In this document: one piece after another, positions 1 to 58,906 of the stretch
How positions within the stretch are numbered: position 1 is the stretch's first letter
Layout of the letters: each line of letters starts with the position of its first letter
Source: a delta proteobacterium ML8_F1
GTDB taxonomy: Bacteria > Bacillota > Clostridia > Peptostreptococcales > Acidaminobacteraceae
NCBI GenBank assembly: GCA_002029975.1
Contig: LQBE01000014.1
Location: 125,550-184,455 of the forward strand
Length of the DNA stretch: 58,906 nt
Direction of reading: 5' to 3'
Notes under the pieces: generated by a model
Database searches by the model: none
The model's input: the letters and a program-made list of their open reading frames with translations, nothing else
What the model was told of the DNA's origin: nothing
Program-made: the position numbers and the translations under genes

Positions 1-53
1 ATGGCCCTGTATCGATAATGAAAATCATATAGGGGGATCTCCGTCGATTGTGA

Positions 54-81
54 TTGACAGAGAAAGTGGTTATAGTACAAT
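54..81 (+). promoter_or_regulatory. Probable promoter of the rnf operon
   Basis: A perfect TTGACA at 54-59 is followed after 16 bases by TACAAT at 76-81, close to the sigma-A consensus. A second AT-rich block with TATAAT at 121-126 lies nearer to rnfC but lacks a well-spaced -35. The remaining upstream sequence (1-53) shows nothing I recognise. Confidence 0.55.
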
Positions 82-152
82 ATTAGGGTAGTGGAGTTTT
101 TTGTTGTGTTGTGTATACTGTATAATATCATTATTTAAGGGGTGAAGTTCTA

Positions 153-1475
153 ATGGGTTTACTGTCTTTCAAGGGTGGGATCCATCCGCCGCATTCCAAG
201 GAGTACACTGAAGACAAGCCTATCGAAATCGCTCGTGAACCGCAGATGGTTCACATACCTCTTCGTCAGCATATTGGCGCACCAGCCACTCCCGAGGTCA
301 AGGCGGGAGATTATGTCAAGGTTGGTCAAAAGATTGGTGAAGCAGGAGGGTTTGTCTCAGTGCCGGTTCACTCAAGTGTGTCGGGAACGGTAAAAGCTGT
401 GAAAAACCATGCGATTCTAGGCGGCAGTGCGTTGACGGTATCGATTGAAAACGATGGGCTCAACGCAGTTCATGAAAGCGTACAACCGAAGGGGCAGCTG
501 GAGGATCTCAGTGCGAAGGAAATTGTGGCAATCATCAAGGAGGCTGGCATTGTCGGTATGGGGGGCGCCGGTTTTCCCACCCACGTCAAGCTTTCTCCAC
601 CGCCGGACAAGAAAATCGATTATGTGATTCTCAACGGTGCGGAGTGTGAGCCTTACCTGACCAATGACTACCGGTTGATGCTCGAATCCCCGGAAGAAGT
701 CATTTACGGTCTTCGTGCCCTGATGAAAGTTTTTGATCTCAGAGAAGGCTATATCGGCATCGAGGACAACAAGCCGGAGGCCATCAAGGTGATGACCGAA
801 GCGGCCCAGGCTTATTCAGGGGTCAAAATCGTAGGACTCAAGACCAAATACCCCCAGGGTGCTGAGAAGCAGCTGATCAGCGCCATTACCACCAGAGAGG
901 TGCCCTCCGGCGGTCTGCCCATGGAGGCCGGTGCCGTGGTGAACAATGTGGCCACCGCCGCTGCCATTGCCAATGCCATCAAGACGGGAATGCCTCTTGT
1001 GGACCGGATCTGTACCGTGACCGGCCAGGGGGTGAGGGAACCCAAAAACCTCAAAATCAAGAACGGCACGATGATCAGTGAAATCATTGAGCAGGCCGGC
1101 GGCTATGCGTCAGATGTGGGCAAGCTGATTCTGGGCGGGCCGATGATGGGCTTTGCCACCCACACCGATGAACTTCCCTCCACCAAGACCACCTCGGGTA
1201 TTCTGATTCTCAATGAAAAAGAGGCGAATCTGCCCCAGACCACGCCGTGTATTCGCTGTGGCCGTTGTGTAGAGGCCTGTCCTTCCTTCCTGCAGCCCTC
1301 GTACATAAGCGCCTATGCCTTGATTGACAATCTGGAAATGGCGGAGAAATACAAAGCCCTGGACTGCATAGAGTGTGGTTCCTGCTCTTTTGTCTGTCCG
1401 GCTAACAGACCTTTAGTTGAATCGATTCGTATTGCCAAGCGGGAAATTCTCGCCAACAAGAGAAATTCTAAATAA
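153..1475 (+). CDS. rnfC: Rnf complex subunit C (electron transport complex, NADH-side iron-sulfur protein)
   Basis: RnfC is the peripheral subunit of the membrane Rnf complex, which passes electrons between reduced ferredoxin and NAD+ while moving Na+ or H+. The 440-residue protein has the expected order: an N-terminal barrel-sandwich domain, a central NuoF-like domain with the Gly-rich segment GMGGAGFPTHVK near residue 135, and two [4Fe-4S] motifs at the C-terminus (CIRCGRCVEACP from residue 366 and CIECGSCSFVCP from residue 405). An AAGGGGTGAA ribosome binding site precedes the ATG. It is the first of six genes in the order C-D-G-E-A-B, the usual clostridial arrangement. Length and motifs fit the family well. 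Confidence 0.97.
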   Translation: MGLLSFKGGIHPPHSKEYTEDKPIEIAREPQMVHIPLRQHIGAPATPEVKAGDYVKVGQKIGEAGGFVSVPVHSSVSGTVKAVKNHAILGGSALTVSIENDGLNAVHESVQPKGQLEDLSAKEIVAIIKEAGIVGMGGAGFPTHVKLSPPPDKKIDYVILNGAECEPYLTNDYRLMLESPEEVIYGLRALMKVFDLREGYIGIEDNKPEAIKVMTEAAQAYSGVKIVGLKTKYPQGAEKQLISAITTREVPSGGLPMEAGAVVNNVATAAAIANAIKTGMPLVDRICTVTGQGVREPKNLKIKNGTMISEIIEQAGGYASDVGKLILGGPMMGFATHTDELPSTKTTSGILILNEKEANLPQTTPCIRCGRCVEACPSFLQPSYISAYALIDNLEMAEKYKALDCIECGSCSFVCPANRPLVESIRIAKREILANKRNSK

Positions 1476-1489
1476 TTGGAGGGTTGAAG

Positions 1490-2428
1490 ATGGAAAAGTT
1501 GTTGAAAGTGTCATCATCGCCTCATATTAGATCTCAGGCTACGGTCAGTTCAATTATGAGGGATGTTGTGATTGCCCTGGTTCCAGCGACCATGGCGGGC
1601 ATTTACTATTTTGGTTTGAATGCTGCAATTATTACGGTTATTTCTATTGTGACAGCGGTGCTGGCTGAAGCGGCTGTACAGAAGATCCGAAAAAAAGAAG
1701 TCACTGTTTCAGACTACAGTGCCGCAGTTACGGGACTGCTGCTGGCCATGAACCTGCCCGCCAGCGCTCCCTGGTGGATTCCCGTGATCGGTGCGGTTTT
1801 CGCCATCGTCGTGGTGAAGCAGATGTTCGGAGGCATCGGTTCGAACTTCATGAACCCGGCCCTGGCGGCAAGGGCGTTTCTGGTGGTGTCCTGGCCCATT
1901 GAAATGACAGCCTGGATTGCACCCGGACCGGATGCCGTCAGTACCGCCACACCCCTGGGAATGATGAAGGAAGGGGCTACGGAGGCCCTGCCCTCACTGA
2001 TGGATGCCATGACCGGGAATATCGGGGGAAGCATGGGGGAAACCTCGGCGCTTCTGCTGATACTTGGAGGCTTGTATCTGGTATACCGCGGGGTCATCAG
2101 CTATAGAATTCCAACTTTTTATGTAGGGACAGTGTTTGTACTGACCTTCCTTCTCAATGGATTCGAGCTGTATACCTCCTTTTATTCCCTGTTTGTAGGC
2201 GGTTTGATGCTTGGGGCGATTTACATGGCGACAGATTACTCATCAAGTCCCATGACCGCCAGGGGTCAGATAGTTTTTGCCGTGGGAGCCGGACTGCTTA
2301 CGGCCCTTATCAGAGTTTACGGCGGTTACCCGGAAGGGGTGCAGTTCAGTATCCTTCTGATGAACGTGGCGACCCCCCTTATCGAGCGCTATACAGCTCC
2401 AAGAGTGTTTGGAGGTGCCAAGAAATGA
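1490..2428 (+). CDS. rnfD: Rnf complex subunit D (membrane FMN subunit)
   Basis: This is an integral membrane subunit of about 312 residues with many hydrophobic helices, related to NqrB. RnfD carries FMN bound covalently to a threonine; the segment STATPLG, with Thr154 as the likely flavin-linked residue, matches the family site. I chose the ATG at 1490 over a TTG two codons upstream because GGAGGG at 1478-1483 is then correctly spaced. The gene follows rnfC by 14 bases and its stop overlaps the rnfG start in an ATGA arrangement, so translation is probably coupled. Confidence 0.96.
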   Translation: MEKLLKVSSSPHIRSQATVSSIMRDVVIALVPATMAGIYYFGLNAAIITVISIVTAVLAEAAVQKIRKKEVTVSDYSAAVTGLLLAMNLPASAPWWIPVIGAVFAIVVVKQMFGGIGSNFMNPALAARAFLVVSWPIEMTAWIAPGPDAVSTATPLGMMKEGATEALPSLMDAMTGNIGGSMGETSALLLILGGLYLVYRGVISYRIPTFYVGTVFVLTFLLNGFELYTSFYSLFVGGLMLGAIYMATDYSSSPMTARGQIVFAVGAGLLTALIRVYGGYPEGVQFSILLMNVATPLIERYTAPRVFGGAKK

Positions 2429-2997
2429 AAGAGATTGCAAAATTGGGAATGATCCTGCTGATCATCGGCGGGATTGCGGCCGCCCTGCTGGCCATGACCT
2501 ATGAACTGACTATTGACCAGATTGTGGAACAGCGTCTCATCAAGGACCAGACTGCCCGAATGGAGGTTTTTCCTCAGGCCGAAACCTTTGAAGCGGCTTC
2601 CGAGGAAAACCTGGAGGCGGTCAAGGCCATCAATCCCGCCATTGCAGATGTCTACCAGGCCATGGCTTCCGGTGAAATCATGGGATATGTCATAAAAACA
2701 AGACCGGGCGGTTTTGGCGGCGCCATCGATGTGGTGACGGGTTTTGACCTTGACGGGAAGATTACCGGCCTTCGGGTCGGCACCCATGAGGAAACGCCGG
2801 GTCTTGGTGCCAACATCACACTGCCCGATTTCTACACGCAGTACGAGGGTCTGGACATTACCAGGGATATCGGTGTCAACAAGGTGTCCCCCGGAGACAA
2901 TGAGATCCAGGCCATCGCCGGGGCGACGATTTCTTCCCAGGCGGTCACAGACGGCGTCAATTACATCGGCGATGTGCTGGCAGTATTAGAGAAGTAG
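2425..2997 (+). CDS. rnfG: Rnf complex subunit G (periplasm-facing FMN subunit)
   Basis: RnfG has one N-terminal membrane helix (roughly residues 7-25) followed by an extracytoplasmic FMN-binding domain. The flavin attaches covalently to the last threonine of an S/T-G-A-T motif. Here the segment reads AIAGATISS, so Thr168 is the likely site, with Ala in the place where Ser or Thr is usual. The preceding VGTHEETPGLGANI is also typical of the FMN-binding domain. The length of 190 residues is normal. It overlaps rnfD by four bases. Confidence 0.96.
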   Translation: MKEIAKLGMILLIIGGIAAALLAMTYELTIDQIVEQRLIKDQTARMEVFPQAETFEAASEENLEAVKAINPAIADVYQAMASGEIMGYVIKTRPGGFGGAIDVVTGFDLDGKITGLRVGTHEETPGLGANITLPDFYTQYEGLDITRDIGVNKVSPGDNEIQAIAGATISSQAVTDGVNYIGDVLAVLEK

Positions 2998-3009
2998 CGG
3001 GGTGAAATA

Positions 3010-3603
3010 ATGGATATTAAGATATTTACCAAAGGGTTATACAAGGATAATCCGATTTTCGTGCAACTGCTGGGTATGTGTCCGACCCTTGCCGTCACGA
3101 CATCGGCTGTCAACGGACTGGGCATGGGCCTGGCCACCACCGCGGTTCTAGCCTCCTCCAACGTTGTCATCTCCATGTTGAGAAAAGTGATTCCGGACAA
3201 GGTGAGGATTCCGGCCTTTATTGTGGTCATTGCGAGTTTTGTGACCATTATCGGGATGGTCCTTGAAGGATATTTTGTGGATTTGTACAATGCTCTGGGA
3301 CTCTTTATCCCCCTGATTGTTGTAAACTGCATCATTCTGGCGAGAGCGGAAACCTTCGCCTTCAAAAACGGTGTTTTCAGTTCCCTGCTGGACGGCATGG
3401 GCATGGGCTTTGGTTTTACCATTGCCCTGGTGATTCTCGGGTCTGTCAGGGAGTTGCTGGGAGCGGGCAGTGTTTTCGGTATTTCCCTGCTCGGTGCCGC
3501 CTACAAGCCGGCCTTGATCATGATTCTTCCTCCAGGAGCCTTCCTGGCGCTGGGAATCCTGCTGGCCATCAACAACGTCATCAAAGAAAAATCTGCTGCT
3601 TAG
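3010..3603 (+). CDS. rnfE: Rnf complex subunit E (integral membrane)
   Basis: RnfE is a six-helix membrane protein homologous to NqrD and paralogous to RnfA. The 197-residue sequence is almost entirely hydrophobic and carries the conserved N-terminal stretch NPIFVQLLGMCPTLAVTTS; its Cys is one of the residues thought to hold an intramembrane iron-sulfur cluster with RnfA. A second conserved Cys appears in LIVVNCIILARAE. It sits 12 bases after rnfG and 10 before rnfA. Confidence 0.96.
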   Translation: MDIKIFTKGLYKDNPIFVQLLGMCPTLAVTTSAVNGLGMGLATTAVLASSNVVISMLRKVIPDKVRIPAFIVVIASFVTIIGMVLEGYFVDLYNALGLFIPLIVVNCIILARAETFAFKNGVFSSLLDGMGMGFGFTIALVILGSVRELLGAGSVFGISLLGAAYKPALIMILPPGAFLALGILLAINNVIKEKSAA

Positions 3604-3613
3604 GAGGTAAGGT

Positions 3614-4195
3614 ATGGAAAATGCAAGTATTTTCGTAATCATTGTCAGTGCGATACTCGTCAATAACTTTGTCCTGTCCAGATTCCTGGGTATCTGTCCT
3701 TTCCTGGGCGTTTCAAAGCAGGTCGAAACAGCTTTCGGCATGGGCATGGCGGTGACCTTCGTCATGACCCTTGCGGGGATTATCACCTATGTGGTCCAGT
3801 ACTTCATCCTGGTGCCCCTGGGTCTGGAATTTCTGAAAATCGTGGCCTTTATCCTGGTCATTGCATCCCTGGTTCAATTTGTTGAGATTGTGTTGCAGAA
3901 AACCTCTCCCACCCTTTATCAGGCCCTGGGGGTTTTCCTTCCACTGATTACCACCAACTGTGCGGTGCTGGGACTGGCACTGCTCAACATTCAATACGAG
4001 TTCAATCTACTGCAGACCATCGCCCATTCGGCTTCGGCCGCCATCGGCTTCTCTCTGGCCATCGTGCTCTTTGCCGGCATCAGAGAGAGACTGGAAATCG
4101 CGGATGTCCCCAAACCCTTCAAGGGCTTTCCCATCGCCTTGATCACTGCTAGCTTGATGTCCATTGCTTTCTTGGGATTCACAGGACTGGTTTAA
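3614..4195 (+). CDS. rnfA: Rnf complex subunit A (integral membrane)
   Basis: RnfA (NqrE homologue) is the 193-residue membrane partner of RnfE. It has the family signatures [19 protein letters not shown] near the N-terminus and [13 protein letters not shown] near residue 115, each supplying a conserved Cys within a membrane helix, the proposed ligands of the cluster shared with RnfE. An AGGAGGT site at 3602-3608 precedes the ATG. The gene lies between rnfE and rnfB with short spacers. Confidence 0.96.
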
Positions 4196-4209
4196 AGGAG
4201 TGAAAACAA

Positions 4210-5037
4210 ATGGAAATGAATAGTATCATTTTAGCGACGGTCAGCCTGGGTGGCATGGGACTCATCTTCGGTGCCGGACTGGCCTTCGCCTCACAAAAAT
4301 TTGCCGTAGAAGTGGATCCCCGGGCGGTCAGTGTCCGTGAAGCGTTGCCGGGGGCGAACTGCGGAGCCTGTGGTTTTCCTGGATGTGACGCCTTTGCCAA
4401 TGCTGTCGTCAAGGGGTCGGCGCCTATCAATGGCTGCCCCGTGGGTGGGGCGGAAACCCTTGGCAAGCTCAGTGTCATCATGGGGGTGGAAGCCGCCTCC
4501 GGTGAAAAACAGGTTGCACGGGTACTGTGTCAGGGCGGAGAGCACTGCCTTGACCGATTTGAATATGACGGCATCGAAACCTGCAAGGCGGAAAACGCCA
4601 TCGGCGGGGGCGGATCAAAGGCCTGCGTTTTCGGCTGTCTTGGTCACGGGGACTGTGTGGCGGTTTGTAATTTCGACGCCATTCACATCAATGAATACGG
4701 TGTGGCCCAGGTGGAGCCGGACAAATGCACCGCCTGCGGCTTGTGTGTGAGTGCCTGTCCAAAGAATTTGATTGAAATGATTCCCTACAAGCAGCAGGTT
4801 TTTGTGGACTGTATCAATACGGAAATCGGCGGGCACGTCAAGAAAAACTGCTCGAATGCCTGCATTGCCTGCAAGATTTGTGAGAAGAACTGTCCCGAGG
4901 ATGCCATTCACGTGGTCAACAACATTGCACGGATCGATTATGACAAATGTACCAACTGTGCCATATGCTTTGAAAAATGCCCGACAAAGGCGATCAGTTT
5001 CGACCAACAGACCCAGAAACTGGTGGTCAATGAGTGA
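4210..5037 (+). CDS. rnfB: Rnf complex subunit B (ferredoxin-side polyferredoxin)
   Basis: RnfB is the membrane-anchored polyferredoxin taken to be the entry point for electrons from reduced ferredoxin. Residues 6-25 form one membrane helix. A four-Cys iron-sulfur domain follows (GANCGACGFPGCDAFA from about residue 51, then NGCPVGG). The C-terminal half has ferredoxin-like clusters, with motifs CTACGLCVSACP, CIACKICEKNCP and CTNCAICFEKCP plus a further Cys-rich segment around residues 140-160. The length is 275 residues. It is the last gene of the operon and is followed closely by a strong hairpin. Confidence 0.96.
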   Translation: MEMNSIILATVSLGGMGLIFGAGLAFASQKFAVEVDPRAVSVREALPGANCGACGFPGCDAFANAVVKGSAPINGCPVGGAETLGKLSVIMGVEAASGEKQVARVLCQGGEHCLDRFEYDGIETCKAENAIGGGGSKACVFGCLGHGDCVAVCNFDAIHINEYGVAQVEPDKCTACGLCVSACPKNLIEMIPYKQQVFVDCINTEIGGHVKKNCSNACIACKICEKNCPEDAIHVVNNIARIDYDKCTNCAICFEKCPTKAISFDQQTQKLVVNE

Positions 5038-5040
5038 GAA

Positions 5041-5070
5041 AATCCCCCGGCTTTCAAAAGCCGGGGGATT
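5041..5070. terminator. Bidirectional terminator between rnfB and the DUF4364 gene
   Basis: A long perfect stem AATCCCCCGGCTTT / AAAGCCGGGGGATT with a short loop lies between two convergent genes. It is followed by TTATTTC on the plus side and TTTTC on the minus side, so it can end transcription from both directions. It starts four bases after the rnfB stop and touches the DUF4364 stop. Confidence 0.8.
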
Positions 5071-5578
5071 ATTTCGTCAATAGGTTGATAATGTCGCCGT
5101 AGAGGTATTCGGCGTGTTCCTTCCACCGCCTTGTGATGGCCTCGCCATGGAGGCGTGTGGGAACCGTCAGAGTGATTTCCAGAAGGCTCTGTTCATTTTC
5201 AAGAAGGGTCAGATTCACGCCGTAGTCTCCAGAGGCCTTTGGTGTCAGGGAGGTCATGACCGTCTGTCCCGGTTTGGGCTTGATTCGTCCCACAAGGTCT
5301 TCCAGGGTATACTGCAGGTCAAGGGGGATGCGGTCCTTGAAAAAGGCCAGGGAAACCCGGCCTGTTTCTGTCAGCGCGTAGCTGCCGTCCATCTGACTCA
5401 GCATCTGGGAGGCCTCAAGGTCTTCCAGCAGGGTATACAGGGTTTCGGTTTGGATGATTTTCTTGTGGTGGATGAAATCCACCAGGGTCTCTTTTTGAAT
5501 GGGCACGCCGTAAAGATCCAGTATGAGCAGGATGCTCAGACGGCTGCTGGTGTCATTGTCTAGTAGATTGTTTGACAT
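5069..5578 (-). CDS. DUF4364 family protein
   Basis: This 169-residue protein matches the clostridial DUF4364 family, small cytoplasmic proteins whose N-terminal part resembles a winged-helix domain (residues 10-75 contain an HTH-like helical pattern including ILLILDLYGVPIQKETLVDFI). A DNA-binding role is a family-level guess, not shown here. The ATG at 5578 is preceded on the minus strand by CGGGGAG at good spacing; an upstream TTG-type extension has no ribosome binding site. DUF4364 genes are often seen beside rnf or metabolic operons in Clostridia. The divergent spacer 5579-5679 also holds TTGACA at 5572-5577 and TATACT at 5598-5603 in the plus direction, but their spacing is poor. Confidence 0.8.
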   Translation of the reverse strand: MSNNLLDNDTSSRLSILLILDLYGVPIQKETLVDFIHHKKIIQTETLYTLLEDLEASQMLSQMDGSYALTETGRVSLAFFKDRIPLDLQYTLEDLVGRIKPKPGQTVMTSLTPKASGDYGVNLTLLENEQSLLEITLTVPTRLHGEAITRRWKEHAEYLYGDIINLLTK

Positions 5579-5679
5579 AAAAACTCCCCGAATATGATAT
5601 ACTGTAAACAAAAACAAGTATACCACAGAAATGGCGAAAAGGGAGAAAAACCCCTTTGCCGGGAGGAAAGGAAAAGCGA

Positions 5680-6354
5680 TTGGAAGAAAAAATCAGAGAG
5701 TTGATTTTAGATAACGGCGGTGAAATTGTGGGCTTTTCAGACATCAGGGGCTACGAGGTTGCCGGCTATGAGGCCCTCGACACAGGCATTGCCTACGGGG
5801 TGCGACTCAGCGAAGCGATTGTGAGTCAGATTGACCGGGGCCCCACCCATGAGTATTTTCACCACTACCGCACTGTCAACCGACTGATCGACGACATCGG
5901 GCTCAAGGTGGCAGTTTTGCTTCAGCGCTCAGGCTACAGGGCCCTGCCCGTGGCGGCGAGCCAAAGCATCAACTCAAAGGCTGCCGGTGCCTATGAAGGT
6001 CTGTTTTCCCACAGAATGGCGGCCACCCTCGGCGGCCTCGGCTGGATAGGAAAAAACAATTCTCTGATCCATCCGGTCTTCGGACCCGGACTGCGTCTGG
6101 GGACGGTGCTGACCAACGCCCCCCTGAAGGTGGCACAGCCCATCACGGCATCGCAGTGCGGGGACTGTAGCCTCTGCGTCGATGCCTGTCCGGCTCTGGC
6201 CCTGAGCGGTATGGATTGGGAGGCCGGGATTCCCCGGGAAATGATTCTCGATGCCAGGGCTTGTTCAGAACACATGAAACATCACTATCAGCATATAGGA
6301 CGGGGAGCTGTCTGTGGCATTTGCCTGGCGGCCTGTCCCTATGGGAGGACTTGA
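5680..6354 (+). CDS. QueG-like double [4Fe-4S] cluster protein
   Basis: The 224-residue protein resembles the iron-sulfur half of epoxyqueuosine reductase (QueG). It has the family segment GGLGWIGKNNSLIHP near residue 126, then two cluster motifs, CGDCSLCVDACP and the C-terminal CGICLAACPYGRT. At 224 residues it is much shorter than QueG (about 380) and ends right after the second motif, so the true substrate is uncertain; such short forms are common in Clostridia as unassigned reductases. I prefer a TTG start at 5680, after GGAGG at 5662-5666 and AAGGAAA, to the TTG at 5656, which has no ribosome binding site. The next gene starts four bases after its stop. Confidence 0.7.
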   Translation: MEEKIRELILDNGGEIVGFSDIRGYEVAGYEALDTGIAYGVRLSEAIVSQIDRGPTHEYFHHYRTVNRLIDDIGLKVAVLLQRSGYRALPVAASQSINSKAAGAYEGLFSHRMAATLGGLGWIGKNNSLIHPVFGPGLRLGTVLTNAPLKVAQPITASQCGDCSLCVDACPALALSGMDWEAGIPREMILDARACSEHMKHHYQHIGRGAVCGICLAACPYGRT

Positions 6355-6358
6355 AACC

Positions 6359-7363
6359 ATGACAGTCGTGACGGCAGTATTTTTTTCCCTCATCATGATG
6401 ATGACGCCCCATCTTCTGGAGCAACCCATGCCTCTGGAGGATTTTCTACAAAGCTATCAAACCCTGGAGGTGCCTGAAATACCTCCAAAGGAAACGGTGG
6501 TAAAGGAGCCCGTGGGCAATGAAATGGGCCTGGTGCCGGTTTTTCTCTACCACCGGATAAAAGAAAGCGACAACGGCTACGACATTTCCAGTGAAGATTT
6601 CAGAAAAAACCTTGAAAAGCTTTATGAAAATGATTTTGTTATGGTGAATTTCGAGGCCTATCTCAAGGGGGAGATTGCTGTCCCCGAAGGGAAACATCCC
6701 TTTGTTCTCACCTTTGATGACGGCGACATATCCCAGTTCCGAATCCTCGAGGACGGCACCATTGATCCCACGAGCGCCGTGGGGGTGCTGTACGATTATT
6801 ACCAGTCCCATCCTGATTTTGGTTTCGAGGTTGCCTTTTTTCTCAATGCGGGGGTTCCCTTCGGACAAAAGGAGTTTCTTGAAGAAAAGCTGGAATTCAC
6901 AAGGACCCACGGTCTCATTCTGGCCAACCACACTTACCATCATCTGGCCTTTGATACCCTCTCGCGGGAGGAAATTCTGGAGGCGGTTGTAAAGAACAAG
7001 GACTATTATGAGAAGGAATACGGTGTTGAACTCAGGGATATTCTGGCTTTGCCCTACGGCATTTACCCCCGGGATTTTGAAGTGATGGAAACCCTGGGCA
7101 TTCCGAGTCTCAAGGTGGGGTGGAAACCTGAGGTTTCAGTGTTTTCAAAGGAGTTTGACCCCTTGAGAATCAACCGGGTGCAAAACGGTGAAGGGAATTT
7201 CCAGTTTGAATACTGGATGGATGACCTCATCGGCAATCCCGGGAAAATATTTACCAGTGACGGGGACCCGGACCGGATTACCCTGTTTGAAAAGGATTAC
7301 GACAGGCTCAGGACGGATTTTGTCCAGGGAAAGGAGATCCAAATCATAAAGGAAGTGGAATAG
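6359..7363 (+). CDS. Secreted or membrane-anchored polysaccharide deacetylase
   Basis: The NodB-type carbohydrate esterase domain is recognised by TFDDG (about residue 119) and the metal-binding HTYHH motif (about residue 190), followed by ALPYGIYP. Such enzymes remove acetyl groups from peptidoglycan or other surface glycans. The ATG at 6359 is chosen because GGGAGG lies at 6343-6348 and the protein then begins with a hydrophobic segment, TVVTAVFFSLIMMM, which can serve as a signal peptide or anchor. The mature N-terminus has a Pro/Glu-rich linker before the domain. The length is 334 residues. It lies four bases after the QueG-like gene and is immediately followed by a tiny membrane ORF. Confidence 0.87.
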   Translation: MTVVTAVFFSLIMMMTPHLLEQPMPLEDFLQSYQTLEVPEIPPKETVVKEPVGNEMGLVPVFLYHRIKESDNGYDISSEDFRKNLEKLYENDFVMVNFEAYLKGEIAVPEGKHPFVLTFDDGDISQFRILEDGTIDPTSAVGVLYDYYQSHPDFGFEVAFFLNAGVPFGQKEFLEEKLEFTRTHGLILANHTYHHLAFDTLSREEILEAVVKNKDYYEKEYGVELRDILALPYGIYPRDFEVMETLGIPSLKVGWKPEVSVFSKEFDPLRINRVQNGEGNFQFEYWMDDLIGNPGKIFTSDGDPDRITLFEKDYDRLRTDFVQGKEIQIIKEVE

Positions 7364-7495
7364 ATGTACTACAATATCATAGCCGCTGTGGTGCTGTTGA
7401 TCATTTTAACCTCAATCCAGTACAGCCTTAACCGGATAGTCCGTTTGCTGGTTGAGATTGACAGAACCCTCAAATCCCTCAAGGGTAGACTGTGA
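7364..7495 (+). CDS. Small single-helix membrane protein (43 aa)
   Basis: The ATG follows the stop of the deacetylase gene directly, and AAGGAAGTGG lies just upstream at 7349-7358. The 43-residue product has one hydrophobic helix (about residues 4-20, starting NIIAAVVLLIILTS) and then a short amphipathic, Lys/Arg-containing tail of the form NRIVRLLVEIDRTLKSLKG. I do not recognise a family. The position, ribosome binding site and tight coupling support a real gene, perhaps an accessory peptide of the neighbouring surface enzyme. Confidence 0.55.
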   Translation: MYYNIIAAVVLLIILTSIQYSLNRIVRLLVEIDRTLKSLKGRL

Positions 7496-7534
7496 TGGCG
7501 GGCCTGGAAAAAAATCAAATGACGGGAGGATTAT

Positions 7535-8074
7535 ATGGATGTAACCAAGATGGACCAAAAGGTGCTCTTCACTCGGGAGGAGATTCAAAGTAAGGTCAAA
7601 GAAATGGGGGAGCTTATCACCCGGGATTACCGGGGCAGGCGGCTCATGGTCATCTCCCTTCTGAAGGGAAGCTTTGTCTTTACAGCGGATCTGATCAGGG
7701 AAATCAAACTGCCCCTGGTCATTGAATTCATGATTACCTCAAGCTATGGTCATTCCGAGGAAACCACCGGCATGGTCAAGATTATTCAGGATGTGGACCT
7801 GGATGTGGCGGACTACGATGTGCTTCTCGTGGATGATATCATTGACTCGGGAAACACCATGATGCGGGTGCATTCCCTGCTTGAGGCCCGCAATCCCAAA
7901 AGTCTCAGAACCTGCACCCTTTTGGACAAACCCTCCCGAAGGAAAGTGGATTTTGAAGCCGATTACGTGGGCTTTGTCATTCCAGATGTGTTTATTGTTG
8001 GATACGGTCTCAATTACGGTGACTACTATCGAAATATGGACCATGTCTTTGCCTTCGTGGATAAGGAAGCCTAA
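7535..8074 (+). CDS. hpt: Hypoxanthine phosphoribosyltransferase
   Basis: This purine-salvage enzyme joins hypoxanthine or guanine to PRPP, giving IMP or GMP. The 179-residue protein shows the PRPP-binding motif VLLVDDIIDSGNTM near residue 92, the flexible-loop region SSYGHSEETTG near residue 70, and the C-terminal VPDVFIVGYGLNY-type segment (here IPDVFIVGYGLNYGDYYRN) that contacts the base. GACGGGAGGA lies just before the ATG. It is probably in one transcript with the genes upstream. Confidence 0.95.
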   Translation: MDVTKMDQKVLFTREEIQSKVKEMGELITRDYRGRRLMVISLLKGSFVFTADLIREIKLPLVIEFMITSSYGHSEETTGMVKIIQDVDLDVADYDVLLVDDIIDSGNTMMRVHSLLEARNPKSLRTCTLLDKPSRRKVDFEADYVGFVIPDVFIVGYGLNYGDYYRNMDHVFAFVDKEA

Positions 8075-8179
8075 CCCCCCGAAAAATTACAAGAATTTAA
8101 CCTGATGACACTTTTTTTCCCTGGAGATTTGCCGTACCCTTGTGGGAGGATACCCTATTTCAGTGGAGGAGTGTTGTAT

Positions 8180-8629
8180 TTGGAGACCATCAAGGTACTG
8201 TTTGTCTGCGTTCACAATTCGGCGAGGAGTCAGATGGCGCAGACCTATCTCAATGATTTCGGCCTGGCCCACAGAATTTATGCCGAGAGTGCAGGTCTTG
8301 AAGCAGGGGAGCTCAATCCTCTGGTGGTGGAGGCCATGAAACTGGACGGTTATGATATCAGCGGGAATCAGACCCATAGTGTTTTTGACTATTACAAGGA
8401 AGGACGCTTGTACCATTATGTGGTCACGGTCTGTGACCTGGAGGCCGCCCAGAGATGCCCGGTGTTTCCGGGTCTGAGCAAAATGATCAACTGGAGTTTC
8501 AGGGATCCCTCGGCTCTTGAAGGGTCTAAGGAGGAGCAACTGGCAATCACTCTGGAAATACGGGATGAAATCAAAGCGGCGGTGAAGGCCTTTATCGATG
8601 AAGTCAATGAAAGCCGACAGACGCCGTAA
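8180..8629 (+). CDS. Low-molecular-weight protein tyrosine phosphatase / ArsC-type arsenate reductase
   Basis: The protein begins ETIKVLFVCVHNSARSQMA, the P-loop CX5R of the LMW phosphatase and thioredoxin-coupled arsenate reductase family (Cys10, Arg16). The later segment VVTVCDLEAAQRCPVFPG carries two Cys residues in the place of the redox pair of Bacillus-type ArsC, which favours arsenate reductase over phosphatase. I use the TTG at 8180, nine bases after GGAGGA, which gives 149 residues, a usual family length; GTG and TTG codons further upstream sit too close to that site. No arsenic operon genes (arsR, arsB) are near, so the role is not confirmed. Confidence 0.75.
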   Translation: METIKVLFVCVHNSARSQMAQTYLNDFGLAHRIYAESAGLEAGELNPLVVEAMKLDGYDISGNQTHSVFDYYKEGRLYHYVVTVCDLEAAQRCPVFPGLSKMINWSFRDPSALEGSKEEQLAITLEIRDEIKAAVKAFIDEVNESRQTP

Positions 8630-8661
8630 AATAGCCGTGATTCCAATTTCTGAAGCAGGAA

Positions 8662-8688
8662 AACCCGACAGCCCGTCGGGTTTTTTTG
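8662..8688 (+). terminator. Rho-independent terminator
   Basis: AACCCGAC and GTCGGGTT form a stem with a four-base loop, followed by a run of seven T. It ends the hpt-phosphatase transcript and separates it from the hydrogenase operon. Confidence 0.85.
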
Positions 8689-8743
8689 ATGGGGTTCAAC
8701 AGAATGAACTTTTTTATAAAAAAAAAGGGGATTTTGAAAATAA

Positions 8744-8775
8744 TTGATAAAAATTTACCAATACCGGTATATAAT
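8744..8775 (+). promoter_or_regulatory. Possible promoter of the hydrogenase operon
   Basis: TTGATA at 8744-8749 is followed by overlapping TATATA (8768-8773, spacer 18) and TATAAT (8770-8775, spacer 20). The stretch is AT-rich and lies just downstream of the terminator and 36 bases before hydC. Confidence 0.45.
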
Positions 8776-8810
8776 TATTATGTTAACTAATAGAGAAGGG
8801 GGCATTGGTG

Positions 8811-9281
8811 ATGGATGAGTTGATGCGAAGGGAAGTTTTGAAAATCATTGAAAGCCAGGGGAAAGCCCGGGAGGCTTTGATTCCTGTTCTCAAGGCAGTG
8901 CAGAGGGTCAACCCGAAACAGTATATTCCCCAGGAGGTCAGTCAGTTGGTGGCTTCAACCATGGGGATATCCGAGAGCGAGGTCTATGAAGTGGTCTCCT
9001 TTTACGCTGAGTTCAGTGAAAAGCCCCGGGCCCGGAATGTGATCAGAATTTGTGACAGTACGGTTTGCCGGGTGACACACCACCGCAAAACTGCCGAGTT
9101 GCTCGAAGCCGCCCTCGGCATCCGGGTGGGGGAGGCCACCGAAGACGGCGTGTTCTGTCTGGAGTATTCCCCCTGTTTCGGGGCCTGTGATGTGGCCCCG
9201 GCGATTCGAATCAATGACAGGGTCTATGGCAATCTCGACGGAGAAAAGCTTGAAGAGATTCTTCAAAGCTACAGGAGATGA
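8811..9281 (+). CDS. hydC: NADH-linked [FeFe] hydrogenase, NuoE-like [2Fe-2S] subunit
   Basis: This is the thioredoxin-fold [2Fe-2S] subunit, related to NuoE and HndA/HydC, that connects the flavoprotein with the rest of the hydrogenase. The four ligands are in place: CDSTVC (C-x4-C) near residue 80 and CFGAC (C-x3-C) near residue 124. The N-terminal helical part with PQEVSQLVASTMGI is also typical. I use the ATG at 8811, eight bases after GAAGGGGG; TTG and GTG codons just upstream also lie in frame. The length is 156 residues. It is the first gene of hydCBA, four bases before hydB. Confidence 0.92.
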   Translation: MDELMRREVLKIIESQGKAREALIPVLKAVQRVNPKQYIPQEVSQLVASTMGISESEVYEVVSFYAEFSEKPRARNVIRICDSTVCRVTHHRKTAELLEAALGIRVGEATEDGVFCLEYSPCFGACDVAPAIRINDRVYGNLDGEKLEEILQSYRR

Positions 9282-9285
9282 TTTC

Positions 9286-10536
9286 ATGAAAAAAGAAATG
9301 GCATTGATTACGGAGAATTTTCTCCGCTATGGGCCTCCGGACACGGCAGGCTATCTGGAAATCGGAGGATTCACCGGGCTTGAAAAAGCCCTGGCCGGTT
9401 CGCCGGAGGAGCTTGTCAGGACCATCGAGGCTTCGGGACTCAGGGGAAGAGGGGGGGCGGCCTATCCCACTGGGAAAAAAATGCGCCAGTCCGCCGCCTA
9501 TGAAGGGGACACCAAATACCTTATCTGCAATGCCGATGAAGGGGAGCCTGGCACCTTCAAGGACCGGGAGCTTCTGGAAAAGGACCCCCTGGGTGTCCTG
9601 GAAGGGATGGTGATCGCAGCCCACGGCGTGGGGGCGACTCAGGGCATTCTCTATCTGAGGGAGGAATATTCCCATCTTCTGGGGTTGCTGGAAGATTCCC
9701 TCGCAGCCATGAGACAAGACGGCTATCTGGGCCGGGGGATTCTTGGGGGGCCTCTTGATTTTGACATCACAGTCTTTGTGGGTGCCGGAGCCTACATCTG
9801 CGGCGAAGGCACCTCACTCATCGAATCCATTGAAGGCAAGCCCGGGCGCCCCAGAAACAAACCGCCCTACACCAAGGCCCAGGGTTTATTCATGAAACCC
9901 ACCCTGGTATCCAATGTGGAAACCTTCAGTGGCATTACTGCCATTGTCAGGCATGGGGCGGAGGTTTTTACAGGCTATGGAACACCCATGAGCCCGGGGA
10001 CTAAATTGATCAGTCTGTGCGGCAATGTCAACCGTCCCGGAACCTATGAGGTGCCCTTTGGCACAACCCTGGAGGAAATCGTCATGGGAATCGGAGAGGG
10101 GGTTGCCGGGGGCAGGGCGCTGAAATTTGTCCAGATCGGGGGCATATCCGGGCCCCTGTTGCCAAAGGAATTTCTGAAAATGCCCTTGTCCTATGAGGCC
10201 TTTGAAAAAGAGGGCCTGTCCATCGGTTCCGGCGCTGTCCTGGTGGTGGATGAGACCACGGACATCCTCGATTTTCTCGATGCCGTGGCGGCGTTTTTCA
10301 AGCATGAGAGTTGTGGCAAATGCACTCCCTGCCGGGAAGGAAACCGCCAGATAATGAACATACTCAAAAGGATGCGGGAAGGAGTGGCCCTCCCCTCAGA
10401 TCCTGAGAATATCCAGCGGATTGCCAATACGATGAAATACGCTTCCTTTTGCGGACTTGGGAAAACAGCGCCCACAGCCCTGCTGAGTGCCGTCAGATAC
10501 TGCCCTGAGGAAATCTTCACGAGGAGGGGACTATAA
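9286..10536 (+). CDS. hydB: NADH-linked [FeFe] hydrogenase, NuoF-like flavoprotein subunit
   Basis: The 416-residue protein has the NuoF core: the NADH-binding segment GLRGRGGAAYPTGKK near residue 50, the FMN-site segment NADEGEPGTFKDRELLEKDP near residue 80, GAGAYICGEGTSLIESIEG near residue 170, and a [4Fe-4S] site formed by Cys343, Cys346, Cys349 and Cys389. It lacks both the N-terminal thioredoxin-like [2Fe-2S] domain and the C-terminal ferredoxin domain of the long HydB/HndC proteins. The ATG at 9286 follows GGAGATG at the end of hydC. The stop overlaps the hydA start by one base (TAATG), which implies coupled translation. Confidence 0.93.
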   Translation: MKKEMALITENFLRYGPPDTAGYLEIGGFTGLEKALAGSPEELVRTIEASGLRGRGGAAYPTGKKMRQSAAYEGDTKYLICNADEGEPGTFKDRELLEKDPLGVLEGMVIAAHGVGATQGILYLREEYSHLLGLLEDSLAAMRQDGYLGRGILGGPLDFDITVFVGAGAYICGEGTSLIESIEGKPGRPRNKPPYTKAQGLFMKPTLVSNVETFSGITAIVRHGAEVFTGYGTPMSPGTKLISLCGNVNRPGTYEVPFGTTLEEIVMGIGEGVAGGRALKFVQIGGISGPLLPKEFLKMPLSYEAFEKEGLSIGSGAVLVVDETTDILDFLDAVAAFFKHESCGKCTPCREGNRQIMNILKRMREGVALPSDPENIQRIANTMKYASFCGLGKTAPTALLSAVRYCPEEIFTRRGL

Positions 10537-12269
10537 TGGATTTTGTGAATCTCACCATTGACCAGGTTGCCGTCACGGTGCCCCGGGGAACCACCATCCT
10601 GGAGGCGGCCCGAAAAATCAATATCAATATTCCCACCCTGTGTCACCACCCGGACCAGAAGGTTAAGGCCAATTGCAGAATCTGTCTTGTAGAGACCGGT
10701 GAAGACCAGCTGGATACGGCCTGTTCCACCCAGGTCAGGGAAGGCATGAAGGTGCTGACCACCTCGAAGCTGGTCAGGGAGACACAAAAGGGGGTTCTGG
10801 AACTGATTCTGGCCAACCATGACCAGGATTGTCTCAAATGCATCCGCAACGGCAATTGTGAACTCCAGGATTTGTGTGAACGGTTTGCCATCTCCCGGGG
10901 GGATCTGGGCCTCATCGCACCCGGAGACGTCACGGTGGATGCCAGGCCCAAAGACCTGTTCAATCCCGCCATTGTCAGGGATTATGGCAAGTGCATCAAA
11001 TGCAATCGCTGTGTCGAGGTCTGTCGGGAGGTTCAGGATGCGGGGATTCTTTCAGCCGCCTTCAGAAGCACGGACTACACGATACAGCCGGCTTACGGCA
11101 GGACTCTGGACGCCACCCTGTGCACCTATTGCGGCCAGTGCATCGCGGTCTGTCCCGTTGGGGCAATTTATGAAAAAACGGAAACAGACCGGGTATGGGA
11201 GGCCCTTGACCGGGAGGATCTCCACGTCATTGTCCAGGTGGCCCCGGCGGTCAGGGTGACCCTCGGGGAGGAATTCGGCTGCGAGCCGGGGACACCGGTG
11301 ACCCAAAAGATTGTGGCCGCCTTGAGAAGAATCGGTTTTGACCGGGTCTATGACACGGATTTCACAGCAGACCTGACCATCATAGAGGAAGGGTATGAGC
11401 TGATTGACCGGATCAGGCATCAGGGAACCCTGCCCATGATCACTTCCTGCTCACCGGGCTGGATCAACTATATGGAGGGATTCTTTCCGGAAATGATTCC
11501 CCATGTCTCCACCTGCAAATCCCCTCAACAGATGTTTGGTGCCCTGTCAAAGACCTACTACGCCGACAAGACACAAATCCCGCCGTCAAAAATCTTCACG
11601 GTTTCCATTATGCCCTGTACGGCGAAAAAATTCGAGGCAAAGCGCGAAGAGATGGTTCAAAAGGGGATTCCTGATGTTGATGCCGTGCTGACGACCCGGG
11701 AACTGGCGAAGCTCATCAAGGTGGCGGGCATTGATTTCAACCGCCTTCAGGGGGAGGAGTTTGATGCTCCCTTTGGCATGACCACCGGAGCCGGCGTCAT
11801 TTTCGGGGCAAGTGGCGGGGTCATGGAGGCGGCACTCAGGACGGTTTATGAGGTGCTGACCAAAGAGGAAATGCCTCAAATCAATCTGTATGCCCTCAGG
11901 GGGACGGAGGGCATCAAGGTGTCAAGTCTTCAAATCGGGGACCTTGAGGTGAAGGTGGCCGTGGCCAATGGTCTGAAGAACGCAAGGCAGCTGGTGGAGG
12001 AGGTGAAGGCGGGGGATTCGCCCTATCACTTCATCGAAATCATGGGCTGTCCCGGAGGCTGTCTGGGGGGCGGCGGTCAGCCCATAAACACGGACCTGAA
12101 AATCAAGGAGGCGCGCATGAAGGGGATTTATCAGGTGGACCAGACCATGGCCATCAGAAAGTCCCATGAAAACCCCCGAATCAAAGAACTCTATGAGGAA
12201 TTTCTCAAGGAGCCCAATTCACCGGTTGCCCACAGGATTCTCCATACCCATTACCAGTCAAGAGAGTGA
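10536..12269 (+). CDS. hydA: [FeFe] hydrogenase catalytic subunit
   Basis: This is the H2-producing or H2-oxidising subunit, 577 residues. In order it shows a [2Fe-2S] domain (Cys36, Cys47, Cys50 and a Cys in DTACSTQ), a His-Cys cluster (HDQDCLKCIRNGNC), two [4Fe-4S] motifs (CIKCNRCVEVC and CTYCGQCIAVCP), then the H-cluster domain with motifs L1 TSCSPGW (Cys305-Ser306), L2 MPCTAKKFEA (Cys361) and L3 GCPGGCLGGGGQP (Cys505, Cys509), and a C-terminal small-subunit-like tail. L1 normally reads TSCCPxW, so Ser306 is notable. With hydC and hydB it should form an NAD(H)-linked trimer in the cytoplasm, working alongside Rnf to balance NADH, ferredoxin and H2. Confidence 0.95.
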   Translation: MDFVNLTIDQVAVTVPRGTTILEAARKININIPTLCHHPDQKVKANCRICLVETGEDQLDTACSTQVREGMKVLTTSKLVRETQKGVLELILANHDQDCLKCIRNGNCELQDLCERFAISRGDLGLIAPGDVTVDARPKDLFNPAIVRDYGKCIKCNRCVEVCREVQDAGILSAAFRSTDYTIQPAYGRTLDATLCTYCGQCIAVCPVGAIYEKTETDRVWEALDREDLHVIVQVAPAVRVTLGEEFGCEPGTPVTQKIVAALRRIGFDRVYDTDFTADLTIIEEGYELIDRIRHQGTLPMITSCSPGWINYMEGFFPEMIPHVSTCKSPQQMFGALSKTYYADKTQIPPSKIFTVSIMPCTAKKFEAKREEMVQKGIPDVDAVLTTRELAKLIKVAGIDFNRLQGEEFDAPFGMTTGAGVIFGASGGVMEAALRTVYEVLTKEEMPQINLYALRGTEGIKVSSLQIGDLEVKVAVANGLKNARQLVEEVKAGDSPYHFIEIMGCPGGCLGGGGQPINTDLKIKEARMKGIYQVDQTMAIRKSHENPRIKELYEEFLKEPNSPVAHRILHTHYQSRE

Positions 12270-12316
12270 TGGCCACCGGGTCCCGCCTGGCACTTTAGCG
12301 TGGTCATGGTCCCATC

Positions 12317-12360
12317 AAAAAAGCGTGGTCTTCAAACAAGAGGTTGAAGGCCACGCTTTT
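12317..12360. terminator. Bidirectional terminator between hydA and dsdA
   Basis: AAAAGCGTGG and CCACGCTTTT frame a long hairpin whose inner arms CTTCAA and TTGAAG also pair. A/T runs at both ends let it work on both strands, which suits its place between two convergent genes. Confidence 0.75.
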
Positions 12361-12368
12361 CCAATGGA

Positions 12369-13643
12369 TTATTTTTTGAGCCAGGATTTAAAATCCTCCC
12401 GGGGGACCATGCCGCCCCCCGTCGCCCAGGCCAGGTGGGTGATGGCCTGCTCATCGAGGTGGTGGGTCTTGAAGTAACCGGCGCTTCTCAGTCTGCCGGG
12501 ACCCGCCAGACTGATGGCGGCAGAAGGCTCCACGGGAATGCCGTCGGCTGAGTAAAGGGCTTGGAGGTAGGGATAGAGGGCTTCATCCTTTACGGTATAA
12601 AAACCGTTGATGAGATGTCCCACGGTGCGCCCGACAAAGCCTGAGGGTCTGCCCACGGCAAGACCGTCGGCATCGGTGCGGTTGCTCAGACCGATCTCCT
12701 GGACGCTGATGGCGTCGTGCTTCTGGGTGAGGACACCCAGAAACATGGCGGGGGATTCCACGGGTTCGGCAAAGAAAACTGAAACACTGTCACCGAATAT
12801 TTTTTTGAGACCAAAGGCAAGTCCTCCGGGGGCTCCGCCGACGCCGCAGGGGAGATAGACAAAGAGGGGTCGGGCGGGACTGACCTCGATGTCCAGGGCC
12901 CTGAGCTGGTCCTTGAGCCTTAGGGCGGCAGTGGCATATCCCAGGAAGAGTGTCTGGGAGTTTTCGTCATCCACGAAATGGACGGTGGGATCCTTTTGAG
13001 ACTGCTCACGGCCCATTTTGACGGCCAGGGAATAGTCACTGTCGTATTCCATGACCTGGACCCCCTTGCTGCGAAGCAGGTTTTTCTTCCAAGCCCTGGC
13101 ATCAGAGGACATATGGACCGTCACCTTGAAATTGAGGGCGGCACCCATGATGCCGATGGAAAGTCCGAGATTGCCCGTGGATCCGACGGCCAGGGTGTAG
13201 TGACTGAAAAGGTCCCTGGCTAAAGGCTCAAGAAGCTTGGCGTAATTGTCCTCCAGGCTGAGGAGACCGGCATCAAGGGCTGTTTTTTCTGCAAAGGCCA
13301 GGACCTCGTAAATGCCTCCCCGGGCTTTGATGGAGCCGGAAACAGGCAGATGGGAGTCCGCTTTGAGGAGGTAGCGGCCCCGGGAGGGGATGGCTTCTGA
13401 GAGACTGATCCTTTGATAGGTCTTTGAGATGTCCACAAGGTCGGATTCAATCAATCCTTCCCGGGGAAGGGTCTCTGGAAAGATTTTTTGTATCAGTGGC
13501 TTGAATCGCATCAGACGGGCATTGGCCTCAAGGATGTCCGACTCCTTGAGAGGGATGGTCTGAAATGCCCTGGCTGCTTCCTTGAGGGAAGTGTTTTCCC
13601 AGAATACTTCTAAGCGCTGCTTCAGCTGTTCTAGGGGTTCCAT
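12369..13643 (-). CDS. dsdA: D-serine ammonia-lyase (D-serine dehydratase)
   Basis: DsdA is a PLP enzyme that turns D-serine into pyruvate and ammonia. The 424-residue protein has the PLP-lysine segment SGSIKARGG (Lys106), the family stretch GSTGNLGLSIGIMGAAL that binds the cofactor phosphate, and the conserved MSSDARAWKK. The C-terminal ATGGGMVP is also usual for DsdA. The ATG at 13643 follows AAGGAGAG on the minus strand. It lies downstream of dapH on the same strand, but a terminator separates them, so it probably has its own promoter in the short gap or is read at a low level from the dap operon. A YheO/DauR-type regulator and RidA, both linked to D-amino-acid use in other bacteria, occur far away in this window. 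Confidence 0.92.
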   Translation of the reverse strand: MEPLEQLKQRLEVFWENTSLKEAARAFQTIPLKESDILEANARLMRFKPLIQKIFPETLPREGLIESDLVDISKTYQRISLSEAIPSRGRYLLKADSHLPVSGSIKARGGIYEVLAFAEKTALDAGLLSLEDNYAKLLEPLARDLFSHYTLAVGSTGNLGLSIGIMGAALNFKVTVHMSSDARAWKKNLLRSKGVQVMEYDSDYSLAVKMGREQSQKDPTVHFVDDENSQTLFLGYATAALRLKDQLRALDIEVSPARPLFVYLPCGVGGAPGGLAFGLKKIFGDSVSVFFAEPVESPAMFLGVLTQKHDAISVQEIGLSNRTDADGLAVGRPSGFVGRTVGHLINGFYTVKDEALYPYLQALYSADGIPVEPSAAISLAGPGRLRSAGYFKTHHLDEQAITHLAWATGGGMVPREDFKSWLKK

Positions 13644-13669
13644 AGTTCTCTCCTTTGATTAATAAGTGA

Positions 13670-13694
13670 AAAAAAGAGGCTGGTTCAGCCTCTT
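13670..13694 (-). terminator. Terminator of the asd-dap operon, overlapping the dapH stop codon
   Basis: On the minus strand AAGAGGCT and AGCCTCTT form an eight-pair stem followed by a T run. The dapH stop (TGA, 13685-13687) lies at the end of the first arm and in the loop, so the hairpin can form only once the ribosome has finished or left. Confidence 0.8.
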
Positions 13695-14398
13695 AAATCA
13701 TCGAGCAACTGGGTTTTGTCCCGGGTTTTGTCATCCTTGCTTTTGATGATTTTCGCCGGAGATCCGGCGACCACGGTTTCAGGAGGCACATCCACAGTGA
13801 CCACGCTGCCTGCCGCCACCACGGCGCCGCGGCCGACTCTGACTCCTTCCAGGACGACAGCATTGGCCCCGATGAGAACATTGTCCTCGATAACGACAGG
13901 ATTGGCGCTGGGGGGTTCGAGAACCCCGGCAATGACGGCTCCGGCACCGATATGGGCATTGGCTCCTATGGTGGCCCGGGCCCCCAGAACCGCATTCATG
14001 TCAATCATTGTGCCAGGTCCGATTTCAGCGCCGATATTGATGACAGCCCCCATCATAATGACGGCATTCCTGCCGATCTTAACGTGGTCGCGGATGACGG
14101 CCCCCGGTTCAATCCGTGCTTCAATGGACTTGAGGTCGAGGAGGGGAATGGCTGAATTTCTCCGGTCGTTTTCAAGATGGTAGTATTCGATATTGGCGGC
14201 ATTGTCCTCAAGGATTTCAGCCATGTCCCCGGCCTGTCCCACAAGGATGCAGAATTCATCACAGCAGTAGGACTGGACCTTGTTACCGGGGATATACAGC
14301 CTGCCCTTGACGTAGGCCTTGACCGGGGTGGTTTTCTCGGCGTCTTTTATAAATTTTGCAATTTCATAGGGGTCTGTAAGCAGATGGGCATCATTCAA
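13685..14398 (-). CDS. dapH: 2,3,4,5-tetrahydropyridine-2,6-dicarboxylate N-acetyltransferase
   Basis: DapH acetylates tetrahydrodipicolinate in the acetylase branch of the diaminopimelate/lysine pathway. The protein begins with the family segment [18 protein letters not shown] left-handed beta-helix of hexapeptide repeats follows (for example [19 protein letters not shown] and [16 protein letters not shown]) and carries the active site. I use the TTG at 14398 because AAGGAGG lies eight bases upstream; this gives 237 residues, the normal size. A longer TTG start at 14416 would run through that site. The gene overlaps the end of dapB by eight bases. Confidence 0.93.
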
Positions 14399-15143
14399 CT
14401 GGGGATCCTCCTTCAATCAAATCGTTCATCGTATAGAGTCCGGGAGACTTTTGAACCAGGAATCCGGCGGCTTTCAAGGCGCCTTCGGCAAAAACCTTCT
14501 TTGAATGGGCCGCGTGTTTCAATTCCAATATCTCATCCACGCCTGCAAAAATCACCGAGTGCTCGCCGACGATGGTGCCGCCCCGGACAGAGTGGATTCC
14601 GATTTCACCTGTTTCCCGTTTGGCGCTTTTGCCAAAGCGGCCGTGGCGGTAGGGATGGTCCTGATTCCCATTGAGGGAGTCCGCCAGAAGAAATGCGGTG
14701 CCACTGGGGGCATCCAGTTTTTTATTGTGGTGTTTTTCTATGATTTCAATATCGAAGTCTTTGAGCAGGTGCTGGGCCTCCTGGACCAGCTTCACCAGGA
14801 GATTCACCCCCAGGGAAAAATTTTTCGCCCTGAAAATCGGAATGTACCTGGAAGCCTCCAGAATGAGCTGTTCCTGTTCCTCAGAGTACCCCGTGGTGGC
14901 GATGACCAGGGGCAGGGACCGGGACAGACCAAAATCCAACAGGGATTCCAGGAGGGAATGATGGGAGAAGTCCACCAGGACATCACAGGGAACATCGATG
15001 GCCATGAGCTCGGCAAACCCCCCGGGCATGTCCGGGTCTGAAGGGACCCCGGCCACATAGGCAAAGTCCTCCGTCGCTTCAATGGTCTCGATGAGTATCC
15101 TTCCCATGGTGCCGGAGGCACCTAAAACAGCCACTTTGATCAT
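14391..15143 (-). CDS. dapB: 4-hydroxy-tetrahydrodipicolinate reductase
   Basis: DapB reduces the DapA product with NAD(P)H. The protein starts with the Rossmann motif [10 protein letters not shown], then has the catalytic-region [18 protein letters not shown] (family motif E-x-HHxxKxDAPSGT) near residue 130 and the C-terminal GLYTMNDLI. The length is about 250 residues, normal for the Gram-positive type. The ATG at 15143 is seven bases from AGGA; another ATG at 15149 is too close to that site but cannot be excluded. It is third of four genes in asd-dapA-dapB-dapH, three to nine bases after the dapA stop. Confidence 0.95.
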
Positions 15144-15152
15144 GGTCATATC

Positions 15153-16034
15153 CTAAAGCAGGTCGAAGCGCTTCAAGACCTCGACCATCCTTTCTTCCTT
15201 GTTTGGATCCATGGGGACCAGGGGCAGTCTCATGGGACCGACCTCAAAGCCCATCAGGTTCATGGCGGTTTTCACTGGAATGGGATTGACCTCCGTGAAG
15301 AGGGCGTCATTGAGGGGCTTGAGCTTCAGTTGCAGGGCCATGGCCTTTTTGACATCGCCCTGCAGATAGGCGGCGACCATGTCATGGACCATTTGCGGCA
15401 CCACATTGCCGATAACGGTAATGACGCCGTGTCCGCCTACAGAAAGCAGGGGGACCACATGGTCGTCATTGCCCGAGTAAAGCCGAAAGCCTTCAGGAAT
15501 AATCCGAGCCATTTCAACGATCTGGGAGATATTGCCGCTGGCCTCCTTCAATGCGGCGATATTGGGATGCCCGGCCAGGACCTGTACCGTGGAAGGTTCG
15601 ATATTGATGCCGGTTCGACTGGGGACATTGTAAAGGATGATGGGGATATCCACGGCATCGGCAATGGCTGTGAAATGGGCCACAAGACCGGCCTGGGAGG
15701 ATTTGTTGTAATAGGGAGTGACCACAAGCAGGGCGTCCACGCCGAGGGCCTGGGCTTTTTTCGACATTTCAATCACGTGTCTGGTGTCATTTGAACCGGT
15801 TCCGGCAATGATCGGCACGCGTCCCTGCACGGTCTTGACAGCAAGCTCAAAGAGCTTCAGTTTTTCATCGTCACTGATGGTGGGGGCTTCACCAGTGGTG
15901 CCGCAGACAATCAACGCATCGGTCTGGTGTTTTAAATGGAACCCGATCAGTGCTTCAAATTTGGAATAGTCGACCTGTAAATCTTCAGTGAAGGGTGTGA
16001 CCAGAGCCACACCAGAGCCAGTAAAAAGTTCCAT
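15153..16034 (-). CDS. dapA: 4-hydroxy-tetrahydrodipicolinate synthase
   Basis: DapA condenses pyruvate with aspartate semialdehyde. The 293-residue TIM-barrel protein shows GTTGEAPTISDDEK near residue 44 (substrate loop), YNVPSRTGINI near residue 134 (the proton-relay Tyr), and the Schiff-base lysine in IAALKEASGNISQI (about Lys162). It lies between asd and dapB with short spacers, and AAGGGGAC precedes the ATG on the minus strand. Confidence 0.96.
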   Translation of the reverse strand: MELFTGSGVALVTPFTEDLQVDYSKFEALIGFHLKHQTDALIVCGTTGEAPTISDDEKLKLFELAVKTVQGRVPIIAGTGSNDTRHVIEMSKKAQALGVDALLVVTPYYNKSSQAGLVAHFTAIADAVDIPIILYNVPSRTGINIEPSTVQVLAGHPNIAALKEASGNISQIVEMARIIPEGFRLYSGNDDHVVPLLSVGGHGVITVIGNVVPQMVHDMVAAYLQGDVKKAMALQLKLKPLNDALFTEVNPIPVKTAMNLMGFEVGPMRLPLVPMDPNKEERMVEVLKRFDLL

Positions 16035-16057
16035 GACAGTCCCCTTTCAAAAATTTT

Positions 16058-17056
16058 TTAGAGTAGATTTCCGGCAATGTATTCAGCAATCTGCACGGCA
16101 TTGGTGGCAGCACCCTTGCGGATATTGTCGGCGACCACCCACAGATTCAGGCCGCTGTCCACGGAGTGGTCTCTTCTGAGTCTGCCCACGTAAACCGCAT
16201 CGGTTCCGGCGGCGTCGACGGGCATGGGATAGCGGTTGTTTTTGACATCGTCCACCAGGACGATTCCTTCGGCTTCGCCGTAGAGTTCGAAGATGTCCGC
16301 CATATCAAAGGGTTTTTTGAATTCCACATTGATGGATTCGCTGTGGGAGTAGAATACGGGGACTCGAACGGCGGTTGCCGTGATTTTGAGGGTGTCATCC
16401 CCGAGGATTTTTTTAGTTTCATGGATCATTTTCATTTCTTCCTTTGTATACCCGTTTTCAAGGAAAACATCGATATGAGGAAGCACATTGTGGGCGATGG
16501 GGTGGGGATAGGCCAGGTTGGATGCTTTCCCCTTGAGGCCCTCTTCAAGATCTTTGTAACCCTTGACCCCGGAGCCTGAAACCGCCTGGTAGGTGGAATA
16601 GACAATCCGCTTGATGCCGTAGCGCTGGTGAAGGGGCTTGAGGGCCACCACGGCTTGAATGGTTGAGCAGTTGGGATTGGCAATGATGCCTTTGTGGGAC
16701 CGGATGGCCTCAGGATTGACTTCGGGAACCACCAGGGGAACTGCGGGGTCCATTCTGAAGGCGCTGGAATTGTCCACCACAATGACCCCCTTGGATGCGG
16801 CAATGGGGGAGTATTCTTCACTGACATTTCCTCCCGCAGAAAAAAGGGCGATCTGAATGTCCCGGTCAAAGGATTCGGGGGTGAGTTCCTCTACGGTATA
16901 GGTCTTGCCTTTGAAAAGGACTTCCTTGCCGGCTGATTTTTTGGATGAAAATAAATAAAGATTTTCAATTGGAAAATCTCTTTCTTCCAGTACCTTGAGA
17001 AAGGTCTGACCCACCATTCCGGTGGCTCCCACCACGGCTACGTTGATTTTTTTCAC
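16058..17056 (-). CDS. asd: Aspartate-semialdehyde dehydrogenase
   Basis: Asd makes aspartate semialdehyde from aspartyl phosphate with NADPH, at the head of the lysine, threonine and methionine routes. The 332-residue protein has the N-terminal VVGATGMVGQTFLKVL nucleotide-binding motif, the catalytic Cys in IANPNCSTIQAVVAL (about Cys129) and the active-site His region further on (VPVFYSHSESINVEF). The start is GTG at 17056 with GAGGTGATC upstream. It is the first gene of the dap operon and faces away from the M20 amidohydrolase across a 104-base spacer with overlapping promoters. Confidence 0.95.
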   Translation of the reverse strand: MKKINVAVVGATGMVGQTFLKVLEERDFPIENLYLFSSKKSAGKEVLFKGKTYTVEELTPESFDRDIQIALFSAGGNVSEEYSPIAASKGVIVVDNSSAFRMDPAVPLVVPEVNPEAIRSHKGIIANPNCSTIQAVVALKPLHQRYGIKRIVYSTYQAVSGSGVKGYKDLEEGLKGKASNLAYPHPIAHNVLPHIDVFLENGYTKEEMKMIHETKKILGDDTLKITATAVRVPVFYSHSESINVEFKKPFDMADIFELYGEAEGIVLVDDVKNNRYPMPVDAAGTDAVYVGRLRRDHSVDSGLNLWVVADNIRKGAATNAVQIAEYIAGNLL

Positions 17057-17081
17057 TTAAGATCACCTCGAATGTATTTTT

Positions 17082-17120
17082 ATGAATTGTATTCATGGGG
17101 ATTTACTTATACAATATACT
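17082..17120. promoter_or_regulatory. Mirror-image divergent promoters and inverted repeat between asd and the amidohydrolase gene
   Basis: Plus strand: TTGTAT (17087-17092), 17-base spacer, TACAAT (17110-17115). Minus strand: TTGTAT (17114-17109), 17-base spacer, TACAAT (17091-17086). Each -35 overlaps the -10 of the opposite promoter because ATTGTAT and ATACAAT are inverted copies. In addition ATGAATTGTATTCAT at 17082-17096 is a perfect inverted repeat over the asd -10 and could be an operator. Confidence 0.6.
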
Positions 17121-17160
17121 ATATGAAAATTAAAATAAATCAAGTGTTTTGGAGGGTCTA

Positions 17161-18321
17161 ATGGACTTTATCAGAGGAAAAATCAAAAATATCCAGGAGG
17201 AAATCAGGGGAATCAGACGAGAATTGCATAAAATTCCAGAAATCGGGTTCCAGGAGGTGAAAACCTCCACCTATATCAGGAATCTCCTGGACGCCTGGCA
17301 GGTTCCCTATGAAATTGTGGCCACCACCGGGATTGCAGTCCATTTCAAGGGAGCAGCGCCCCAATCCTATGCCTTTCGTGCGGACATGGACGGTCTGCCT
17401 ACCCAGGAGGCGACGGGGGTGGATTTCGCCTCGGTCCATCCTGGGAGGATGCATGCCTGCGGCCACGACGGACACATGAGTATTGCCCTGGGAATCATCC
17501 GATACATCAAAAATGAAAGGCCAACCCTCACGAGGGGGCTGCTGGTTCTTTTTCAACCGGCGGAGGAGGGACCGGGAGGGGCCTGGCCCATCATTGAAAC
17601 CGGTATTTTAAAGAAATACCAGGTTACTGAAATCTTTGGATATCATCTCTATCCCGATGTTGAGAAAGGATTTTTTGCCACCCGCAGGGGGCCCATGATG
17701 GCGGGAACCGGTGAACTGGACATTGAAATCACCGGCAGGTCCGCCCACGGTGGGCAGCCCCACCAGGGGAAGGATGCCGTGCTCCTGGGGGCCAGACTGG
17801 TGGGAGACCTTCAAAGCATCGTCAGTCGCAGCATTGATCCCCTGGAGCCCGCAGTCGTGACCCTCGGGAGGTTTTCTGCGGGGGAGGCCAGAAGCATCAT
17901 TGCTGAAAAAGCCCTGCTGCAAGGCACGGTCAGGACCTTCAGTGAAACGGTCTACAAGCAGATCAAGGGTCGGGTTCAACAGCTGGCCCGTGGCCTTGAG
18001 GAGGAAGGAGTCAGGGTTGAAGTGACCTTCAGGGACATGTACCCGGCTTTGATCAACCACAACAGGCTGGTTGAAGACCTTTCGGCCGCCCTGGGAGAGA
18101 GAATGATCGAATTGTCCGCCCCGGTCATGTTGGCGGAGGATTTTGCCTATTACACCCGGGAGCTTCCCGGAATATTTGTGTTTCTGGGGGTTAAAGAACC
18201 CCGTGAAGTGAGGCATGAACCCCTTCACAGCGCCCGGTTTGATTTTGATGAATCAGTGCTCGGAACAGGGGTGGAAGGCTATGTGCGTTATCTGGAGTAC
18301 CAGGGAGTCCTCCATGAATAA
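17161..18321 (+). CDS. M20 family amidohydrolase, possibly N-acetyldiaminopimelate deacetylase
   Basis: This 386-residue zinc peptidase/deacylase of the M20D group shows RRELHKIPEIGFQE, FRADMDGLP, HACGHDGHMSIALG, the catalytic FQPAEEGPGG and GYHLYPDVEKG. Relatives include hippurate hydrolase, IAA-amino-acid hydrolase and N-acetyldiaminopimelate deacetylase. The last fits here because the neighbouring dap operon uses the acetylase DapH and so needs a deacetylase, and in Bacillus the deacetylase gene sits beside dapH. That assignment is inference. The ATG at 17161 follows GGAGG at 17151-17155. The next gene overlaps its end by eight bases. Confidence 0.85.
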   Translation: MDFIRGKIKNIQEEIRGIRRELHKIPEIGFQEVKTSTYIRNLLDAWQVPYEIVATTGIAVHFKGAAPQSYAFRADMDGLPTQEATGVDFASVHPGRMHACGHDGHMSIALGIIRYIKNERPTLTRGLLVLFQPAEEGPGGAWPIIETGILKKYQVTEIFGYHLYPDVEKGFFATRRGPMMAGTGELDIEITGRSAHGGQPHQGKDAVLLGARLVGDLQSIVSRSIDPLEPAVVTLGRFSAGEARSIIAEKALLQGTVRTFSETVYKQIKGRVQQLARGLEEEGVRVEVTFRDMYPALINHNRLVEDLSAALGERMIELSAPVMLAEDFAYYTRELPGIFVFLGVKEPREVRHEPLHSARFDFDESVLGTGVEGYVRYLEYQGVLHE

Positions 18322-19195
18322 CCGGATAAAACTTCTCAGACTCAACAGTGGGTTTTTCATTGGAGGAATTCTCTTTCTCACACTGGGTTATCAGCTGCAG
18401 TCCTGGCATTTTGAGTGGGGACTTCTCCTTACGGAATTGCTTCTGGTGCTGGGTCTGGCCCTTTTGATCATCAAAAGCAGTCAAGCCAGAGTGGGGGATT
18501 ATTTCCTTTTTAAGGAGGTGGGGGCGGGGATTTTGCTCAAGACTGCGGTAATCGCCCTTGCCAGTCTGCCGGTGGTCATGATTCTGAATCTGATATCCCT
18601 GTTGATTCTGGAAATCACCGGCAGTGCCATTGCCATGGAGATTCCCGAAACCACCGGTTTTTCAGGGGTTGTCTTTCAGTTTTTCATTATTTCCATTGTT
18701 GCGGGAATTGCTGAGGAAATTCTTTTCAGAGGGGTGTTTCTCCAGGTCTACCGGGACTATTTCAAAGCCCGTGAGGCCATTGTGTTTTCCGCTGCACTCT
18801 TCGCCCTCTTCCATTTCAATCTGCAGAACTTTTTCGGTCCCTTGTATCTTGGGATCGTCTTCGGTGTGCTAACCGTCAAGACACAATCCCTGATTCCTGC
18901 CATTCTCGGGCATATGCTCAATAACGGGATTGCCTATGTTTTTTCCTATATGGCGACCTTTATGCCCCAGGAAAATCTGGGCGACTTCGGGGTGGGTGAA
19001 ATCATCGAAACCATTCTCGCCCTGTCCCTGAGTGGGGCCTTGTCTCTGGGCATGGTGGTTTTTTTACTCAGATCCATCAAGAATACCGGTGCGGAGCTTC
19101 CCCGGCAACAGGCATCCGCCGGGAAGCTGGATTTTCTGCCGGTGGCGCTATCCGTGGGGATTTATCTTTTCTACGGTGCCCTGGTGTTTTTTTAG
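18314..19195 (+). CDS. CPBP family intramembrane metalloprotease
   Basis: A membrane protein of 293 residues with about eight hydrophobic helices carries the CPBP (CAAX-protease and bacteriocin-processing) signatures: AEEILFRGVFLQVYRDY (EExxxR motif, about residue 135) and FALFHFN (FxxxH motif, about residue 165), with GHMLNNGIAYVF after them. These residues hold the metal in the membrane. Substrates are unknown. The ATG at 18314 overlaps the amidohydrolase stop; no bacteriocin gene is nearby, so a housekeeping role is more likely. Confidence 0.85.
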   Translation: MNNRIKLLRLNSGFFIGGILFLTLGYQLQSWHFEWGLLLTELLLVLGLALLIIKSSQARVGDYFLFKEVGAGILLKTAVIALASLPVVMILNLISLLILEITGSAIAMEIPETTGFSGVVFQFFIISIVAGIAEEILFRGVFLQVYRDYFKAREAIVFSAALFALFHFNLQNFFGPLYLGIVFGVLTVKTQSLIPAILGHMLNNGIAYVFSYMATFMPQENLGDFGVGEIIETILALSLSGALSLGMVVFLLRSIKNTGAELPRQQASAGKLDFLPVALSVGIYLFYGALVFF

Positions 19196-19205
19196 GAGTT
19201 GAGAA

Positions 19206-19958
19206 ATGATGTACAATTATGAGGCATTGTCCCGAATCTATGATGAGTACATGTCGGAATACGACTATGCCGGTGTTCTTGAGCGGGTCCTTCCCCTTTT
19301 CAAGGCCCGGGGGGTGAAGCGGGTGATGGACCTCGGATGCGGGACGGGCACCGGCTCACTGATGCTCTATGAAGCGGGACTCAGTGTGTCAGCCCTGGAT
19401 ATTTCTCCGGGGATGCTTGCAAAGGCCAAGGACAAGGCCCTGGAAAAAAACTACAGAATCGAGTTTTACCAGGGAGACATGAAAGACTTTGAACTCAACC
19501 GGACCTTCGATGCCATGGTCTCCCTCACCGACGGCTTCAACTACCTTCTGACTGAAGAGGATGTCCGCCGGGCCCTTAGAAGCATCAGAAAACATCTCCA
19601 TCCCGGGGGATGGCTGTTTTTTGACATGAGTACGATTTACAAGTTCAAGGAAGTCATCGGAGAGCGGACCTTTGCACAGACCGGGGAGGACAATGCCTAT
19701 ATCTGGGAGAACACCTACCGCGGGGAGGACCAGATTCTGGCGTTTTTCATTACGATCTACCAGAAAGAGAAGGAAGATTTGTACCGGCGATATGAGGAAT
19801 ACCATGAGCAGCGGGGCTATCCCGTGGAGCTGATGGCTGGAATCCTCGACAAGGAGGGATTTGAAGTGGTTCAAATCACGGGAAGCGGGGAAAATTTGGA
19901 AAGCTCTGAGCGCCTCTTTTTTTTAGCCAGGCTCAGAGATGCCGGGGAGGAAATCTGA
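19206..19958 (+). CDS. Class I SAM-dependent methyltransferase
   Basis: The 250-residue protein has motif I VMDLGCGTGTGSLMLYEAG (about residue 40), the acidic strand ALDISPGMLAKAKDKA and a later NYLLTEEDVRRALRSIRKHLHPGGWLFF-type region (split here by residue limits) typical of small-molecule or protein methyltransferases. The methyl acceptor cannot be read from the sequence. It starts ten bases after the CPBP gene and its stop overlaps the hslO start (TGATG), so it is part of one transcript with hslO. Confidence 0.85.
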   Translation: MMYNYEALSRIYDEYMSEYDYAGVLERVLPLFKARGVKRVMDLGCGTGTGSLMLYEAGLSVSALDISPGMLAKAKDKALEKNYRIEFYQGDMKDFELNRTFDAMVSLTDGFNYLLTEEDVRRALRSIRKHLHPGGWLFFDMSTIYKFKEVIGERTFAQTGEDNAYIWENTYRGEDQILAFFITIYQKEKEDLYRRYEEYHEQRGYPVELMAGILDKEGFEVVQITGSGENLESSERLFFLARLRDAGEEI

Positions 19959-20839
19959 TGGGGAAAATCACCCTGGCCCTGCTGGGCCAGCATACCAGAA
20001 TCTATCTGGCTGATACCACAGACATGGTGGAGGAGGCCAGAATCATCCACGACACTTCCCCGGTGGCCACGGCGGCCCTGGGGAGGACCCTCACCGCTGC
20101 CAGCATCATGGGTAAGATGCTCAAGGGAGAAAAGGACAAGCTGACCCTCCAGATCAAGGGCAAGGGCCCAATCCGGTCTGTTGTGGCGGTGGCTTGGCCG
20201 GGGGGCGATGTCAAGGTGACAATTTCAGACCCGAAGGTGACGGTTGAGGACACCCCTGAGGGGAAGCTCAATGTGGGAGAGGCCGTTGGAAAAGAGGGAG
20301 AGCTGATTCTGATCAGGGATTATGGACTCAAGGAACCCTATGTTGGCCGCTCTCCCCTGGTCAGCGGAGAAATCGCTGAGGATCTGGCCTACTACTACGC
20401 CCATTCAGAGCAGCAGCCCTCGGTGGTGGCCCTCGGGGTGCTGGCGGAGCCGCAGAGGAAAGTGGCGGCGGCGGGGGGCTTCATTGCCCAACCCCTGCCC
20501 ACCATCACCGAAAACGAGCTTGAAGCCCTTGAAGGGGATATTGCCAAGATGCCGGGCATTTCAGGGTTGATGGGAAGGGACTTGACGGCCCGGGAAATTC
20601 TTGAGCGACTGTTCCCGAGTCTGCCGGTGACCATCATGGAGACCGGCGAGGTCAAACTGACCTGCGACTGTTCGAAGGAGAAGCTCTCAAGAGCCCTGCT
20701 GACGATTGGAGAAGAGGATCTGAGGGAAATTCTTGAAGTGGACGGGCAGGCGGAACTCCACTGCCATTTTTGTGCCAAGGTCTACCATTTCGATGAGGAT
20801 GAACTCAGGGCGCTTTATGAAGAAAGCCGGCGCAAATAG
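19958..20839 (+). CDS. hslO: Redox-regulated chaperone Hsp33
   Basis: Hsp33 is a cytoplasmic holdase switched on by oxidation of a zinc-bound Cys cluster. The 293-residue protein has the N-terminal ARIIHDTSPVATAALGRTL and KGKGPIRSVVAVA segments, and the C-terminal redox switch CDCSKEK (about residue 232) and CHFC (about residue 265), i.e. the C-x-C and C-x2-C pairs. Length and motifs are normal. It is translationally coupled to the methyltransferase. Confidence 0.95.
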   Translation: MGKITLALLGQHTRIYLADTTDMVEEARIIHDTSPVATAALGRTLTAASIMGKMLKGEKDKLTLQIKGKGPIRSVVAVAWPGGDVKVTISDPKVTVEDTPEGKLNVGEAVGKEGELILIRDYGLKEPYVGRSPLVSGEIAEDLAYYYAHSEQQPSVVALGVLAEPQRKVAAAGGFIAQPLPTITENELEALEGDIAKMPGISGLMGRDLTAREILERLFPSLPVTIMETGEVKLTCDCSKEKLSRALLTIGEEDLREILEVDGQAELHCHFCAKVYHFDEDELRALYEESRRK

Positions 20840-20872
20840 AGCCGTATCATTAACAATGGGAGATGAACCAAT

Positions 20873-21448
20873 ATGCTGGGAAAGTGGTTGATACTGGGAC
20901 TTGTAGGTGCCGCCATAGGCTATCTCACCAATGTGATAGCCATCAAGCTGCTCTTTCGTCCCTTAGAACCCACAGGACTTTTCAAAATCCAGGGGTTGAT
21001 TCCCAAAAGGAAGGCGGAAATCGCAAGGAGTGTCGGAGAAACCGTGGCCATGGAGCTCGTCCATGTGGAGGAAATCATGGAGGATTTCATTGAGACCATG
21101 GACAAAGAGGCCTTTAAACGACAGGTTGGGGAGAAAATTGCCAGGGCTCTGACCCAGAAGTTGATTTTCGTGCCGGAATCCATTGTCAGGCAGTATGTGG
21201 ACCAGTTCATCCGGGACCGGGGGGATGACCTCATCAATGACATCGGAGAAAAGGTGGTCAGTGAGGCCATCCACAAGGTCGACATCTCGAAAATCGTGGA
21301 GGAAAAAATCATGGCCTTTGAACTGGAAAAGATGGAGGCCATCGTTCTGGGCATCGCCAAAAGGGAGCTGCGCTATATTGAAATCATGGGAGGAATCCTG
21401 GGGCTTCTCATCGGTCTGGCCCAGGGGTTCATCATCCTCAAGATGTAA
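20873..21448 (+). CDS. DUF445 family membrane protein
   Basis: The 191-residue protein begins LGKWLILGLVGAAIGYLTNVIAIKLLFRP, the membrane hairpin and NxxAIxxLFRP signature of DUF445 (YheB/YtxB-like) proteins, then a long charged helical middle and a C-terminal membrane helix (GGILGLLIGLAQGFII). Function is not known; related proteins affect spore coat or envelope behaviour in Bacilli. The family is usually longer, so this is a compact version. GGGAGATGA lies upstream of the ATG. Confidence 0.8.
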   Translation: MLGKWLILGLVGAAIGYLTNVIAIKLLFRPLEPTGLFKIQGLIPKRKAEIARSVGETVAMELVHVEEIMEDFIETMDKEAFKRQVGEKIARALTQKLIFVPESIVRQYVDQFIRDRGDDLINDIGEKVVSEAIHKVDISKIVEEKIMAFELEKMEAIVLGIAKRELRYIEIMGGILGLLIGLAQGFIILKM

Positions 21449-21449
21449 C

Positions 21450-21478
21450 TTGACTTTTGGACAGAATCAGGATAAAAT
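21450..21478 (+). promoter_or_regulatory. Promoter of the thrS T-box transcript
   Basis: TTGACT (21450-21455), a 17-base spacer and TAAAAT (21473-21478) begin just after the DUF445 stop codon, directly upstream of the T-box leader. Confidence 0.6.
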
Positions 21479-21494
21479 TTAAAAAATGAATATC

Positions 21495-21757
21495 CAGCGT
21501 CATTAGAGGAGAATTCTTTTTCTGAAAGCCCCTTTTCAAAGAGATAAGAAGCCGAGGGCTGCGAGCTTCTTAATACAGCGGGCGGTCAAAGTTACTACTC
21601 CTCGAGCTCTGGTTCAGTAGCGCATGAAGCGTGAAATGCCGGCGCAGCGCCCCTGCGTTAACAAGGCCTCAAGAGGCTGCCTGAAATCTGGGCGGCAACT
21701 AAGGTGGAACCGCGTATCAACCCGTCCTTTGAAGTTTATTCAGGGCGGGTTTTTTAA
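21495..21757 (+). ncRNA. T-box leader of thrS
   Basis: The conserved T-box sequence AAGGTGGAACCGCG is at 21701-21714. It is followed by a terminator hairpin, AACCCGTCCT (21719-21728) pairing with AGGGCGGGTT (21743-21752), ending in a T run. Upstream sequence can fold into stem I and further stems. The leader senses uncharged tRNA-Thr: binding of the acceptor end to the T-box frees the antiterminator and lets thrS be read. I could not place the threonine specifier codon with confidence. This leader accounts for most of the 331-base gap before thrS. Confidence 0.88.
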
Positions 21758-21779
21758 TTCAAAAAAAGGAGTGGATCAA

Positions 21780-23696
21780 ATGATCAATGTGACATTGAAA
21801 GACGGTTCAGTCAGACAGTATGAACCGGGGATTACTTTAAAAGAAGTAACCAAGGATATCAGTGGCAGACTGTACAAGGAGGCTATTGTGGGTGAGGTGA
21901 ATGGCGAGGAAGTGGACTTGTCCTATGTGCTCACGGAGGATGCCCAGGTGGGTATCTTCACCTTCGAGGATGAAGCGGGCAGACACGCCTTCAGACATAC
22001 CAGCTCCCATATCATGGCCCAGGCAGTGCAGCGGCTCTTTCCGGGATCAAAGCTGGCCATCGGACCCGCCATCAAGGACGGATTCTATTATGACATCGAT
22101 TCTGAGCATGTCTTCACCCCGGAGGACCTTGAACTCATAGAAGCCGAAATGAAGCAGATTATCAAGGAGGATCTGGAGCTCCACCGCTTTGAGCTGCCCC
22201 GGGATGAAGCCCTGGATTTCATGCACAAGCGGGGAGAGACCTACAAGGAGGAACTGATCCGGGACCTGCCGGAGGACGAGAAAATCTCCTTCTATCAGCA
22301 GGGGGAATTTGTGGACCTGTGCGCCGGACATCATGTGCCCAGCACCGGCAAGGTGAAATCCATCAAGCTTCTCAGTCTGGCCGGGGCCTACTGGCGGGGG
22401 GATGAAAAGAAAAAAATGCTACAGAGGATCTACGGGACCTCCTTCCCCAAAAACACGATGTTGACGGCGTACCTTGAGAGACTCGAGGAAGCCAAAAAGA
22501 GAGACCATCGGAAACTGGGCAGGGAACTGGAGCTTTTTGCCCTGCTGGATGAGGGTCCGGGATTTCCCTTCTTTTTTCCAAAGGGGACGGTGCTTAAAAA
22601 CGAGCTTTTGAAATACTGGCGCCAGCTTCATGAACGGGAAGGCTATGTGGAAATTGAAACGCCGATCATACTCAACCGTCAGCTGTGGGAAACCTCGGGG
22701 CACTGGGACCACTACCGGGAGAATATGTACACCCTCAAGATTGATGATGAGGATTACGCCATCAAGCCCATGAACTGTCCGGGGGGGATGCTGGTCTACA
22801 ATCAAAGCATCAAATCCTACCGGGATCTGCCCATCCGCATGGGAGAAATCGGCCGGGTCCACCGGCATGAGCTCTCGGGCGCCCTCCACGGACTCATGCG
22901 GGTCAGGGCCTTCACCCAGGATGATGCCCACATCTTTATGCTGCCTGAACAGATCAAGGATGAAATCATGGGGGTCGCCAGGCTCTTTGACGAGGTCTAT
23001 TCAACCTTTGGCTTTCCCTATCATGTCGAGCTGAGCACCAGGCCGGAGAAATTTATGGGTTTGAAGGAAGACTGGGACCACGCAGAATCCATGCTTGCCG
23101 CTGCCCTTGATGAAATGGGCATCCAGTACAAGGTCAATCCCGGAGACGGTGCTTTTTACGGACCCAAAATCGATTTCCATCTCGAGGACGCCATCGGTCG
23201 CAGCTGGCAGTGCGGGACTATTCAGCTGGACATGCAGCTGCCCCAGCAATTTGACCTCAACTATATCGGCAGGGATGGCGAGAAGCACAAGCCCATTGTC
23301 ATCCACCGGGTAGTCTACGGTTCCATTGAACGGTTCATCGGAATCCTCATTGAGCATTTCGCCGGGAAATTCCCCCTGTGGATCGCCCCTGAGCAGGTCA
23401 AGATTATTCCTGTGGCGGACCGCCACCAGGATTTTGCCAAGGGCATCGAAAAACAGCTTTATGAAGCCGGCCTTCGTGTGGCTGTGGACATGCGCAGCGA
23501 AAAGGTGGGCTATAAAATCAGGGAGGCCCAGGTCCAGAAGGTTCCCTATATGCTGGTAGTGGGGGACAAGGAGACGGCATCGGGCGAAATATCTGTCAGA
23601 AGCCGGGACCGGGGAGAAGAGGGGTCTTCATCCATAGAGGCCTTCATCGGAAAACTGTTGGAGGAAATTAAAAGCAAAGGCAGAAATCTGCAGTGA
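21780..23696 (+). CDS. thrS: Threonyl-tRNA synthetase
   Basis: This class II synthetase of 638 residues has an N-terminal TGS domain (residues 1-62), the editing/second additional domain with HTSSHIMAQAVQRLFPG and CAGHHVPSTGKVKS, the catalytic core with motif 2 (RMGEIGRVHRHELSGALHGL) and motif 3 (VVYGSIERFIGILIEH), and the C-terminal anticodon-binding domain. The ATG at 21780 follows AAAAAGGAGTGG; an in-frame extension upstream runs through the T-box and is not translated. The two genes after it have no terminator between and may share T-box control. Confidence 0.97.
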   Translation: MINVTLKDGSVRQYEPGITLKEVTKDISGRLYKEAIVGEVNGEEVDLSYVLTEDAQVGIFTFEDEAGRHAFRHTSSHIMAQAVQRLFPGSKLAIGPAIKDGFYYDIDSEHVFTPEDLELIEAEMKQIIKEDLELHRFELPRDEALDFMHKRGETYKEELIRDLPEDEKISFYQQGEFVDLCAGHHVPSTGKVKSIKLLSLAGAYWRGDEKKKMLQRIYGTSFPKNTMLTAYLERLEEAKKRDHRKLGRELELFALLDEGPGFPFFFPKGTVLKNELLKYWRQLHEREGYVEIETPIILNRQLWETSGHWDHYRENMYTLKIDDEDYAIKPMNCPGGMLVYNQSIKSYRDLPIRMGEIGRVHRHELSGALHGLMRVRAFTQDDAHIFMLPEQIKDEIMGVARLFDEVYSTFGFPYHVELSTRPEKFMGLKEDWDHAESMLAAALDEMGIQYKVNPGDGAFYGPKIDFHLEDAIGRSWQCGTIQLDMQLPQQFDLNYIGRDGEKHKPIVIHRVVYGSIERFIGILIEHFAGKFPLWIAPEQVKIIPVADRHQDFAKGIEKQLYEAGLRVAVDMRSEKVGYKIREAQVQKVPYMLVVGDKETASGEISVRSRDRGEEGSSSIEAFIGKLLEEIKSKGRNLQ

Positions 23697-23723
23697 CTGT
23701 CTGAAATCAAGGAGGGTTGAGTA

Positions 23724-24188
23724 ATGGGTATCATTGACAAGCGTCTCGAAGAATTGAATATCATTCTGCCTGAAGTTCCCCGGCCTATGGCCAATTACGT
23801 GAGCATTCAGTCCGATGGCCCTGTCCTCTACCTCTCGGGGTCAGGTCCCATAGTGGAGGGCAAGGTGCTTTACCAGGGCATACTCGGCAAGGATCTTACG
23901 GTCCAGGAGGGTTATGAGGCGGCAAAACTGGCTGTCATCAACCATATCAGCCTGCTCAGGCACTATCTCGGAGACTTGGACCGGGTGGAGCAGATTGTCA
24001 AGCTTCTGGGTTTTGTGGCCAGTGAAAGGGAGTTTTATGAGCAGCCCCAGGTCATCAACGGGGCATCGGACCTGCTGGTGGCAGTCTTTGGCGAGGCGGG
24101 CAAACACGCCCGCTCCGCCATCGGGACCAGTGTCCTGCCTATGAATATCCCGGTTGAGATTGAACTGGTGGTGAGGGTCAGAGCATGA
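23724..24188 (+). CDS. RidA-like (YjgF/YER057c/UK114) family protein
   Basis: The 154-residue protein belongs to the chorismate-mutase-like RidA superfamily, in the subgroup starting RLEELNIILPEVPRPMANYV. It shares SGSGPIVEGKV, then GTSVLPMNIPVEIELVVRV near the end. Classic RidA hydrolyses reactive enamines such as 2-aminoacrylate using an Arg near residue 105; here the segment KHARSAIGTSVLP has Arg in a comparable place. The subgroup's substrate is unknown. It lies between thrS and a creatininase-fold gene and overlaps the latter by four bases (ATGA). Confidence 0.85.
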   Translation: MGIIDKRLEELNIILPEVPRPMANYVSIQSDGPVLYLSGSGPIVEGKVLYQGILGKDLTVQEGYEAAKLAVINHISLLRHYLGDLDRVEQIVKLLGFVASEREFYEQPQVINGASDLLVAVFGEAGKHARSAIGTSVLPMNIPVEIELVVRVRA

Positions 24189-24943
24189 AACCTGAAGAGC
24201 TCAGACTCAATCATCTCACCTGGCCTGAAATTGCTGAGGGAATAGCATCGGGCTACCGGAGGGTCATTATTGTTCTCGGGGCCACGGAGCAGCATGGCTA
24301 TCATCTGGCCCAGGCCACCGACGAGGTCATCGGCATGGGCCTGGCCGTGGGTCTGGCCAGGAGGCTGGGTAAAACCTATGTGGCGCCAGCCATCGCCTTC
24401 GGACTTTCAGAGCATCATCTGAAGCTTCCCGGAACTCTGTCCTTGAGGCCTGAAACCCTGAGGATGATTCTCGAGGATGTTGTGGCCGCCTATCGGAGCC
24501 ATGGCTTTGACCGGTTTGTCTTCCTGCCCTCCCATGGAGGGAACATGGCCTTTTCCTCCAGGATGGCCGAAACCTTTCAGGAGCTGTATCCCTCGGACCG
24601 GTTTGTCAGCCCCTTCGATCTGGAAACCATGATCCGGCTCATGGCGACATTTGAAACAGACCACCAGCTGCCCCGGGGTAGCTGTGGGGGACATGCCTGC
24701 GCCTTTGAAACCTCTCTGATGCTGTATCTCGCACCTGAGATGGTGCAGATGGACCGGGCGGTTCCGGGGTATACCGGTGCCTTGGATGAGGCCTTTGTGA
24801 AGAAAATGTTTCAGGAGGGCATCACCGGAGTCTCAGAGGTGGGGGTCATTGGAGATCCTGCCCGGGCCACCCGGGCCCTGGGGGAAATCTTTTTCGATAA
24901 AACCCTCGAGGTCATTCACAGGGCCTTGGAGGCGGGGGAATAA
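24185..24943 (+). CDS. Creatininase family amidohydrolase
   Basis: The 252-residue protein shows the metal-site pattern of the creatininase fold: GATEQHGYHLAQATDEVIG near residue 37 (E-QHG and the following D) and LPSHGGNMAF near residue 117 (His-Gly-Gly-Asn). Members open cyclic amides or cleave amides, for example creatininase, mycofactocin MftE and FAPy deformylase. No mycofactocin genes are near, so substrate is open. It is coupled to the RidA-like gene, which suggests a shared nitrogen- or damage-control step. Confidence 0.85.
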   Translation: MKPEELRLNHLTWPEIAEGIASGYRRVIIVLGATEQHGYHLAQATDEVIGMGLAVGLARRLGKTYVAPAIAFGLSEHHLKLPGTLSLRPETLRMILEDVVAAYRSHGFDRFVFLPSHGGNMAFSSRMAETFQELYPSDRFVSPFDLETMIRLMATFETDHQLPRGSCGGHACAFETSLMLYLAPEMVQMDRAVPGYTGALDEAFVKKMFQEGITGVSEVGVIGDPARATRALGEIFFDKTLEVIHRALEAGE

Positions 24944-25001
24944 AAAACAAGAGACCGGCGTTTGGGGCGGTCAAATAGGAACATATTTTAACTGAAAAAT
25001 T

Positions 25002-25037
25002 CGGCATAGTCGTTTATAGCGGCTATGCCGTTTTTTT
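25002..25037 (+). terminator. Rho-independent terminator downstream of the creatininase-family gene
   Basis: CGGCATAG and CTATGCCG form a stem, extended by CGTTTATAGCGG-type loop bases, followed by seven or more T. Confidence 0.85.
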
Positions 25038-25226
25038 GTTGTATTCGAAAATATCAAATTCACCGATGTAGTTGTAGAATATCTGGCTGTTAGAAGTATG
25101 TCCTTTGGAATCTTTTTTATCGGTATATCTCTGTAATCCTTAAAGATTAAATCTGTTCGGCTTTATGTGTACGCCCGTTTTTGCTACTAATACAAAAAGC
25201 ATCGTTCTGTTGATAACTATAAAGCA

Positions 25227-25235
25227 TGCTATAAT
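25227..25235 (+). promoter_or_regulatory. Extended -10 promoter (TGCTATAAT)
   Basis: TGC-TATAAT is a full extended -10. CTGTTG at 25207-25212 would be a weak -35 at 17 bases. It lies 28 bases before the start of the small membrane protein gene. Confidence 0.6.
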
Positions 25236-25263
25236 GTGATTATGTAAAAGGAGGTGGTTAACG

Positions 25264-25515
25264 ATGAAAAGAAAACTGTTACCGGGTATCATTGGTGGTT
25301 TTATTGGTTTCGTGGTTGGAGTTTTTGGTGGTGGTTACCTCGGCCTAATTGTGGGTGGAACTTTTTTAGGTGGCCTCGAAATCTACAAACATACCGGTTT
25401 TGAAGGATATGAGTTAGCCGCATATGTTGGGGCTATAATAGGTGCCCTTGTTGTGACAGTATTAGGAGCAAAACTTGCATTGAGGATTGCTTACAAGACG
25501 GGAAAGAAAATGTAA
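25264..25515 (+). CDS. Small glycine-rich membrane protein (83 aa)
   Basis: The product is 83 residues with two hydrophobic stretches. The first is rich in glycine in zipper-like spacing (GIIGGFIGFVVGVFGGGYLG); the second is AAYVGAIIGALVVTVLGAKL, ending in a basic tail. I do not recognise a family. AAAGGAGGTGG is a near-perfect ribosome binding site. Codon choice is richer in A/T at third positions than in neighbouring genes. It has its own promoter and terminator, so it stands as a separate unit between the thrS transcript and the dinB transcript. Confidence 0.7.
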   Translation: MKRKLLPGIIGGFIGFVVGVFGGGYLGLIVGGTFLGGLEIYKHTGFEGYELAAYVGAIIGALVVTVLGAKLALRIAYKTGKKM

Positions 25516-25528
25516 TAAAAAGGAAAAA

Positions 25529-25574
25529 ACCAGCCATGACAAGGTGAAAGCTTGAACATGACTGGTCTCTTTTT
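25529..25574 (+). terminator. Rho-independent terminator after the small membrane protein gene
   Basis: ACCAGCCATG (25529-25538) pairs with CATGACTGGT (25557-25566) with one mismatch, followed by CTCTTTTT. Confidence 0.75.
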
Positions 25575-25632
25575 GCCACCGTTTGAAGCTATTTAAGTAA
25601 GTTTTATTTCAATCCCCAAGTGAAAGCTTCTT

Positions 25633-25660
25633 TTGCCGGTCTCTTTTGATGGGGTATACT
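25633..25660 (+). promoter_or_regulatory. Probable promoter of the DUF2007-dinB pair
   Basis: TTGCCG (25633-25638), a 16-base spacer and TATACT (25655-25660) lie 25 bases upstream of the small gene. I see no LexA-type GAAC-N4-GTTC site here. Confidence 0.55.
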
Positions 25661-25685
25661 GTAGGGGAAGGGAGGTCGATAGACG

Positions 25686-25901
25686 ATGAAGGTGAAAAAG
25701 CTCAAGAACGTCCCTGAGGACTACATGGCTCAAAGTGTCGTGGATTTTCTAAGAAACGAAGGCATCGACGCGTATTTCCAGGCCCAGGGCTGGGGCGAGG
25801 TATCCAGAATCTACGGGGGGCATTCTTTTTCCGGTTACGATATTTTCGTCCGGGAGGAGGACTATCCCGAAGCCGTGAAGGCTGTGGCCTACTTTGATTA
25901 G
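25686..25901 (+). CDS. DUF2007-like small protein (71 aa)
   Basis: The 71-residue protein has the ferredoxin-like beta-alpha-beta pattern of DUF2007, a putative signal-transducing domain: EDYMAQSVVDFLRNEGIDAYF near residue 11 and the C-terminal DIFVREEDYPEAVKAV. Function is unknown. GGGAGGTCG precedes the ATG. The next gene, dinB, begins inside its last codons, so the two are translated together. Confidence 0.7.
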   Translation: MKVKKLKNVPEDYMAQSVVDFLRNEGIDAYFQAQGWGEVSRIYGGHSFSGYDIFVREEDYPEAVKAVAYFD

Positions 25902-26958
25902 AAAGATTATTCACGTGGACGTGGACGCCTTCTATGCGGCGGTGGAGGAAAGGGACAATCCTTCCCTGAAGGGCAATCCGGTCATTGTCGGAGGCAGCTC
26001 GGACCGGGGGGTGGTGACCACCTGCAACTATGAGGCCAGAAAATTCGGGATTCACTCCGCCATGCCCCTTTTCCAGGCCAGGAGGCTGTGCCCCGACGGG
26101 ATTTATCTCGAGGGGAGACGAGAGCGTTATGTCGAGGTTTCCAGTGAAATCTTCAAGGTGCTTGGAACTTTTACTGACCAGATTGAAAAGGTTTCCATCG
26201 ATGAGGCCTATCTGGATATCACGGGGCTCTATCAGTCTCCCCGGGTGGTGGCAAAAGCCGTCAAAAGGGCGGTGAAAAAAGAAACGGGTCTGACGGTGAG
26301 CGTAGGGATTTCCTACAACAAATTTCTGGCGAAGCTCGGCAGCGACTGGAACAAGCCCGATGGGCTCAAGGAAATCAGGGAGTCTGATATTCCGGGGATT
26401 TTAAAACCCCTGGACATTAGAAAAATCCACGGTCTTGGCGAGAAATCCACCGGGAGGCTCTACAGCATCGGCATACACACCGTGGAGGACCTTCTGGCCT
26501 ATGACCTGCCAACCCTTGAGAGTTTTCTCGGAAGCGGGGGCAAAGAAATCTACGAGAGAATCCGGGGCATCGACCGTCGCGAGGTGATTTCCTCCCATGA
26601 GCGCAAGTCCCTGGGCAGTGAAGCCACATTGGCAGAGAACGTCAGGGCGCGGGATTTGATCCTGAGGATTGCCACGGGGCATCTCAAAGAGACCTCCCGG
26701 GAACTCGGGGAAAAGGGACTGACGGCTAAAACCCTCACCTTGAAAATCAAGTATGATGATTTCACCCAGACCACCCGCTCAAAAAGCATTCCGGAAGCCG
26801 CGGATGAATTCCGGATATTTCTGCCACTGCTGGAGGATCTGGTTCGACAGGTTCCCTTGGAAAAATCTGTTCGCCTTATCGGGGTGAGTTTCTCCGGTCT
26901 TTTGACAAACCGTCACCGCCAGCTGGTGTTTGAGGATTGTCTGTGGCCGCAGGAATAG
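25894..26958 (+). CDS. dinB: DNA polymerase IV (Y-family)
   Basis: This is an error-prone translesion polymerase of 354 residues. It shows the palm motifs HVDVDAFYAAVEERDNP (first catalytic Asp, and Tyr as steric gate) and EKVSIDEAYLDITG near residue 102 (Asp-Glu pair), followed by SVGISYNKFLAKLGSDWNKP, the helix-hairpin-helix region IHGLGEKSTGRLYSIGI and the little-finger domain. The start is a TTG overlapping the DUF2007-like gene; no strong ribosome binding site is seen, in keeping with coupling. A polymerase of a second type is encoded convergently 12 bases downstream. Confidence 0.94.
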   Translation: MIRKIIHVDVDAFYAAVEERDNPSLKGNPVIVGGSSDRGVVTTCNYEARKFGIHSAMPLFQARRLCPDGIYLEGRRERYVEVSSEIFKVLGTFTDQIEKVSIDEAYLDITGLYQSPRVVAKAVKRAVKKETGLTVSVGISYNKFLAKLGSDWNKPDGLKEIRESDIPGILKPLDIRKIHGLGEKSTGRLYSIGIHTVEDLLAYDLPTLESFLGSGGKEIYERIRGIDRREVISSHERKSLGSEATLAENVRARDLILRIATGHLKETSRELGEKGLTAKTLTLKIKYDDFTQTTRSKSIPEAADEFRIFLPLLEDLVRQVPLEKSVRLIGVSFSGLLTNRHRQLVFEDCLWPQE

Positions 26959-26970
26959 GACCCGGCGGGC

Positions 26971-28209
26971 TCATAAGATGGAGCTCATCATCAGATAGTC
27001 CTCCTCTGAAACCCCTCCGATGAGGGGTTTTACTTTTTTGTGGAGAAAGACGCTTCTTTGGATGATATCCTTGCCGTAGCGCAGTCTCAGGGTGTCAATC
27101 TGGCGGTCGAGGGCCCTGTTCGACTCCTTTGCAGGGGAATCAAAGAGGGTGTACTGGTAGGGCTCGGGATCCCTGAGACCCGTCAGACGGACGCCGAGGT
27201 ATCTTAAAGATTCACCCCGCCAGGCCTCCATAAAAAGAGATTGCAGGTGGTGGTAGATAACCAGGGTTTCGTCCGTGGGGGCGGCAAGGGTGCGTTGATG
27301 GGTGTAATGCTTGAATTCCGAGGATTTAAGACGGATGACGACCACCTGGGCAAGCTTTTTCCCCAGGCGCAGGCGCAGGGCCACGGATTCCGACAGTCCG
27401 AGAAGATATAAAAAAGCGTCCTGTGGCGTGTCGATATCCCGGGGCAGGGTGGTGCCGTTGCCCACCCCCTTGCTCCAGGGGCTCTGATCCATATGGACCG
27501 TTGAGGACTCAATCCCCTGGGCGTACTCCCAGAGCATTGCTCCGTGGCTCTTGAAGTGGTGGACCAGATAGCTTTTGGGGGTGGCGGCCAGGTCGCCGAT
27601 GGTATGGATCCCCAGAGCCTTGAGCTTTGGACGGGTGGCTCTTCCCACCATGAAAAGGTCTTCTACGGGCAGGGGCCACATTTTCCGGGGAATCTCTTGA
27701 GGGAAAAGGGTGTGCAGGGCATCGGGCTTTGAAAAGTCAGACGCCATTTTAGCCAGAAGCTTGTTGCTGGAGACTCCGATATTCACCGTGAATCCCAGTT
27801 CCCTGCGAATCCGGGTCTTGAGGGCATGGCCTATGGTCCCATAGTCCGCATCAGGTTCGGGAATCATCAGAAAGCTTTCATCAATGGAAAAACGCTGAAT
27901 ATAGGGGGAAACTTCTAGAAGAATCCGGTGCATGGCTTCGCTGGCCTGCATGTAGAGGCTGTAGTCTGGGGGGACGATTATCAGCCGGGGACATTTTTCA
28001 AGGGCTTCGTGAAGGGTCTCCCCTGTTTTGATTCCGTATTTTTTTGCGGGGATGGATTTGGCCAGAATGATGCCGTGACGGCTTTTGGGATCGCCCCCCA
28101 CGGCGGAGGGAAGCAGCCGCAGGTCCAGGGGGTCTCCGTGCTGAAGACGGGAAACGGCTTCCCAGGAAAGATAGGCGCTATTGACATCGATATGAAAATA
28201 AAGGGTCAT
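26971..28209 (-). CDS. Second Y-family DNA polymerase, SOS-type promoter
   Basis: The 412-residue protein is a DinB/UmuC-type polymerase of a different subgroup from the neighbouring dinB. It begins YFHIDVNSAYLSWEAV (Asp as metal ligand, Tyr in the steric-gate place), has LAKSIPAKKYGIKTGETL, the catalytic RFSIDESFLMI near residue 105 and the NIGVSSNKLLAKMASDFSKP signature. The ATG at 28209 follows TAGGAGGTGTTTCC. A LexA-type box lies in its promoter. A role in damage-induced mutagenesis is inferred. The C-terminal SEEDYLMMSSIL-type tail may include a clamp-binding element, but I cannot confirm it. Confidence 0.9.
   Translation of the reverse strand: MTLYFHIDVNSAYLSWEAVSRLQHGDPLDLRLLPSAVGGDPKSRHGIILAKSIPAKKYGIKTGETLHEALEKCPRLIIVPPDYSLYMQASEAMHRILLEVSPYIQRFSIDESFLMIPEPDADYGTIGHALKTRIRRELGFTVNIGVSSNKLLAKMASDFSKPDALHTLFPQEIPRKMWPLPVEDLFMVGRATRPKLKALGIHTIGDLAATPKSYLVHHFKSHGAMLWEYAQGIESSTVHMDQSPWSKGVGNGTTLPRDIDTPQDAFLYLLGLSESVALRLRLGKKLAQVVVIRLKSSEFKHYTHQRTLAAPTDETLVIYHHLQSLFMEAWRGESLRYLGVRLTGLRDPEPYQYTLFDSPAKESNRALDRQIDTLRLRYGKDIIQRSVFLHKKVKPLIGGVSEEDYLMMSSIL
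27009..27039 (+). terminator. Terminator for dinB inside the end of the opposing polymerase gene
   Basis: On the plus strand AAACCCCTC and GAGGGGTTT form a perfect nine-pair stem with a four-base loop, followed by TACTTTTTT. It lies within the last codons of the minus-strand polymerase gene. Confidence 0.65.
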
Positions 28210-28230
28210 GGAAACACCTCCTACAAGTCA

Positions 28231-28256
28231 ATTATACGAACAAATGTTCTGTAAGT
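28231..28256 (-). promoter_or_regulatory. SOS promoter: LexA-type box abutting the -10
   Basis: On the minus strand the sequence reads AGAACATTTGTTCG followed directly by TATAAT. AGAACATTTGTTCG fits the Gram-positive LexA (DinR) site, CGAAC-N4-GTTCG, with one end base changed, and contains the perfect repeat GAAC-N4-GTTC. It sits between -35 and -10, so bound repressor would block the promoter. Confidence 0.75.
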
Positions 28257-28335
28257 AAAGAAAAAAAACTCCCAAACCCGGGGGATTTTTTGTTAAAATG
28301 GGGGTGGCGACAACAGAAGACAGGAGGGTTTTGCA

Positions 28336-29148
28336 ATGGGTTTTGATGATGGTCTGTATTCAGGGAAGCTGCTCAAAAAAAACGAGCTTCCTGATTTGGG
28401 AGCCAAGGGGCCTCGGGTTTACGAGGTGATGCGTCTGATGGATTCAAGAATTCTCTACGGCGAAGAGCACCTCAGGCGTCTGGAAAATTCCCTGAAGTTC
28501 TATGATGCGGATTTTTCCCTGGACTACAGCAAGCTCTACGCAGAGCTGCTGGCTTTGATCCGGCTCAGCGGTGAAGCCTATTGCAATCTTCGTCTGGAGG
28601 CAACCCTGGTGGCGGGGAAGCTGCACTATACCGCCTACCTGGTGCCGGGACAGTATCCCGATGAGGCCATGAGAAAAGAGGGGGTAGCCCTTAAAACCTA
28701 TGAGTACAGGAGGAAGGACCCCTTGATCAAGGCGGTGGATCCGCAGTACAAGCAGAGGGTTGCCGACTTTATTTCAGCCAACGGGATTTACGAAGCGCTT
28801 TTGACCCATGAGGGCGTCATTACTGAGGGCAGCCGCTCCAATATATTCTTTGTCAGAGGGGGGCAGGTCTATTCCCCCAGGGACAAGGATATTTTAAGCG
28901 GCATCACCCGGAGAAATTTAGTGGCTTTTTTGGATGAAAAAAAAATCCCCCTGATCCGGGAGGATATCCCTATCGGCAGTCTGAACCGCTTTGAGGGGGC
29001 CTTTTTAAGCGGGACCTCAATCCATGTGCTTCCTGTCAGGGCCATTGACGCAGTGGTGTATAATCCGAATCTGCCCCTGGTCAGAACCATTGAATCCGGT
29101 TTTCTCAAACAGGTGGAAGACAGCATAAAAAAATCCCCTGTTTTTTGA
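28336..29148 (+). CDS. Class IV PLP aminotransferase (BCAT / D-amino-acid transaminase / ADC lyase fold)
   Basis: This 270-residue fold-type IV PLP protein shows RVYEVMRLMDSRILYGEEHLRRL (N-terminal substrate region, split), LIKAVDPQYKQRVADFI with the likely Schiff-base Lys in IKAVD, and the cofactor-binding EGSRSNIFFV near residue 160, then LSGITRRNLVAFL and FLSGTSIHVLPV. The exact reaction (branched-chain amino acid, D-alanine transaminase or aminodeoxychorismate lyase) cannot be decided from these motifs. No pabA or pabB is near. ACAGGAGGG precedes the ATG. It stands as a single gene between two divergent or convergent neighbours. Confidence 0.82.
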   Translation: MGFDDGLYSGKLLKKNELPDLGAKGPRVYEVMRLMDSRILYGEEHLRRLENSLKFYDADFSLDYSKLYAELLALIRLSGEAYCNLRLEATLVAGKLHYTAYLVPGQYPDEAMRKEGVALKTYEYRRKDPLIKAVDPQYKQRVADFISANGIYEALLTHEGVITEGSRSNIFFVRGGQVYSPRDKDILSGITRRNLVAFLDEKKIPLIREDIPIGSLNRFEGAFLSGTSIHVLPVRAIDAVVYNPNLPLVRTIESGFLKQVEDSIKKSPVF

Positions 29149-29160
29149 AACAGGGGGCAT
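29134..29160. terminator. Shared terminator of the class IV aminotransferase and universal stress protein genes
   Basis: CCCCTGTTT and AAACAGGGG form a stem with a short loop. On the minus strand it is followed by ATTTTTTT, a strong U tract for the usp gene; on the plus strand the T run is lacking but the hairpin overlaps the aminotransferase stop. Confidence 0.7.
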
Positions 29161-29166
29161 AAAGGC

Positions 29167-29598
29167 TTATCTCATGACAAGAACGGGTACCTTTGCGTGA
29201 TGGACGACTTTGTTGGTGACACTTCCAAGTAAAAAACGCTTGGAGGCTTTCATGCCATGGGTGGCCATGATCACCAGGTCAATGGCATCGTCTTTGTCCA
29301 GCAGATGGAGGATTTCGGAGGCGGGGTCGCCTGTGGAAGTGAATTCCGTGATTTTCAGGGAAGTCCCCTCGAAAAACTCAGCAACTTTCTTGACAATGTC
29401 CCGGGAATAATCTTCAGTGGTGGTTGGAATCCGCTCCATTACGATGGGATCATTGACCCAGTAGACGTTTGGGGAGATGTCCTGTGAATTGAAAATAACC
29501 AGTTCACTGTTGTATTTCAAAGCGAGGTCTTTAACGACTTGGAGGGTCTGTTCATCGTAATCAGGTTGGTCAACCGGCAACAAGATTTTTTTAAACAT
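29167..29598 (-). CDS. Universal stress protein family (UspA-like)
   Basis: The 143-residue protein has the UspA fold: KKILLPVDQPDYDEQTLQVV at the N-terminus and the ATP-binding loop near the end, VIMATHGMKASKRFLLGSV (G-x2-G-x9-G-S/T type), then KVVHHAKVPVLVMR. Such proteins bind ATP and help in starvation or stress; the exact partner is unknown. GGGAGGTATTGAT precedes the ATG at 29598. The open frame runs on upstream across tcdA in antisense, which is not meaningful. It faces away from tcdA over an AT-rich 66-base promoter region. Confidence 0.9.
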   Translation of the reverse strand: MFKKILLPVDQPDYDEQTLQVVKDLALKYNSELVIFNSQDISPNVYWVNDPIVMERIPTTTEDYSRDIVKKVAEFFEGTSLKITEFTSTGDPASEILHLLDKDDAIDLVIMATHGMKASKRFLLGSVTNKVVHHAKVPVLVMR

Positions 29599-29664
29599 AT
29601 CAATACCTCCCTTATACATTATATATACCGTATTATTTGATATAATAAACACAAGGGGAAAGGA

Positions 29665-30360
29665 ATGGGAGAGTTTATGTTCAGACGCAACGCTCTGGTC
29701 ATCGGCTCCGGGGCTGTGGATGCCCTGAGCCGCAAACGGGTTTTGGTCTTCGGCCTCGGAGGTGTCGGGGGGGCTGCGGTGGAGGCTCTTGCCCGAAGCG
29801 GCGTGGGGCGCCTCGGCATCATTGACGACGATATCTTCGAAAGCAGCAACAGGAATCGGCAGCTGGCCGCCCTTGAGTCCACCCTTGGCGAGTCCAAGGT
29901 GAGGGTCACGGCCAACCGCCTCCGGGACATCAATCCTCAGATTGAACTGACGCTTTTTGAACAAAAACTGACCGGGGACAGGATTGAAGAATTTTTCGCC
30001 GAACCTGTGGATTACGTGGTGGATGCCATTGACGATATTCCAGGGAAGGTCGCCCTGGCCAGCTTCTGCCAGAGGAGGGGAATTCCTTTGATTGCATCCC
30101 TGGGAACCGGCAACAGACTGGACCCCGGCTGTTTGGAAATCACGGACATTTACAGGACCCACACGGACCCCCTGGCCAGAAAGTTCCGAAAGGCACTGAA
30201 GGAAGCGGCTGTTTCTTCCCTGGAGGTGGTCTATTCCAGGGAAAAGCCCGTGAAGCTCGAGGGAGGGCACCGGGGACCCGGGAGTCTGATTTTTGTTCCC
30301 GCCTCGGCTGGAATCCTCATGGCCTATCAGGTGGTTGTACGACTCATCGCTGTTCATTAA
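29665..30360 (+). CDS. tcdA: tRNA threonylcarbamoyladenosine dehydratase (ThiF/HesA family)
   Basis: TcdA uses ATP to cyclise N6-threonylcarbamoyladenosine at position 37 of tRNAs. The 231-residue protein has the E1-like nucleotide motif VLVFGLGGVGGAAVEALARS near residue 26 and IIDDDIFESSNRNRQLAAL near residue 52, including the Arg-Gln pair of the ATP site, then DAIDDIPGKVALASFCQRRG. It lacks the paired CxxC zinc motifs of ThiF and MoeB, which supports TcdA. AAGGGGAAAGG precedes the ATG at 29665; a second ATG at 29677 is possible. Confidence 0.88.
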   Translation: MGEFMFRRNALVIGSGAVDALSRKRVLVFGLGGVGGAAVEALARSGVGRLGIIDDDIFESSNRNRQLAALESTLGESKVRVTANRLRDINPQIELTLFEQKLTGDRIEEFFAEPVDYVVDAIDDIPGKVALASFCQRRGIPLIASLGTGNRLDPGCLEITDIYRTHTDPLARKFRKALKEAAVSSLEVVYSREKPVKLEGGHRGPGSLIFVPASAGILMAYQVVVRLIAVH

Positions 30361-30431
30361 TGGATAATGCCAGAGTCTGATGAAAAAAACAGGGGCATTC
30401 GTGTTACTGTGTTGTCAAAGGGGGGTGGAAA

Positions 30432-30620
30432 ATGAAACAATTGAAAAGATCCCGGAAGGATCGATGGATATTCGGTGTCTGTGGAGGACTGGGGGAGTAT
30501 TTCAATATTGATCCGGTGATTGTGCGGATTTTTGCAATCGCTACCGGTTTCATTGGTTTTGGTGTCGTGGGGTATCTCATTGCGGCAGTGATCATGCCGG
30601 AGCAAAAGGAGGAAAGCTGA
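30432..30620 (+). CDS. PspC domain protein (62 aa)
   Basis: This is a single PspC domain: charged N-terminus, then GVCGGLGEYFNIDPVIVRI and a hydrophobic helix ending in IMPEQ. PspC domains act at the membrane in envelope-stress responses. GGGGGTGGAAA precedes the ATG. The next gene, also with PspC, begins one base after the stop, giving a tandem pair. Confidence 0.88.
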   Translation: MKQLKRSRKDRWIFGVCGGLGEYFNIDPVIVRIFAIATGFIGFGVVGYLIAAVIMPEQKEES

Positions 30621-30621
30621 A

Positions 30622-31110
30622 TTGGAAAAGAAGCTGTATCGTTCCCATGAAGATAAAGTGATTGCCGGCGTCTGCGGGGGTCTGGCGGAGTATTTCGAAG
30701 TGGATGCAACCTTGATACGTCTGGTGTGGGCAGTGACAATTCTTTTTGCCGGTACCGGTGTGCTGGCATATATACTCTTTGTTATCATTGTGCCCCTCAA
30801 ACCCGAGGTCTACACCGTGAATTCTTCCGGGACCCAGGAGCCTGAAGAAGGAGACTCAGAGGACGGAGAGGCGGATAAGGAGAAGGTGGACAGGACCGTC
30901 CAAAGTGACCCGGTTGTTGTCAAACGGGAGAAGGACAAGACTTCCTCGCAGCTCTTCGGTCTGATTCTCATCGTTATCGGCATGATGTTTGTCGCCCGGA
31001 GAATTTTCTGGTGGCTTGATATCAGAATCCCATGGGAAATTTTCTGGCCTGTGATACTGATAGCCATCGGTCTTTACCTGGTCTTTAAAAAGGATGGACG
31101 GAAAAAGTGA
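30622..31110 (+). CDS. PspC domain protein with C-terminal DUF5668/LiaI-like membrane pair
   Basis: The 162-residue protein starts at a TTG after AAGGAGGAAAGC. Residues 1-55 are a PspC domain (GVCGGLAEYFEVDATLIRL). An acidic linker follows (about residues 65-95, rich in Glu and Asp), then two membrane helices with LFGLILIVIGMMFVARRIFWW and FWPVILIAIGLYLVFKK, the pattern of the LiaI/LiaF transmembrane region. Its last bases overlap the next gene (GTGA). Confidence 0.85.
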   Translation: MEKKLYRSHEDKVIAGVCGGLAEYFEVDATLIRLVWAVTILFAGTGVLAYILFVIIVPLKPEVYTVNSSGTQEPEEGDSEDGEADKEKVDRTVQSDPVVVKREKDKTSSQLFGLILIVIGMMFVARRIFWWLDIRIPWEIFWPVILIAIGLYLVFKKDGRKK

Positions 31111-31952
31111 AAACCATCGGTGGCATCCTCGTCATCCTGGGCGTTTTAGCGATGATCTCACAAACAGACTTGGTTGACATCAATTTCTTCGGCGTTGTGT
31201 GGCATTTCTGGCCGGTGCTGCTTGTCTGGCTGGGACTCTGGATTTTTTCCAGGGACAGCCCCTTTTTCAGGATTCTCCTTGTCACGGCCCTGGTGCTTCT
31301 GTTTCTTTTCGGCTCGGCCTTTTCGCCGGGTCTTGAGATTTCCCGGGAGGATTTCCCCCTGGAGGGGACCTGTGAAAAGGGGGAGGCCACCCTTTCTTTC
31401 GGCGTCGGGGAGATGCTCCTTGACGCTGACACACCCGGGGTCCTGAGTGTGGACTATCCCGGCACCGATGGGGCAATCCACTCTGGCTTTGATCGGAACA
31501 CCCGGAGATTTTCTTTTGAAATGGTCCATCACCGCAGCAGAAATCTTCCCCCCGGGGAGTGGCGCTACCATGTGGGGCTCACCCGGGAGATCCCCTGGGA
31601 GGTCAGACTGGACATGGGGGTCATGAAGGCCACTGTCGATTTTTCCCAGGCGGGACTCAGTCATTTTGAAGGGGACCTGGGCATCGGGGAATTGAATCTT
31701 GTCCTGGGCAGTCCCAAGGGCGTCGTGGTGTCGGATGTGAACCTGGGCATCGGAGAGCTTACCCTGAAGGTGCCTGCGGACACCCGGGTGCTGCTGGAAG
31801 TTACCGGGGCTGTGAAACAGGTTCAGATTCTGGGCGACCCGCTCTACACTGAAGAGGACAATGTCTATTATTTGGGGCCGGCGGAAAGCGACAGTTATCA
31901 TCACATCAAAGCAGAGGTAGGCATCGGACAGATTGTATTCATCAGCAGATAG
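31107..31952 (+). CDS. LiaF-like / toast-rack domain membrane protein
   Basis: The start is a GTG overlapping the previous stop. Residues 1-75 hold membrane helices of the DUF5668 type (GGILVILGVLAMI, FWPVLLVWLGLWIF, ILLVTALVLLFLFG). The rest is an extracytoplasmic beta-rich region: LSFGVGEMLLDADTPG, then the repeated GIGEL motif (LGIGELNLVLG, LGIGELTLKVP, VGIGQIVFIS), as in the toast-rack and LiaF C-terminal domains. LiaF restrains a cell-wall-stress two-component system in Bacilli, but no lia kinase or regulator is present here. The length is 281 residues. Confidence 0.82.
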   Translation: MKTIGGILVILGVLAMISQTDLVDINFFGVVWHFWPVLLVWLGLWIFSRDSPFFRILLVTALVLLFLFGSAFSPGLEISREDFPLEGTCEKGEATLSFGVGEMLLDADTPGVLSVDYPGTDGAIHSGFDRNTRRFSFEMVHHRSRNLPPGEWRYHVGLTREIPWEVRLDMGVMKATVDFSQAGLSHFEGDLGIGELNLVLGSPKGVVVSDVNLGIGELTLKVPADTRVLLEVTGAVKQVQILGDPLYTEEDNVYYLGPAESDSYHHIKAEVGIGQIVFISR

Positions 31953-31964
31953 CAGAGAAATCGG

Positions 31965-32318
31965 GTGGTTTGGGTGAGCTGCGACATCAAGATTGAGAAT
32001 ATGAACAAGCGGTATGGCTTTTTGCAGGGCACTGTCAACCAGTATCTTTTTTATGCGGAGGTCATGAAGGTGCCGGTGGCGGGCGGCATTGATCTTTTAA
32101 GCATGCAAAAGGGCCAGGGGCATATCACGAAGCTGTGCATCTATGATGATGAGGTTGACAGTGGCGGGGACCCCTTTCTTCCCACCATGTCCATCAAGCG
32201 TCACATCTATGTCAATTATGAAGGGGAGTGGAAGGTGTACAATTTCACCTTTCAAAGTCTGGTCTTCGAACTGGTCCATTATCTGGACCGAAGATGCCAT
32301 ATGACCATTGTCCGCTAA
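31965..32318 (+). CDS. Hypothetical protein (117 aa)
   Basis: I do not recognise this protein. It has no membrane helix, one region of beta pattern (GFLQGTVNQYLFYAEVMKVP, then KGQGHITKLCIYDD) and a C-terminal YNFTFQSLVFELVHYLDRR. Two GTG starts are possible (31965 and 31974); GGGTGG upstream favours the second. It lies 12 bases after the LiaF-like gene and just before the valS promoter, so it is probably the last gene of the PspC group. Codon use matches its neighbours, so I take it as a real gene. Confidence 0.6.
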   Translation: MVWVSCDIKIENMNKRYGFLQGTVNQYLFYAEVMKVPVAGGIDLLSMQKGQGHITKLCIYDDEVDSGGDPFLPTMSIKRHIYVNYEGEWKVYNFTFQSLVFELVHYLDRRCHMTIVR

Positions 32319-32325
32319 AGACTGG

Positions 32326-32355
32326 TTGACAAGAGGAAAATCTATGGGTTATAAT
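32326..32355 (+). promoter_or_regulatory. Promoter of the valS T-box transcript
   Basis: Perfect TTGACA (32326-32331) and perfect TATAAT (32350-32355) are separated by 18 bases. Confidence 0.8.
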
Positions 32356-32359
32356 CGTT

Positions 32360-32606
32360 GCATAATGGTTGATGATCAAGAGGAGTAGGGATCGGGTGCC
32401 CCTTGTCACAGAGAGGAAATCCCCGGGTGGTGAAAGATTTCCAGGTCGGTACCTTCCTGAAGTCGCTTGTGAAACCTTCGGACTGAAAGCCAGTAGGTCC
32501 GGACGGTGGTGCGTTACAGCCGATAAAGTGTCAGTGAAAAACTGGAATTAGGGTGGTACCGCGAGGCCTCATCGTCCCTTTGCATGGGTCGTGGGGTTGT
32601 TTTATT
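32360..32606 (+). ncRNA. T-box leader of valS
   Basis: The T-box core AGGGTGGTACCGCG lies at 32550-32563. It is followed by an imperfect terminator stem of CCTCATCG- and CGTGGGG-type arms and a T-rich run (TTGTTTTATTTTTT). The leader begins shortly after a strong promoter and spans about 245 bases with stem-forming segments, for example GGAAATC and GATTTCC near 32415-32440. It should raise valS transcription when tRNA-Val is uncharged. The specifier codon was not fixed; a GGTACC segment at 32448-32453 contains GTA and is one candidate. Confidence 0.88.
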
Positions 32607-32689
32607 TTTTGGACCCGAAAGCGGGGCTTAGTGAAACACAGGGATTCTGATAAAAATTCAGGCAATGACAATTCAGGGGGGATTCTCAA

Positions 32690-35332
32690 GTGAAAAAAAC
32701 CATGGAGAGCAAATACGATCCAAAGGCGTTTGAACACAAGGTGTACCAGTATTGGATGCAGAAGCGGCATTTCAGTGCCAATCCCAATCCGGACAAAAAA
32801 CCCTTTACCATTGTGCTTCCGCCACCGAACATTACAGGACAGCTTCACATGGGTCACGCCCTGGACCATGTGATTCAGGACGTCCTCATCCGCTACAAGC
32901 GGATGAAGGGATTTGAAGCCCTCTGGCTGCCCGGGACCGACCACGCTTCCATTGCTACGGAAGTGAAGGTGCTGGAGAAGATAAAGCGGGAAGAGGGTCT
33001 GAGCAAGGAAAATATCGCCCGGGAGGATTTTCTGGAAAAGGCCTGGGCCTGGAAAGCCGAATACGGAGACCGCATCGTGGAGCAGATGATGAAGCTTGGA
33101 AACTCCTGCGACTGGGACAAAGAGCGGTTTACCATGGATAGCGGATGCAACGATGCGGTCACCAGGGTTTTTGTCAATCTGTACAACAAGGGTCTTATCT
33201 ATCGGGGAAACCGGTTGATTAACTGGTGCCCGGACTGTGGCACCACCCTGAGCGACGCCGAGGTGGAGCACGAGGACAGGCAGGGAAAATTCTATCATGT
33301 CAAATATCCCATCAAGAACTCCGAAGAATATCTCACCATTGCCACCACCCGGCCTGAAACCATGCTGGGGGATACGGCGGTGGCGGTCCACCCCGAGGAT
33401 GAGCGGTATGCCCATCTTATCGGGAAGACGGCACTGCTGCCCCTGGTGGGCCGGGAACTCCCCATTATCGCCGACGAGTATGTGGACATGGCCATGGGAA
33501 CCGGTGCTCTGAAAATCACCCCCGCCCATGACCCCAACGACTTTCTCATTGGGCAGCGGCATCAGCTTGAGACCATTGATATTTTTGATGAGAAGGCGGT
33601 TGTCAATGAAAAAGGGGGAGTCTACCAGGGACTGGACCGGTACACCTGCCGGGAGCGGATTGTGGAGGATCTTGAAAGGGAGGGCTACCTCCTTGATATC
33701 AAAAATCATGAGCATGCCGTGGGGGTCTGTTATCGCTGCAATACGGCGATTGAGCCCCGGCTGTCTGACCAGTGGTTTGTCGAAATGGCCCCTTTGGCAA
33801 AGCCCGCCCTGGAGGCCCTCAGAAATGGCGATCTCACCATTGTGCCCGACCGCTTCGACAAGGTTTACAGCCACTGGTTGGAGAACATCCGGGACTGGAC
33901 AATCTCCAGGCAGCTCTGGTGGGGACATCGGATACCGGCCTATTACTGCCAGGACTGCGGTCAGATCATGGTCCAGGAGACGCCGCCCCAAAGCTGCACA
34001 AAGTGCGGGAGCGGGCATATCCTGCAGGACGAGGATGTTCTGGATACCTGGTTCAGTTCCGCCCTGTGGCCCTTCAGTACCCTGGGATGGCCGGAGGAAA
34101 CTGAACTCCTCAAGTATTTCTATCCTACGGATGTTCTGGTCACCGGTTACGATATCATCTTTTTCTGGGTCATCCGCATGGTTTTCAGTGGCATTGAGCA
34201 GCTGGGAGAGGTGCCCTTCAAGCATGTGCTGATCCATGGATTGGTCAGGGATGCCGAGGGGCGAAAAATGTCAAAGTCCCTGGGCAATGGGGTGGATCCT
34301 CTCGATGTGATTGACACCTATGGGGCCGATGCCCTGAGGTTTATGCTGGCGACAGGCAACAGTCCCGGCAATGACCTGAAATTCCAGATGGAACGGGTGG
34401 AGGCTGCCAGGAATTTCGCCAACAAGCTCTGGAATGCTTCAAGATTCCTTCTGACCCATCTTGAAGAGGGAGTGGACTACGGCGTCAGGGACAAGGAACT
34501 GGAGCTGGCGGACCAGTGGATTCTTTATAGAATGAATGAGACCGTGAAGGAGGTCACCCGGGATCTGGACAAATTCGAACTGGGGATTGCTGCGGGAAAA
34601 ATCTATGAATTCGTATGGGATGAGTACTGTGACTGGTACATCGAGATTTCCAAAATCAGACTTTACAGCGGGGATGAAGACCAGAAAAAGGCCGTCATCG
34701 GCGTGCTCCTTGAGGTCCTCAAAAACACCCTGAAATTGCTGCATCCCTTCATCCCCTTCATCACCGAGGAAATCTGGGGAAATATTCCCGGGGTCGACAC
34801 GGATCTCATTGTAGAGACCTGGCCTGTGGAGAATGAGGGCTACGCCTTTATGGAAGAGGCCTCCTCCATGGCCTATCTGATGAAGGCCATCCGGTCCGTG
34901 AGAAATATTCGGGCGGAAATGGAGGTCTCCCCAAAAGTCAGGGCAAGACTCCTGGTTGAAGCCGAGGCTTCAGTTGAGACCCTGTTCAGGGACCAGGAAA
35001 GCATCCTCATGGCCCTGGCGGGAATCAAGGAAATCACTCTGATCCACACTGAACCCGCTGAAGAAGTGGTGACGGTAATCATGGAGGGGGCCCGCCTCTA
35101 TATGCCCCTGGAGGATCTCGTGGATTATGTCAAGGAATATGAGCGCCTGAGCAAAGAATCCGACAGACTCGAAGCCGAGGTCAGTCGGGCCAGGGGAAAA
35201 CTCGCCAACAAGGGATTCGTGGCCAAGGCGCCGGAGTCGCTGTTGCTGGCGGAAAAAGAAAAACTCCTGAAATACGAAGACATGCTCGCAGAAGTGACCG
35301 AAAGGCTTAAAATTGTCAAAGATAAATTATAG
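32690..35332 (+). CDS. valS: Valyl-tRNA synthetase
   Basis: This class I synthetase of 880 residues starts at a GTG after CAGGGGGGAT. It shows the HIGH motif in PPPNITGQLHMGHALDH (about residue 45), the editing domain with ATTRPETMLGDTAVAVHP, the tRNA-binding and zinc-type motifs CxDCG in YYCQDCGQIMV, the KMSKS motif in GRKMSKSLGNGVDP (about residue 525) and a C-terminal coiled-coil arm (YVKEYERLSKESDRLEAEV and on). A T-box leader precedes it and folC follows after 19 bases. Confidence 0.97.
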   Translation: MKKTMESKYDPKAFEHKVYQYWMQKRHFSANPNPDKKPFTIVLPPPNITGQLHMGHALDHVIQDVLIRYKRMKGFEALWLPGTDHASIATEVKVLEKIKREEGLSKENIAREDFLEKAWAWKAEYGDRIVEQMMKLGNSCDWDKERFTMDSGCNDAVTRVFVNLYNKGLIYRGNRLINWCPDCGTTLSDAEVEHEDRQGKFYHVKYPIKNSEEYLTIATTRPETMLGDTAVAVHPEDERYAHLIGKTALLPLVGRELPIIADEYVDMAMGTGALKITPAHDPNDFLIGQRHQLETIDIFDEKAVVNEKGGVYQGLDRYTCRERIVEDLEREGYLLDIKNHEHAVGVCYRCNTAIEPRLSDQWFVEMAPLAKPALEALRNGDLTIVPDRFDKVYSHWLENIRDWTISRQLWWGHRIPAYYCQDCGQIMVQETPPQSCTKCGSGHILQDEDVLDTWFSSALWPFSTLGWPEETELLKYFYPTDVLVTGYDIIFFWVIRMVFSGIEQLGEVPFKHVLIHGLVRDAEGRKMSKSLGNGVDPLDVIDTYGADALRFMLATGNSPGNDLKFQMERVEAARNFANKLWNASRFLLTHLEEGVDYGVRDKELELADQWILYRMNETVKEVTRDLDKFELGIAAGKIYEFVWDEYCDWYIEISKIRLYSGDEDQKKAVIGVLLEVLKNTLKLLHPFIPFITEEIWGNIPGVDTDLIVETWPVENEGYAFMEEASSMAYLMKAIRSVRNIRAEMEVSPKVRARLLVEAEASVETLFRDQESILMALAGIKEITLIHTEPAEEVVTVIMEGARLYMPLEDLVDYVKEYERLSKESDRLEAEVSRARGKLANKGFVAKAPESLLLAEKEKLLKYEDMLAEVTERLKIVKDKL

Positions 35333-35351
35333 AGAGTAGAGGAGATAGACC

Positions 35352-36629
35352 ATGAATTATTCCCAGGCCATCGCCTATATCCATGGGACTTACAAATTTG
35401 GACGCAAGCTGGGCCTCAATCAGATTACCACCCTGCTTGCCTACATGGACAATCCCCACAAGGCCCTTGAAGTCATCCATGTGGCCGGAACCAACGGCAA
35501 GGGTTCCACCTCTTCCTATCTGGCCCTTATGCTCCAGGAAGCGGGGTATCGGGTGGGTCTTTTCAGTTCCCCCTTTCTACAGGTTTTCAATGAACGCATT
35601 CGCTTGAACGGACAGAACATTGACAATGAATCCCTGGGTGAAATTACTGGCTTTGTCAAGGAAAAGGTTGACCTGATGCTTGCTGAAGGCTTTGACCATC
35701 CCACGGAATTTGAAGTTGTCACCGCCATTGCCTTTGAATACTATCGACGCTTAAAGGCCCAGATTGTGGTTCTTGAAGTGGGTATGGGGGGGCGGTTGGA
35801 TTCCACCAATGTCATCGACAATCCCCTGGTCAGTGTCATTACGCCCATTGCCATGGACCATATGGAGTATCTGGGGGAGACCCTTGGAGCCATCGCTTCA
35901 GAGAAGGCGGGAATCATCAAGGCCGGGAGACCTGTAACGGTCAGCTTTCAGGAGCCGGACGCCCTCAAAGTCATCCAGGAAAAGGCCCACAGGGAACAGA
36001 GTCCGATAAAACTCCTCGATTCCAGGGACATTGAAGTTGAAAGGGAAACCCTAAGAGGCAGCAGGTTCAGATTCAAGGGGAAGACCTATGAAATCGGATT
36101 GCTGGGGACCCATCAGATTTTCAATGCCGCCCTGAGTCTCCTGGCTGCGGAGACCCTTGAGGAATACTCGGATTTCGTGATTCCAGAGGCGGCCAAGGTC
36201 GAAGGTCTAAAAAAAACCAGATGGCCGGGCCGCATGGAGATTATCGGCAGGCGGCCCCTGGTGATTATTGACGGGGCCCACAACCAGCAGGGGGCGCAAA
36301 GCCTTGCCAAAACCCTGGGATCGCTGTTTAGGGGCAAAAGAATCATTGGATTGATCGGGATCCTCGCTGACAAGGATGTCAGAAGCATACTTGACCCGGT
36401 GATGCCCCTGCTTGACGAGGTGGTCCTTACGGAGCCCCATTCCCCCCGGAGAATGTCCCATGGGGAACTGGCCGGCATTGTGGCTGGATACGGCATCCCC
36501 CAGGAGGGCTATGCGGGCATTGACGAAGCCTTTATTGCCGCAAAAAACAAAGCGGGCAAAGAGGATGTGGTGATTGCCTTCGGCTCCCTCTACATGATAG
36601 GTGAGGTGCGGTCCCTGTTTGTGGAATGA
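35352..36629 (+). CDS. folC: Folylpolyglutamate synthase / dihydrofolate synthase
   Basis: FolC adds glutamate to folates. The 425-residue Mur-ligase-fold protein has the ATP loop HVAGTNGKGSTSSYLALM near residue 41, VLEVGMGGRLDSTNVID near residue 140 (the metal-site Glu), MDHMEYLGETLGAIASEKAGI and IDGAHNQQGA in the C-terminal domain. GAGGAGATAG precedes the ATG. It follows valS closely, as in many Clostridia and Bacilli, and a terminator lies after it. Confidence 0.95.
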   Translation: MNYSQAIAYIHGTYKFGRKLGLNQITTLLAYMDNPHKALEVIHVAGTNGKGSTSSYLALMLQEAGYRVGLFSSPFLQVFNERIRLNGQNIDNESLGEITGFVKEKVDLMLAEGFDHPTEFEVVTAIAFEYYRRLKAQIVVLEVGMGGRLDSTNVIDNPLVSVITPIAMDHMEYLGETLGAIASEKAGIIKAGRPVTVSFQEPDALKVIQEKAHREQSPIKLLDSRDIEVERETLRGSRFRFKGKTYEIGLLGTHQIFNAALSLLAAETLEEYSDFVIPEAAKVEGLKKTRWPGRMEIIGRRPLVIIDGAHNQQGAQSLAKTLGSLFRGKRIIGLIGILADKDVRSILDPVMPLLDEVVLTEPHSPRRMSHGELAGIVAGYGIPQEGYAGIDEAFIAAKNKAGKEDVVIAFGSLYMIGEVRSLFVE

Positions 36630-36638
36630 TTCGAGCGG

Positions 36639-36671
36639 TGTCCCTTGTTTTTCAAGGGACATCATTTTTTT
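36639..36671 (+). terminator. Rho-independent terminator after folC
   Basis: TGTCCCTTG (36639-36647) pairs with CAAGGGACA (36653-36661), followed by TCATTTTTTT. Confidence 0.85.
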
Positions 36672-36740
36672 GACTCTGTTAAATTGCTGAAAAAAATTGT
36701 ATGATATTAAGGAATACTTGGCGAAGGGAAGGGAGTTGTC

Positions 36741-37340
36741 ATGGCAAGGGATGATAAAATAGGACATAAAATTGTTTTAGCGTCAACCTCCCCGAGGCGG
36801 AAAGAAATTCTATCGATGTTCACTGGAGATTTCAAAATCATGGCTGCCACGAATTCAGAAAATGTGGATCCCTTGGGCATTCCCCGCATTGAGGTGATGA
36901 CCGCGGCGCTTCTCAAGGGCCTGTCGGTGGTGCAACAGTGTGACTCCAAAGCCTTGATTCTTGCGGCGGATACCGTGGTTTATCAGGATGTTATCCTGGG
37001 AAAACCCGGCAGTCGACAGGAAGCCTCAGAGATGCTCAGGGCCCTCAGCGGCCGCTGGCACCAGGTCTATACGGGTTATCTGCTGATGGATTCTCATGAG
37101 AGATTCCCCTATGTCAATTATGCCGTTTCCGAGGTGAAGTTCTTTGAGCTTTCCGAAGCCTTCATCGGCTGGTATGTCAATACCCACGAACCCCTTGACA
37201 AGGCCGGGGCCTATGGCATCCAGGGAAAGGGAGCCCTCTTGGTTGAAAAAATCATCGGGGATTACTACAATATCATGGGCCTGCCCATCGGCAAAATCCA
37301 TGGGGACATGCTAAGACGCTTCAATTTTAAATTCTTTTGA
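36741..37340 (+). CDS. maf: Maf-like nucleoside triphosphate pyrophosphatase
   Basis: Maf proteins hydrolyse non-canonical or modified nucleotides (dTTP/UTP type) and affect septum formation. The 199-residue protein has IVLASTSPRRKEILSMF near the N-terminus and the catalytic region ILAADTVVYQDVILGKP near residue 73, then SGRWHQVYTGY and DKAGAYGIQGKGALLVEKI. GGGAGTTGTC precedes the ATG. It is the first gene of the maf-radC-mre group; an upstream TATGAT-type -10 near 36700 may serve it, but no good -35 is seen. Confidence 0.93.
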   Translation: MARDDKIGHKIVLASTSPRRKEILSMFTGDFKIMAATNSENVDPLGIPRIEVMTAALLKGLSVVQQCDSKALILAADTVVYQDVILGKPGSRQEASEMLRALSGRWHQVYTGYLLMDSHERFPYVNYAVSEVKFFELSEAFIGWYVNTHEPLDKAGAYGIQGKGALLVEKIIGDYYNIMGLPIGKIHGDMLRRFNFKFF

Positions 37341-37356
37341 TGGCAAAGGAGCTCCT

Positions 37357-38031
37357 ATGATTAGAGATCTGCCCCTTGACGAACGCCCCAGGGAAAGAAT
37401 GATCAGCCTGGGACCGGGGCGTCTGTCCAATGGCGAATTGCTGGCCATACTTCTGCAGACGGGAACCAGCGAAGTCTCTGCTCTGGCCCTGGCCCAAAGG
37501 GTGCTGGAAGCCACGGGGGAAGGGATTCACCAGTTGACGGATACGACGGTCCAGGAGCTTACCGCCATTAGAGGAATCGGTCCTTCAAAGGCAGTGCGAA
37601 TCCTGGCGGCTGTGGAACTGGGCAACCGGATTCATATGAACCATTTTCTGGTCCGAGAACGGATCCTCAGTCCCTCGGACATTTACCAGCATCTGGGCCA
37701 GGATATGCGGTTTTTCAAAAAAGAAGTTTTCCGGGTTGTTTTTCTGGACACCAAAAACCAGGTGATTGACTACGAGAATATTTCTGTGGGCTCACTCAAC
37801 GCTTCCATTGTCCATCCCCGGGAGGTTTTCAACCGGGCCATCAAAAAAAGCGCGGCGGGAGTTCTCCTGATGCACAATCATCCCAGCGGCAATCCGGAGC
37901 CTTCGGCGGAAGATTATCAGATTACCCGAAGAATCAAAGAAGCGGGGGATTTAATCGGTATAAAAGTACTTGACCATGTTATAATTGGAAGTGAGAAATA
38001 TTTCAGCATGAAGGAAGAAAAACTCATATAA
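37357..38031 (+). CDS. radC: RadC family JAB-domain protein
   Basis: The 224-residue protein has the N-terminal helix-hairpin-helix region (LTAIRGIGPSKAVRILAAVELG) and the JAB/MPN metalloprotease-like domain, with HNHPSGNPEPSAEDYQITRR near residue 170 (His-x-His-Pro-Ser-Gly and the Asp). Despite its name, a repair role is not established. AAAGGAGCTCC precedes the ATG. Its last 25 bases, including the stop, are repeated directly afterwards. Confidence 0.94.
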   Translation: MIRDLPLDERPRERMISLGPGRLSNGELLAILLQTGTSEVSALALAQRVLEATGEGIHQLTDTTVQELTAIRGIGPSKAVRILAAVELGNRIHMNHFLVRERILSPSDIYQHLGQDMRFFKKEVFRVVFLDTKNQVIDYENISVGSLNASIVHPREVFNRAIKKSAAGVLLMHNHPSGNPEPSAEDYQITRRIKEAGDLIGIKVLDHVIIGSEKYFSMKEEKLI

Positions 38032-38056
38032 CATGAAGGAAGAAAAACTCATATAA
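38007..38056 (+). repeat. Perfect 25-base tandem duplication at the end of radC
   Basis: Two identical 25-base units (38007-38031 and 38032-38056), starting CATGAAGGAAG and ending CTCATATAA, lie head to tail. The first contains the last codons and stop of radC. The second repeats them between radC and mreB, giving a possible seven-codon ORF with its own ATG and stop. Confidence 0.95.
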
Positions 38057-38073
38057 AAGGAGACGTTCAACTA

Positions 38074-39102
38074 GTGGCACTTTTTAAATATTTAATAAAG
38101 GATGTCGGAATCGACTTGGGAACAGCCAATACGCTGTTGTATGTCAAGGGGGTCGGCATTGTGGCCGATGAACCCTCTGTGGTTGCAGTAGAAAACAGAA
38201 CCGGTCGGATTATTGCCGTGGGCATAGAAGCCAAGGAAATGATCGGGAAGGCTCCGGATACAATAGATTTGATCAGACCCTTGCAAAACGGGGTTGTGGC
38301 GGATTTTGACACCACTTACCGGATGATTGAATATTTTTTGAACAAGAGTTTTCCTAAAAGGAATCTTTTCACCAGGATCAGGGTGGTGGTCAGTGTTCCT
38401 TCAGAGGCTACGACCGTAGAAAAAAAGGCAGTGATTGAAGCCGCCCATATGGCCAAAGCCCATGACGCCATGGTCATTGAAGAAGCCGTGGCGGCGGCCA
38501 TCGGTGCGGGACTTGATATCGAGGAACCCTTTGGCCACCTGGTGGTGGACATCGGGGGAGGCACCACAGAGATTGCTGTGATTTCCCTGGGTGGCATTGT
38601 GGTGAGCAAATCACTGAAGATTGCCGGCGACAAAATGAACGAAGCCATTTTAGAGTATGTGAAGAAGAATTATCAGCTGGCGATTGGCATCAGCGGTGCG
38701 GAGTCCATCAAGAAGCAGATCGGCACGGTGTATCCCATGGAAATCCTTCATATGGAGATAACCGGCCGGGATCTTGTCAGCGGCCTGCCGAAGAAAATCC
38801 GGATTTCCTCCCGGGAAACCGAAATGGCTCTGGGGGAAATCATCTCCAATATCCTTGACGGCATACGCAATATCCTGGAAATCACCCACCCGGAACTGTC
38901 GGCGGACATCATGGTCAAGGGTTTGACACTGACCGGCGGGGGTGCCCTGTTGAGGGGAATCAAGGAGCTTTTCCAGGAGCATCTGAAAATTCCTGTCAAT
39001 CTGGTAGAGGAGCCGCTTAAAAGTGTGGCGCTGGGTACCGGACAGTCACTGGAGCACTACGATGTGTTGAAAAAACAAATGAGTCATGTGAAGAGACGAT
39101 AG
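38074..39102 (+). CDS. mreB: Rod-shape-determining actin homologue MreB
   Basis: MreB forms membrane-bound filaments that guide side-wall synthesis. The 342-residue protein begins DVGIDLGTANTLLYVKG (phosphate 1 loop), has VVDIGGGTTEIAVISLGG near residue 157 (phosphate 2) and LTGGGALLRGIKEL near residue 288 (adenosine motif). The start is a GTG after AAAGGAGA. It is first in mreBCD-mrdA-rodA. Confidence 0.96.
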   Translation: MALFKYLIKDVGIDLGTANTLLYVKGVGIVADEPSVVAVENRTGRIIAVGIEAKEMIGKAPDTIDLIRPLQNGVVADFDTTYRMIEYFLNKSFPKRNLFTRIRVVVSVPSEATTVEKKAVIEAAHMAKAHDAMVIEEAVAAAIGAGLDIEEPFGHLVVDIGGGTTEIAVISLGGIVVSKSLKIAGDKMNEAILEYVKKNYQLAIGISGAESIKKQIGTVYPMEILHMEITGRDLVSGLPKKIRISSRETEMALGEIISNILDGIRNILEITHPELSADIMVKGLTLTGGGALLRGIKELFQEHLKIPVNLVEEPLKSVALGTGQSLEHYDVLKKQMSHVKRR

Positions 39103-39113
39103 GGAGGTATTCA

Positions 39114-39956
39114 GTGAAAGGCGACCGGGGAAAAAACAGTATCATAGTCATCTCGCTTGTTTTCCTGATGATTGTCATGGGGCTTACTTTTGGAGGCCGG
39201 GAAAGGATTTCCCGGTTTGAAAACTTCATAGGTCAGTCTCTTATTCCTGTTCAAAAAACCTTCAACACCATGACCGGGCTTCTGGAATCCCTTGTTTCTC
39301 CCGTCATCAATATCTGGGACAATGAAAAGCGGATTGCCGAGCTCGAAAGAGACAACGCCTCGCTGAGGGAAGCATTGGTCAGCTCAGCCCTGGAGGCCAA
39401 TGAATACGAGGAGCTCAAGGAACTAAGGGGGATTTTCGACTACCTGCCGGCATCGTCGACAAGTCTGGTGACGGAGGCCCGGGTGGTTTCAAAGGATCCC
39501 GGCAACTGGTACAATATGTTTGTTATCGACAAGGGCTATGCCGACGGGGTCAAGAAGAATTCAGTGGTGATCAGCGGCAGGGGACTTCTGGGTCTGGTTT
39601 ACGAAGTGAGCGACAATTTCGCCAAGGTTGTAGCCATCATTGACCACAAGAATTCCGTGGGAATCAAGATTGCCGACAGCAACCGGGACTACGAGGGAAT
39701 TGTGGACGGCGGGATTGACGGTTCTCTGAAGGGGTCTTTCTTCGATCCTTCGGCCAAGGTGTATCCCGGAGATCTGATCATTACCTCGGGAAAGGGACTC
39801 TATCAGGAAGGGATTCTGATCGGTACGGTCAGCGAGGTCTTCAAGGACCGCAATGAGCTTTTGGTGACCTTTACGGTGGAGCCTCTGGCGGATTTCAGAA
39901 AACTCAACCGGGTGCTGGTCCTGCCGGCAAAACCCGATATGGGGGAGGTGCGGTAG
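39114..39956 (+). CDS. mreC: Rod-shape-determining protein MreC
   Basis: MreC is a bitopic protein linking MreB to the cell-wall enzymes outside. The 280-residue protein has an N-terminal membrane helix (IIVISLVFLMIVMGLTF), a coiled coil about residues 60-105 (NEKRIAELERDNASLREALV), and two beta-barrel subdomains with VVSKDPGNWYNMFVIDKGYADG and SGKGLYQEGILIGTV. The start is GTG after GGAGGT. The mreD ATG follows its stop directly. Confidence 0.94.
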   Translation: MKGDRGKNSIIVISLVFLMIVMGLTFGGRERISRFENFIGQSLIPVQKTFNTMTGLLESLVSPVINIWDNEKRIAELERDNASLREALVSSALEANEYEELKELRGIFDYLPASSTSLVTEARVVSKDPGNWYNMFVIDKGYADGVKKNSVVISGRGLLGLVYEVSDNFAKVVAIIDHKNSVGIKIADSNRDYEGIVDGGIDGSLKGSFFDPSAKVYPGDLIITSGKGLYQEGILIGTVSEVFKDRNELLVTFTVEPLADFRKLNRVLVLPAKPDMGEVR

Positions 39957-40445
39957 ATGAGGCATGTGAAGGTGCTTTTGGCAGCGGTGTTGGTTTTCGC
40001 CCTGCAGACCACAGTGATTTCCCAGCTGAGGATTTACGGAGTCGTTCCCAACCTGATTCTGGTCACCCTGCTATTGATGGTCCTCCTGCCAAGAGACCGT
40101 TCGGGGATTGAATTCGCCCTGATTGCAGGATTTTTGCAGGATTTGTTCACGGCAAAGGCTCTGGGGACCAATGTCTTCATCTATGTGCTGATTGTGATGT
40201 TTTTCTATTATTTCAAGGAAATGTACTTCGGTGAAAATCGGATCAGTGTGGTGGCGGGGGTTGTGATAGCCACCATTTTGTATCATTTGATATTTTTCAT
40301 AACGGTGATTTTCCTCAGAGACCAGTACCGGAGTGTCTTGACGGTGCTTGGGACTGCGGGTATTGAGGCGGTTTACAACAGTCTGCTGGCCCTGGCGGTT
40401 TTGCCCCTCGGCAGAAAGTGGTTTGAGAGTGATTTCGGAATATGA
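39957..40445 (+). CDS. mreD: Rod-shape-determining protein MreD
   Basis: This 162-residue membrane protein of about five helices includes the family-like GVVPNLILVTLLLMVLLP and FALIAGFLQDLFTAKALGTN. MreD works with MreC and RodA/PBP2 in the elongation complex. It begins immediately after the mreC stop and ends ten bases before mrdA. Confidence 0.92.
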   Translation: MRHVKVLLAAVLVFALQTTVISQLRIYGVVPNLILVTLLLMVLLPRDRSGIEFALIAGFLQDLFTAKALGTNVFIYVLIVMFFYYFKEMYFGENRISVVAGVVIATILYHLIFFITVIFLRDQYRSVLTVLGTAGIEAVYNSLLALAVLPLGRKWFESDFGI

Positions 40446-40455
40446 GGTTGAAGAA

Positions 40456-43293
40456 ATGTTGAAAAAAATATTTGATCGTAAAAATTTCATTACCCTCTTA
40501 ATCCTGGGCGCCATGGTTCTTCTTGTGATGCGGTTGATGAATCTCACCGTGGTCAACGGGGAGATGTACTCCGAAATGGCCCTGAACAACCGGATCAAGA
40601 AGATTGACATTGAGGCCAAGCGGGGAGAAATCTTCGACCGCAACGGAATTCAACTGGCTGGAAATCTCCCCAGCTTCACTGTGGATTTCATGGGGGATTC
40701 TCTTGATGCCGAGACCTTCAACCGGGTGGCCGTTGAAATCATCGGTCTTCTGGAGAAAAACCAGGAGAAAATCATTGGATTTCCCATTGTGATGCACCAG
40801 GGGGAGCTGAAGTACCAATACGACCTCAATATCCAGGAGTGGCTCAGGAGCAACGGTTACAACACCTATGTCCCGGCGGACATTGTGTTTGACGATATCC
40901 GGCTCAGGGAGCAGATTTCCGATGATCTCGATGTCTACGCGACCCAGGAGTTTCTACTGCAAAAAGGAATACAGCTGCCCATTTCCGTGAAAACCATGAA
41001 ATATCTGGATGAAATGAACAAGGACAATTTTCTGGCTTCCTATGGTCTGCCTGAGGAGACTCCGGCGGCGGAGGCCTTTGAATTCATCAGAAATAGAAGC
41101 CAGTACGCCATTGATGAAGCCCTTTCCAGGGAGGATGTCCTGAAAATCCTGACCCTGAGATATGCGATCAAGAGCCAGGGCTACCTTGCCTTCAATCCTG
41201 TCCCCGTGGCGACCAATGTGAAGGAGACCACTGTGGTGATGATTGAAGAGCTGGGAATGGATTTTCCGGGAATCAGTATTTCCATTGATCCCATACGCCA
41301 TTATCCCTATGACGACCTGGGAGCCCATATACTGGGTTATCTGGGCAAGATTTCATCGGCCCGGGAGCTTGAAGACTACGTGGATCAAAAGGGCTACAAG
41401 CGCAGTGACATCATCGGCAAGGTGGGGATAGAGGGGGTCTACGAAGATGTCCTTGTGGGCGTCGATGGCTACAAGTATATAGAAGTGGACGTTTACGGCC
41501 AGTATGTCAAGGATGCGGATGAAAACATTGATTCCCTGGCCTCCAAGAGACCTGTCGCCGGGGAAGACCTTTATTTGAGCATCGATAAGAATCTGCAGCA
41601 GCAGGCCGAGGCCTCACTGGAAAAATGGATCAAACGGATTCAGACCGGCGGCGTTTTTGACGACCCCTTCGGCGAAGTCAGCTATGATGCCTTTCCCAAG
41701 GCGGAGTCCGGTGCCGCAGTGGTGGTTGATGTCAGCAGTGGAGAGATTCTAGCCCTGGCCAACTACCCCTCCTATGATTTGAACCTCTTTTCCACGGGCA
41801 TCACCTCCGGGGACTGGGCCTCCCTGCAGCCGGTCAATCCCAACAACCCCCTGGGGGCGAGGCCCCTGTACAATACGGCGACCCTGACGGCGGTCCAACC
41901 GGGTTCCACCTACAAGATGGTCACAGGTGCGGCTGCCGTGGAACAGGGACTGGACCCCGCTAGAAAACTCTATTCCGACGGGGCGGTGGAGATCGGGAAC
42001 AATACCTTTGGCTGCTGGCTGTGGAATGACTATCACCAGGTCCACGGACCGACGGACCTTTACAAGGGTCTTGAAGTGTCCTGCAACTACTATTTTTTCA
42101 ATATCTCGACGGGGACTGACTATCACAAGCAGACATCCCTGGGGATTGACATGAACACGGGCATTCTCCTGAGCTATACCGAAGCCTTCGGACTGGGAGA
42201 ACCCTCGGGAATAGAAATCGAAGAGACGGTCAGAGGGGTTCCCAGCAAGGAAAGCAAGACCAGTTCCATTCTCTGGGGACTCCGAATCCGGCTCAATGAA
42301 ATCATCGGGGATTTTTTCCCTCAGGAGGATATCGCCCGGAGTCATCAGAAGGATGCCCTCATCCGGGAAATACAGTCCTGGGGGGAGTCAAAGCCCTCGA
42401 GACATGATTTGATTCTCAAGCTCATGGAACTGGGTGCCATGGGGGAATACAACCAGGTGGCCCGCCTGGCGGATATCATCAAATATGATTATTTCGACCG
42501 CATCGGCTGGTATGAGGCCGATACTCTGAATCTCTCCATCGGCCAGGGGGACCACATGTACACCCCCCTGCAGATGGCCCGGTACATCATGGGGATTGCC
42601 AATGACGGCTACCTGTACCCGCTGACCCTGATCAGGGACAAGAACCGGGAGATTCCTGAGCGGGTTTTTGAATCCGAGACCATGAAGGCCATCCGGGAAG
42701 GCATGTACAGGGTGGCCCACGGTGCTGAAGGGACGGCGCGAAGATATTTTTACGATTTTCCAATCAACGTGGGAGCCAAGACAGGCACTGCCGAAAAGGA
42801 GGGGAACATTCCTCCGGCCGATGAAATCGCCTATCTGAGTGAAAATCTCTCCAGGATAGATCCGGACTTGGAACTAGAGGCAGTAACCCGGCGCACAGAT
42901 GAAATTTTAAAGGAAAGAAACGAGGAACTGGCCTCCTACCAACGGGTCAAAAATGAATCGGAGGATCCTCAAACCATAACAGAGATGGAGGGTCTGATGC
43001 AGCGTCTTTTTGCAGGGGGCTATCTTGAAGAGTCCGTGGCCATGCGCCAGGCAATCAAGGATCTGAGCGTCAGAAACCTTACGGATACCGCAATCAATTC
43101 CCATCGCGACACCTTTGATTCCTATGCCTGGTTTGTAGGGTTTGCGCCCTACGAGGATCCCGAAATCGCCGTCGTTGTTTTTATTCCCCAGGGCGGGCAT
43201 GGCGCCTACGGCACACCCATTGCCCGGGACATTATCGCCCACTATCTTGGGGTGGAGGTGCAAGAGCATGCAGATCAACAAGAATCTGATTAA
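40456..43293 (+). CDS. mrdA: Penicillin-binding protein 2 (elongasome transpeptidase) with large insertions
   Basis: PBP2 cross-links peptidoglycan during elongation as the partner of RodA. The 945-residue protein has an N-terminal membrane helix (residues 11-30), the pedestal/dimer domain from RGEIFDRNGIQLAGN, and the transpeptidase domain with Ser484 in GSTYKM (S-x-x-K), Ser542-Cys-Asn544 and Lys775-Thr-Gly. It is far longer than usual (600-720). Extra sequence lies between SxN and KTG (231 residues apart) and as about 105 residues between KTGTAE and the next core strand SYAWFVGFAPYEDPEIAV (from residue 889). The ATG at 40456 follows GAGGTTGAAG. The rodA start lies inside its end. Confidence 0.95.
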   Translation: MLKKIFDRKNFITLLILGAMVLLVMRLMNLTVVNGEMYSEMALNNRIKKIDIEAKRGEIFDRNGIQLAGNLPSFTVDFMGDSLDAETFNRVAVEIIGLLEKNQEKIIGFPIVMHQGELKYQYDLNIQEWLRSNGYNTYVPADIVFDDIRLREQISDDLDVYATQEFLLQKGIQLPISVKTMKYLDEMNKDNFLASYGLPEETPAAEAFEFIRNRSQYAIDEALSREDVLKILTLRYAIKSQGYLAFNPVPVATNVKETTVVMIEELGMDFPGISISIDPIRHYPYDDLGAHILGYLGKISSARELEDYVDQKGYKRSDIIGKVGIEGVYEDVLVGVDGYKYIEVDVYGQYVKDADENIDSLASKRPVAGEDLYLSIDKNLQQQAEASLEKWIKRIQTGGVFDDPFGEVSYDAFPKAESGAAVVVDVSSGEILALANYPSYDLNLFSTGITSGDWASLQPVNPNNPLGARPLYNTATLTAVQPGSTYKMVTGAAAVEQGLDPARKLYSDGAVEIGNNTFGCWLWNDYHQVHGPTDLYKGLEVSCNYYFFNISTGTDYHKQTSLGIDMNTGILLSYTEAFGLGEPSGIEIEETVRGVPSKESKTSSILWGLRIRLNEIIGDFFPQEDIARSHQKDALIREIQSWGESKPSRHDLILKLMELGAMGEYNQVARLADIIKYDYFDRIGWYEADTLNLSIGQGDHMYTPLQMARYIMGIANDGYLYPLTLIRDKNREIPERVFESETMKAIREGMYRVAHGAEGTARRYFYDFPINVGAKTGTAEKEGNIPPADEIAYLSENLSRIDPDLELEAVTRRTDEILKERNEELASYQRVKNESEDPQTITEMEGLMQRLFAGGYLEESVAMRQAIKDLSVRNLTDTAINSHRDTFDSYAWFVGFAPYEDPEIAVVVFIPQGGHGAYGTPIARDIIAHYLGVEVQEHADQQESD

Positions 43294-44383
43294 AAACATT
43301 GATTACAGTTTGATTCTGATAATCCTTTTGATTTTCATTCTGGGAATCCTGATCATTGCCTCGGCAACCAATGTCCCCGAGCTGGGGCTGACCCGACAGG
43401 TCAAGGTGCAGATTGCGAGCTTTCTTTTGGGAATTCTGGCCATGGTCGGGGTGATGGTGATTGACTATTCCACCCTGGGCGATTTTTACAAAGTCATCTA
43501 TGTCCTTTCTATCGCCCTATTGCTCATGGTTTACATCCCGGGACTGGGCATTGTCCGGGGAGGGGCCAGGAGCTGGATTGATCTGGGGATCATTGATTTT
43601 CAGACCTCTGAAGTGGCAAAACTTGGTTTTATCGTGGCCTATGCAAAATTTCTTGAAAATCGGTTCAAGGAAGGGAATCATCTGTTGGATCTGGGTTTCT
43701 CCCTGGTGGTTCTTGCGCCCTTTATCGGTCTGATGCTGATGCAGCCGGATCTGGGCAGCGGGCTGGTCTTTGTCATTATTGCCCTGGCTATGATTTTCTA
43801 TGCGGGGCTGAGTTATAAAATCCTGCTCCTGGGCCCGGGTCTGATGGCGGTGATGGTTCCCTTCAGCCTGCAGTTTCTCAAATCCCACCAGTTGGAGCGG
43901 ATTGAAGCCTTCATGAATCCCAATGACCCCACCCTGCCGGGCAACTACCATGTGCTGCAGAGTAAAATCACCATCGGCTCGGGGGAAGTCTACGGCAAGG
44001 GTCTGTTCCAGGGGATTTATCATCGATACCAGTATCTTCCGGTGCAGGAGACAGACTTTATTTTTGCAGTGGCGGTGGAAGAACTGGGCTTTGTCGGCGG
44101 CGCTTTGATTATTTTCCTCTACGGTATCCTGCTGCTGAAGATTTTTTTCAACGGCAACCGGGCAAAGGACCGTTTCGGTTCCCTGATTGTCATGGGGGTC
44201 CTGGCCATGTTTTTCTTTCAGATTTTCGAGAATATCGGCATGACCATGGGAGTCATGCCGGTTACCGGAATTACGCTGCCTTTCATGAGCTACGGCGGCA
44301 GTTCCATCATCACGAGCATGATGGCCATAGGTTTAGTCCAGAATGTTTTTATGAGAAGAAAGCGCACCAGCTTTTTTTACTGA
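43268..44383 (+). CDS. rodA: Peptidoglycan glycosyltransferase RodA (SEDS family)
   Basis: RodA polymerises glycan strands in the elongasome. The 371-residue membrane protein shows GLGIVRGGARSWIDLG, the LMLMQPDLGSGLVFVIIALA loop with the catalytic-region Asp, and the C-terminal MPVTGITLPFMSYGGSSII, all SEDS signatures. The ATG at 43268 lies within the last codons of mrdA (26-base overlap), so PBP2 and RodA are translated as a pair. Confidence 0.95.
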   Translation: MQINKNLIKNIDYSLILIILLIFILGILIIASATNVPELGLTRQVKVQIASFLLGILAMVGVMVIDYSTLGDFYKVIYVLSIALLLMVYIPGLGIVRGGARSWIDLGIIDFQTSEVAKLGFIVAYAKFLENRFKEGNHLLDLGFSLVVLAPFIGLMLMQPDLGSGLVFVIIALAMIFYAGLSYKILLLGPGLMAVMVPFSLQFLKSHQLERIEAFMNPNDPTLPGNYHVLQSKITIGSGEVYGKGLFQGIYHRYQYLPVQETDFIFAVAVEELGFVGGALIIFLYGILLLKIFFNGNRAKDRFGSLIVMGVLAMFFFQIFENIGMTMGVMPVTGITLPFMSYGGSSIITSMMAIGLVQNVFMRRKRTSFFY

Positions 44384-44395
44384 TTGGAGAATGAT

Positions 44396-46207
44396 ATGAA
44401 ACCATTAGAAGAAATCATCTATTTATCAGAAAAACCCAGCCGGTACATGGGAGGGGAGTTCAATCAGGTGCTCAAACCCCTTGACGGGGACCTGATCCGG
44501 TTTGCCTTTGCCTTCCCGGATATCTATGAGGTGGGAATGTCCCATCTGGGACTGCATATTCTGTACAACCTCCTCAATGACCGGGAAAATATTTTTTGCG
44601 AAAGGGTATTCTCGCCCTGGGTTGACATGGAAAAGCATCTGAAGGACAGGGGGCTGGACCTGTTCACCCTGGAAACCAAAAGTTCTTTGAGGGACATGGA
44701 TTTTATCGGCTTCACCCTTCAATACGAACTGAGCTACACCAACATCCTCAAAATCCTCGAGCTGTCCGGGATTCCCTATTATGCCGAAGAGAGAGAGGCG
44801 TCGCATCCCCTGGTGATGGCGGGAGGGTCCTGCGGCTACAATCCCGAACCCCTGGCCCTGATCATGGATCTTTTTGTCATTGGTGAAGGGGAGGAGATTA
44901 CCCTGGAACTCCTGGAACTCTATGAGGCCCTGGACCGGGACAAGGAAAAATTTCTTTTTGAGGCGGCAAAAATCCCCGGTGTCTATGTACCGAAATTCTA
45001 TGAGGTTACCTATGACAGGGACCACCGCATCGAATCCTTCAGGCCCAACACAGAGGGGATACCCGCAAGAATCGGCAAACGGATTGTCAAGGATATGAAT
45101 GGTGTCTACTACCCCCCCAGGATGATTGTGCCCTTTATGGATGTGGTCCACAATCGGGCGGTGGTTGAAATATTCAGGGGCTGCACCGCCGGATGTCGCT
45201 TTTGCCAGGCCGGTATGATTTACAGGCCTGTGCGGGAGAAGACCCCGGAGGTGATCAAGCAGGAAGCCAGGGATCTCATTGATGCTACAGGCTATGAAGA
45301 GATTTCTCTGACCTCCCTCAGCACCCTGGACTATTCCCAGATCGGGCCTCTGATCCGGGAACTCATGGAAGAACACGAAGCCAGCAAAGTGGGGATTTCC
45401 CTGCCTTCCCTCAGGCTGGACTCCTACTCTGTAGAGGTTCTCAAAGAGGTTCAGAAAGTCAGGAAAACCGGGCTGACTTTTGCTGTTGAAGCGGGAAGCC
45501 AGAGGCTTAGGGATGTGATCAACAAGGGTGTCACGGAGGAGGATCTTTACACAACCATGGAAAGTATTTTTTCTCTGGGATGGGACCGGGTGAAACTCTA
45601 TTTCATGCTCGGTCTCCCCACGGAAACCATGGAGGATGTCAAGGCCATCCAGACCATAGGCAGCAGCATCGAGGCGATCTACCGGCGGGTTAGCAGCAGA
45701 AAACGCCTCACCCTGACGATTTCAACCTCGGTTTTTGTTCCCAAGCCCCACACGCCTTTTCAGTGGGAGGCCTTTGATACCCTTGAGGCACTCAAGTCCA
45801 AGGAGAATTTTCTCAAGGACGCCTTGAAGCACAAGGCCTTCAAATATCAGTATCATGATCCCAAAAGCAGTTATCTGGAAGGGGTTTTCGCCCGGGGTGA
45901 CCGGCGGCTCAACCAGGTGCTGGTCCGGGCGGCCCGGGAGGGCATCCGATTCGACGGGTGGCAGGAGTTTTTTGATTTTGACCACTGGATGGCTGTTTTC
46001 AAGAGTCTGGACATCGATCCGGAGTTCTACCTTCGAAGACGGGACTACGAAGAGACACTTCCCTGGGACCATATTGAATCCGGGGTTGACAAGGCTTATC
46101 TCATCAAGGAAAATGAAAAATCAAAAAATGGCGAGCTTACCAGGGATTGCCGCCGGGGATGCACTGGCTGCGGCGTCAATCAAGGTCATCTCGGGGAGGT
46201 CTGCTGA
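44396..46207 (+). CDS. B12-binding-type radical SAM protein, TIGR03960 family
   Basis: The 603-residue protein has an N-terminal region like B12-binding radical SAM proteins and the cluster motif CTAGCRFCQAGMIYRPVREK (C-x3-C-x2-C, about residue 263), followed by TGYEEISLTSLSTLDYS and VEAGSQRLRDVINKG. The C-terminus has RRGCTGCGVNQG with further Cys. It matches TIGR03960, which is nearly always next to a TIGR03936/DUF2344 protein, as here. The substrate is not known; a tRNA or ribosome link is often suspected because of neighbours such as rplU. The ATG at 44396 follows GGAGA. Confidence 0.9.
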   Translation: MKPLEEIIYLSEKPSRYMGGEFNQVLKPLDGDLIRFAFAFPDIYEVGMSHLGLHILYNLLNDRENIFCERVFSPWVDMEKHLKDRGLDLFTLETKSSLRDMDFIGFTLQYELSYTNILKILELSGIPYYAEEREASHPLVMAGGSCGYNPEPLALIMDLFVIGEGEEITLELLELYEALDRDKEKFLFEAAKIPGVYVPKFYEVTYDRDHRIESFRPNTEGIPARIGKRIVKDMNGVYYPPRMIVPFMDVVHNRAVVEIFRGCTAGCRFCQAGMIYRPVREKTPEVIKQEARDLIDATGYEEISLTSLSTLDYSQIGPLIRELMEEHEASKVGISLPSLRLDSYSVEVLKEVQKVRKTGLTFAVEAGSQRLRDVINKGVTEEDLYTTMESIFSLGWDRVKLYFMLGLPTETMEDVKAIQTIGSSIEAIYRRVSSRKRLTLTISTSVFVPKPHTPFQWEAFDTLEALKSKENFLKDALKHKAFKYQYHDPKSSYLEGVFARGDRRLNQVLVRAAREGIRFDGWQEFFDFDHWMAVFKSLDIDPEFYLRRRDYEETLPWDHIESGVDKAYLIKENEKSKNGELTRDCRRGCTGCGVNQGHLGEVC

Positions 46208-46869
46208 TGCCGTTTCTTCAATTGCTGGCGAAAAAAGAAGGCAACCTGCGATTTCTGTCCCATCTTGAAACCCACAAGATGCTGGAGCGTTCCTTGAGAA
46301 GGGCCGGGGTGCCCCTGGCCTTTTCCCAGGGCTTCAATCCCCATCCCAATATTTCCTTTGCCGCGCCTCTGCCCGTAGGGACCCTGAGTGACTACGAGGT
46401 GATTCATGTGGAGCTGGCTGTTGGGATCGATCCCGGGGAACTGATTGCCCGGCAGCGGTGCTGCTTTCCGGGGGATTTTGTCCTTTTGAAGGGCAAGCTT
46501 GTGGAAAAATCGCCTTCTCTGATGAAGGAGGTGGTGAGGAGTGACTACCGGGTCACCCTGAATCTTTCCTGTGCTGCAGAGGAAATTGAGGATCGGATCC
46601 GGGAGTTTTTGAACCAGGACAGCCATCTCATCAGGAAGCGGACAAAAAAAGGACGCATCAATGATCTGGACATCCGCCCCCAGGTCAGGACACTCACCTA
46701 CGACGAAAAGGACCATTCGATTTTCATGAGTCTTGACACAGGAAGTGTCTCCAATCTCAAACCTCTGGTACTCATGAAAGAATTGTTTGATTTTCCCGAG
46801 GAAAAGCTGGATGTCCGGCGGACAATGCTGTACAAATCAAAGGATGGGGAATTGATTGAACTCTATTGA
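46207..46869 (+). CDS. TIGR03936 / DUF2344 radical SAM-associated protein
   Basis: The 220-residue protein begins FLQLLAKKEGNLRFLSHLET, then AGVPLAFSQGFNPHPNISF and APLPVGTLSDYEVIHVEL, which mark the DUF2344 family. In some bacteria it is fused to the TIGR03960 radical SAM protein; here the two are separate but overlap by one base (TGATG). A strongly basic stretch (IRKRTKKGRIND) may bind RNA. It overlaps the start of the next gene by 14 bases. Confidence 0.88.
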   Translation: MPFLQLLAKKEGNLRFLSHLETHKMLERSLRRAGVPLAFSQGFNPHPNISFAAPLPVGTLSDYEVIHVELAVGIDPGELIARQRCCFPGDFVLLKGKLVEKSPSLMKEVVRSDYRVTLNLSCAAEEIEDRIREFLNQDSHLIRKRTKKGRINDLDIRPQVRTLTYDEKDHSIFMSLDTGSVSNLKPLVLMKELFDFPEEKLDVRRTMLYKSKDGELIELY

Positions 46870-48058
46870 AAAATCAGCCAGGGTCTACAGGGGCTGGCAC
46901 CTGGAGAAGACCTTCATTTATGAGGGGAAAACCCTGAAGGAGATTCTCATCAGACCGGCCGGGGGGGCGCCGAGAATCCACGGGGTCTATACGGGCACCA
47001 TCACCAGACAGCTCAGGGAAATAGAGGCCTATTTTGTCAGTTTCCAGGGCGGTGAAGGTTTTCTGAAGACTAAAAAAACCTACCAACTGGGACAGACTGT
47101 GCCGATTGTGGTGGTGAAGGAGCCTAGAAAGGACAAGGGCTACCGGGTAAGCGACGAGGTTTATTACAAGGGGTCCGGGGCGATTTATTTTCCCCTTCAG
47201 CAGCAGAATCGATTCAGTAAAAAGCTGTCCCCCCAGAGAGAGACGCTTTTAAGGGAAGCTTTTTCAGGCACTGAGGGATATCTTTTCAGAACCCGTGCCC
47301 AAACCCTGGATTTAGAAGTCCTGGCCATGGAGTTGTCAGCGCTACGGGAGGCTCATCTTAAAGCCCTCGAATCAGTGGCCGTCAAGGCGTCCGGGCGAAT
47401 CATCCATGAGGCCCCCTTGGATTACAGCCCTGAAGCCGTCACGGACCTCAATGAAATTCTGAATCTTGAGGATCTTTTGGAGGAGCATCTGAAGGCCACG
47501 GTCGTCCATGACAAGGGCTTCAGAGTGCATTTTGAGGAGACGAGGGTGGGCCATGTCATCGATTTTGACTCGCACCAGTTTCGGTTTGAAGGGCCTCACG
47601 GGTATCTGAGAATCAATCAGGAGATTTTTTCCTGGCTGCTGCCTGAAATTGTCCTCCGAAGACTCCAGGGGGTCATTCTGGTGGATCTTATCACCATGAA
47701 CGACCCCTGGGAAAAGGGTCAGTTCAAGGCCTGGGTGAAGCAAAAAATCCGCGGAGAGTCCGCCATCAGGAGTCACGGAATCACCCCCCTTGGCATCCTG
47801 GAACTGACCAACCGGGTCGAGGGTCCTTCTGTGATGGAGTTCTCCAGGGTGTCACTCCTGCTGGAAAAGCTCTACCTCAGGATTGCCTATCTGAAGGAGC
47901 ATACCCGGGCCCGGGCCTTCAAGATCACCCTCAGTGGCAAGTACTTCAGGGATGCGGGGGCTATCGAGGCCCTGCAGGAAGCCTTTGAGACCAGGCTGGT
48001 CTTTGAATATGACAATTCCCTGGAAGAATTCAAGATTCAAGTCAGCGGAAATGATTGA
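46856..48058 (+). CDS. Divergent ribonuclease E/G family protein
   Basis: The 400-residue protein follows the RNase E/G plan: an S1-like segment (HGVYTGTITRQLREIEAYFV), a middle region, and the DNase-I-like core with GVILVDLITMNDPWEKGQF (first metal Asp) and GITPLGILELTNR. The place of the second catalytic Asp seems to hold Glu (GESAIR in place of a KDR-type motif), and the Zn-link CPxC pair is absent. It is shorter than RNase G (about 489). The start is uncertain; I take a TTG at 46856 after GGATGGGG. Its position before rplU and obg is usual for rng in Clostridia. Confidence 0.75.
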   Translation: MNSIEKSARVYRGWHLEKTFIYEGKTLKEILIRPAGGAPRIHGVYTGTITRQLREIEAYFVSFQGGEGFLKTKKTYQLGQTVPIVVVKEPRKDKGYRVSDEVYYKGSGAIYFPLQQQNRFSKKLSPQRETLLREAFSGTEGYLFRTRAQTLDLEVLAMELSALREAHLKALESVAVKASGRIIHEAPLDYSPEAVTDLNEILNLEDLLEEHLKATVVHDKGFRVHFEETRVGHVIDFDSHQFRFEGPHGYLRINQEIFSWLLPEIVLRRLQGVILVDLITMNDPWEKGQFKAWVKQKIRGESAIRSHGITPLGILELTNRVEGPSVMEFSRVSLLLEKLYLRIAYLKEHTRARAFKITLSGKYFRDAGAIEALQEAFETRLVFEYDNSLEEFKIQVSGND

Positions 48059-48083
48059 CTATTCTGACCCCGTGTGATAACAT
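48055..48083 (+). promoter_or_regulatory. Promoter of the rplU operon
   Basis: TTGACT (48055-48060), a 17-base spacer and TAACAT (48078-48083) start right at the stop of the RNase G-like gene. Confidence 0.5.
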
Positions 48084-48172
48084 ATGTACCTGGGTAACCG
48101 CACAGAAAAGGTCTAAATCCGGTGTCATCCGGATACCTGAGCTGGCGAGTCTATGGATAGGGAGGTAAAAGA
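48084..48172 (+). ncRNA. Ribosomal protein L21 leader
   Basis: The 5' region of rplU contains paired segments such as AATCCGG/CCGGAT around 48115-48140 and a CTGAGCTGGCGAGTCTATGG stretch before GGGAGGTAAAAG. Its position and layout match the L21 leader of Gram-positive bacteria, thought to be an autoregulatory site bound by L21. Call made from position and general form; no covariance search was possible. Confidence 0.6.
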
Positions 48173-48174
48173 AT

Positions 48175-48486
48175 ATGTATGCAATCATTGAAACCGGTGG
48201 CAAGCAATACCGCGTCGAAGAAGGCGACACCATCTTCATTGAAAAAGTAGCAGTGGACGATGGAGAAGCCGTTGAATTCGAAAAAGTATTGATGGTCTCC
48301 GGCGACGAAGGTTTAAAGATGGGCAGACCTTACATTGAAAATGCAAAGGTCGAAGGAACGGTACTCAAGACTGGCAAGCAGAAAAAAGTGATCATTTTCA
48401 AATACAAAGCCAAAAAAGACTATCGCAAGAAACAGGGACACCGTCAGCCCTTTACTCAAGTCAAAATCGATAAAATCACCTTGTAG
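48175..48486 (+). CDS. rplU: 50S ribosomal protein L21
   Basis: This is a 103-residue ribosomal protein beginning [19 protein letters not shown] and ending [17 protein letters not shown], both characteristic of L21. GGGAGGTAAAAG precedes the ATG. It is followed by prp and rpmA in the standard L21-Prp-L27 order. Confidence 0.97.
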
Positions 48487-48488
48487 TC

Positions 48489-48821
48489 ATGATTTCGGTC
48501 AGGTTTCTCAGGGACCGCGGTCATTACTATTATTTTGAATCCAGGGGGCATGCGGATTACGCAGACAAAGGCGAGGATATCGTCTGTGCGGCGGTTTCAG
48601 CCCTGGCCTTTACGCTGGTCAACGGGATCCTCGAATGCTACCCGGGGGAACCCATCATTGACCACTCGGAGGAAGGGGTCCTGAGTCTTGAACTCAACCG
48701 CGAGGATTCTGAGTGGCTGGATACGGAAATTCAAAGGGTTTTTAAAACCATCAATATAGGGATGCAGGGCATCGTGGAGACCTACGGTGACTTTGTGGAA
48801 CTTCTCAATGAGGAGGTGTAG
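48489..48821 (+). CDS. prp: Ribosomal-processing cysteine protease Prp
   Basis: Prp removes an N-terminal extension from L27. The 110-residue protein has the catalytic pair in GHADYADKGEDIVCAAVSAL (His21 and Cys33, approximately), the defining motif of the family. It starts two bases after rplU and ends three bases before rpmA. The substrate extension is present in the neighbouring L27. Confidence 0.93.
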   Translation: MISVRFLRDRGHYYYFESRGHADYADKGEDIVCAAVSALAFTLVNGILECYPGEPIIDHSEEGVLSLELNREDSEWLDTEIQRVFKTINIGMQGIVETYGDFVELLNEEV

Positions 48822-48824
48822 AGG

Positions 48825-49103
48825 ATGTTGAAATTCAATTTGCAGTTGTTTGCAAGTAAAAAGGGTGTTGGTAGTTCCAGGAACGGCCGGGACTCCCATG
48901 CAAAGCGCCTGGGTGTGAAAAAATCAGATGGACAATTTGTCAGTGCAGGCAGTATTCTGGTCAGACAGCGCGGGACCAAGATCCATCCTGGAATCAACGT
49001 AGGAAAAGGTGGAGATGACACTTTATTCGCGACAGTTTCAGGATTTGTCAAGTATGAAAGAAAAGGCAAAGACAAAAAACAAGTCAGTGTATACGCTGAA
49101 TAA
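48825..49103 (+). CDS. rpmA: 50S ribosomal protein L27 with Prp-cleaved extension
   Basis: The 92-residue L27 begins [18 protein letters not shown]. The first ten residues (to LFA) form the extension that Prp cuts off in Firmicutes; the usual site is LQFFA followed by a basic/Gly segment, and here Phe is replaced by Leu at one place. The rest ([39 protein letters not shown]) is normal L27. Confidence 0.97.
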
Positions 49104-49130
49104 TGCTCATCTCAGATGAGCATTTTTTTT
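49102..49130 (+). terminator. Terminator-like hairpin between rpmA and obg
   Basis: ATGCTCATCT and AGATGAGCAT form a perfect ten-pair stem with a single-base centre (so in practice a few inner pairs open), followed by eight T. It overlaps the rpmA stop and lies immediately before the obg ribosome binding site. Confidence 0.85.
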
Positions 49131-49143
49131 GAGGAGATTAAAA

Positions 49144-50421
49144 ATGTTTGTAGATCAAGCGGAGATCTTCATCAAGGCTGGAAAAGGCGGCAATGGTGCA
49201 GTATCCTTCAGAAGAGAGAAGTATGTCCCCGATGGCGGGCCCGACGGCGGCAACGGGGGCAGGGGCGGCAATGTGGTGGCGAAGGTGGATATGGGGATGA
49301 GAACCCTGATGGATTTTCGCTACAGGAGTCTGTACAAGGCGGCCTCCGGGGACGATGGACAGAAAAAGCAGATGTCCGGGAAAAAGGGAGAGGATCTGGT
49401 GATTCTGCTTCCCCCTGGAACCCTGATCAGAGACAAGGCAACTGGCAAAATCATTGCAGATTTAAAGGGCCCTGAGGATGAATTCGTCATTGCCAAGGGT
49501 GGCAGTGGCGGCAGGGGCAATGCAGAATTCAAAACTTCCACAAGGCGGGCGCCGAGCTTTTCCCAGCAGGGCTTTTACGGGCAGGAACGACAAGTGGTTC
49601 TGGAATTGAAAATGCTGGCGGATGTCGGACTCGTGGGATTTCCCAATGTGGGCAAGTCCACGCTGCTTTCAAAGGTGACCAAGGCCAAACCCAAGATTGC
49701 CGACTATCATTTCACCACCCTGTTTCCCAATCTGGGGGTTGTCGAAGTGATCAAGGGCAAGAGTTTTGTTCTGGCCGATATTCCGGGCTTGATTGAAGGG
49801 GCCCACAAGGGGATCGGTCTGGGTCATGATTTTCTCAGACATATCGAGCGCACCAAGCTGATTCTTCACGTGGTGGATGTTTCGGGCATTGAAGGGCGCA
49901 GTCCCATTGAGGATTTTAAGAGCATCAACGATGAGCTCAGGGCGTACAGTGAGAAGCTCTACCACCGTCCTCAGATTGTGGCGGCAAACAAGATTGACCT
50001 GCTGGAGCATGAAGAGGCTTTTGTGGCCTTTAAAAATGAGGTGGAGGCTTCTGGGGTCAAGTGCTTTGGCGTCAGTGGCGCCACGGGTGAAGGGGTGGAG
50101 CAGCTGATGAAGGCGGTCACCACGACCCTGGAAGAGGTGGAGGCCATCCCCCTTTACGATGAGTCGGAAATCTATGATCCTGAAGATATGGCGATAAAGG
50201 TCAATGAAGTGAAATACTCCATTGAGGACGGGGTCTACTGTGTCGAGGGCACGGCCATTGAAAGGCTGTATTTTTCCACCAATTTCTCTGATTTGGAATC
50301 TCTGAGAAGATTTCAGAACATTCTGCTGAAAAAGGGTGTTTTTGAGCACCTTGTCACCATGGGGATTGAGGATGGCGACACGGTCCGCATCTACGATCTT
50401 GAATTTGAATATTATGAGTAG
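49144..50421 (+). CDS. obg: GTPase Obg (CgtA)
   Basis: Obg is a ribosome-assembly and stress GTPase. The 425-residue protein has the glycine-rich Obg fold (GKGGNGAVSFRREKYVPDGG and GGNGGRGGNV), the G domain with GFPNVGKSTLLSKVTKA near residue 166, DIPGLIEGAHKGIGLG and NKIDLLE, and a C-terminal OCT domain. The ATG at 49144 follows GAGGAG; the preceding hairpin would make its expression depend on read-through. Confidence 0.97.
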   Translation: MFVDQAEIFIKAGKGGNGAVSFRREKYVPDGGPDGGNGGRGGNVVAKVDMGMRTLMDFRYRSLYKAASGDDGQKKQMSGKKGEDLVILLPPGTLIRDKATGKIIADLKGPEDEFVIAKGGSGGRGNAEFKTSTRRAPSFSQQGFYGQERQVVLELKMLADVGLVGFPNVGKSTLLSKVTKAKPKIADYHFTTLFPNLGVVEVIKGKSFVLADIPGLIEGAHKGIGLGHDFLRHIERTKLILHVVDVSGIEGRSPIEDFKSINDELRAYSEKLYHRPQIVAANKIDLLEHEEAFVAFKNEVEASGVKCFGVSGATGEGVEQLMKAVTTTLEEVEAIPLYDESEIYDPEDMAIKVNEVKYSIEDGVYCVEGTAIERLYFSTNFSDLESLRRFQNILLKKGVFEHLVTMGIEDGDTVRIYDLEFEYYE

Positions 50422-50429
50422 GTGAAAAA

Positions 50430-50729
50430 ATGATAACAGGAAAACAACGCAGTTTTTTGAAAAGCCTGTCCAATCCCCTGAGACCCATGATGCAGCTGGG
50501 CAAGGGAGGACTGACACCTGAAGCGCTGAAGCAGATTGACCAGCTTCTCAATGACCACGAGTTGTTGAAAATCAATATTCTCAACAACTGTCCCGGAGAA
50601 CCCGTAGCAATAGCCCGGGCGCTGGAGGAGGAACTCAAGACAGAATTTGTCAGTGCCCTCGGCCACAAGCTGGTGGTCTACAGGGCCTCAAGGACCAAGG
50701 AAAAGGCCAACCGCATCCAATTGCCCTGA
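50430..50729 (+). CDS. yhbY: YhbY-like CRM-domain RNA-binding protein
   Basis: The 99-residue protein is a single CRM domain: GKQRSFLKSLSNPLRPMMQLGKGGLT at the N-terminus (the GxxG loop is in LGKGGLT) and GHKLVVYRAS near the end. It binds pre-ribosomal RNA (large-subunit precursors). It lies eight bases after obg, as in many Firmicutes, and is followed by a terminator. Confidence 0.94.
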   Translation: MITGKQRSFLKSLSNPLRPMMQLGKGGLTPEALKQIDQLLNDHELLKINILNNCPGEPVAIARALEEELKTEFVSALGHKLVVYRASRTKEKANRIQLP

Positions 50730-50755
50730 TACCCGGATTTTCCGGGTATTTTTAT
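50729..50755 (+). terminator. Terminator of the rplU-obg-yhbY operon
   Basis: ATACCCGGA and TCCGGGTAT form a stem with a two- to three-base loop, followed by TTTTTAT. Confidence 0.85.
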
Positions 50756-50760
50756 AATCA

Positions 50761-50809
50761 AAGCCAGAATACCCGTGACTTTAGTCGTGGGATGCATGGC
50801 TTTTTTTTG
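50761..50809 (+). terminator. Second, imperfect hairpin with U tract
   Basis: AAGCCA pairs with TGGCTT and CCCGTGAC with GTCGTGGG (two G-U pairs), around a TTTA loop, followed by eight T. It may act as a second terminator or as a short regulatory RNA structure. Confidence 0.5.
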
Positions 50810-50852
50810 CAAAAAAAGAGTTTAATGGTCAATTGGGCGTAAAATTGTGTTA

Positions 50853-50881
50853 TTGTTTTTTCAACACTTATTTAGGATAAT
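50853..50881 (+). promoter_or_regulatory. Probable promoter of the class III PLP enzyme gene
   Basis: TTGTTT (50853-50858), a 17-base spacer and GATAAT (50876-50881) lie 29 bases before the start codon. Confidence 0.5.
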
Positions 50882-50909
50882 TGATTTAACAGGCAAAAGG
50901 AGTGAAATC

Positions 50910-52256
50910 TTGAAGACTGGACAATGTGAAAAACTGGTGAAAAAGGATCAACAGTATCTGACGGAGGCCGCCAGGGCCCCCTATTATCCCCTGGGTGTCC
51001 GGACGGCGAAGGGGTCTATTGTGACAGACCTCGATGGCAATGATTTCATTGATCTTCTGGGCAGCGCCGCCGTGATGAATGTCGGTCACAACCATCCCCG
51101 GGTGGTCAGGGCGATTAAGCAACAGGCAGAGGTACTCATCCAGTACACGACTGCCTACATGTACCATGAGCCTCTTGGGGACTTTGCCGAGGTCATCACG
51201 CAACTGACTCCGATTGCAGGAGACAAAAAAGTGATCTTCGGCTTCTCAGGCTCTGATGCCACTGACGGGGCCATTAAACTGGTACGCTCCTATACCCGGC
51301 GGGAGAAGATTATTGCTTTTGAAGGCTCTTACCACGGCACCACCTACGGGGCCCTGACACTGACAGGAATCGGCGACGGAATGAAAAAAAATATTGGACC
51401 CATGCTTCCCGGAGTCCATCATTTTGAATATCCCAACTGCTATCGCTGTCCCTACGGGGACCATCCCGACACCTGCTCACTGCCCTGTCTCAGGGCCATG
51501 GAGGAGGCTTTGAAGACCTGGCTTGACCCTCAAACCGTCGCCGGGGTCTTCCTCGAACCCATTGAGGGGGATGCGGGGATCCTGAAGCCTCCGAAAAAAT
51601 GGATGCGTCGGCTTGAGGAGCTTTTAAGGCCCCATGGGATTGTGTTGGTGGTGGATGAGGTCCAGACGGGTCTCGGCCGAACAGGCAAGTGGTTTGGATC
51701 GGATCATTTTGAGGTCCAGCCGGACCTCTTTATCTACGGAAAATCCCTGGGGGCCGGGATGCCCCTCAGTGCGGTGGTGGGACGCCGGGAAATTTTTGAA
51801 GGCCTCAGAACCCTCGGACACGCCTTCACCAACGGGTCAAATCCCGTGGTGATGGCCGCGGCCATGGAAAATATTGCTGTCATCAAGGAGGAAAACCTCG
51901 TTGAGCGTTCCAGAATCCAGGGGGAATATTTCAAGAAAGAGCTGTTGAAACTGAAAAATGACTTTGAATTCATCGGGGATGTCCGGGGGGACGGTCTGTC
52001 CATCGGGGTGGATCTCGTCATGGACCGGGAGACGAGGACGCCTAATGGGACTGCGGCAAAAAAAATCGCCTACAGGGCATGGGAGAAACAGCTGATTCTG
52101 ACCTTTTTCGCTGGAAATGTTCTGAGAATACAGCCCCCTCTGAACATTGAAAGATCCCTTGTGGATCAGGCCCTCAGTATCATGGAAAAGACCTTCAGGG
52201 AGTTTTCCAGGGATGAAATTCCCGATGAGGTGTTAAAAATTTCAAAAGGATGGTAA
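50910..52256 (+). CDS. Class III PLP-dependent aminotransferase or amino-acid racemase-like protein
   Basis: The 448-residue fold-type I PLP protein shows GSDATDGAIKLVRSYTRR, FEGSYHGTTYGALTLTG, VVDEVQTGLGRTGKWFG and the Schiff-base Lys in LFIYGKSLGAGMPLSAVVG, all of the ornithine/GABA aminotransferase group. It also has a Cys-rich segment YPNCYRCPYG near residue 182, then CSLPC, known from a subgroup that includes archaeal ornithine aminotransferases and amino-acid racemases and the lactobacillar isoleucine epimerase. So transamination or racemisation are both possible. I use a TTG at 50910 after AAAAGGAG; an upstream extension lacks a binding site. It is not in an arginine operon. Confidence 0.85.
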   Translation: MKTGQCEKLVKKDQQYLTEAARAPYYPLGVRTAKGSIVTDLDGNDFIDLLGSAAVMNVGHNHPRVVRAIKQQAEVLIQYTTAYMYHEPLGDFAEVITQLTPIAGDKKVIFGFSGSDATDGAIKLVRSYTRREKIIAFEGSYHGTTYGALTLTGIGDGMKKNIGPMLPGVHHFEYPNCYRCPYGDHPDTCSLPCLRAMEEALKTWLDPQTVAGVFLEPIEGDAGILKPPKKWMRRLEELLRPHGIVLVVDEVQTGLGRTGKWFGSDHFEVQPDLFIYGKSLGAGMPLSAVVGRREIFEGLRTLGHAFTNGSNPVVMAAAMENIAVIKEENLVERSRIQGEYFKKELLKLKNDFEFIGDVRGDGLSIGVDLVMDRETRTPNGTAAKKIAYRAWEKQLILTFFAGNVLRIQPPLNIERSLVDQALSIMEKTFREFSRDEIPDEVLKISKGW

Positions 52257-52289
52257 AATCAGCTTAGGAAACAAAAAGGGGGTTGACCC

Positions 52290-52913
52290 ATGATGCAATA
52301 CCGGTCCATGGGCTTGATGGGAGGGACCTTCGATCCCATCCACTACGGGCATCTGATGCTGGCGGAACAAGTAAGATGCCGTTTTGAGCTTGATGTGATC
52401 TGCTTTGTACCCTCGGGGGATCCTCCCCACAAACAAGACCGAGTAACCACTCCGAAGTGGCTTCGCTATGAGATGGTGAAGCTCGGCATTGAAGACAATC
52501 CCAACTTTACAATCAGTGACCTTGAAGTGCGGCAGGAGGCGCCCTCCTATACCGTCGAGACCGTTGAAACCTTCAAGAAACTGGCGAGAGAGGATTGTGA
52601 AATCTATTTCATTACCGGTGCCGACCAGATCATGGCCCTGGAAACCTGGCAGGACTTCAGGCGGCTCCTTGGGGAAATCACATTTGTAGGGGCCTCCAGA
52701 CCGGGGTATCAGGACTCAGAGCTTGTGAAGGAGATTCATCGATTGCAAGACCATTACAGTGCCAGGATTGAATACCTCGAGGTGCCGGCCCTGGCCATCT
52801 CTTCCTCGGATATCCGGGGCAGGGTGAATCGCGGAGAGTCCATCAAATATCTGCTGCCGGGACCTGTCGAGGCATTCATCCGCAGAAAAAACCTGTACCG
52901 GGCTCTGGATTGA
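52290..52913 (+). CDS. nadD: Nicotinate-nucleotide adenylyltransferase
   Basis: NadD makes nicotinate adenine dinucleotide in NAD synthesis. The 207-residue protein has GLMGGTFDPIHYGHLMLAEQ (the nucleotidyltransferase GxFDPxHxGH motif) and the C-terminal LAISSSDIRGRV (SSTxxR-type motif). Two ATG codons at 52290 and 52293 are equally possible. It lies upstream of yqeK and rsfS, a standard Firmicute cluster interrupted here by a terminator, yqeK and a cation exchanger. Confidence 0.95.
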   Translation: MMQYRSMGLMGGTFDPIHYGHLMLAEQVRCRFELDVICFVPSGDPPHKQDRVTTPKWLRYEMVKLGIEDNPNFTISDLEVRQEAPSYTVETVETFKKLAREDCEIYFITGADQIMALETWQDFRRLLGEITFVGASRPGYQDSELVKEIHRLQDHYSARIEYLEVPALAISSSDIRGRVNRGESIKYLLPGPVEAFIRRKNLYRALD

Positions 52914-52930
52914 ACCGGCGGCCTGGCGGG

Positions 52931-53029
52931 ATGATAGCCGTCTTCCTGGTGCCCCTGCTGACGATTGGCGTCTACAGGATAGTGACCCATGTGACGACTG
53001 AAAAGGACAAAGAAGAGGCAGCGGCCTGA
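52931..53029 (+). CDS. Possible small membrane peptide (32-39 aa)
   Basis: From an ATG at 52931 the frame encodes 32 residues: a hydrophobic helix (IAVFLVPLLTIGVYRIV) and a charged tail (TEKDKEEAAA). A TTG at 52910, overlapping the nadD stop, would give 39 residues. GGCGGG upstream is only a fair ribosome binding site. No family recognised. It fills the gap between nadD and the following terminator. Confidence 0.4.
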   Translation: MIAVFLVPLLTIGVYRIVTHVTTEKDKEEAAA

Positions 53030-53049
53030 AATCAAAAAACAAGTGCCGG

Positions 53050-53090
53050 TCCAGGGGGCAATCTTAAAGGGATTGCCCCTGGCCTTTTTT
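53050..53090 (+). terminator. Rho-independent terminator after nadD
   Basis: CCAGGGGGCAATC pairs with GATTGCCCCTGG (one bulged base) and is followed by CCTTTTTT. Confidence 0.88.
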
Positions 53091-53195
53091 GAAAAACCCT
53101 AAAAGGTGAAAGAAAATGATTGTTGTTATTTTTGATTTTGGTGTAGAATAGAAATCGACGATACCGGATTATATTTTGTTTGCAGGGAGAAAAGC

Positions 53196-53756
53196 ATGGA
53201 AAAGATGAAAAAAACGGTTGAACACAAGCTCTCAAAGGAGCGCTTTGCCCATACCATGAGGGTCCTTGAAACGGCGCTTGAAATGGGGGAAAAATACGGC
53301 GTGGATGCCGGAAAAATTGAAGCGGCGGTACTGCTGCATGACTATGGCAAGGCCTATGGTCCCGATCAGACCCGGGAAAAACTCAAGGATGCCGGGATTC
53401 CCCTCGATGAGGTGATGGAGGAAAACATTGATCTGGCCCATGGACTTCTAGGGGCCTGGCTGGCTTCACGGGAATTCGGGATTGAGGACCCGGACATTCT
53501 CAACGCCATCCGCTACCACACCTTCGGCAGAGAGGCCATGAGTCCTCTGGAAAAGATTGTCTTCCTGGCGGATTACATCGAGCCCGGACGACAGTTCGAG
53601 GGGGTTGAAAGGGTGAGAAGCCTGGCGCTGAGGAATCTGGATGAAGCCATGGTGGTCGCCCTGGAACAATCCGTCAGCTATGTCACAGCCCGACACAGAC
53701 CTCTGCATCCCCTCAGTCTCAAGGCTCTTGCCTATCTCAAAGGAGAAAAAAACTGA
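53196..53756 (+). CDS. yqeK: HD-domain hydrolase YqeK (diadenosine tetraphosphatase type)
   Basis: YqeK proteins hydrolyse Ap4A symmetrically to two ADP. The 186-residue protein has the HD order SKERFAHTMRVLETA (first His), AAVLLHDYGKAYG (His-Asp), HGLLGAWLASREFG and AIRYHTFGREAMSPLEKIVFLAD. GGGAGAAAAGC precedes the ATG. A TTGTTG-N18-TAGAAT promoter may lie near 53119-53148. The next gene starts one base after its stop. Confidence 0.92.
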   Translation: MEKMKKTVEHKLSKERFAHTMRVLETALEMGEKYGVDAGKIEAAVLLHDYGKAYGPDQTREKLKDAGIPLDEVMEENIDLAHGLLGAWLASREFGIEDPDILNAIRYHTFGREAMSPLEKIVFLADYIEPGRQFEGVERVRSLALRNLDEAMVVALEQSVSYVTARHRPLHPLSLKALAYLKGEKN

Positions 53757-53757
53757 C

Positions 53758-54750
53758 ATGACAGAAATCATGAGTATCTTTCTATTTGTTGTGGGACTGG
53801 TCCTGATAATCAAGGGAGGGGACTGGTTCGTGGACGCCTCTATCTGGATAGCCCGGGTGACAGGGATCCCTTCAATCATCGTAGGGGCTACCATTGTGAG
53901 CTTTGCAACAACTCTGCCAGAGCTTCTGGTCTCGACAAACGCGACTTTGAAGGGCAGTACGGATATCGCCATCGGCAATGCCATCGGTTCAGTAATCTGC
54001 AACATGGGTCTGATTGCCGGTCTGATTATTTTTCTGAGACCGGTCGGGGTGTCCCGGAAGATTTTCACCCAAAAGGCCCTGCTGATGATTTTCGTCACCC
54101 TTTTGACGGCTTTTATGGCCCGGGAAAATTTCCTCTCAACGGTGGAGGCGGTGATTCTTCTGGGGACCATGGCCCTTTACTTCTATATCAATATCAAAGC
54201 CTATCAGGGGAGTATGGGCAGTGAAAAACCCCTCTTCACCAATACCAGAAGGGAAGTTTTAGTCTATATCGGCAAATTTTCCCTGGGATCGCTTCTGGTG
54301 ATTCTGGGAGCGGACCTGCTGGTCACCCATGGAATTGTCCTCGCTGAGATTATCGGAGTTCCCGAATCTGTGATAGGGCTGACCCTGATTGCCCTGGGGA
54401 CCTCCCTTCCGGAGCTGGTCACGGGAATCACCTCGGTCCTTAAAAAAGACTCCGGAATCGGCCTGGGCAATATCATTGGAGCGAATATCCTCAATATTTC
54501 ACTGATTCTAGGGGCCAGCGGCCTCCTGGCGGGGGATGGCCTGTACATGACCCTGACAGATATTTCATTCCTGGGGTTCACAGGGGAGGATATTCCCCAG
54601 ACCCTGCTACTGGATATTCCCGTATCCCTGGCCCTGATGGGGATACTGACGGTTCCCCCCATGCTCAAGGGGAAGACCTATCGTCTTCAAGGGGCGGGTC
54701 TGATGCTTTTATATGGAATTTATGTTATAATTTTATTCAATCTAGGATAG
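53758..54750 (+). CDS. Calcium/sodium antiporter family (CaCA) protein
   Basis: The 330-residue membrane protein has the two inverted alpha repeats of the CaCA superfamily: GATIVSFATTLPELLVS near residue 44 and GLTLIALGTSLPELVTGI near residue 205, with GNAIGSVICNMGLI and GNIIGANILNISLILG after them. The conserved acidic residues of the ion site are in the PEL motifs. It likely exports Ca2+ in exchange for Na+ or H+. It begins one base after yqeK and is followed by rsfS. Confidence 0.92.
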   Translation: MTEIMSIFLFVVGLVLIIKGGDWFVDASIWIARVTGIPSIIVGATIVSFATTLPELLVSTNATLKGSTDIAIGNAIGSVICNMGLIAGLIIFLRPVGVSRKIFTQKALLMIFVTLLTAFMARENFLSTVEAVILLGTMALYFYINIKAYQGSMGSEKPLFTNTRREVLVYIGKFSLGSLLVILGADLLVTHGIVLAEIIGVPESVIGLTLIALGTSLPELVTGITSVLKKDSGIGLGNIIGANILNISLILGASGLLAGDGLYMTLTDISFLGFTGEDIPQTLLLDIPVSLALMGILTVPPMLKGKTYRLQGAGLMLLYGIYVIILFNLG

Positions 54751-54763
54751 GGAAGGTGAATCA

Positions 54764-55126
54764 ATGAAGGAAAAGACAGCTCTTGCCCTTTGTCAGGTGC
54801 TTGATGAAAAACAAGGCAGGGATATTGTGCTTTTGGATGTGTCCGGAAAAACCCCGATGATGGACTATTTCATCATCGTCACGGCAATGAATCCCCGCCA
54901 TGGGAAATCCCTGGCGGATGCTCTGGAGGAGGCGGCCCTGAAGGAATCCCTGAGGATACACTCCAAGGAGGGAATGCAAAAGGGAGAGTGGATACTACTG
55001 GATTTCAAAGACATCGTGGTGCATATTTTCACCGGTGACAACCGTCGCCACTATGATTTAGAAAAATTGTGGTATGATGCCAAGAAAATTGAAATGGATA
55101 TTGACACTCAAGGGGATTATTCATAA
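54764..55126 (+). CDS. rsfS: Ribosomal silencing factor RsfS
   Basis: RsfS binds L14 and blocks subunit joining when nutrients are short. The 120-residue protein has DIVLLDVSGKTPMMDYFII, then NPRHGKSLADALEEAA, GEWILLDFKDIVVHIF and RRHYDLEKLWYDAKKI near the end, all typical. The promoter of the leuS T-box lies in its last codons. Confidence 0.95.
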   Translation: MKEKTALALCQVLDEKQGRDIVLLDVSGKTPMMDYFIIVTAMNPRHGKSLADALEEAALKESLRIHSKEGMQKGEWILLDFKDIVVHIFTGDNRRHYDLEKLWYDAKKIEMDIDTQGDYS

Positions 55127-55129
55127 ACT
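55101..55129 (+). promoter_or_regulatory. Promoter of the leuS T-box transcript
   Basis: TTGACA (55101-55106), a 17-base spacer and TAAACT (55124-55129) overlap the end of rsfS. A TATACT follows at 55129-55134. Confidence 0.6.
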
Positions 55130-55139
55130 ATACTCAGGT

Positions 55140-55350
55140 TAAAAATTTCAGGAGCAGTAGGATTTCAAGAATGACAAGAGAACCGGTGGAGGGTGCGAAC
55201 CGGTATTCGAAGAATCTGAACTCACCTGGAAGGTTTTTTTCAGGCTGGTCCCCTGTATCGGACCGACTCAAGAGGACTTAACGGTCAAATAGGGTGGTAC
55301 CGCGGATCTGTGATTCGTCCCTATGAAAAGAGGTACTTTTTTTATTTTTT
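55140..55350 (+). ncRNA. T-box leader of leuS
   Basis: The core AGGGTGGTACCGCGG is at 55291-55305, followed by a short stem (GTCCCT/AGAGGTAC type) and a long T-rich run (TTTTTTTATTTTTT). The region upstream, with ACCGGTGGAGGGTGC and ACCGGT repeats near 55184-55203 that can pair, fits stem I. It should respond to uncharged tRNA-Leu. GAACTC at 55219-55224 contains CTC and is a candidate specifier, not confirmed. Confidence 0.88.
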
Positions 55351-55367
55351 GGAAAAGAGGTGGACTG

Positions 55368-57770
55368 ATGAAATATGATTTCAAGGCAATTGAAAAGAAA
55401 TGGCAGCAGCGGTGGGAGCAGGAGGGCACCTTCTATGCGAAAGAGGACCACACCCTGCCGAAATTCTATCCCCTGATTGAATTTCCCTATCCCTCCGGAC
55501 AGGGACTTCATGTGGGTCATCCTCGCAGCTACACGGCCCTGGACCTGGTGGCCCGCAAAAAAAGGATGGAAGGTTACAATGTGCTGTATCCCATCGGGTG
55601 GGATGCCTTCGGCCTTCCGGCTGAAAACTATGCGATTGAGCACAAGGTGCATCCGAAGACTGTGACGGAGAAGAATATCCAGAACTTCAGAAGGCAGCTC
55701 AAGGCCCTGGGTCTTTCCTTTGACTGGTCCCGAGAAGTGAACACGACAGATCCCGAGTACTACAAATGGACCCAGTGGATTTTTCTCAAACTGTACGAAA
55801 AGGGTCTGGCATACAAGGCCAACATGGATATCAACTTTTGCACCTCCTGTAAAGTGGGTCTGGCCAATGAAGAAGTCGTCAACGGTGTCTGTGAGCGCTG
55901 CGGTTCAGAAGTCGTGCGTCGGGAAAAGGAGCAGTGGATGCTCAAAATCACCGAATACGCTGACCGGCTGATTCAGGATCTTGACACAGTGGATTATATC
56001 GAGCGGGTCAAAATCCAGCAGAAAAACTGGATCGGCAAGTCCTTCGGTGCGGATATCAGATTCCCCATAGAGGGGACCCGGGAGGAACTGCTGGTGTACA
56101 CCACCCGGCCGGATACTATTTACGGGGCCACCTATATGGTCATTTCGCCCGAGCATCCTCTTATCACAACCCTCAGGGAAGGGATAGAGAATCTGGCGGA
56201 AATCAAGGTCTATCAGGAGGAAGCCCGAAAGAAATCGGATTTTGAAAGAACAGAGCTCAACAAGGATAAGACTGGGATCCAGATCAAGGGATTCCATGCC
56301 AGAAATCCCATCTCAGAGCAGTTGATTCCCATCTTTGTTTCTGATTATGTCATGATGAGCTACGGTACCGGAGCCATCATGGGGGTCCCTGGCCACGACC
56401 AGAGAGACTATGATTTTGCAAAGGCTTTCGGACTGGATATCATTGAGGTGATTTCCGGAGGAGACATTTCAAAAGAAGCCTATACCGGAGACGGTGTCCT
56501 GGTGAATTCCCCCCTGATCAACGGCATGAAGGTCAAAGAAGCCATTGAAACCATGATCAGCCATATTGAAGACCGCCAACTGGGATACAAAAAAACCAAC
56601 TACAAGCTTCGCGACTGGGTTTTTTCCCGACAGCGCTACTGGGGTGAACCGATTCCCATTATCCACTGTGAGCACTGTGGCACTGTTCCCCTGGAGGAAA
56701 AAGACCTGCCCTTGATTCTTCCGGAGGTTGAAAGCTACGAGACGGCAGAGGACGGTTCGAGTCCCCTGGCCAAAATCGAGGAATGGGTCAATGTCACCTG
56801 CCCGAAATGCGGCGGACCCGCCAAAAGAGAAACCGACACCATGCCCCAGTGGGCGGGGTCGAGCTGGTATTTCCTGAGATACACGGATCCCCATAATCAC
56901 GAGGCCTTTTCCAGTCAGGAGAATCTTGATTACTGGCTGCCCATCGACTGGTACAACGGTGGAATGGAACACACGACCTTGCATCTGCTGTACTCCCGCT
57001 TCTGGCACAAGGTACTCTACGATGTCGGTGCCGTGCCCACGGCAGAACCCTATGCAAAGCGAACCTCCCATGGAATGATTTTGGGAGAAAACGGCGAAAA
57101 GATGTCCAAATCCAGGGGCAATGTCGTGAATCCTGATGAAATCATCGAAAATTTCGGTGCCGATACCATGAGGCTTTATGAAATGTTCATCGGGGATTTT
57201 GAAAAATCGGTTTCCTGGACAGAGAACGGCGTCAAGGGTGCCAAGCGATTCCTGGACCGGGTCTTCAAACTGCCCCAGTGGGTGAGGGACGAGACCGGCT
57301 ATTCCGAGGATTTGGAAGTTCTCATTCATCAGACAATCAAAAAAGTATCCCATGACTACGAGCATTTGAAGGCCAATACCGCAGTGGCCCAGCTCATGAC
57401 CCTGGTCAATGAATACTATAAAAGAAAATCCATTACCCGGGATGAAATGAAGATCCTTTTGATTCTCCTGAATCCGGTGGCTCCCCATGTCACAGAAGAA
57501 ATCTGGGAAAAAACCGGATATCCTGATACCATTGCCGAGCAGAAATGGCCGCAATACCTTGAGGAAAAAACCAAGGAGGATACGGTGGAGCTGGCGGTCC
57601 AGTTCAACGGAAAAGTGCGGTTTAAAATAGTGGTAGAGCGAAGTGCGTCAGGCAGTGAGATAGAAAAAATGGTTTTGGCCCATGAGCGGTTCAATGAGTT
57701 CACCGGGGGCAAGGCCGTGGCCAAGGTCATCGTGATTCCGGAACGTCTGGTGAATATTGTACTGAAATAG
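55368..57770 (+). CDS. leuS: Leucyl-tRNA synthetase
   Basis: This class I synthetase of 800 residues has the HIGH motif in [18 protein letters not shown] (about residue 42), the editing domain with [20 protein letters not shown] and [29 protein letters not shown], and KMSKS in [15 protein letters not shown] (about residue 577), plus the C-terminal anticodon region. The ATG at 55368 follows AAGAGGTGG; the in-frame upstream stretch lies in the leader. Confidence 0.97.
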
Positions 57771-57786
57771 AAATGGAGTGACCTCT

Positions 57787-58431
57787 ATGGAAAGAAAAAT
57801 CAACCCGATCATTGAGAAATTCGTGCCTTTAGTGAAAAATCTAGGCAAAACCTTTGGCGATAATTGCGAGGTTGTTCTCCATGATTTTTCAGATTTAAAG
57901 CATTCCATTGTGGCCATTGAAAACGGCCACATCACCGGGAGAAAAATCAACGATGCCATGACAGAGCTGTCCTACAAAAAAGTTCTAGAGGGCAACACCA
58001 AGGAGGATATTCTCAATTATACAGGCAAAAGCCGGGACGGCAGGGTGCTCAAATCCTCCACCACCTTTATCAGGGATGACAAGGGGGAGGCTATAGGCTG
58101 CTTCTGTGTCAATTTTGACATCACGGAGCTGGTAGCGGCCCGCAAGGTATTCCATGACCTTATGAAGATTGACAGCGATCTGGTGTTCACCAAGGATACC
58201 GTGGATTCTGAAATCAACAAGGTGGGCAATGTGCTCAGTCAGCTGGTCCAGAAAGCCATTGAGGATTTTGGCAAGCCTATTGTCTATATGACCAAGGACG
58301 AAAAGGTGGCTGTGGTCAAAAAACTCGATGAACAGGGGACCTTCATGATAAAAGGTGCCATAGACTATGTGGCGGAGGTGCTTTGCGTCTCCAGGTACAC
58401 CATCTACAATTATTTGGATGAAATCAGATAG
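57787..58431 (+). CDS. YheO/DauR-type transcriptional regulator (PAS-like plus HTH)
   Basis: The 214-residue protein has an N-terminal YheO-type PAS-like domain (CEVVLHDFSDLKHSIVAIEN, then SSTTFIRDDKGEAIGCFCVN near residue 100) and a C-terminal helix-turn-helix (KGAIDYVAEVLCVSRYTIYNYL). DauR of Pseudomonas, in the same family, represses D-arginine catabolism. The ATG at 57787 follows GGAG; a GTG at 57778 is less well placed. A ridA gene follows after 12 bases, a pairing seen elsewhere, so the regulator may control enamine or amino-acid catabolism. Confidence 0.88.
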   Translation: MERKINPIIEKFVPLVKNLGKTFGDNCEVVLHDFSDLKHSIVAIENGHITGRKINDAMTELSYKKVLEGNTKEDILNYTGKSRDGRVLKSSTTFIRDDKGEAIGCFCVNFDITELVAARKVFHDLMKIDSDLVFTKDTVDSEINKVGNVLSQLVQKAIEDFGKPIVYMTKDEKVAVVKKLDEQGTFMIKGAIDYVAEVLCVSRYTIYNYLDEIR

Positions 58432-58443
58432 GAGGAATGAAAT

Positions 58444-58824
58444 ATGGGTTTAATCAGTGTTTACACGGAAAGCGCACCCAAGGCGGTAGGTCCCTACTCC
58501 CAGGGAATCAAGGCCGGCAATTTTCTTTATGTCTCCGGTCAGATTCCCATTGATCCCGAAACCTCAACCATGGTCGAGGGAATTGAAGGACAGACAAAAA
58601 TGGCATTGAAAAATGCCCAGGCGATTCTTTTGGAAGGGGGATACACCCTGGAGGATGTGGTGAAAACCACGGTATACCTTCAGAATATTTCGGATTTTGC
58701 GGCAATGAATGAGGTCTACGGCACCTTTTTCACTGACCACAAGCCGGCAAGAGCGGCTTTTGAAGTGGCGGCCCTGCCCTTGAACGCCCAGGTGGAAATT
58801 GAAATGATTGCCTATAAGGAGTGA
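58444..58824 (+). CDS. ridA: 2-iminobutanoate/2-iminopropanoate deaminase RidA
   Basis: The 126-residue protein is a canonical RidA: VGPYSQGIKAGNFLYVSGQIP near the N-terminus and HKPARAAFEVAALPLNAQVEIE at the end, with the catalytic Arg in KPARAAFEV (about Arg104) and the acidic residue in VEIEMIA. It hydrolyses imines and enamines released by PLP dehydratases such as threonine or D-serine dehydratase. AGGAGGAATGAA precedes the ATG. The 82 bases after it to the end of the window hold no gene I can support. Confidence 0.95.
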   Translation: MGLISVYTESAPKAVGPYSQGIKAGNFLYVSGQIPIDPETSTMVEGIEGQTKMALKNAQAILLEGGYTLEDVVKTTVYLQNISDFAAMNEVYGTFFTDHKPARAAFEVAALPLNAQVEIEMIAYKE

Positions 58825-58906
58825 CACAAAGGATCTGTTAAAAACCCCCTCGATTCACTGATATGCTCCCTTTATGGAAGACAGTGAAAAAGAAAAACAC
58901 TGTTGA

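Follow-up and report, generated by a model that had tools for sequence, protein, structure and literature searches.

A serine at a cubane-ligand position in an NADH-linked group A [FeFe]-hydrogenase, and related genomes with no HydE, HydF or HydG over cut-off

The stretch of DNA analysed here (58,906 nucleotides, referred to as the window throughout) carries an operon that we read as encoding an NADH-linked HydABC [FeFe]-hydrogenase, whose catalytic subunit HydA belongs to a large subgroup with a TSCSP motif and in which Ser306 most likely supplies the H-cluster cubane with its fourth ligand; we put the probability of this reading at about 0.62. The three genes form a hydCBA operon:

8805-9281, + strand: HydC, NuoE-like thioredoxin-fold [2Fe-2S] subunit, 158 amino acids (Pfam PF01257, E 4.7e-43)
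9286-10536, + strand: HydB, NuoF-like FMN/NADH subunit (Pfam PF01512, PF10589 and a weak SLBB match)
10536-12269, + strand: HydA, group A [FeFe]-hydrogenase catalytic subunit, 577 amino acids (NF040763, TIGR02512, AlphaFold2 model)

HydA scores 530.2 bits against the curated group A model TIGR02512 (cut-off 405.95), which places it in group A, and 871 bits against NF040763, the model for the NADH-dependent group A6 (cut-off 765), a label it shares with a TSCCP paralogue in the same genome (878 bits). The HydB frame is listed from 9187, and we infer its start at 9286. In the Pfam search this subunit returned Complex1_51K, NADH_4Fe-4S and SLBB matches only and no Fer4 match; it has no C-terminal ferredoxin-like part, as expected of a non-bifurcating, NADH-dependent HydABC enzyme. 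Upstream of the operon (window 3614-5037) lie genes for an Rnf-Nqr family membrane protein and an RnfB-like Fe-S protein (Pfam PF02508 and PF04060).

The genome carrying the window (G000) has a second hydrogenase operon on contig C5 (locus L294, 6333-10781), whose HydA reads TSCCPAW at L1. Its HydB (589 amino acids, from the translation of L294) ends in two CxxCxxCxxxC motifs that make up a ferredoxin-like part, and the layout is that of bifurcating enzymes. A third HydA homologue lies on the - strand of L294 (4098-5354; also in L003), matching TIGR04105 at 146.5 bits, below the cut-off of that model; its L1 reads STYCP, with Tyr at the proton-transfer position and Cys retained at the ligand position, and a HATPase_c-domain gene is close by (L294 2545-3093, - strand).

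The residues of HydA on which the argument turns, each with its counterpart in the Clostridium pasteurianum enzyme CpI, are as follows:

11442-11462, + strand: L1 motif TSCSPGW (T303-W309; codons ACT TCC TGC TCA CCG GGC TGG)
11448-11450, + strand: Cys305, CpI Cys299, the proton-transfer cysteine (by alignment; Cys in 190/190 Ser-type and 83/84 Cys-type sequences)
11451-11453, + strand: Ser306 (TCA), CpI Cys300, proposed serinate ligand of the H-cluster cubane (alignment, conservation, tree)
11514-11516, + strand: Cys327, CpI Ala321 (Cys in 176/190 Ser-type and 64/84 Cys-type sequences)
11616-11618, + strand: Cys361, CpI Cys355, cubane ligand in L2 (alignment, conservation)
12048-12050, + strand: Cys505, CpI Cys499, cubane ligand in L3 (alignment, conservation)
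12060-12062, + strand: Cys509, CpI Cys503, cubane/diiron bridging ligand in L3 (alignment, conservation)

The first-pass annotation had placed a serine where the cubane ligand is expected and Cys305 where the proton-transfer cysteine is expected, and the alignment bears this out: a phmmer comparison with CpI gives a constant offset of 6 from L1 to L3, so that Ser306, Cys361, Cys505 and Cys509 correspond to CpI 300, 355, 499 and 503, and Cys305 aligns with CpI 299 and not with the ligand position. The tested proton-path and diiron-pocket residues (CpI C299, E279, E282, S319, K358, M353 and M497) are all present, as C305, E285, E288, S325, K364, M359 and M503. It had also pointed out that TCA differs from a Cys codon by more than one base; the codon is indeed two bases away from TGT and TGC, but nothing follows from that distance, as every one of the six Ser codons occurs at this position among relatives (AGC 77, AGT 46, TCA 30, TCT 24, TCG 8 and TCC 5 among 190 sequences). 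Nor is Ser306 a sequencing error, because the serine recurs in the nearest HydA relatives, L034 (genome G310, 85% identity) and L035 (genome G313, 75% identity), as well as in 190 of 274 distinct H-domains. HydA thus has three of the four cubane cysteines by which group A is recognised (CpI 300, 355, 499 and 503), the exception being Ser306. We treat this departure as a difference of a subgroup within the family rather than as grounds for exclusion, because a search of 61 genomes from across the phylum with the group A model itself returned 42 Ser and 36 Cys sequences among 78 that were distinct (84 matches, with two fragments from G023 left out).

To see how the serine is distributed, we aligned H-domains and tabulated the residue before Pro in L1. 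From 313 loci we obtained 298 reading frames, which together with the window gave 281 distinct H-domains, and dropping the seven shorter than 330 residues left 274, a set that is biased towards the TSCSP subgroup (many sequences came from searches seeded with it) and should not be read as a population frequency. Ser occupies the position in 190 of them and Cys in the other 84, with no other residue seen. On a tree of 153 rows, built by a quick method with the trait residue masked and with 56 of its 150 inner branches left open, Ser and Cys require 7 changes, as against 44.6 when the labels are shuffled; at least two of these changes are forced by starred branches, and the sister rows L169/L167 and L134/L123 differ in state. 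The suggestion that TSCSPGW would turn out to be a subgroup trait therefore holds. In a further set of 61 related genomes there were 104 matches over the group A cut-off, of which 100 were taken, along with L307 just below it; at least 32 of the 51 HydA-bearing genomes in this set, G000 included, contain HydA of the Ser type as well as of the Cys type.

More novel than Ser306 is the pattern of the maturases HydE, HydF and HydG. G000 yields no profile match to HydG at E 0.001, its best HydE match scores 26.5 bits (cut-off 254.6) and its best HydF match 100.8 bits (cut-off 325.55), so that the expectation of finding all three in a genome with a group A enzyme does not hold here. G000 is 98.84% complete in 58 contigs, and for this genome taken alone an assembly gap is possible. 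None of the three is over cut-off in the nearest relatives G310 and G313 either, and the pattern extends further. Group A HydA is over cut-off in 51 of the 61 related genomes: 33 of these carry all three maturases, three carry two (G328, G336, G355), one carries one (G366) and 14 carry none (G000, G310, G313, G315, G325, G333, G335, G337, G340, G342, G345, G356, G361, G367). Completeness reaches 90% or more in ten of the 14, and G356 is a single contig, 99% complete; above all because of G356, an assembly gap across all 14 genomes is unlikely. The converse also occurs, with all three maturases in G329 and G357, and two in G332, in genomes with no HydA over cut-off. A separate check of 12 genomes found HydG over cut-off in eight and HydE in eight, and neither in G000, G310, G313 or G309, where the HydE-profile match (193 bits) is below cut-off; and in the phylum sample, searched for HydG only, 14 of 39 HydA-bearing genomes had no HydG over cut-off. 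Maturase status shows no visible link to the serine, as maturase-free genomes hold Ser only, Cys only or both, and both HydA types are found with and without maturases.

There are several scenarios that might explain this pattern. The genes may have been missed by the profiles or may lie within stretches that read N, which some loci contain; maturation may follow a divergent or unknown route; or HydA may work without a diiron site. We looked for an alternative maturase among gene families that lie near HydA in at least three maturase-free genomes, and on our reading the best 25 offered no candidate: they were Hyd subunits or frames lying antisense to these, together with an ABC-transporter-like gene and genes reflecting genus-level synteny. 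In a literature search confined mostly to journals outside subscription, the nearest parallel was a study of eight Clostridium acetogens, in the accessible part of which typical HydE and HydG occur together in only three; in the other five HydG went undetected by known motifs, and atypical HydG candidates were proposed (PMC9431212).

Because no maturases were found in G000, the completeness of the H-cluster in the window HydA is uncertain. Imagine that HydA in this genome had no diiron site and acted as an electron-transfer protein, a scenario compatible with any cubane ligand. The absence of HydG, HydE and HydF over cut-off from G000, G310 and G313 alike is what such a protein would predict, yet the diiron-pocket and proton-path residues that we tested are kept, and the H-domain is conserved to a degree that is difficult to tell from that of maturase-bearing relatives. 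We compared chosen H-domain pairs by dN/dS, restricting ourselves to pairs with unsaturated silent sites (3 of 10 maturase-free and 10 of 12 maturase-bearing). The maturase-free values are 0.079 for the window against G310, 0.019 for the C5 paralogue against its counterpart in G310 and 0.026 for G333 against G342; the ten maturase-bearing pairs range from 0.010 to 0.101, all these values being rough given a dS of about 0.7 to 2.1. By these estimates the comparable maturase-free HydA genes show purifying selection, and we consider a HydA without a diiron site unlikely.

Intactness was scored at 13 catalytic positions per sequence. Of the 24 sequences from maturase-free related genomes, 23 are intact and the remaining one, L234, is a fragment with P237S at its edge; in the other related genomes all 77 of 77 are intact. 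In the phylum sample (81 sequences, leaving out the C5 paralogue of G000), 54 of 55 are intact where HydG is present and 23 of 26 where it is not; the three that deviate in the latter group are L201 and L202, which score under the group A cut-off, and L191, which carries M359T. In G356, the single-contig genome, the neighbours of a TSCSP HydA are nifV, nifH, a P-II gene and nifD (L311, 965-7600), with nifV, nifH and nifD over curated cut-offs and no HydB or HydC among the open reading frames listed for this 13-kb stretch; an H2-handling enzyme would make sense in such a neighbourhood. For the maturase-free HydA in general we also entertained an identity with HylA, a HydA homologue of C. acidurici that according to the accessible text of PMC6085437 is without conserved L1-L3, and dropped it, as L1-L3 are kept here.

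Which residue, then, would hold the fourth iron of the cubane? The first-pass annotation had left three options: Ser306 acts as ligand, Cys305 shifts to take that role, or catalysis is altered. Across the 274 H-domains, Cys361, Cys505 and Cys509 are invariant and position 306 is only ever Ser or Cys; position 327, by comparison, is C, A, V, S, T or I. We searched all columns for a replacement cysteine, that is, one present in almost all Ser-type sequences and seldom in Cys-type ones, and found none, the Cys frequencies in Ser-type and Cys-type sequences being 93 and 76% at position 327, 35 and 6% at 313, 29 and 0% at 504, and 25 and 4% at 368. Because position 306 admits only these two residues and no replacement cysteine is obligatory, ligation by Ser306 is favoured and fits best of the three options. 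This conservation pattern could also be reconciled with a serine that merely hydrogen-bonds, with water as the fourth ligand.

In the AlphaFold2 model of HydA (mean pLDDT 88.7, 83 in the block 301-310, no cofactors), a strand at 301-304 is followed by a helix at 307-316, and Ser306 sits between them in the CpI register. The best structural match of the model is CbA5H (8zqd, Z 57.2 over 423 residues); the CpI entries give Z 54.9-55.9 with an rmsd of 2.0-2.4 over about 565 residues, and HydA1 of Acetobacterium woodii (7q4w) Z 48.2 with an rmsd of 2.1 over 566 residues at 51% identity. The position directly before a helix would suit a non-ligand serine, one that hydrogen-bonds or caps the helix as Cys361, Cys505 and Cys509 hold the cubane and water or hydroxide occupies the fourth iron, and three cysteines are able to hold a [4Fe-4S] cluster. 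If capping were the role of this residue, however, we would have expected some Thr, Asn, Asp or Gly at position 306, and these occur in none of the 274 sequences, which leaves this scenario decidedly unlikely.

A second possibility is that Cys305 moves by one place to bind the cubane, leaving proton transfer to Ser306. Such an exchange would likewise keep both residues invariant, but the predicted model, built though it is without cofactors, retains the CpI register around L1, and serine is a poor proton relay at the C299 site of CpI, as C299 variants illustrate. With Cys305 as the ligand, moreover, position 306 would be freer to vary than it is; we do not favour the shift and regard the exchange as improbable. 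That another cysteine has taken over, with Cys327 as the best candidate (suggested by S[ST]CKSPQ in A. woodii and the window, as against Ala in CpI and T. kivui, and by Cys327 being more frequent in the Ser type), we reject for Cys327 and consider the least probable alternative altogether, as 13 Ser-type sequences have Ala and one has Thr at 327, most Cys-type sequences have Cys327 as well, and the remaining enriched Cys columns are rarer still (at most 35%). Altered catalysis, finally, finds no support when understood as a loss: HydA1 of A. woodii has the same motif, and the accessible text of PMC7311640 quotes the hydrogenase complex of that organism as active, at 760 U/mg with methyl viologen.

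A column-by-column comparison shows two residues that track Ser306, Gly308 (189 of 190 Ser-type sequences, the exception being L143 with Ala308, versus 22 of 84 Cys-type) and Phe499 (189 of 190 versus 26 of 84). We considered a functional coupling of these residues to the serine and set it aside, since the tree provides only two supported independent contrasts, too few for a statistical test. A further cysteine at position 504, directly before the CpI-499 ligand (MCCPGGC), occurs in 55 of the 190 Ser-type sequences and in none of the 84 Cys-type ones (for example L223, L251, L254, L257 and L271); the window HydA has Gly at this position.

If Ser306 is indeed the ligand, it would stand in for CpI Cys300, its side-chain oxygen binding an iron of the [4Fe-4S] part of the H-cluster, with Cys361, Cys505 and Cys509 as the remaining cubane ligands and Cys305 still the proton-transfer cysteine. 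Electrons would pass from NADH to FMN on HydB, through the Fe-S chain to the Ser306 cubane and on to the diiron site, and the Fe-O bond would make the cubane harder to reduce. What the data show directly is sequence, alignment, conservation and predicted fold; the bond, the path and the shift in reducibility we infer, the last from how clusters generally respond to Cys-to-Ser ligand swaps, which leave them harder to reduce.

A very common hydrogenase type would then have an H-cluster unlike the textbook one, and the presence of both types in so many of the related genomes would offer a natural ligand swap that can be compared directly. If the absence of maturases is real, in turn, it can no longer be taken as settled that HydE, HydF and HydG are indispensable to all [FeFe]-hydrogenases, and genome surveys that infer hydrogen production from hydA should look for the maturases as well. 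Taken jointly, about half of the group A hydrogenases of the clostridial phylum would have a Ser-bound cubane, and a sizeable minority of genomes, G000 included, would make functional [FeFe]-hydrogenases with no HydE, HydF or HydG, by an unknown route. We advance this combined picture only tentatively and doubt that it holds in full; its maturase-free part rests on intact, selected HydA genes in the genomes where all three maturases are missing, among them the single-contig G356, whose TSCSP HydA has nif neighbours.

The Ser-for-Cys variant is common, inherited and already in print, and the window gene is a further member of it. CpI resembles the window HydA in fold, in three of the four cubane cysteines and in the residues at C299, E279, E282 and S319, and differs in reading TSCCPGW, with Cys300 where the window has Ser306. 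L1 of T. kivui HydA1 is TSCCPSW. The P-cluster of nitrogenase is a larger cluster in an unrelated protein. Described in the accessible part of PMC4284687 as the only well-characterised Ser-coordinated cluster, it can serve as an analogy only. The same text, from 2014, reports Cys300Ser (CpI numbering) as common in HydA fragments from Great Salt Lake and Guerrero Negro and proposes Ser coordination, perhaps stabilising the oxidised state in the presence of O2; those data are PCR fragments read in terms of O2 stability, and as far as the accessible text goes they come with neither a count across genomes nor a test for a replacement ligand (PMC4284687). TSCSPGW was noted in 2013 in two HydA sequences from ACD20, a subsurface Melainabacteria genome (PMC3787301, accessible part), and in 2024 a Ser/Cys split was described for Hydrogenedentota, with Ser commonly found in four of the five subtypes (PMC11406978, accessible part).

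Two complexes come closest to that of the window. The HydABC complex of A. woodii (HydA1; PDB 7q4v, 7q4w, 8a5e) shares TSCSPGW (C300-S301 there) and an equal L1-L2 spacing, and it reads SSCKSPQ, as compared with STCKSPQ in the window and SSAKSPQ in CpI. However, this complex is titled electron-bifurcating, whereas the window HydB is without the extra C-terminal Fe-S domain, and its HydA1 belongs to a different part of the tree; residues of the beta subunit are said, in the accessible part of PMC7311640, to separate bifurcating from non-bifurcating kinds. Hyd1ABC of Syntrophomonas wolfei, which is NADH-dependent and non-bifurcating, resembles the window in its HydA-HydB-HydC set and short HydB (PMC6288185, accessible part). 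The S. wolfei genome encodes HydE and HydG along with a third maturation gene, none of which was found in G000, and Hyd1ABC was active after co-expression with maturases (PMC5626996, accessible part). Like the window HydA, the Syntrophomonas loci L102, L106 and L108 read TSCSPGW at L1.
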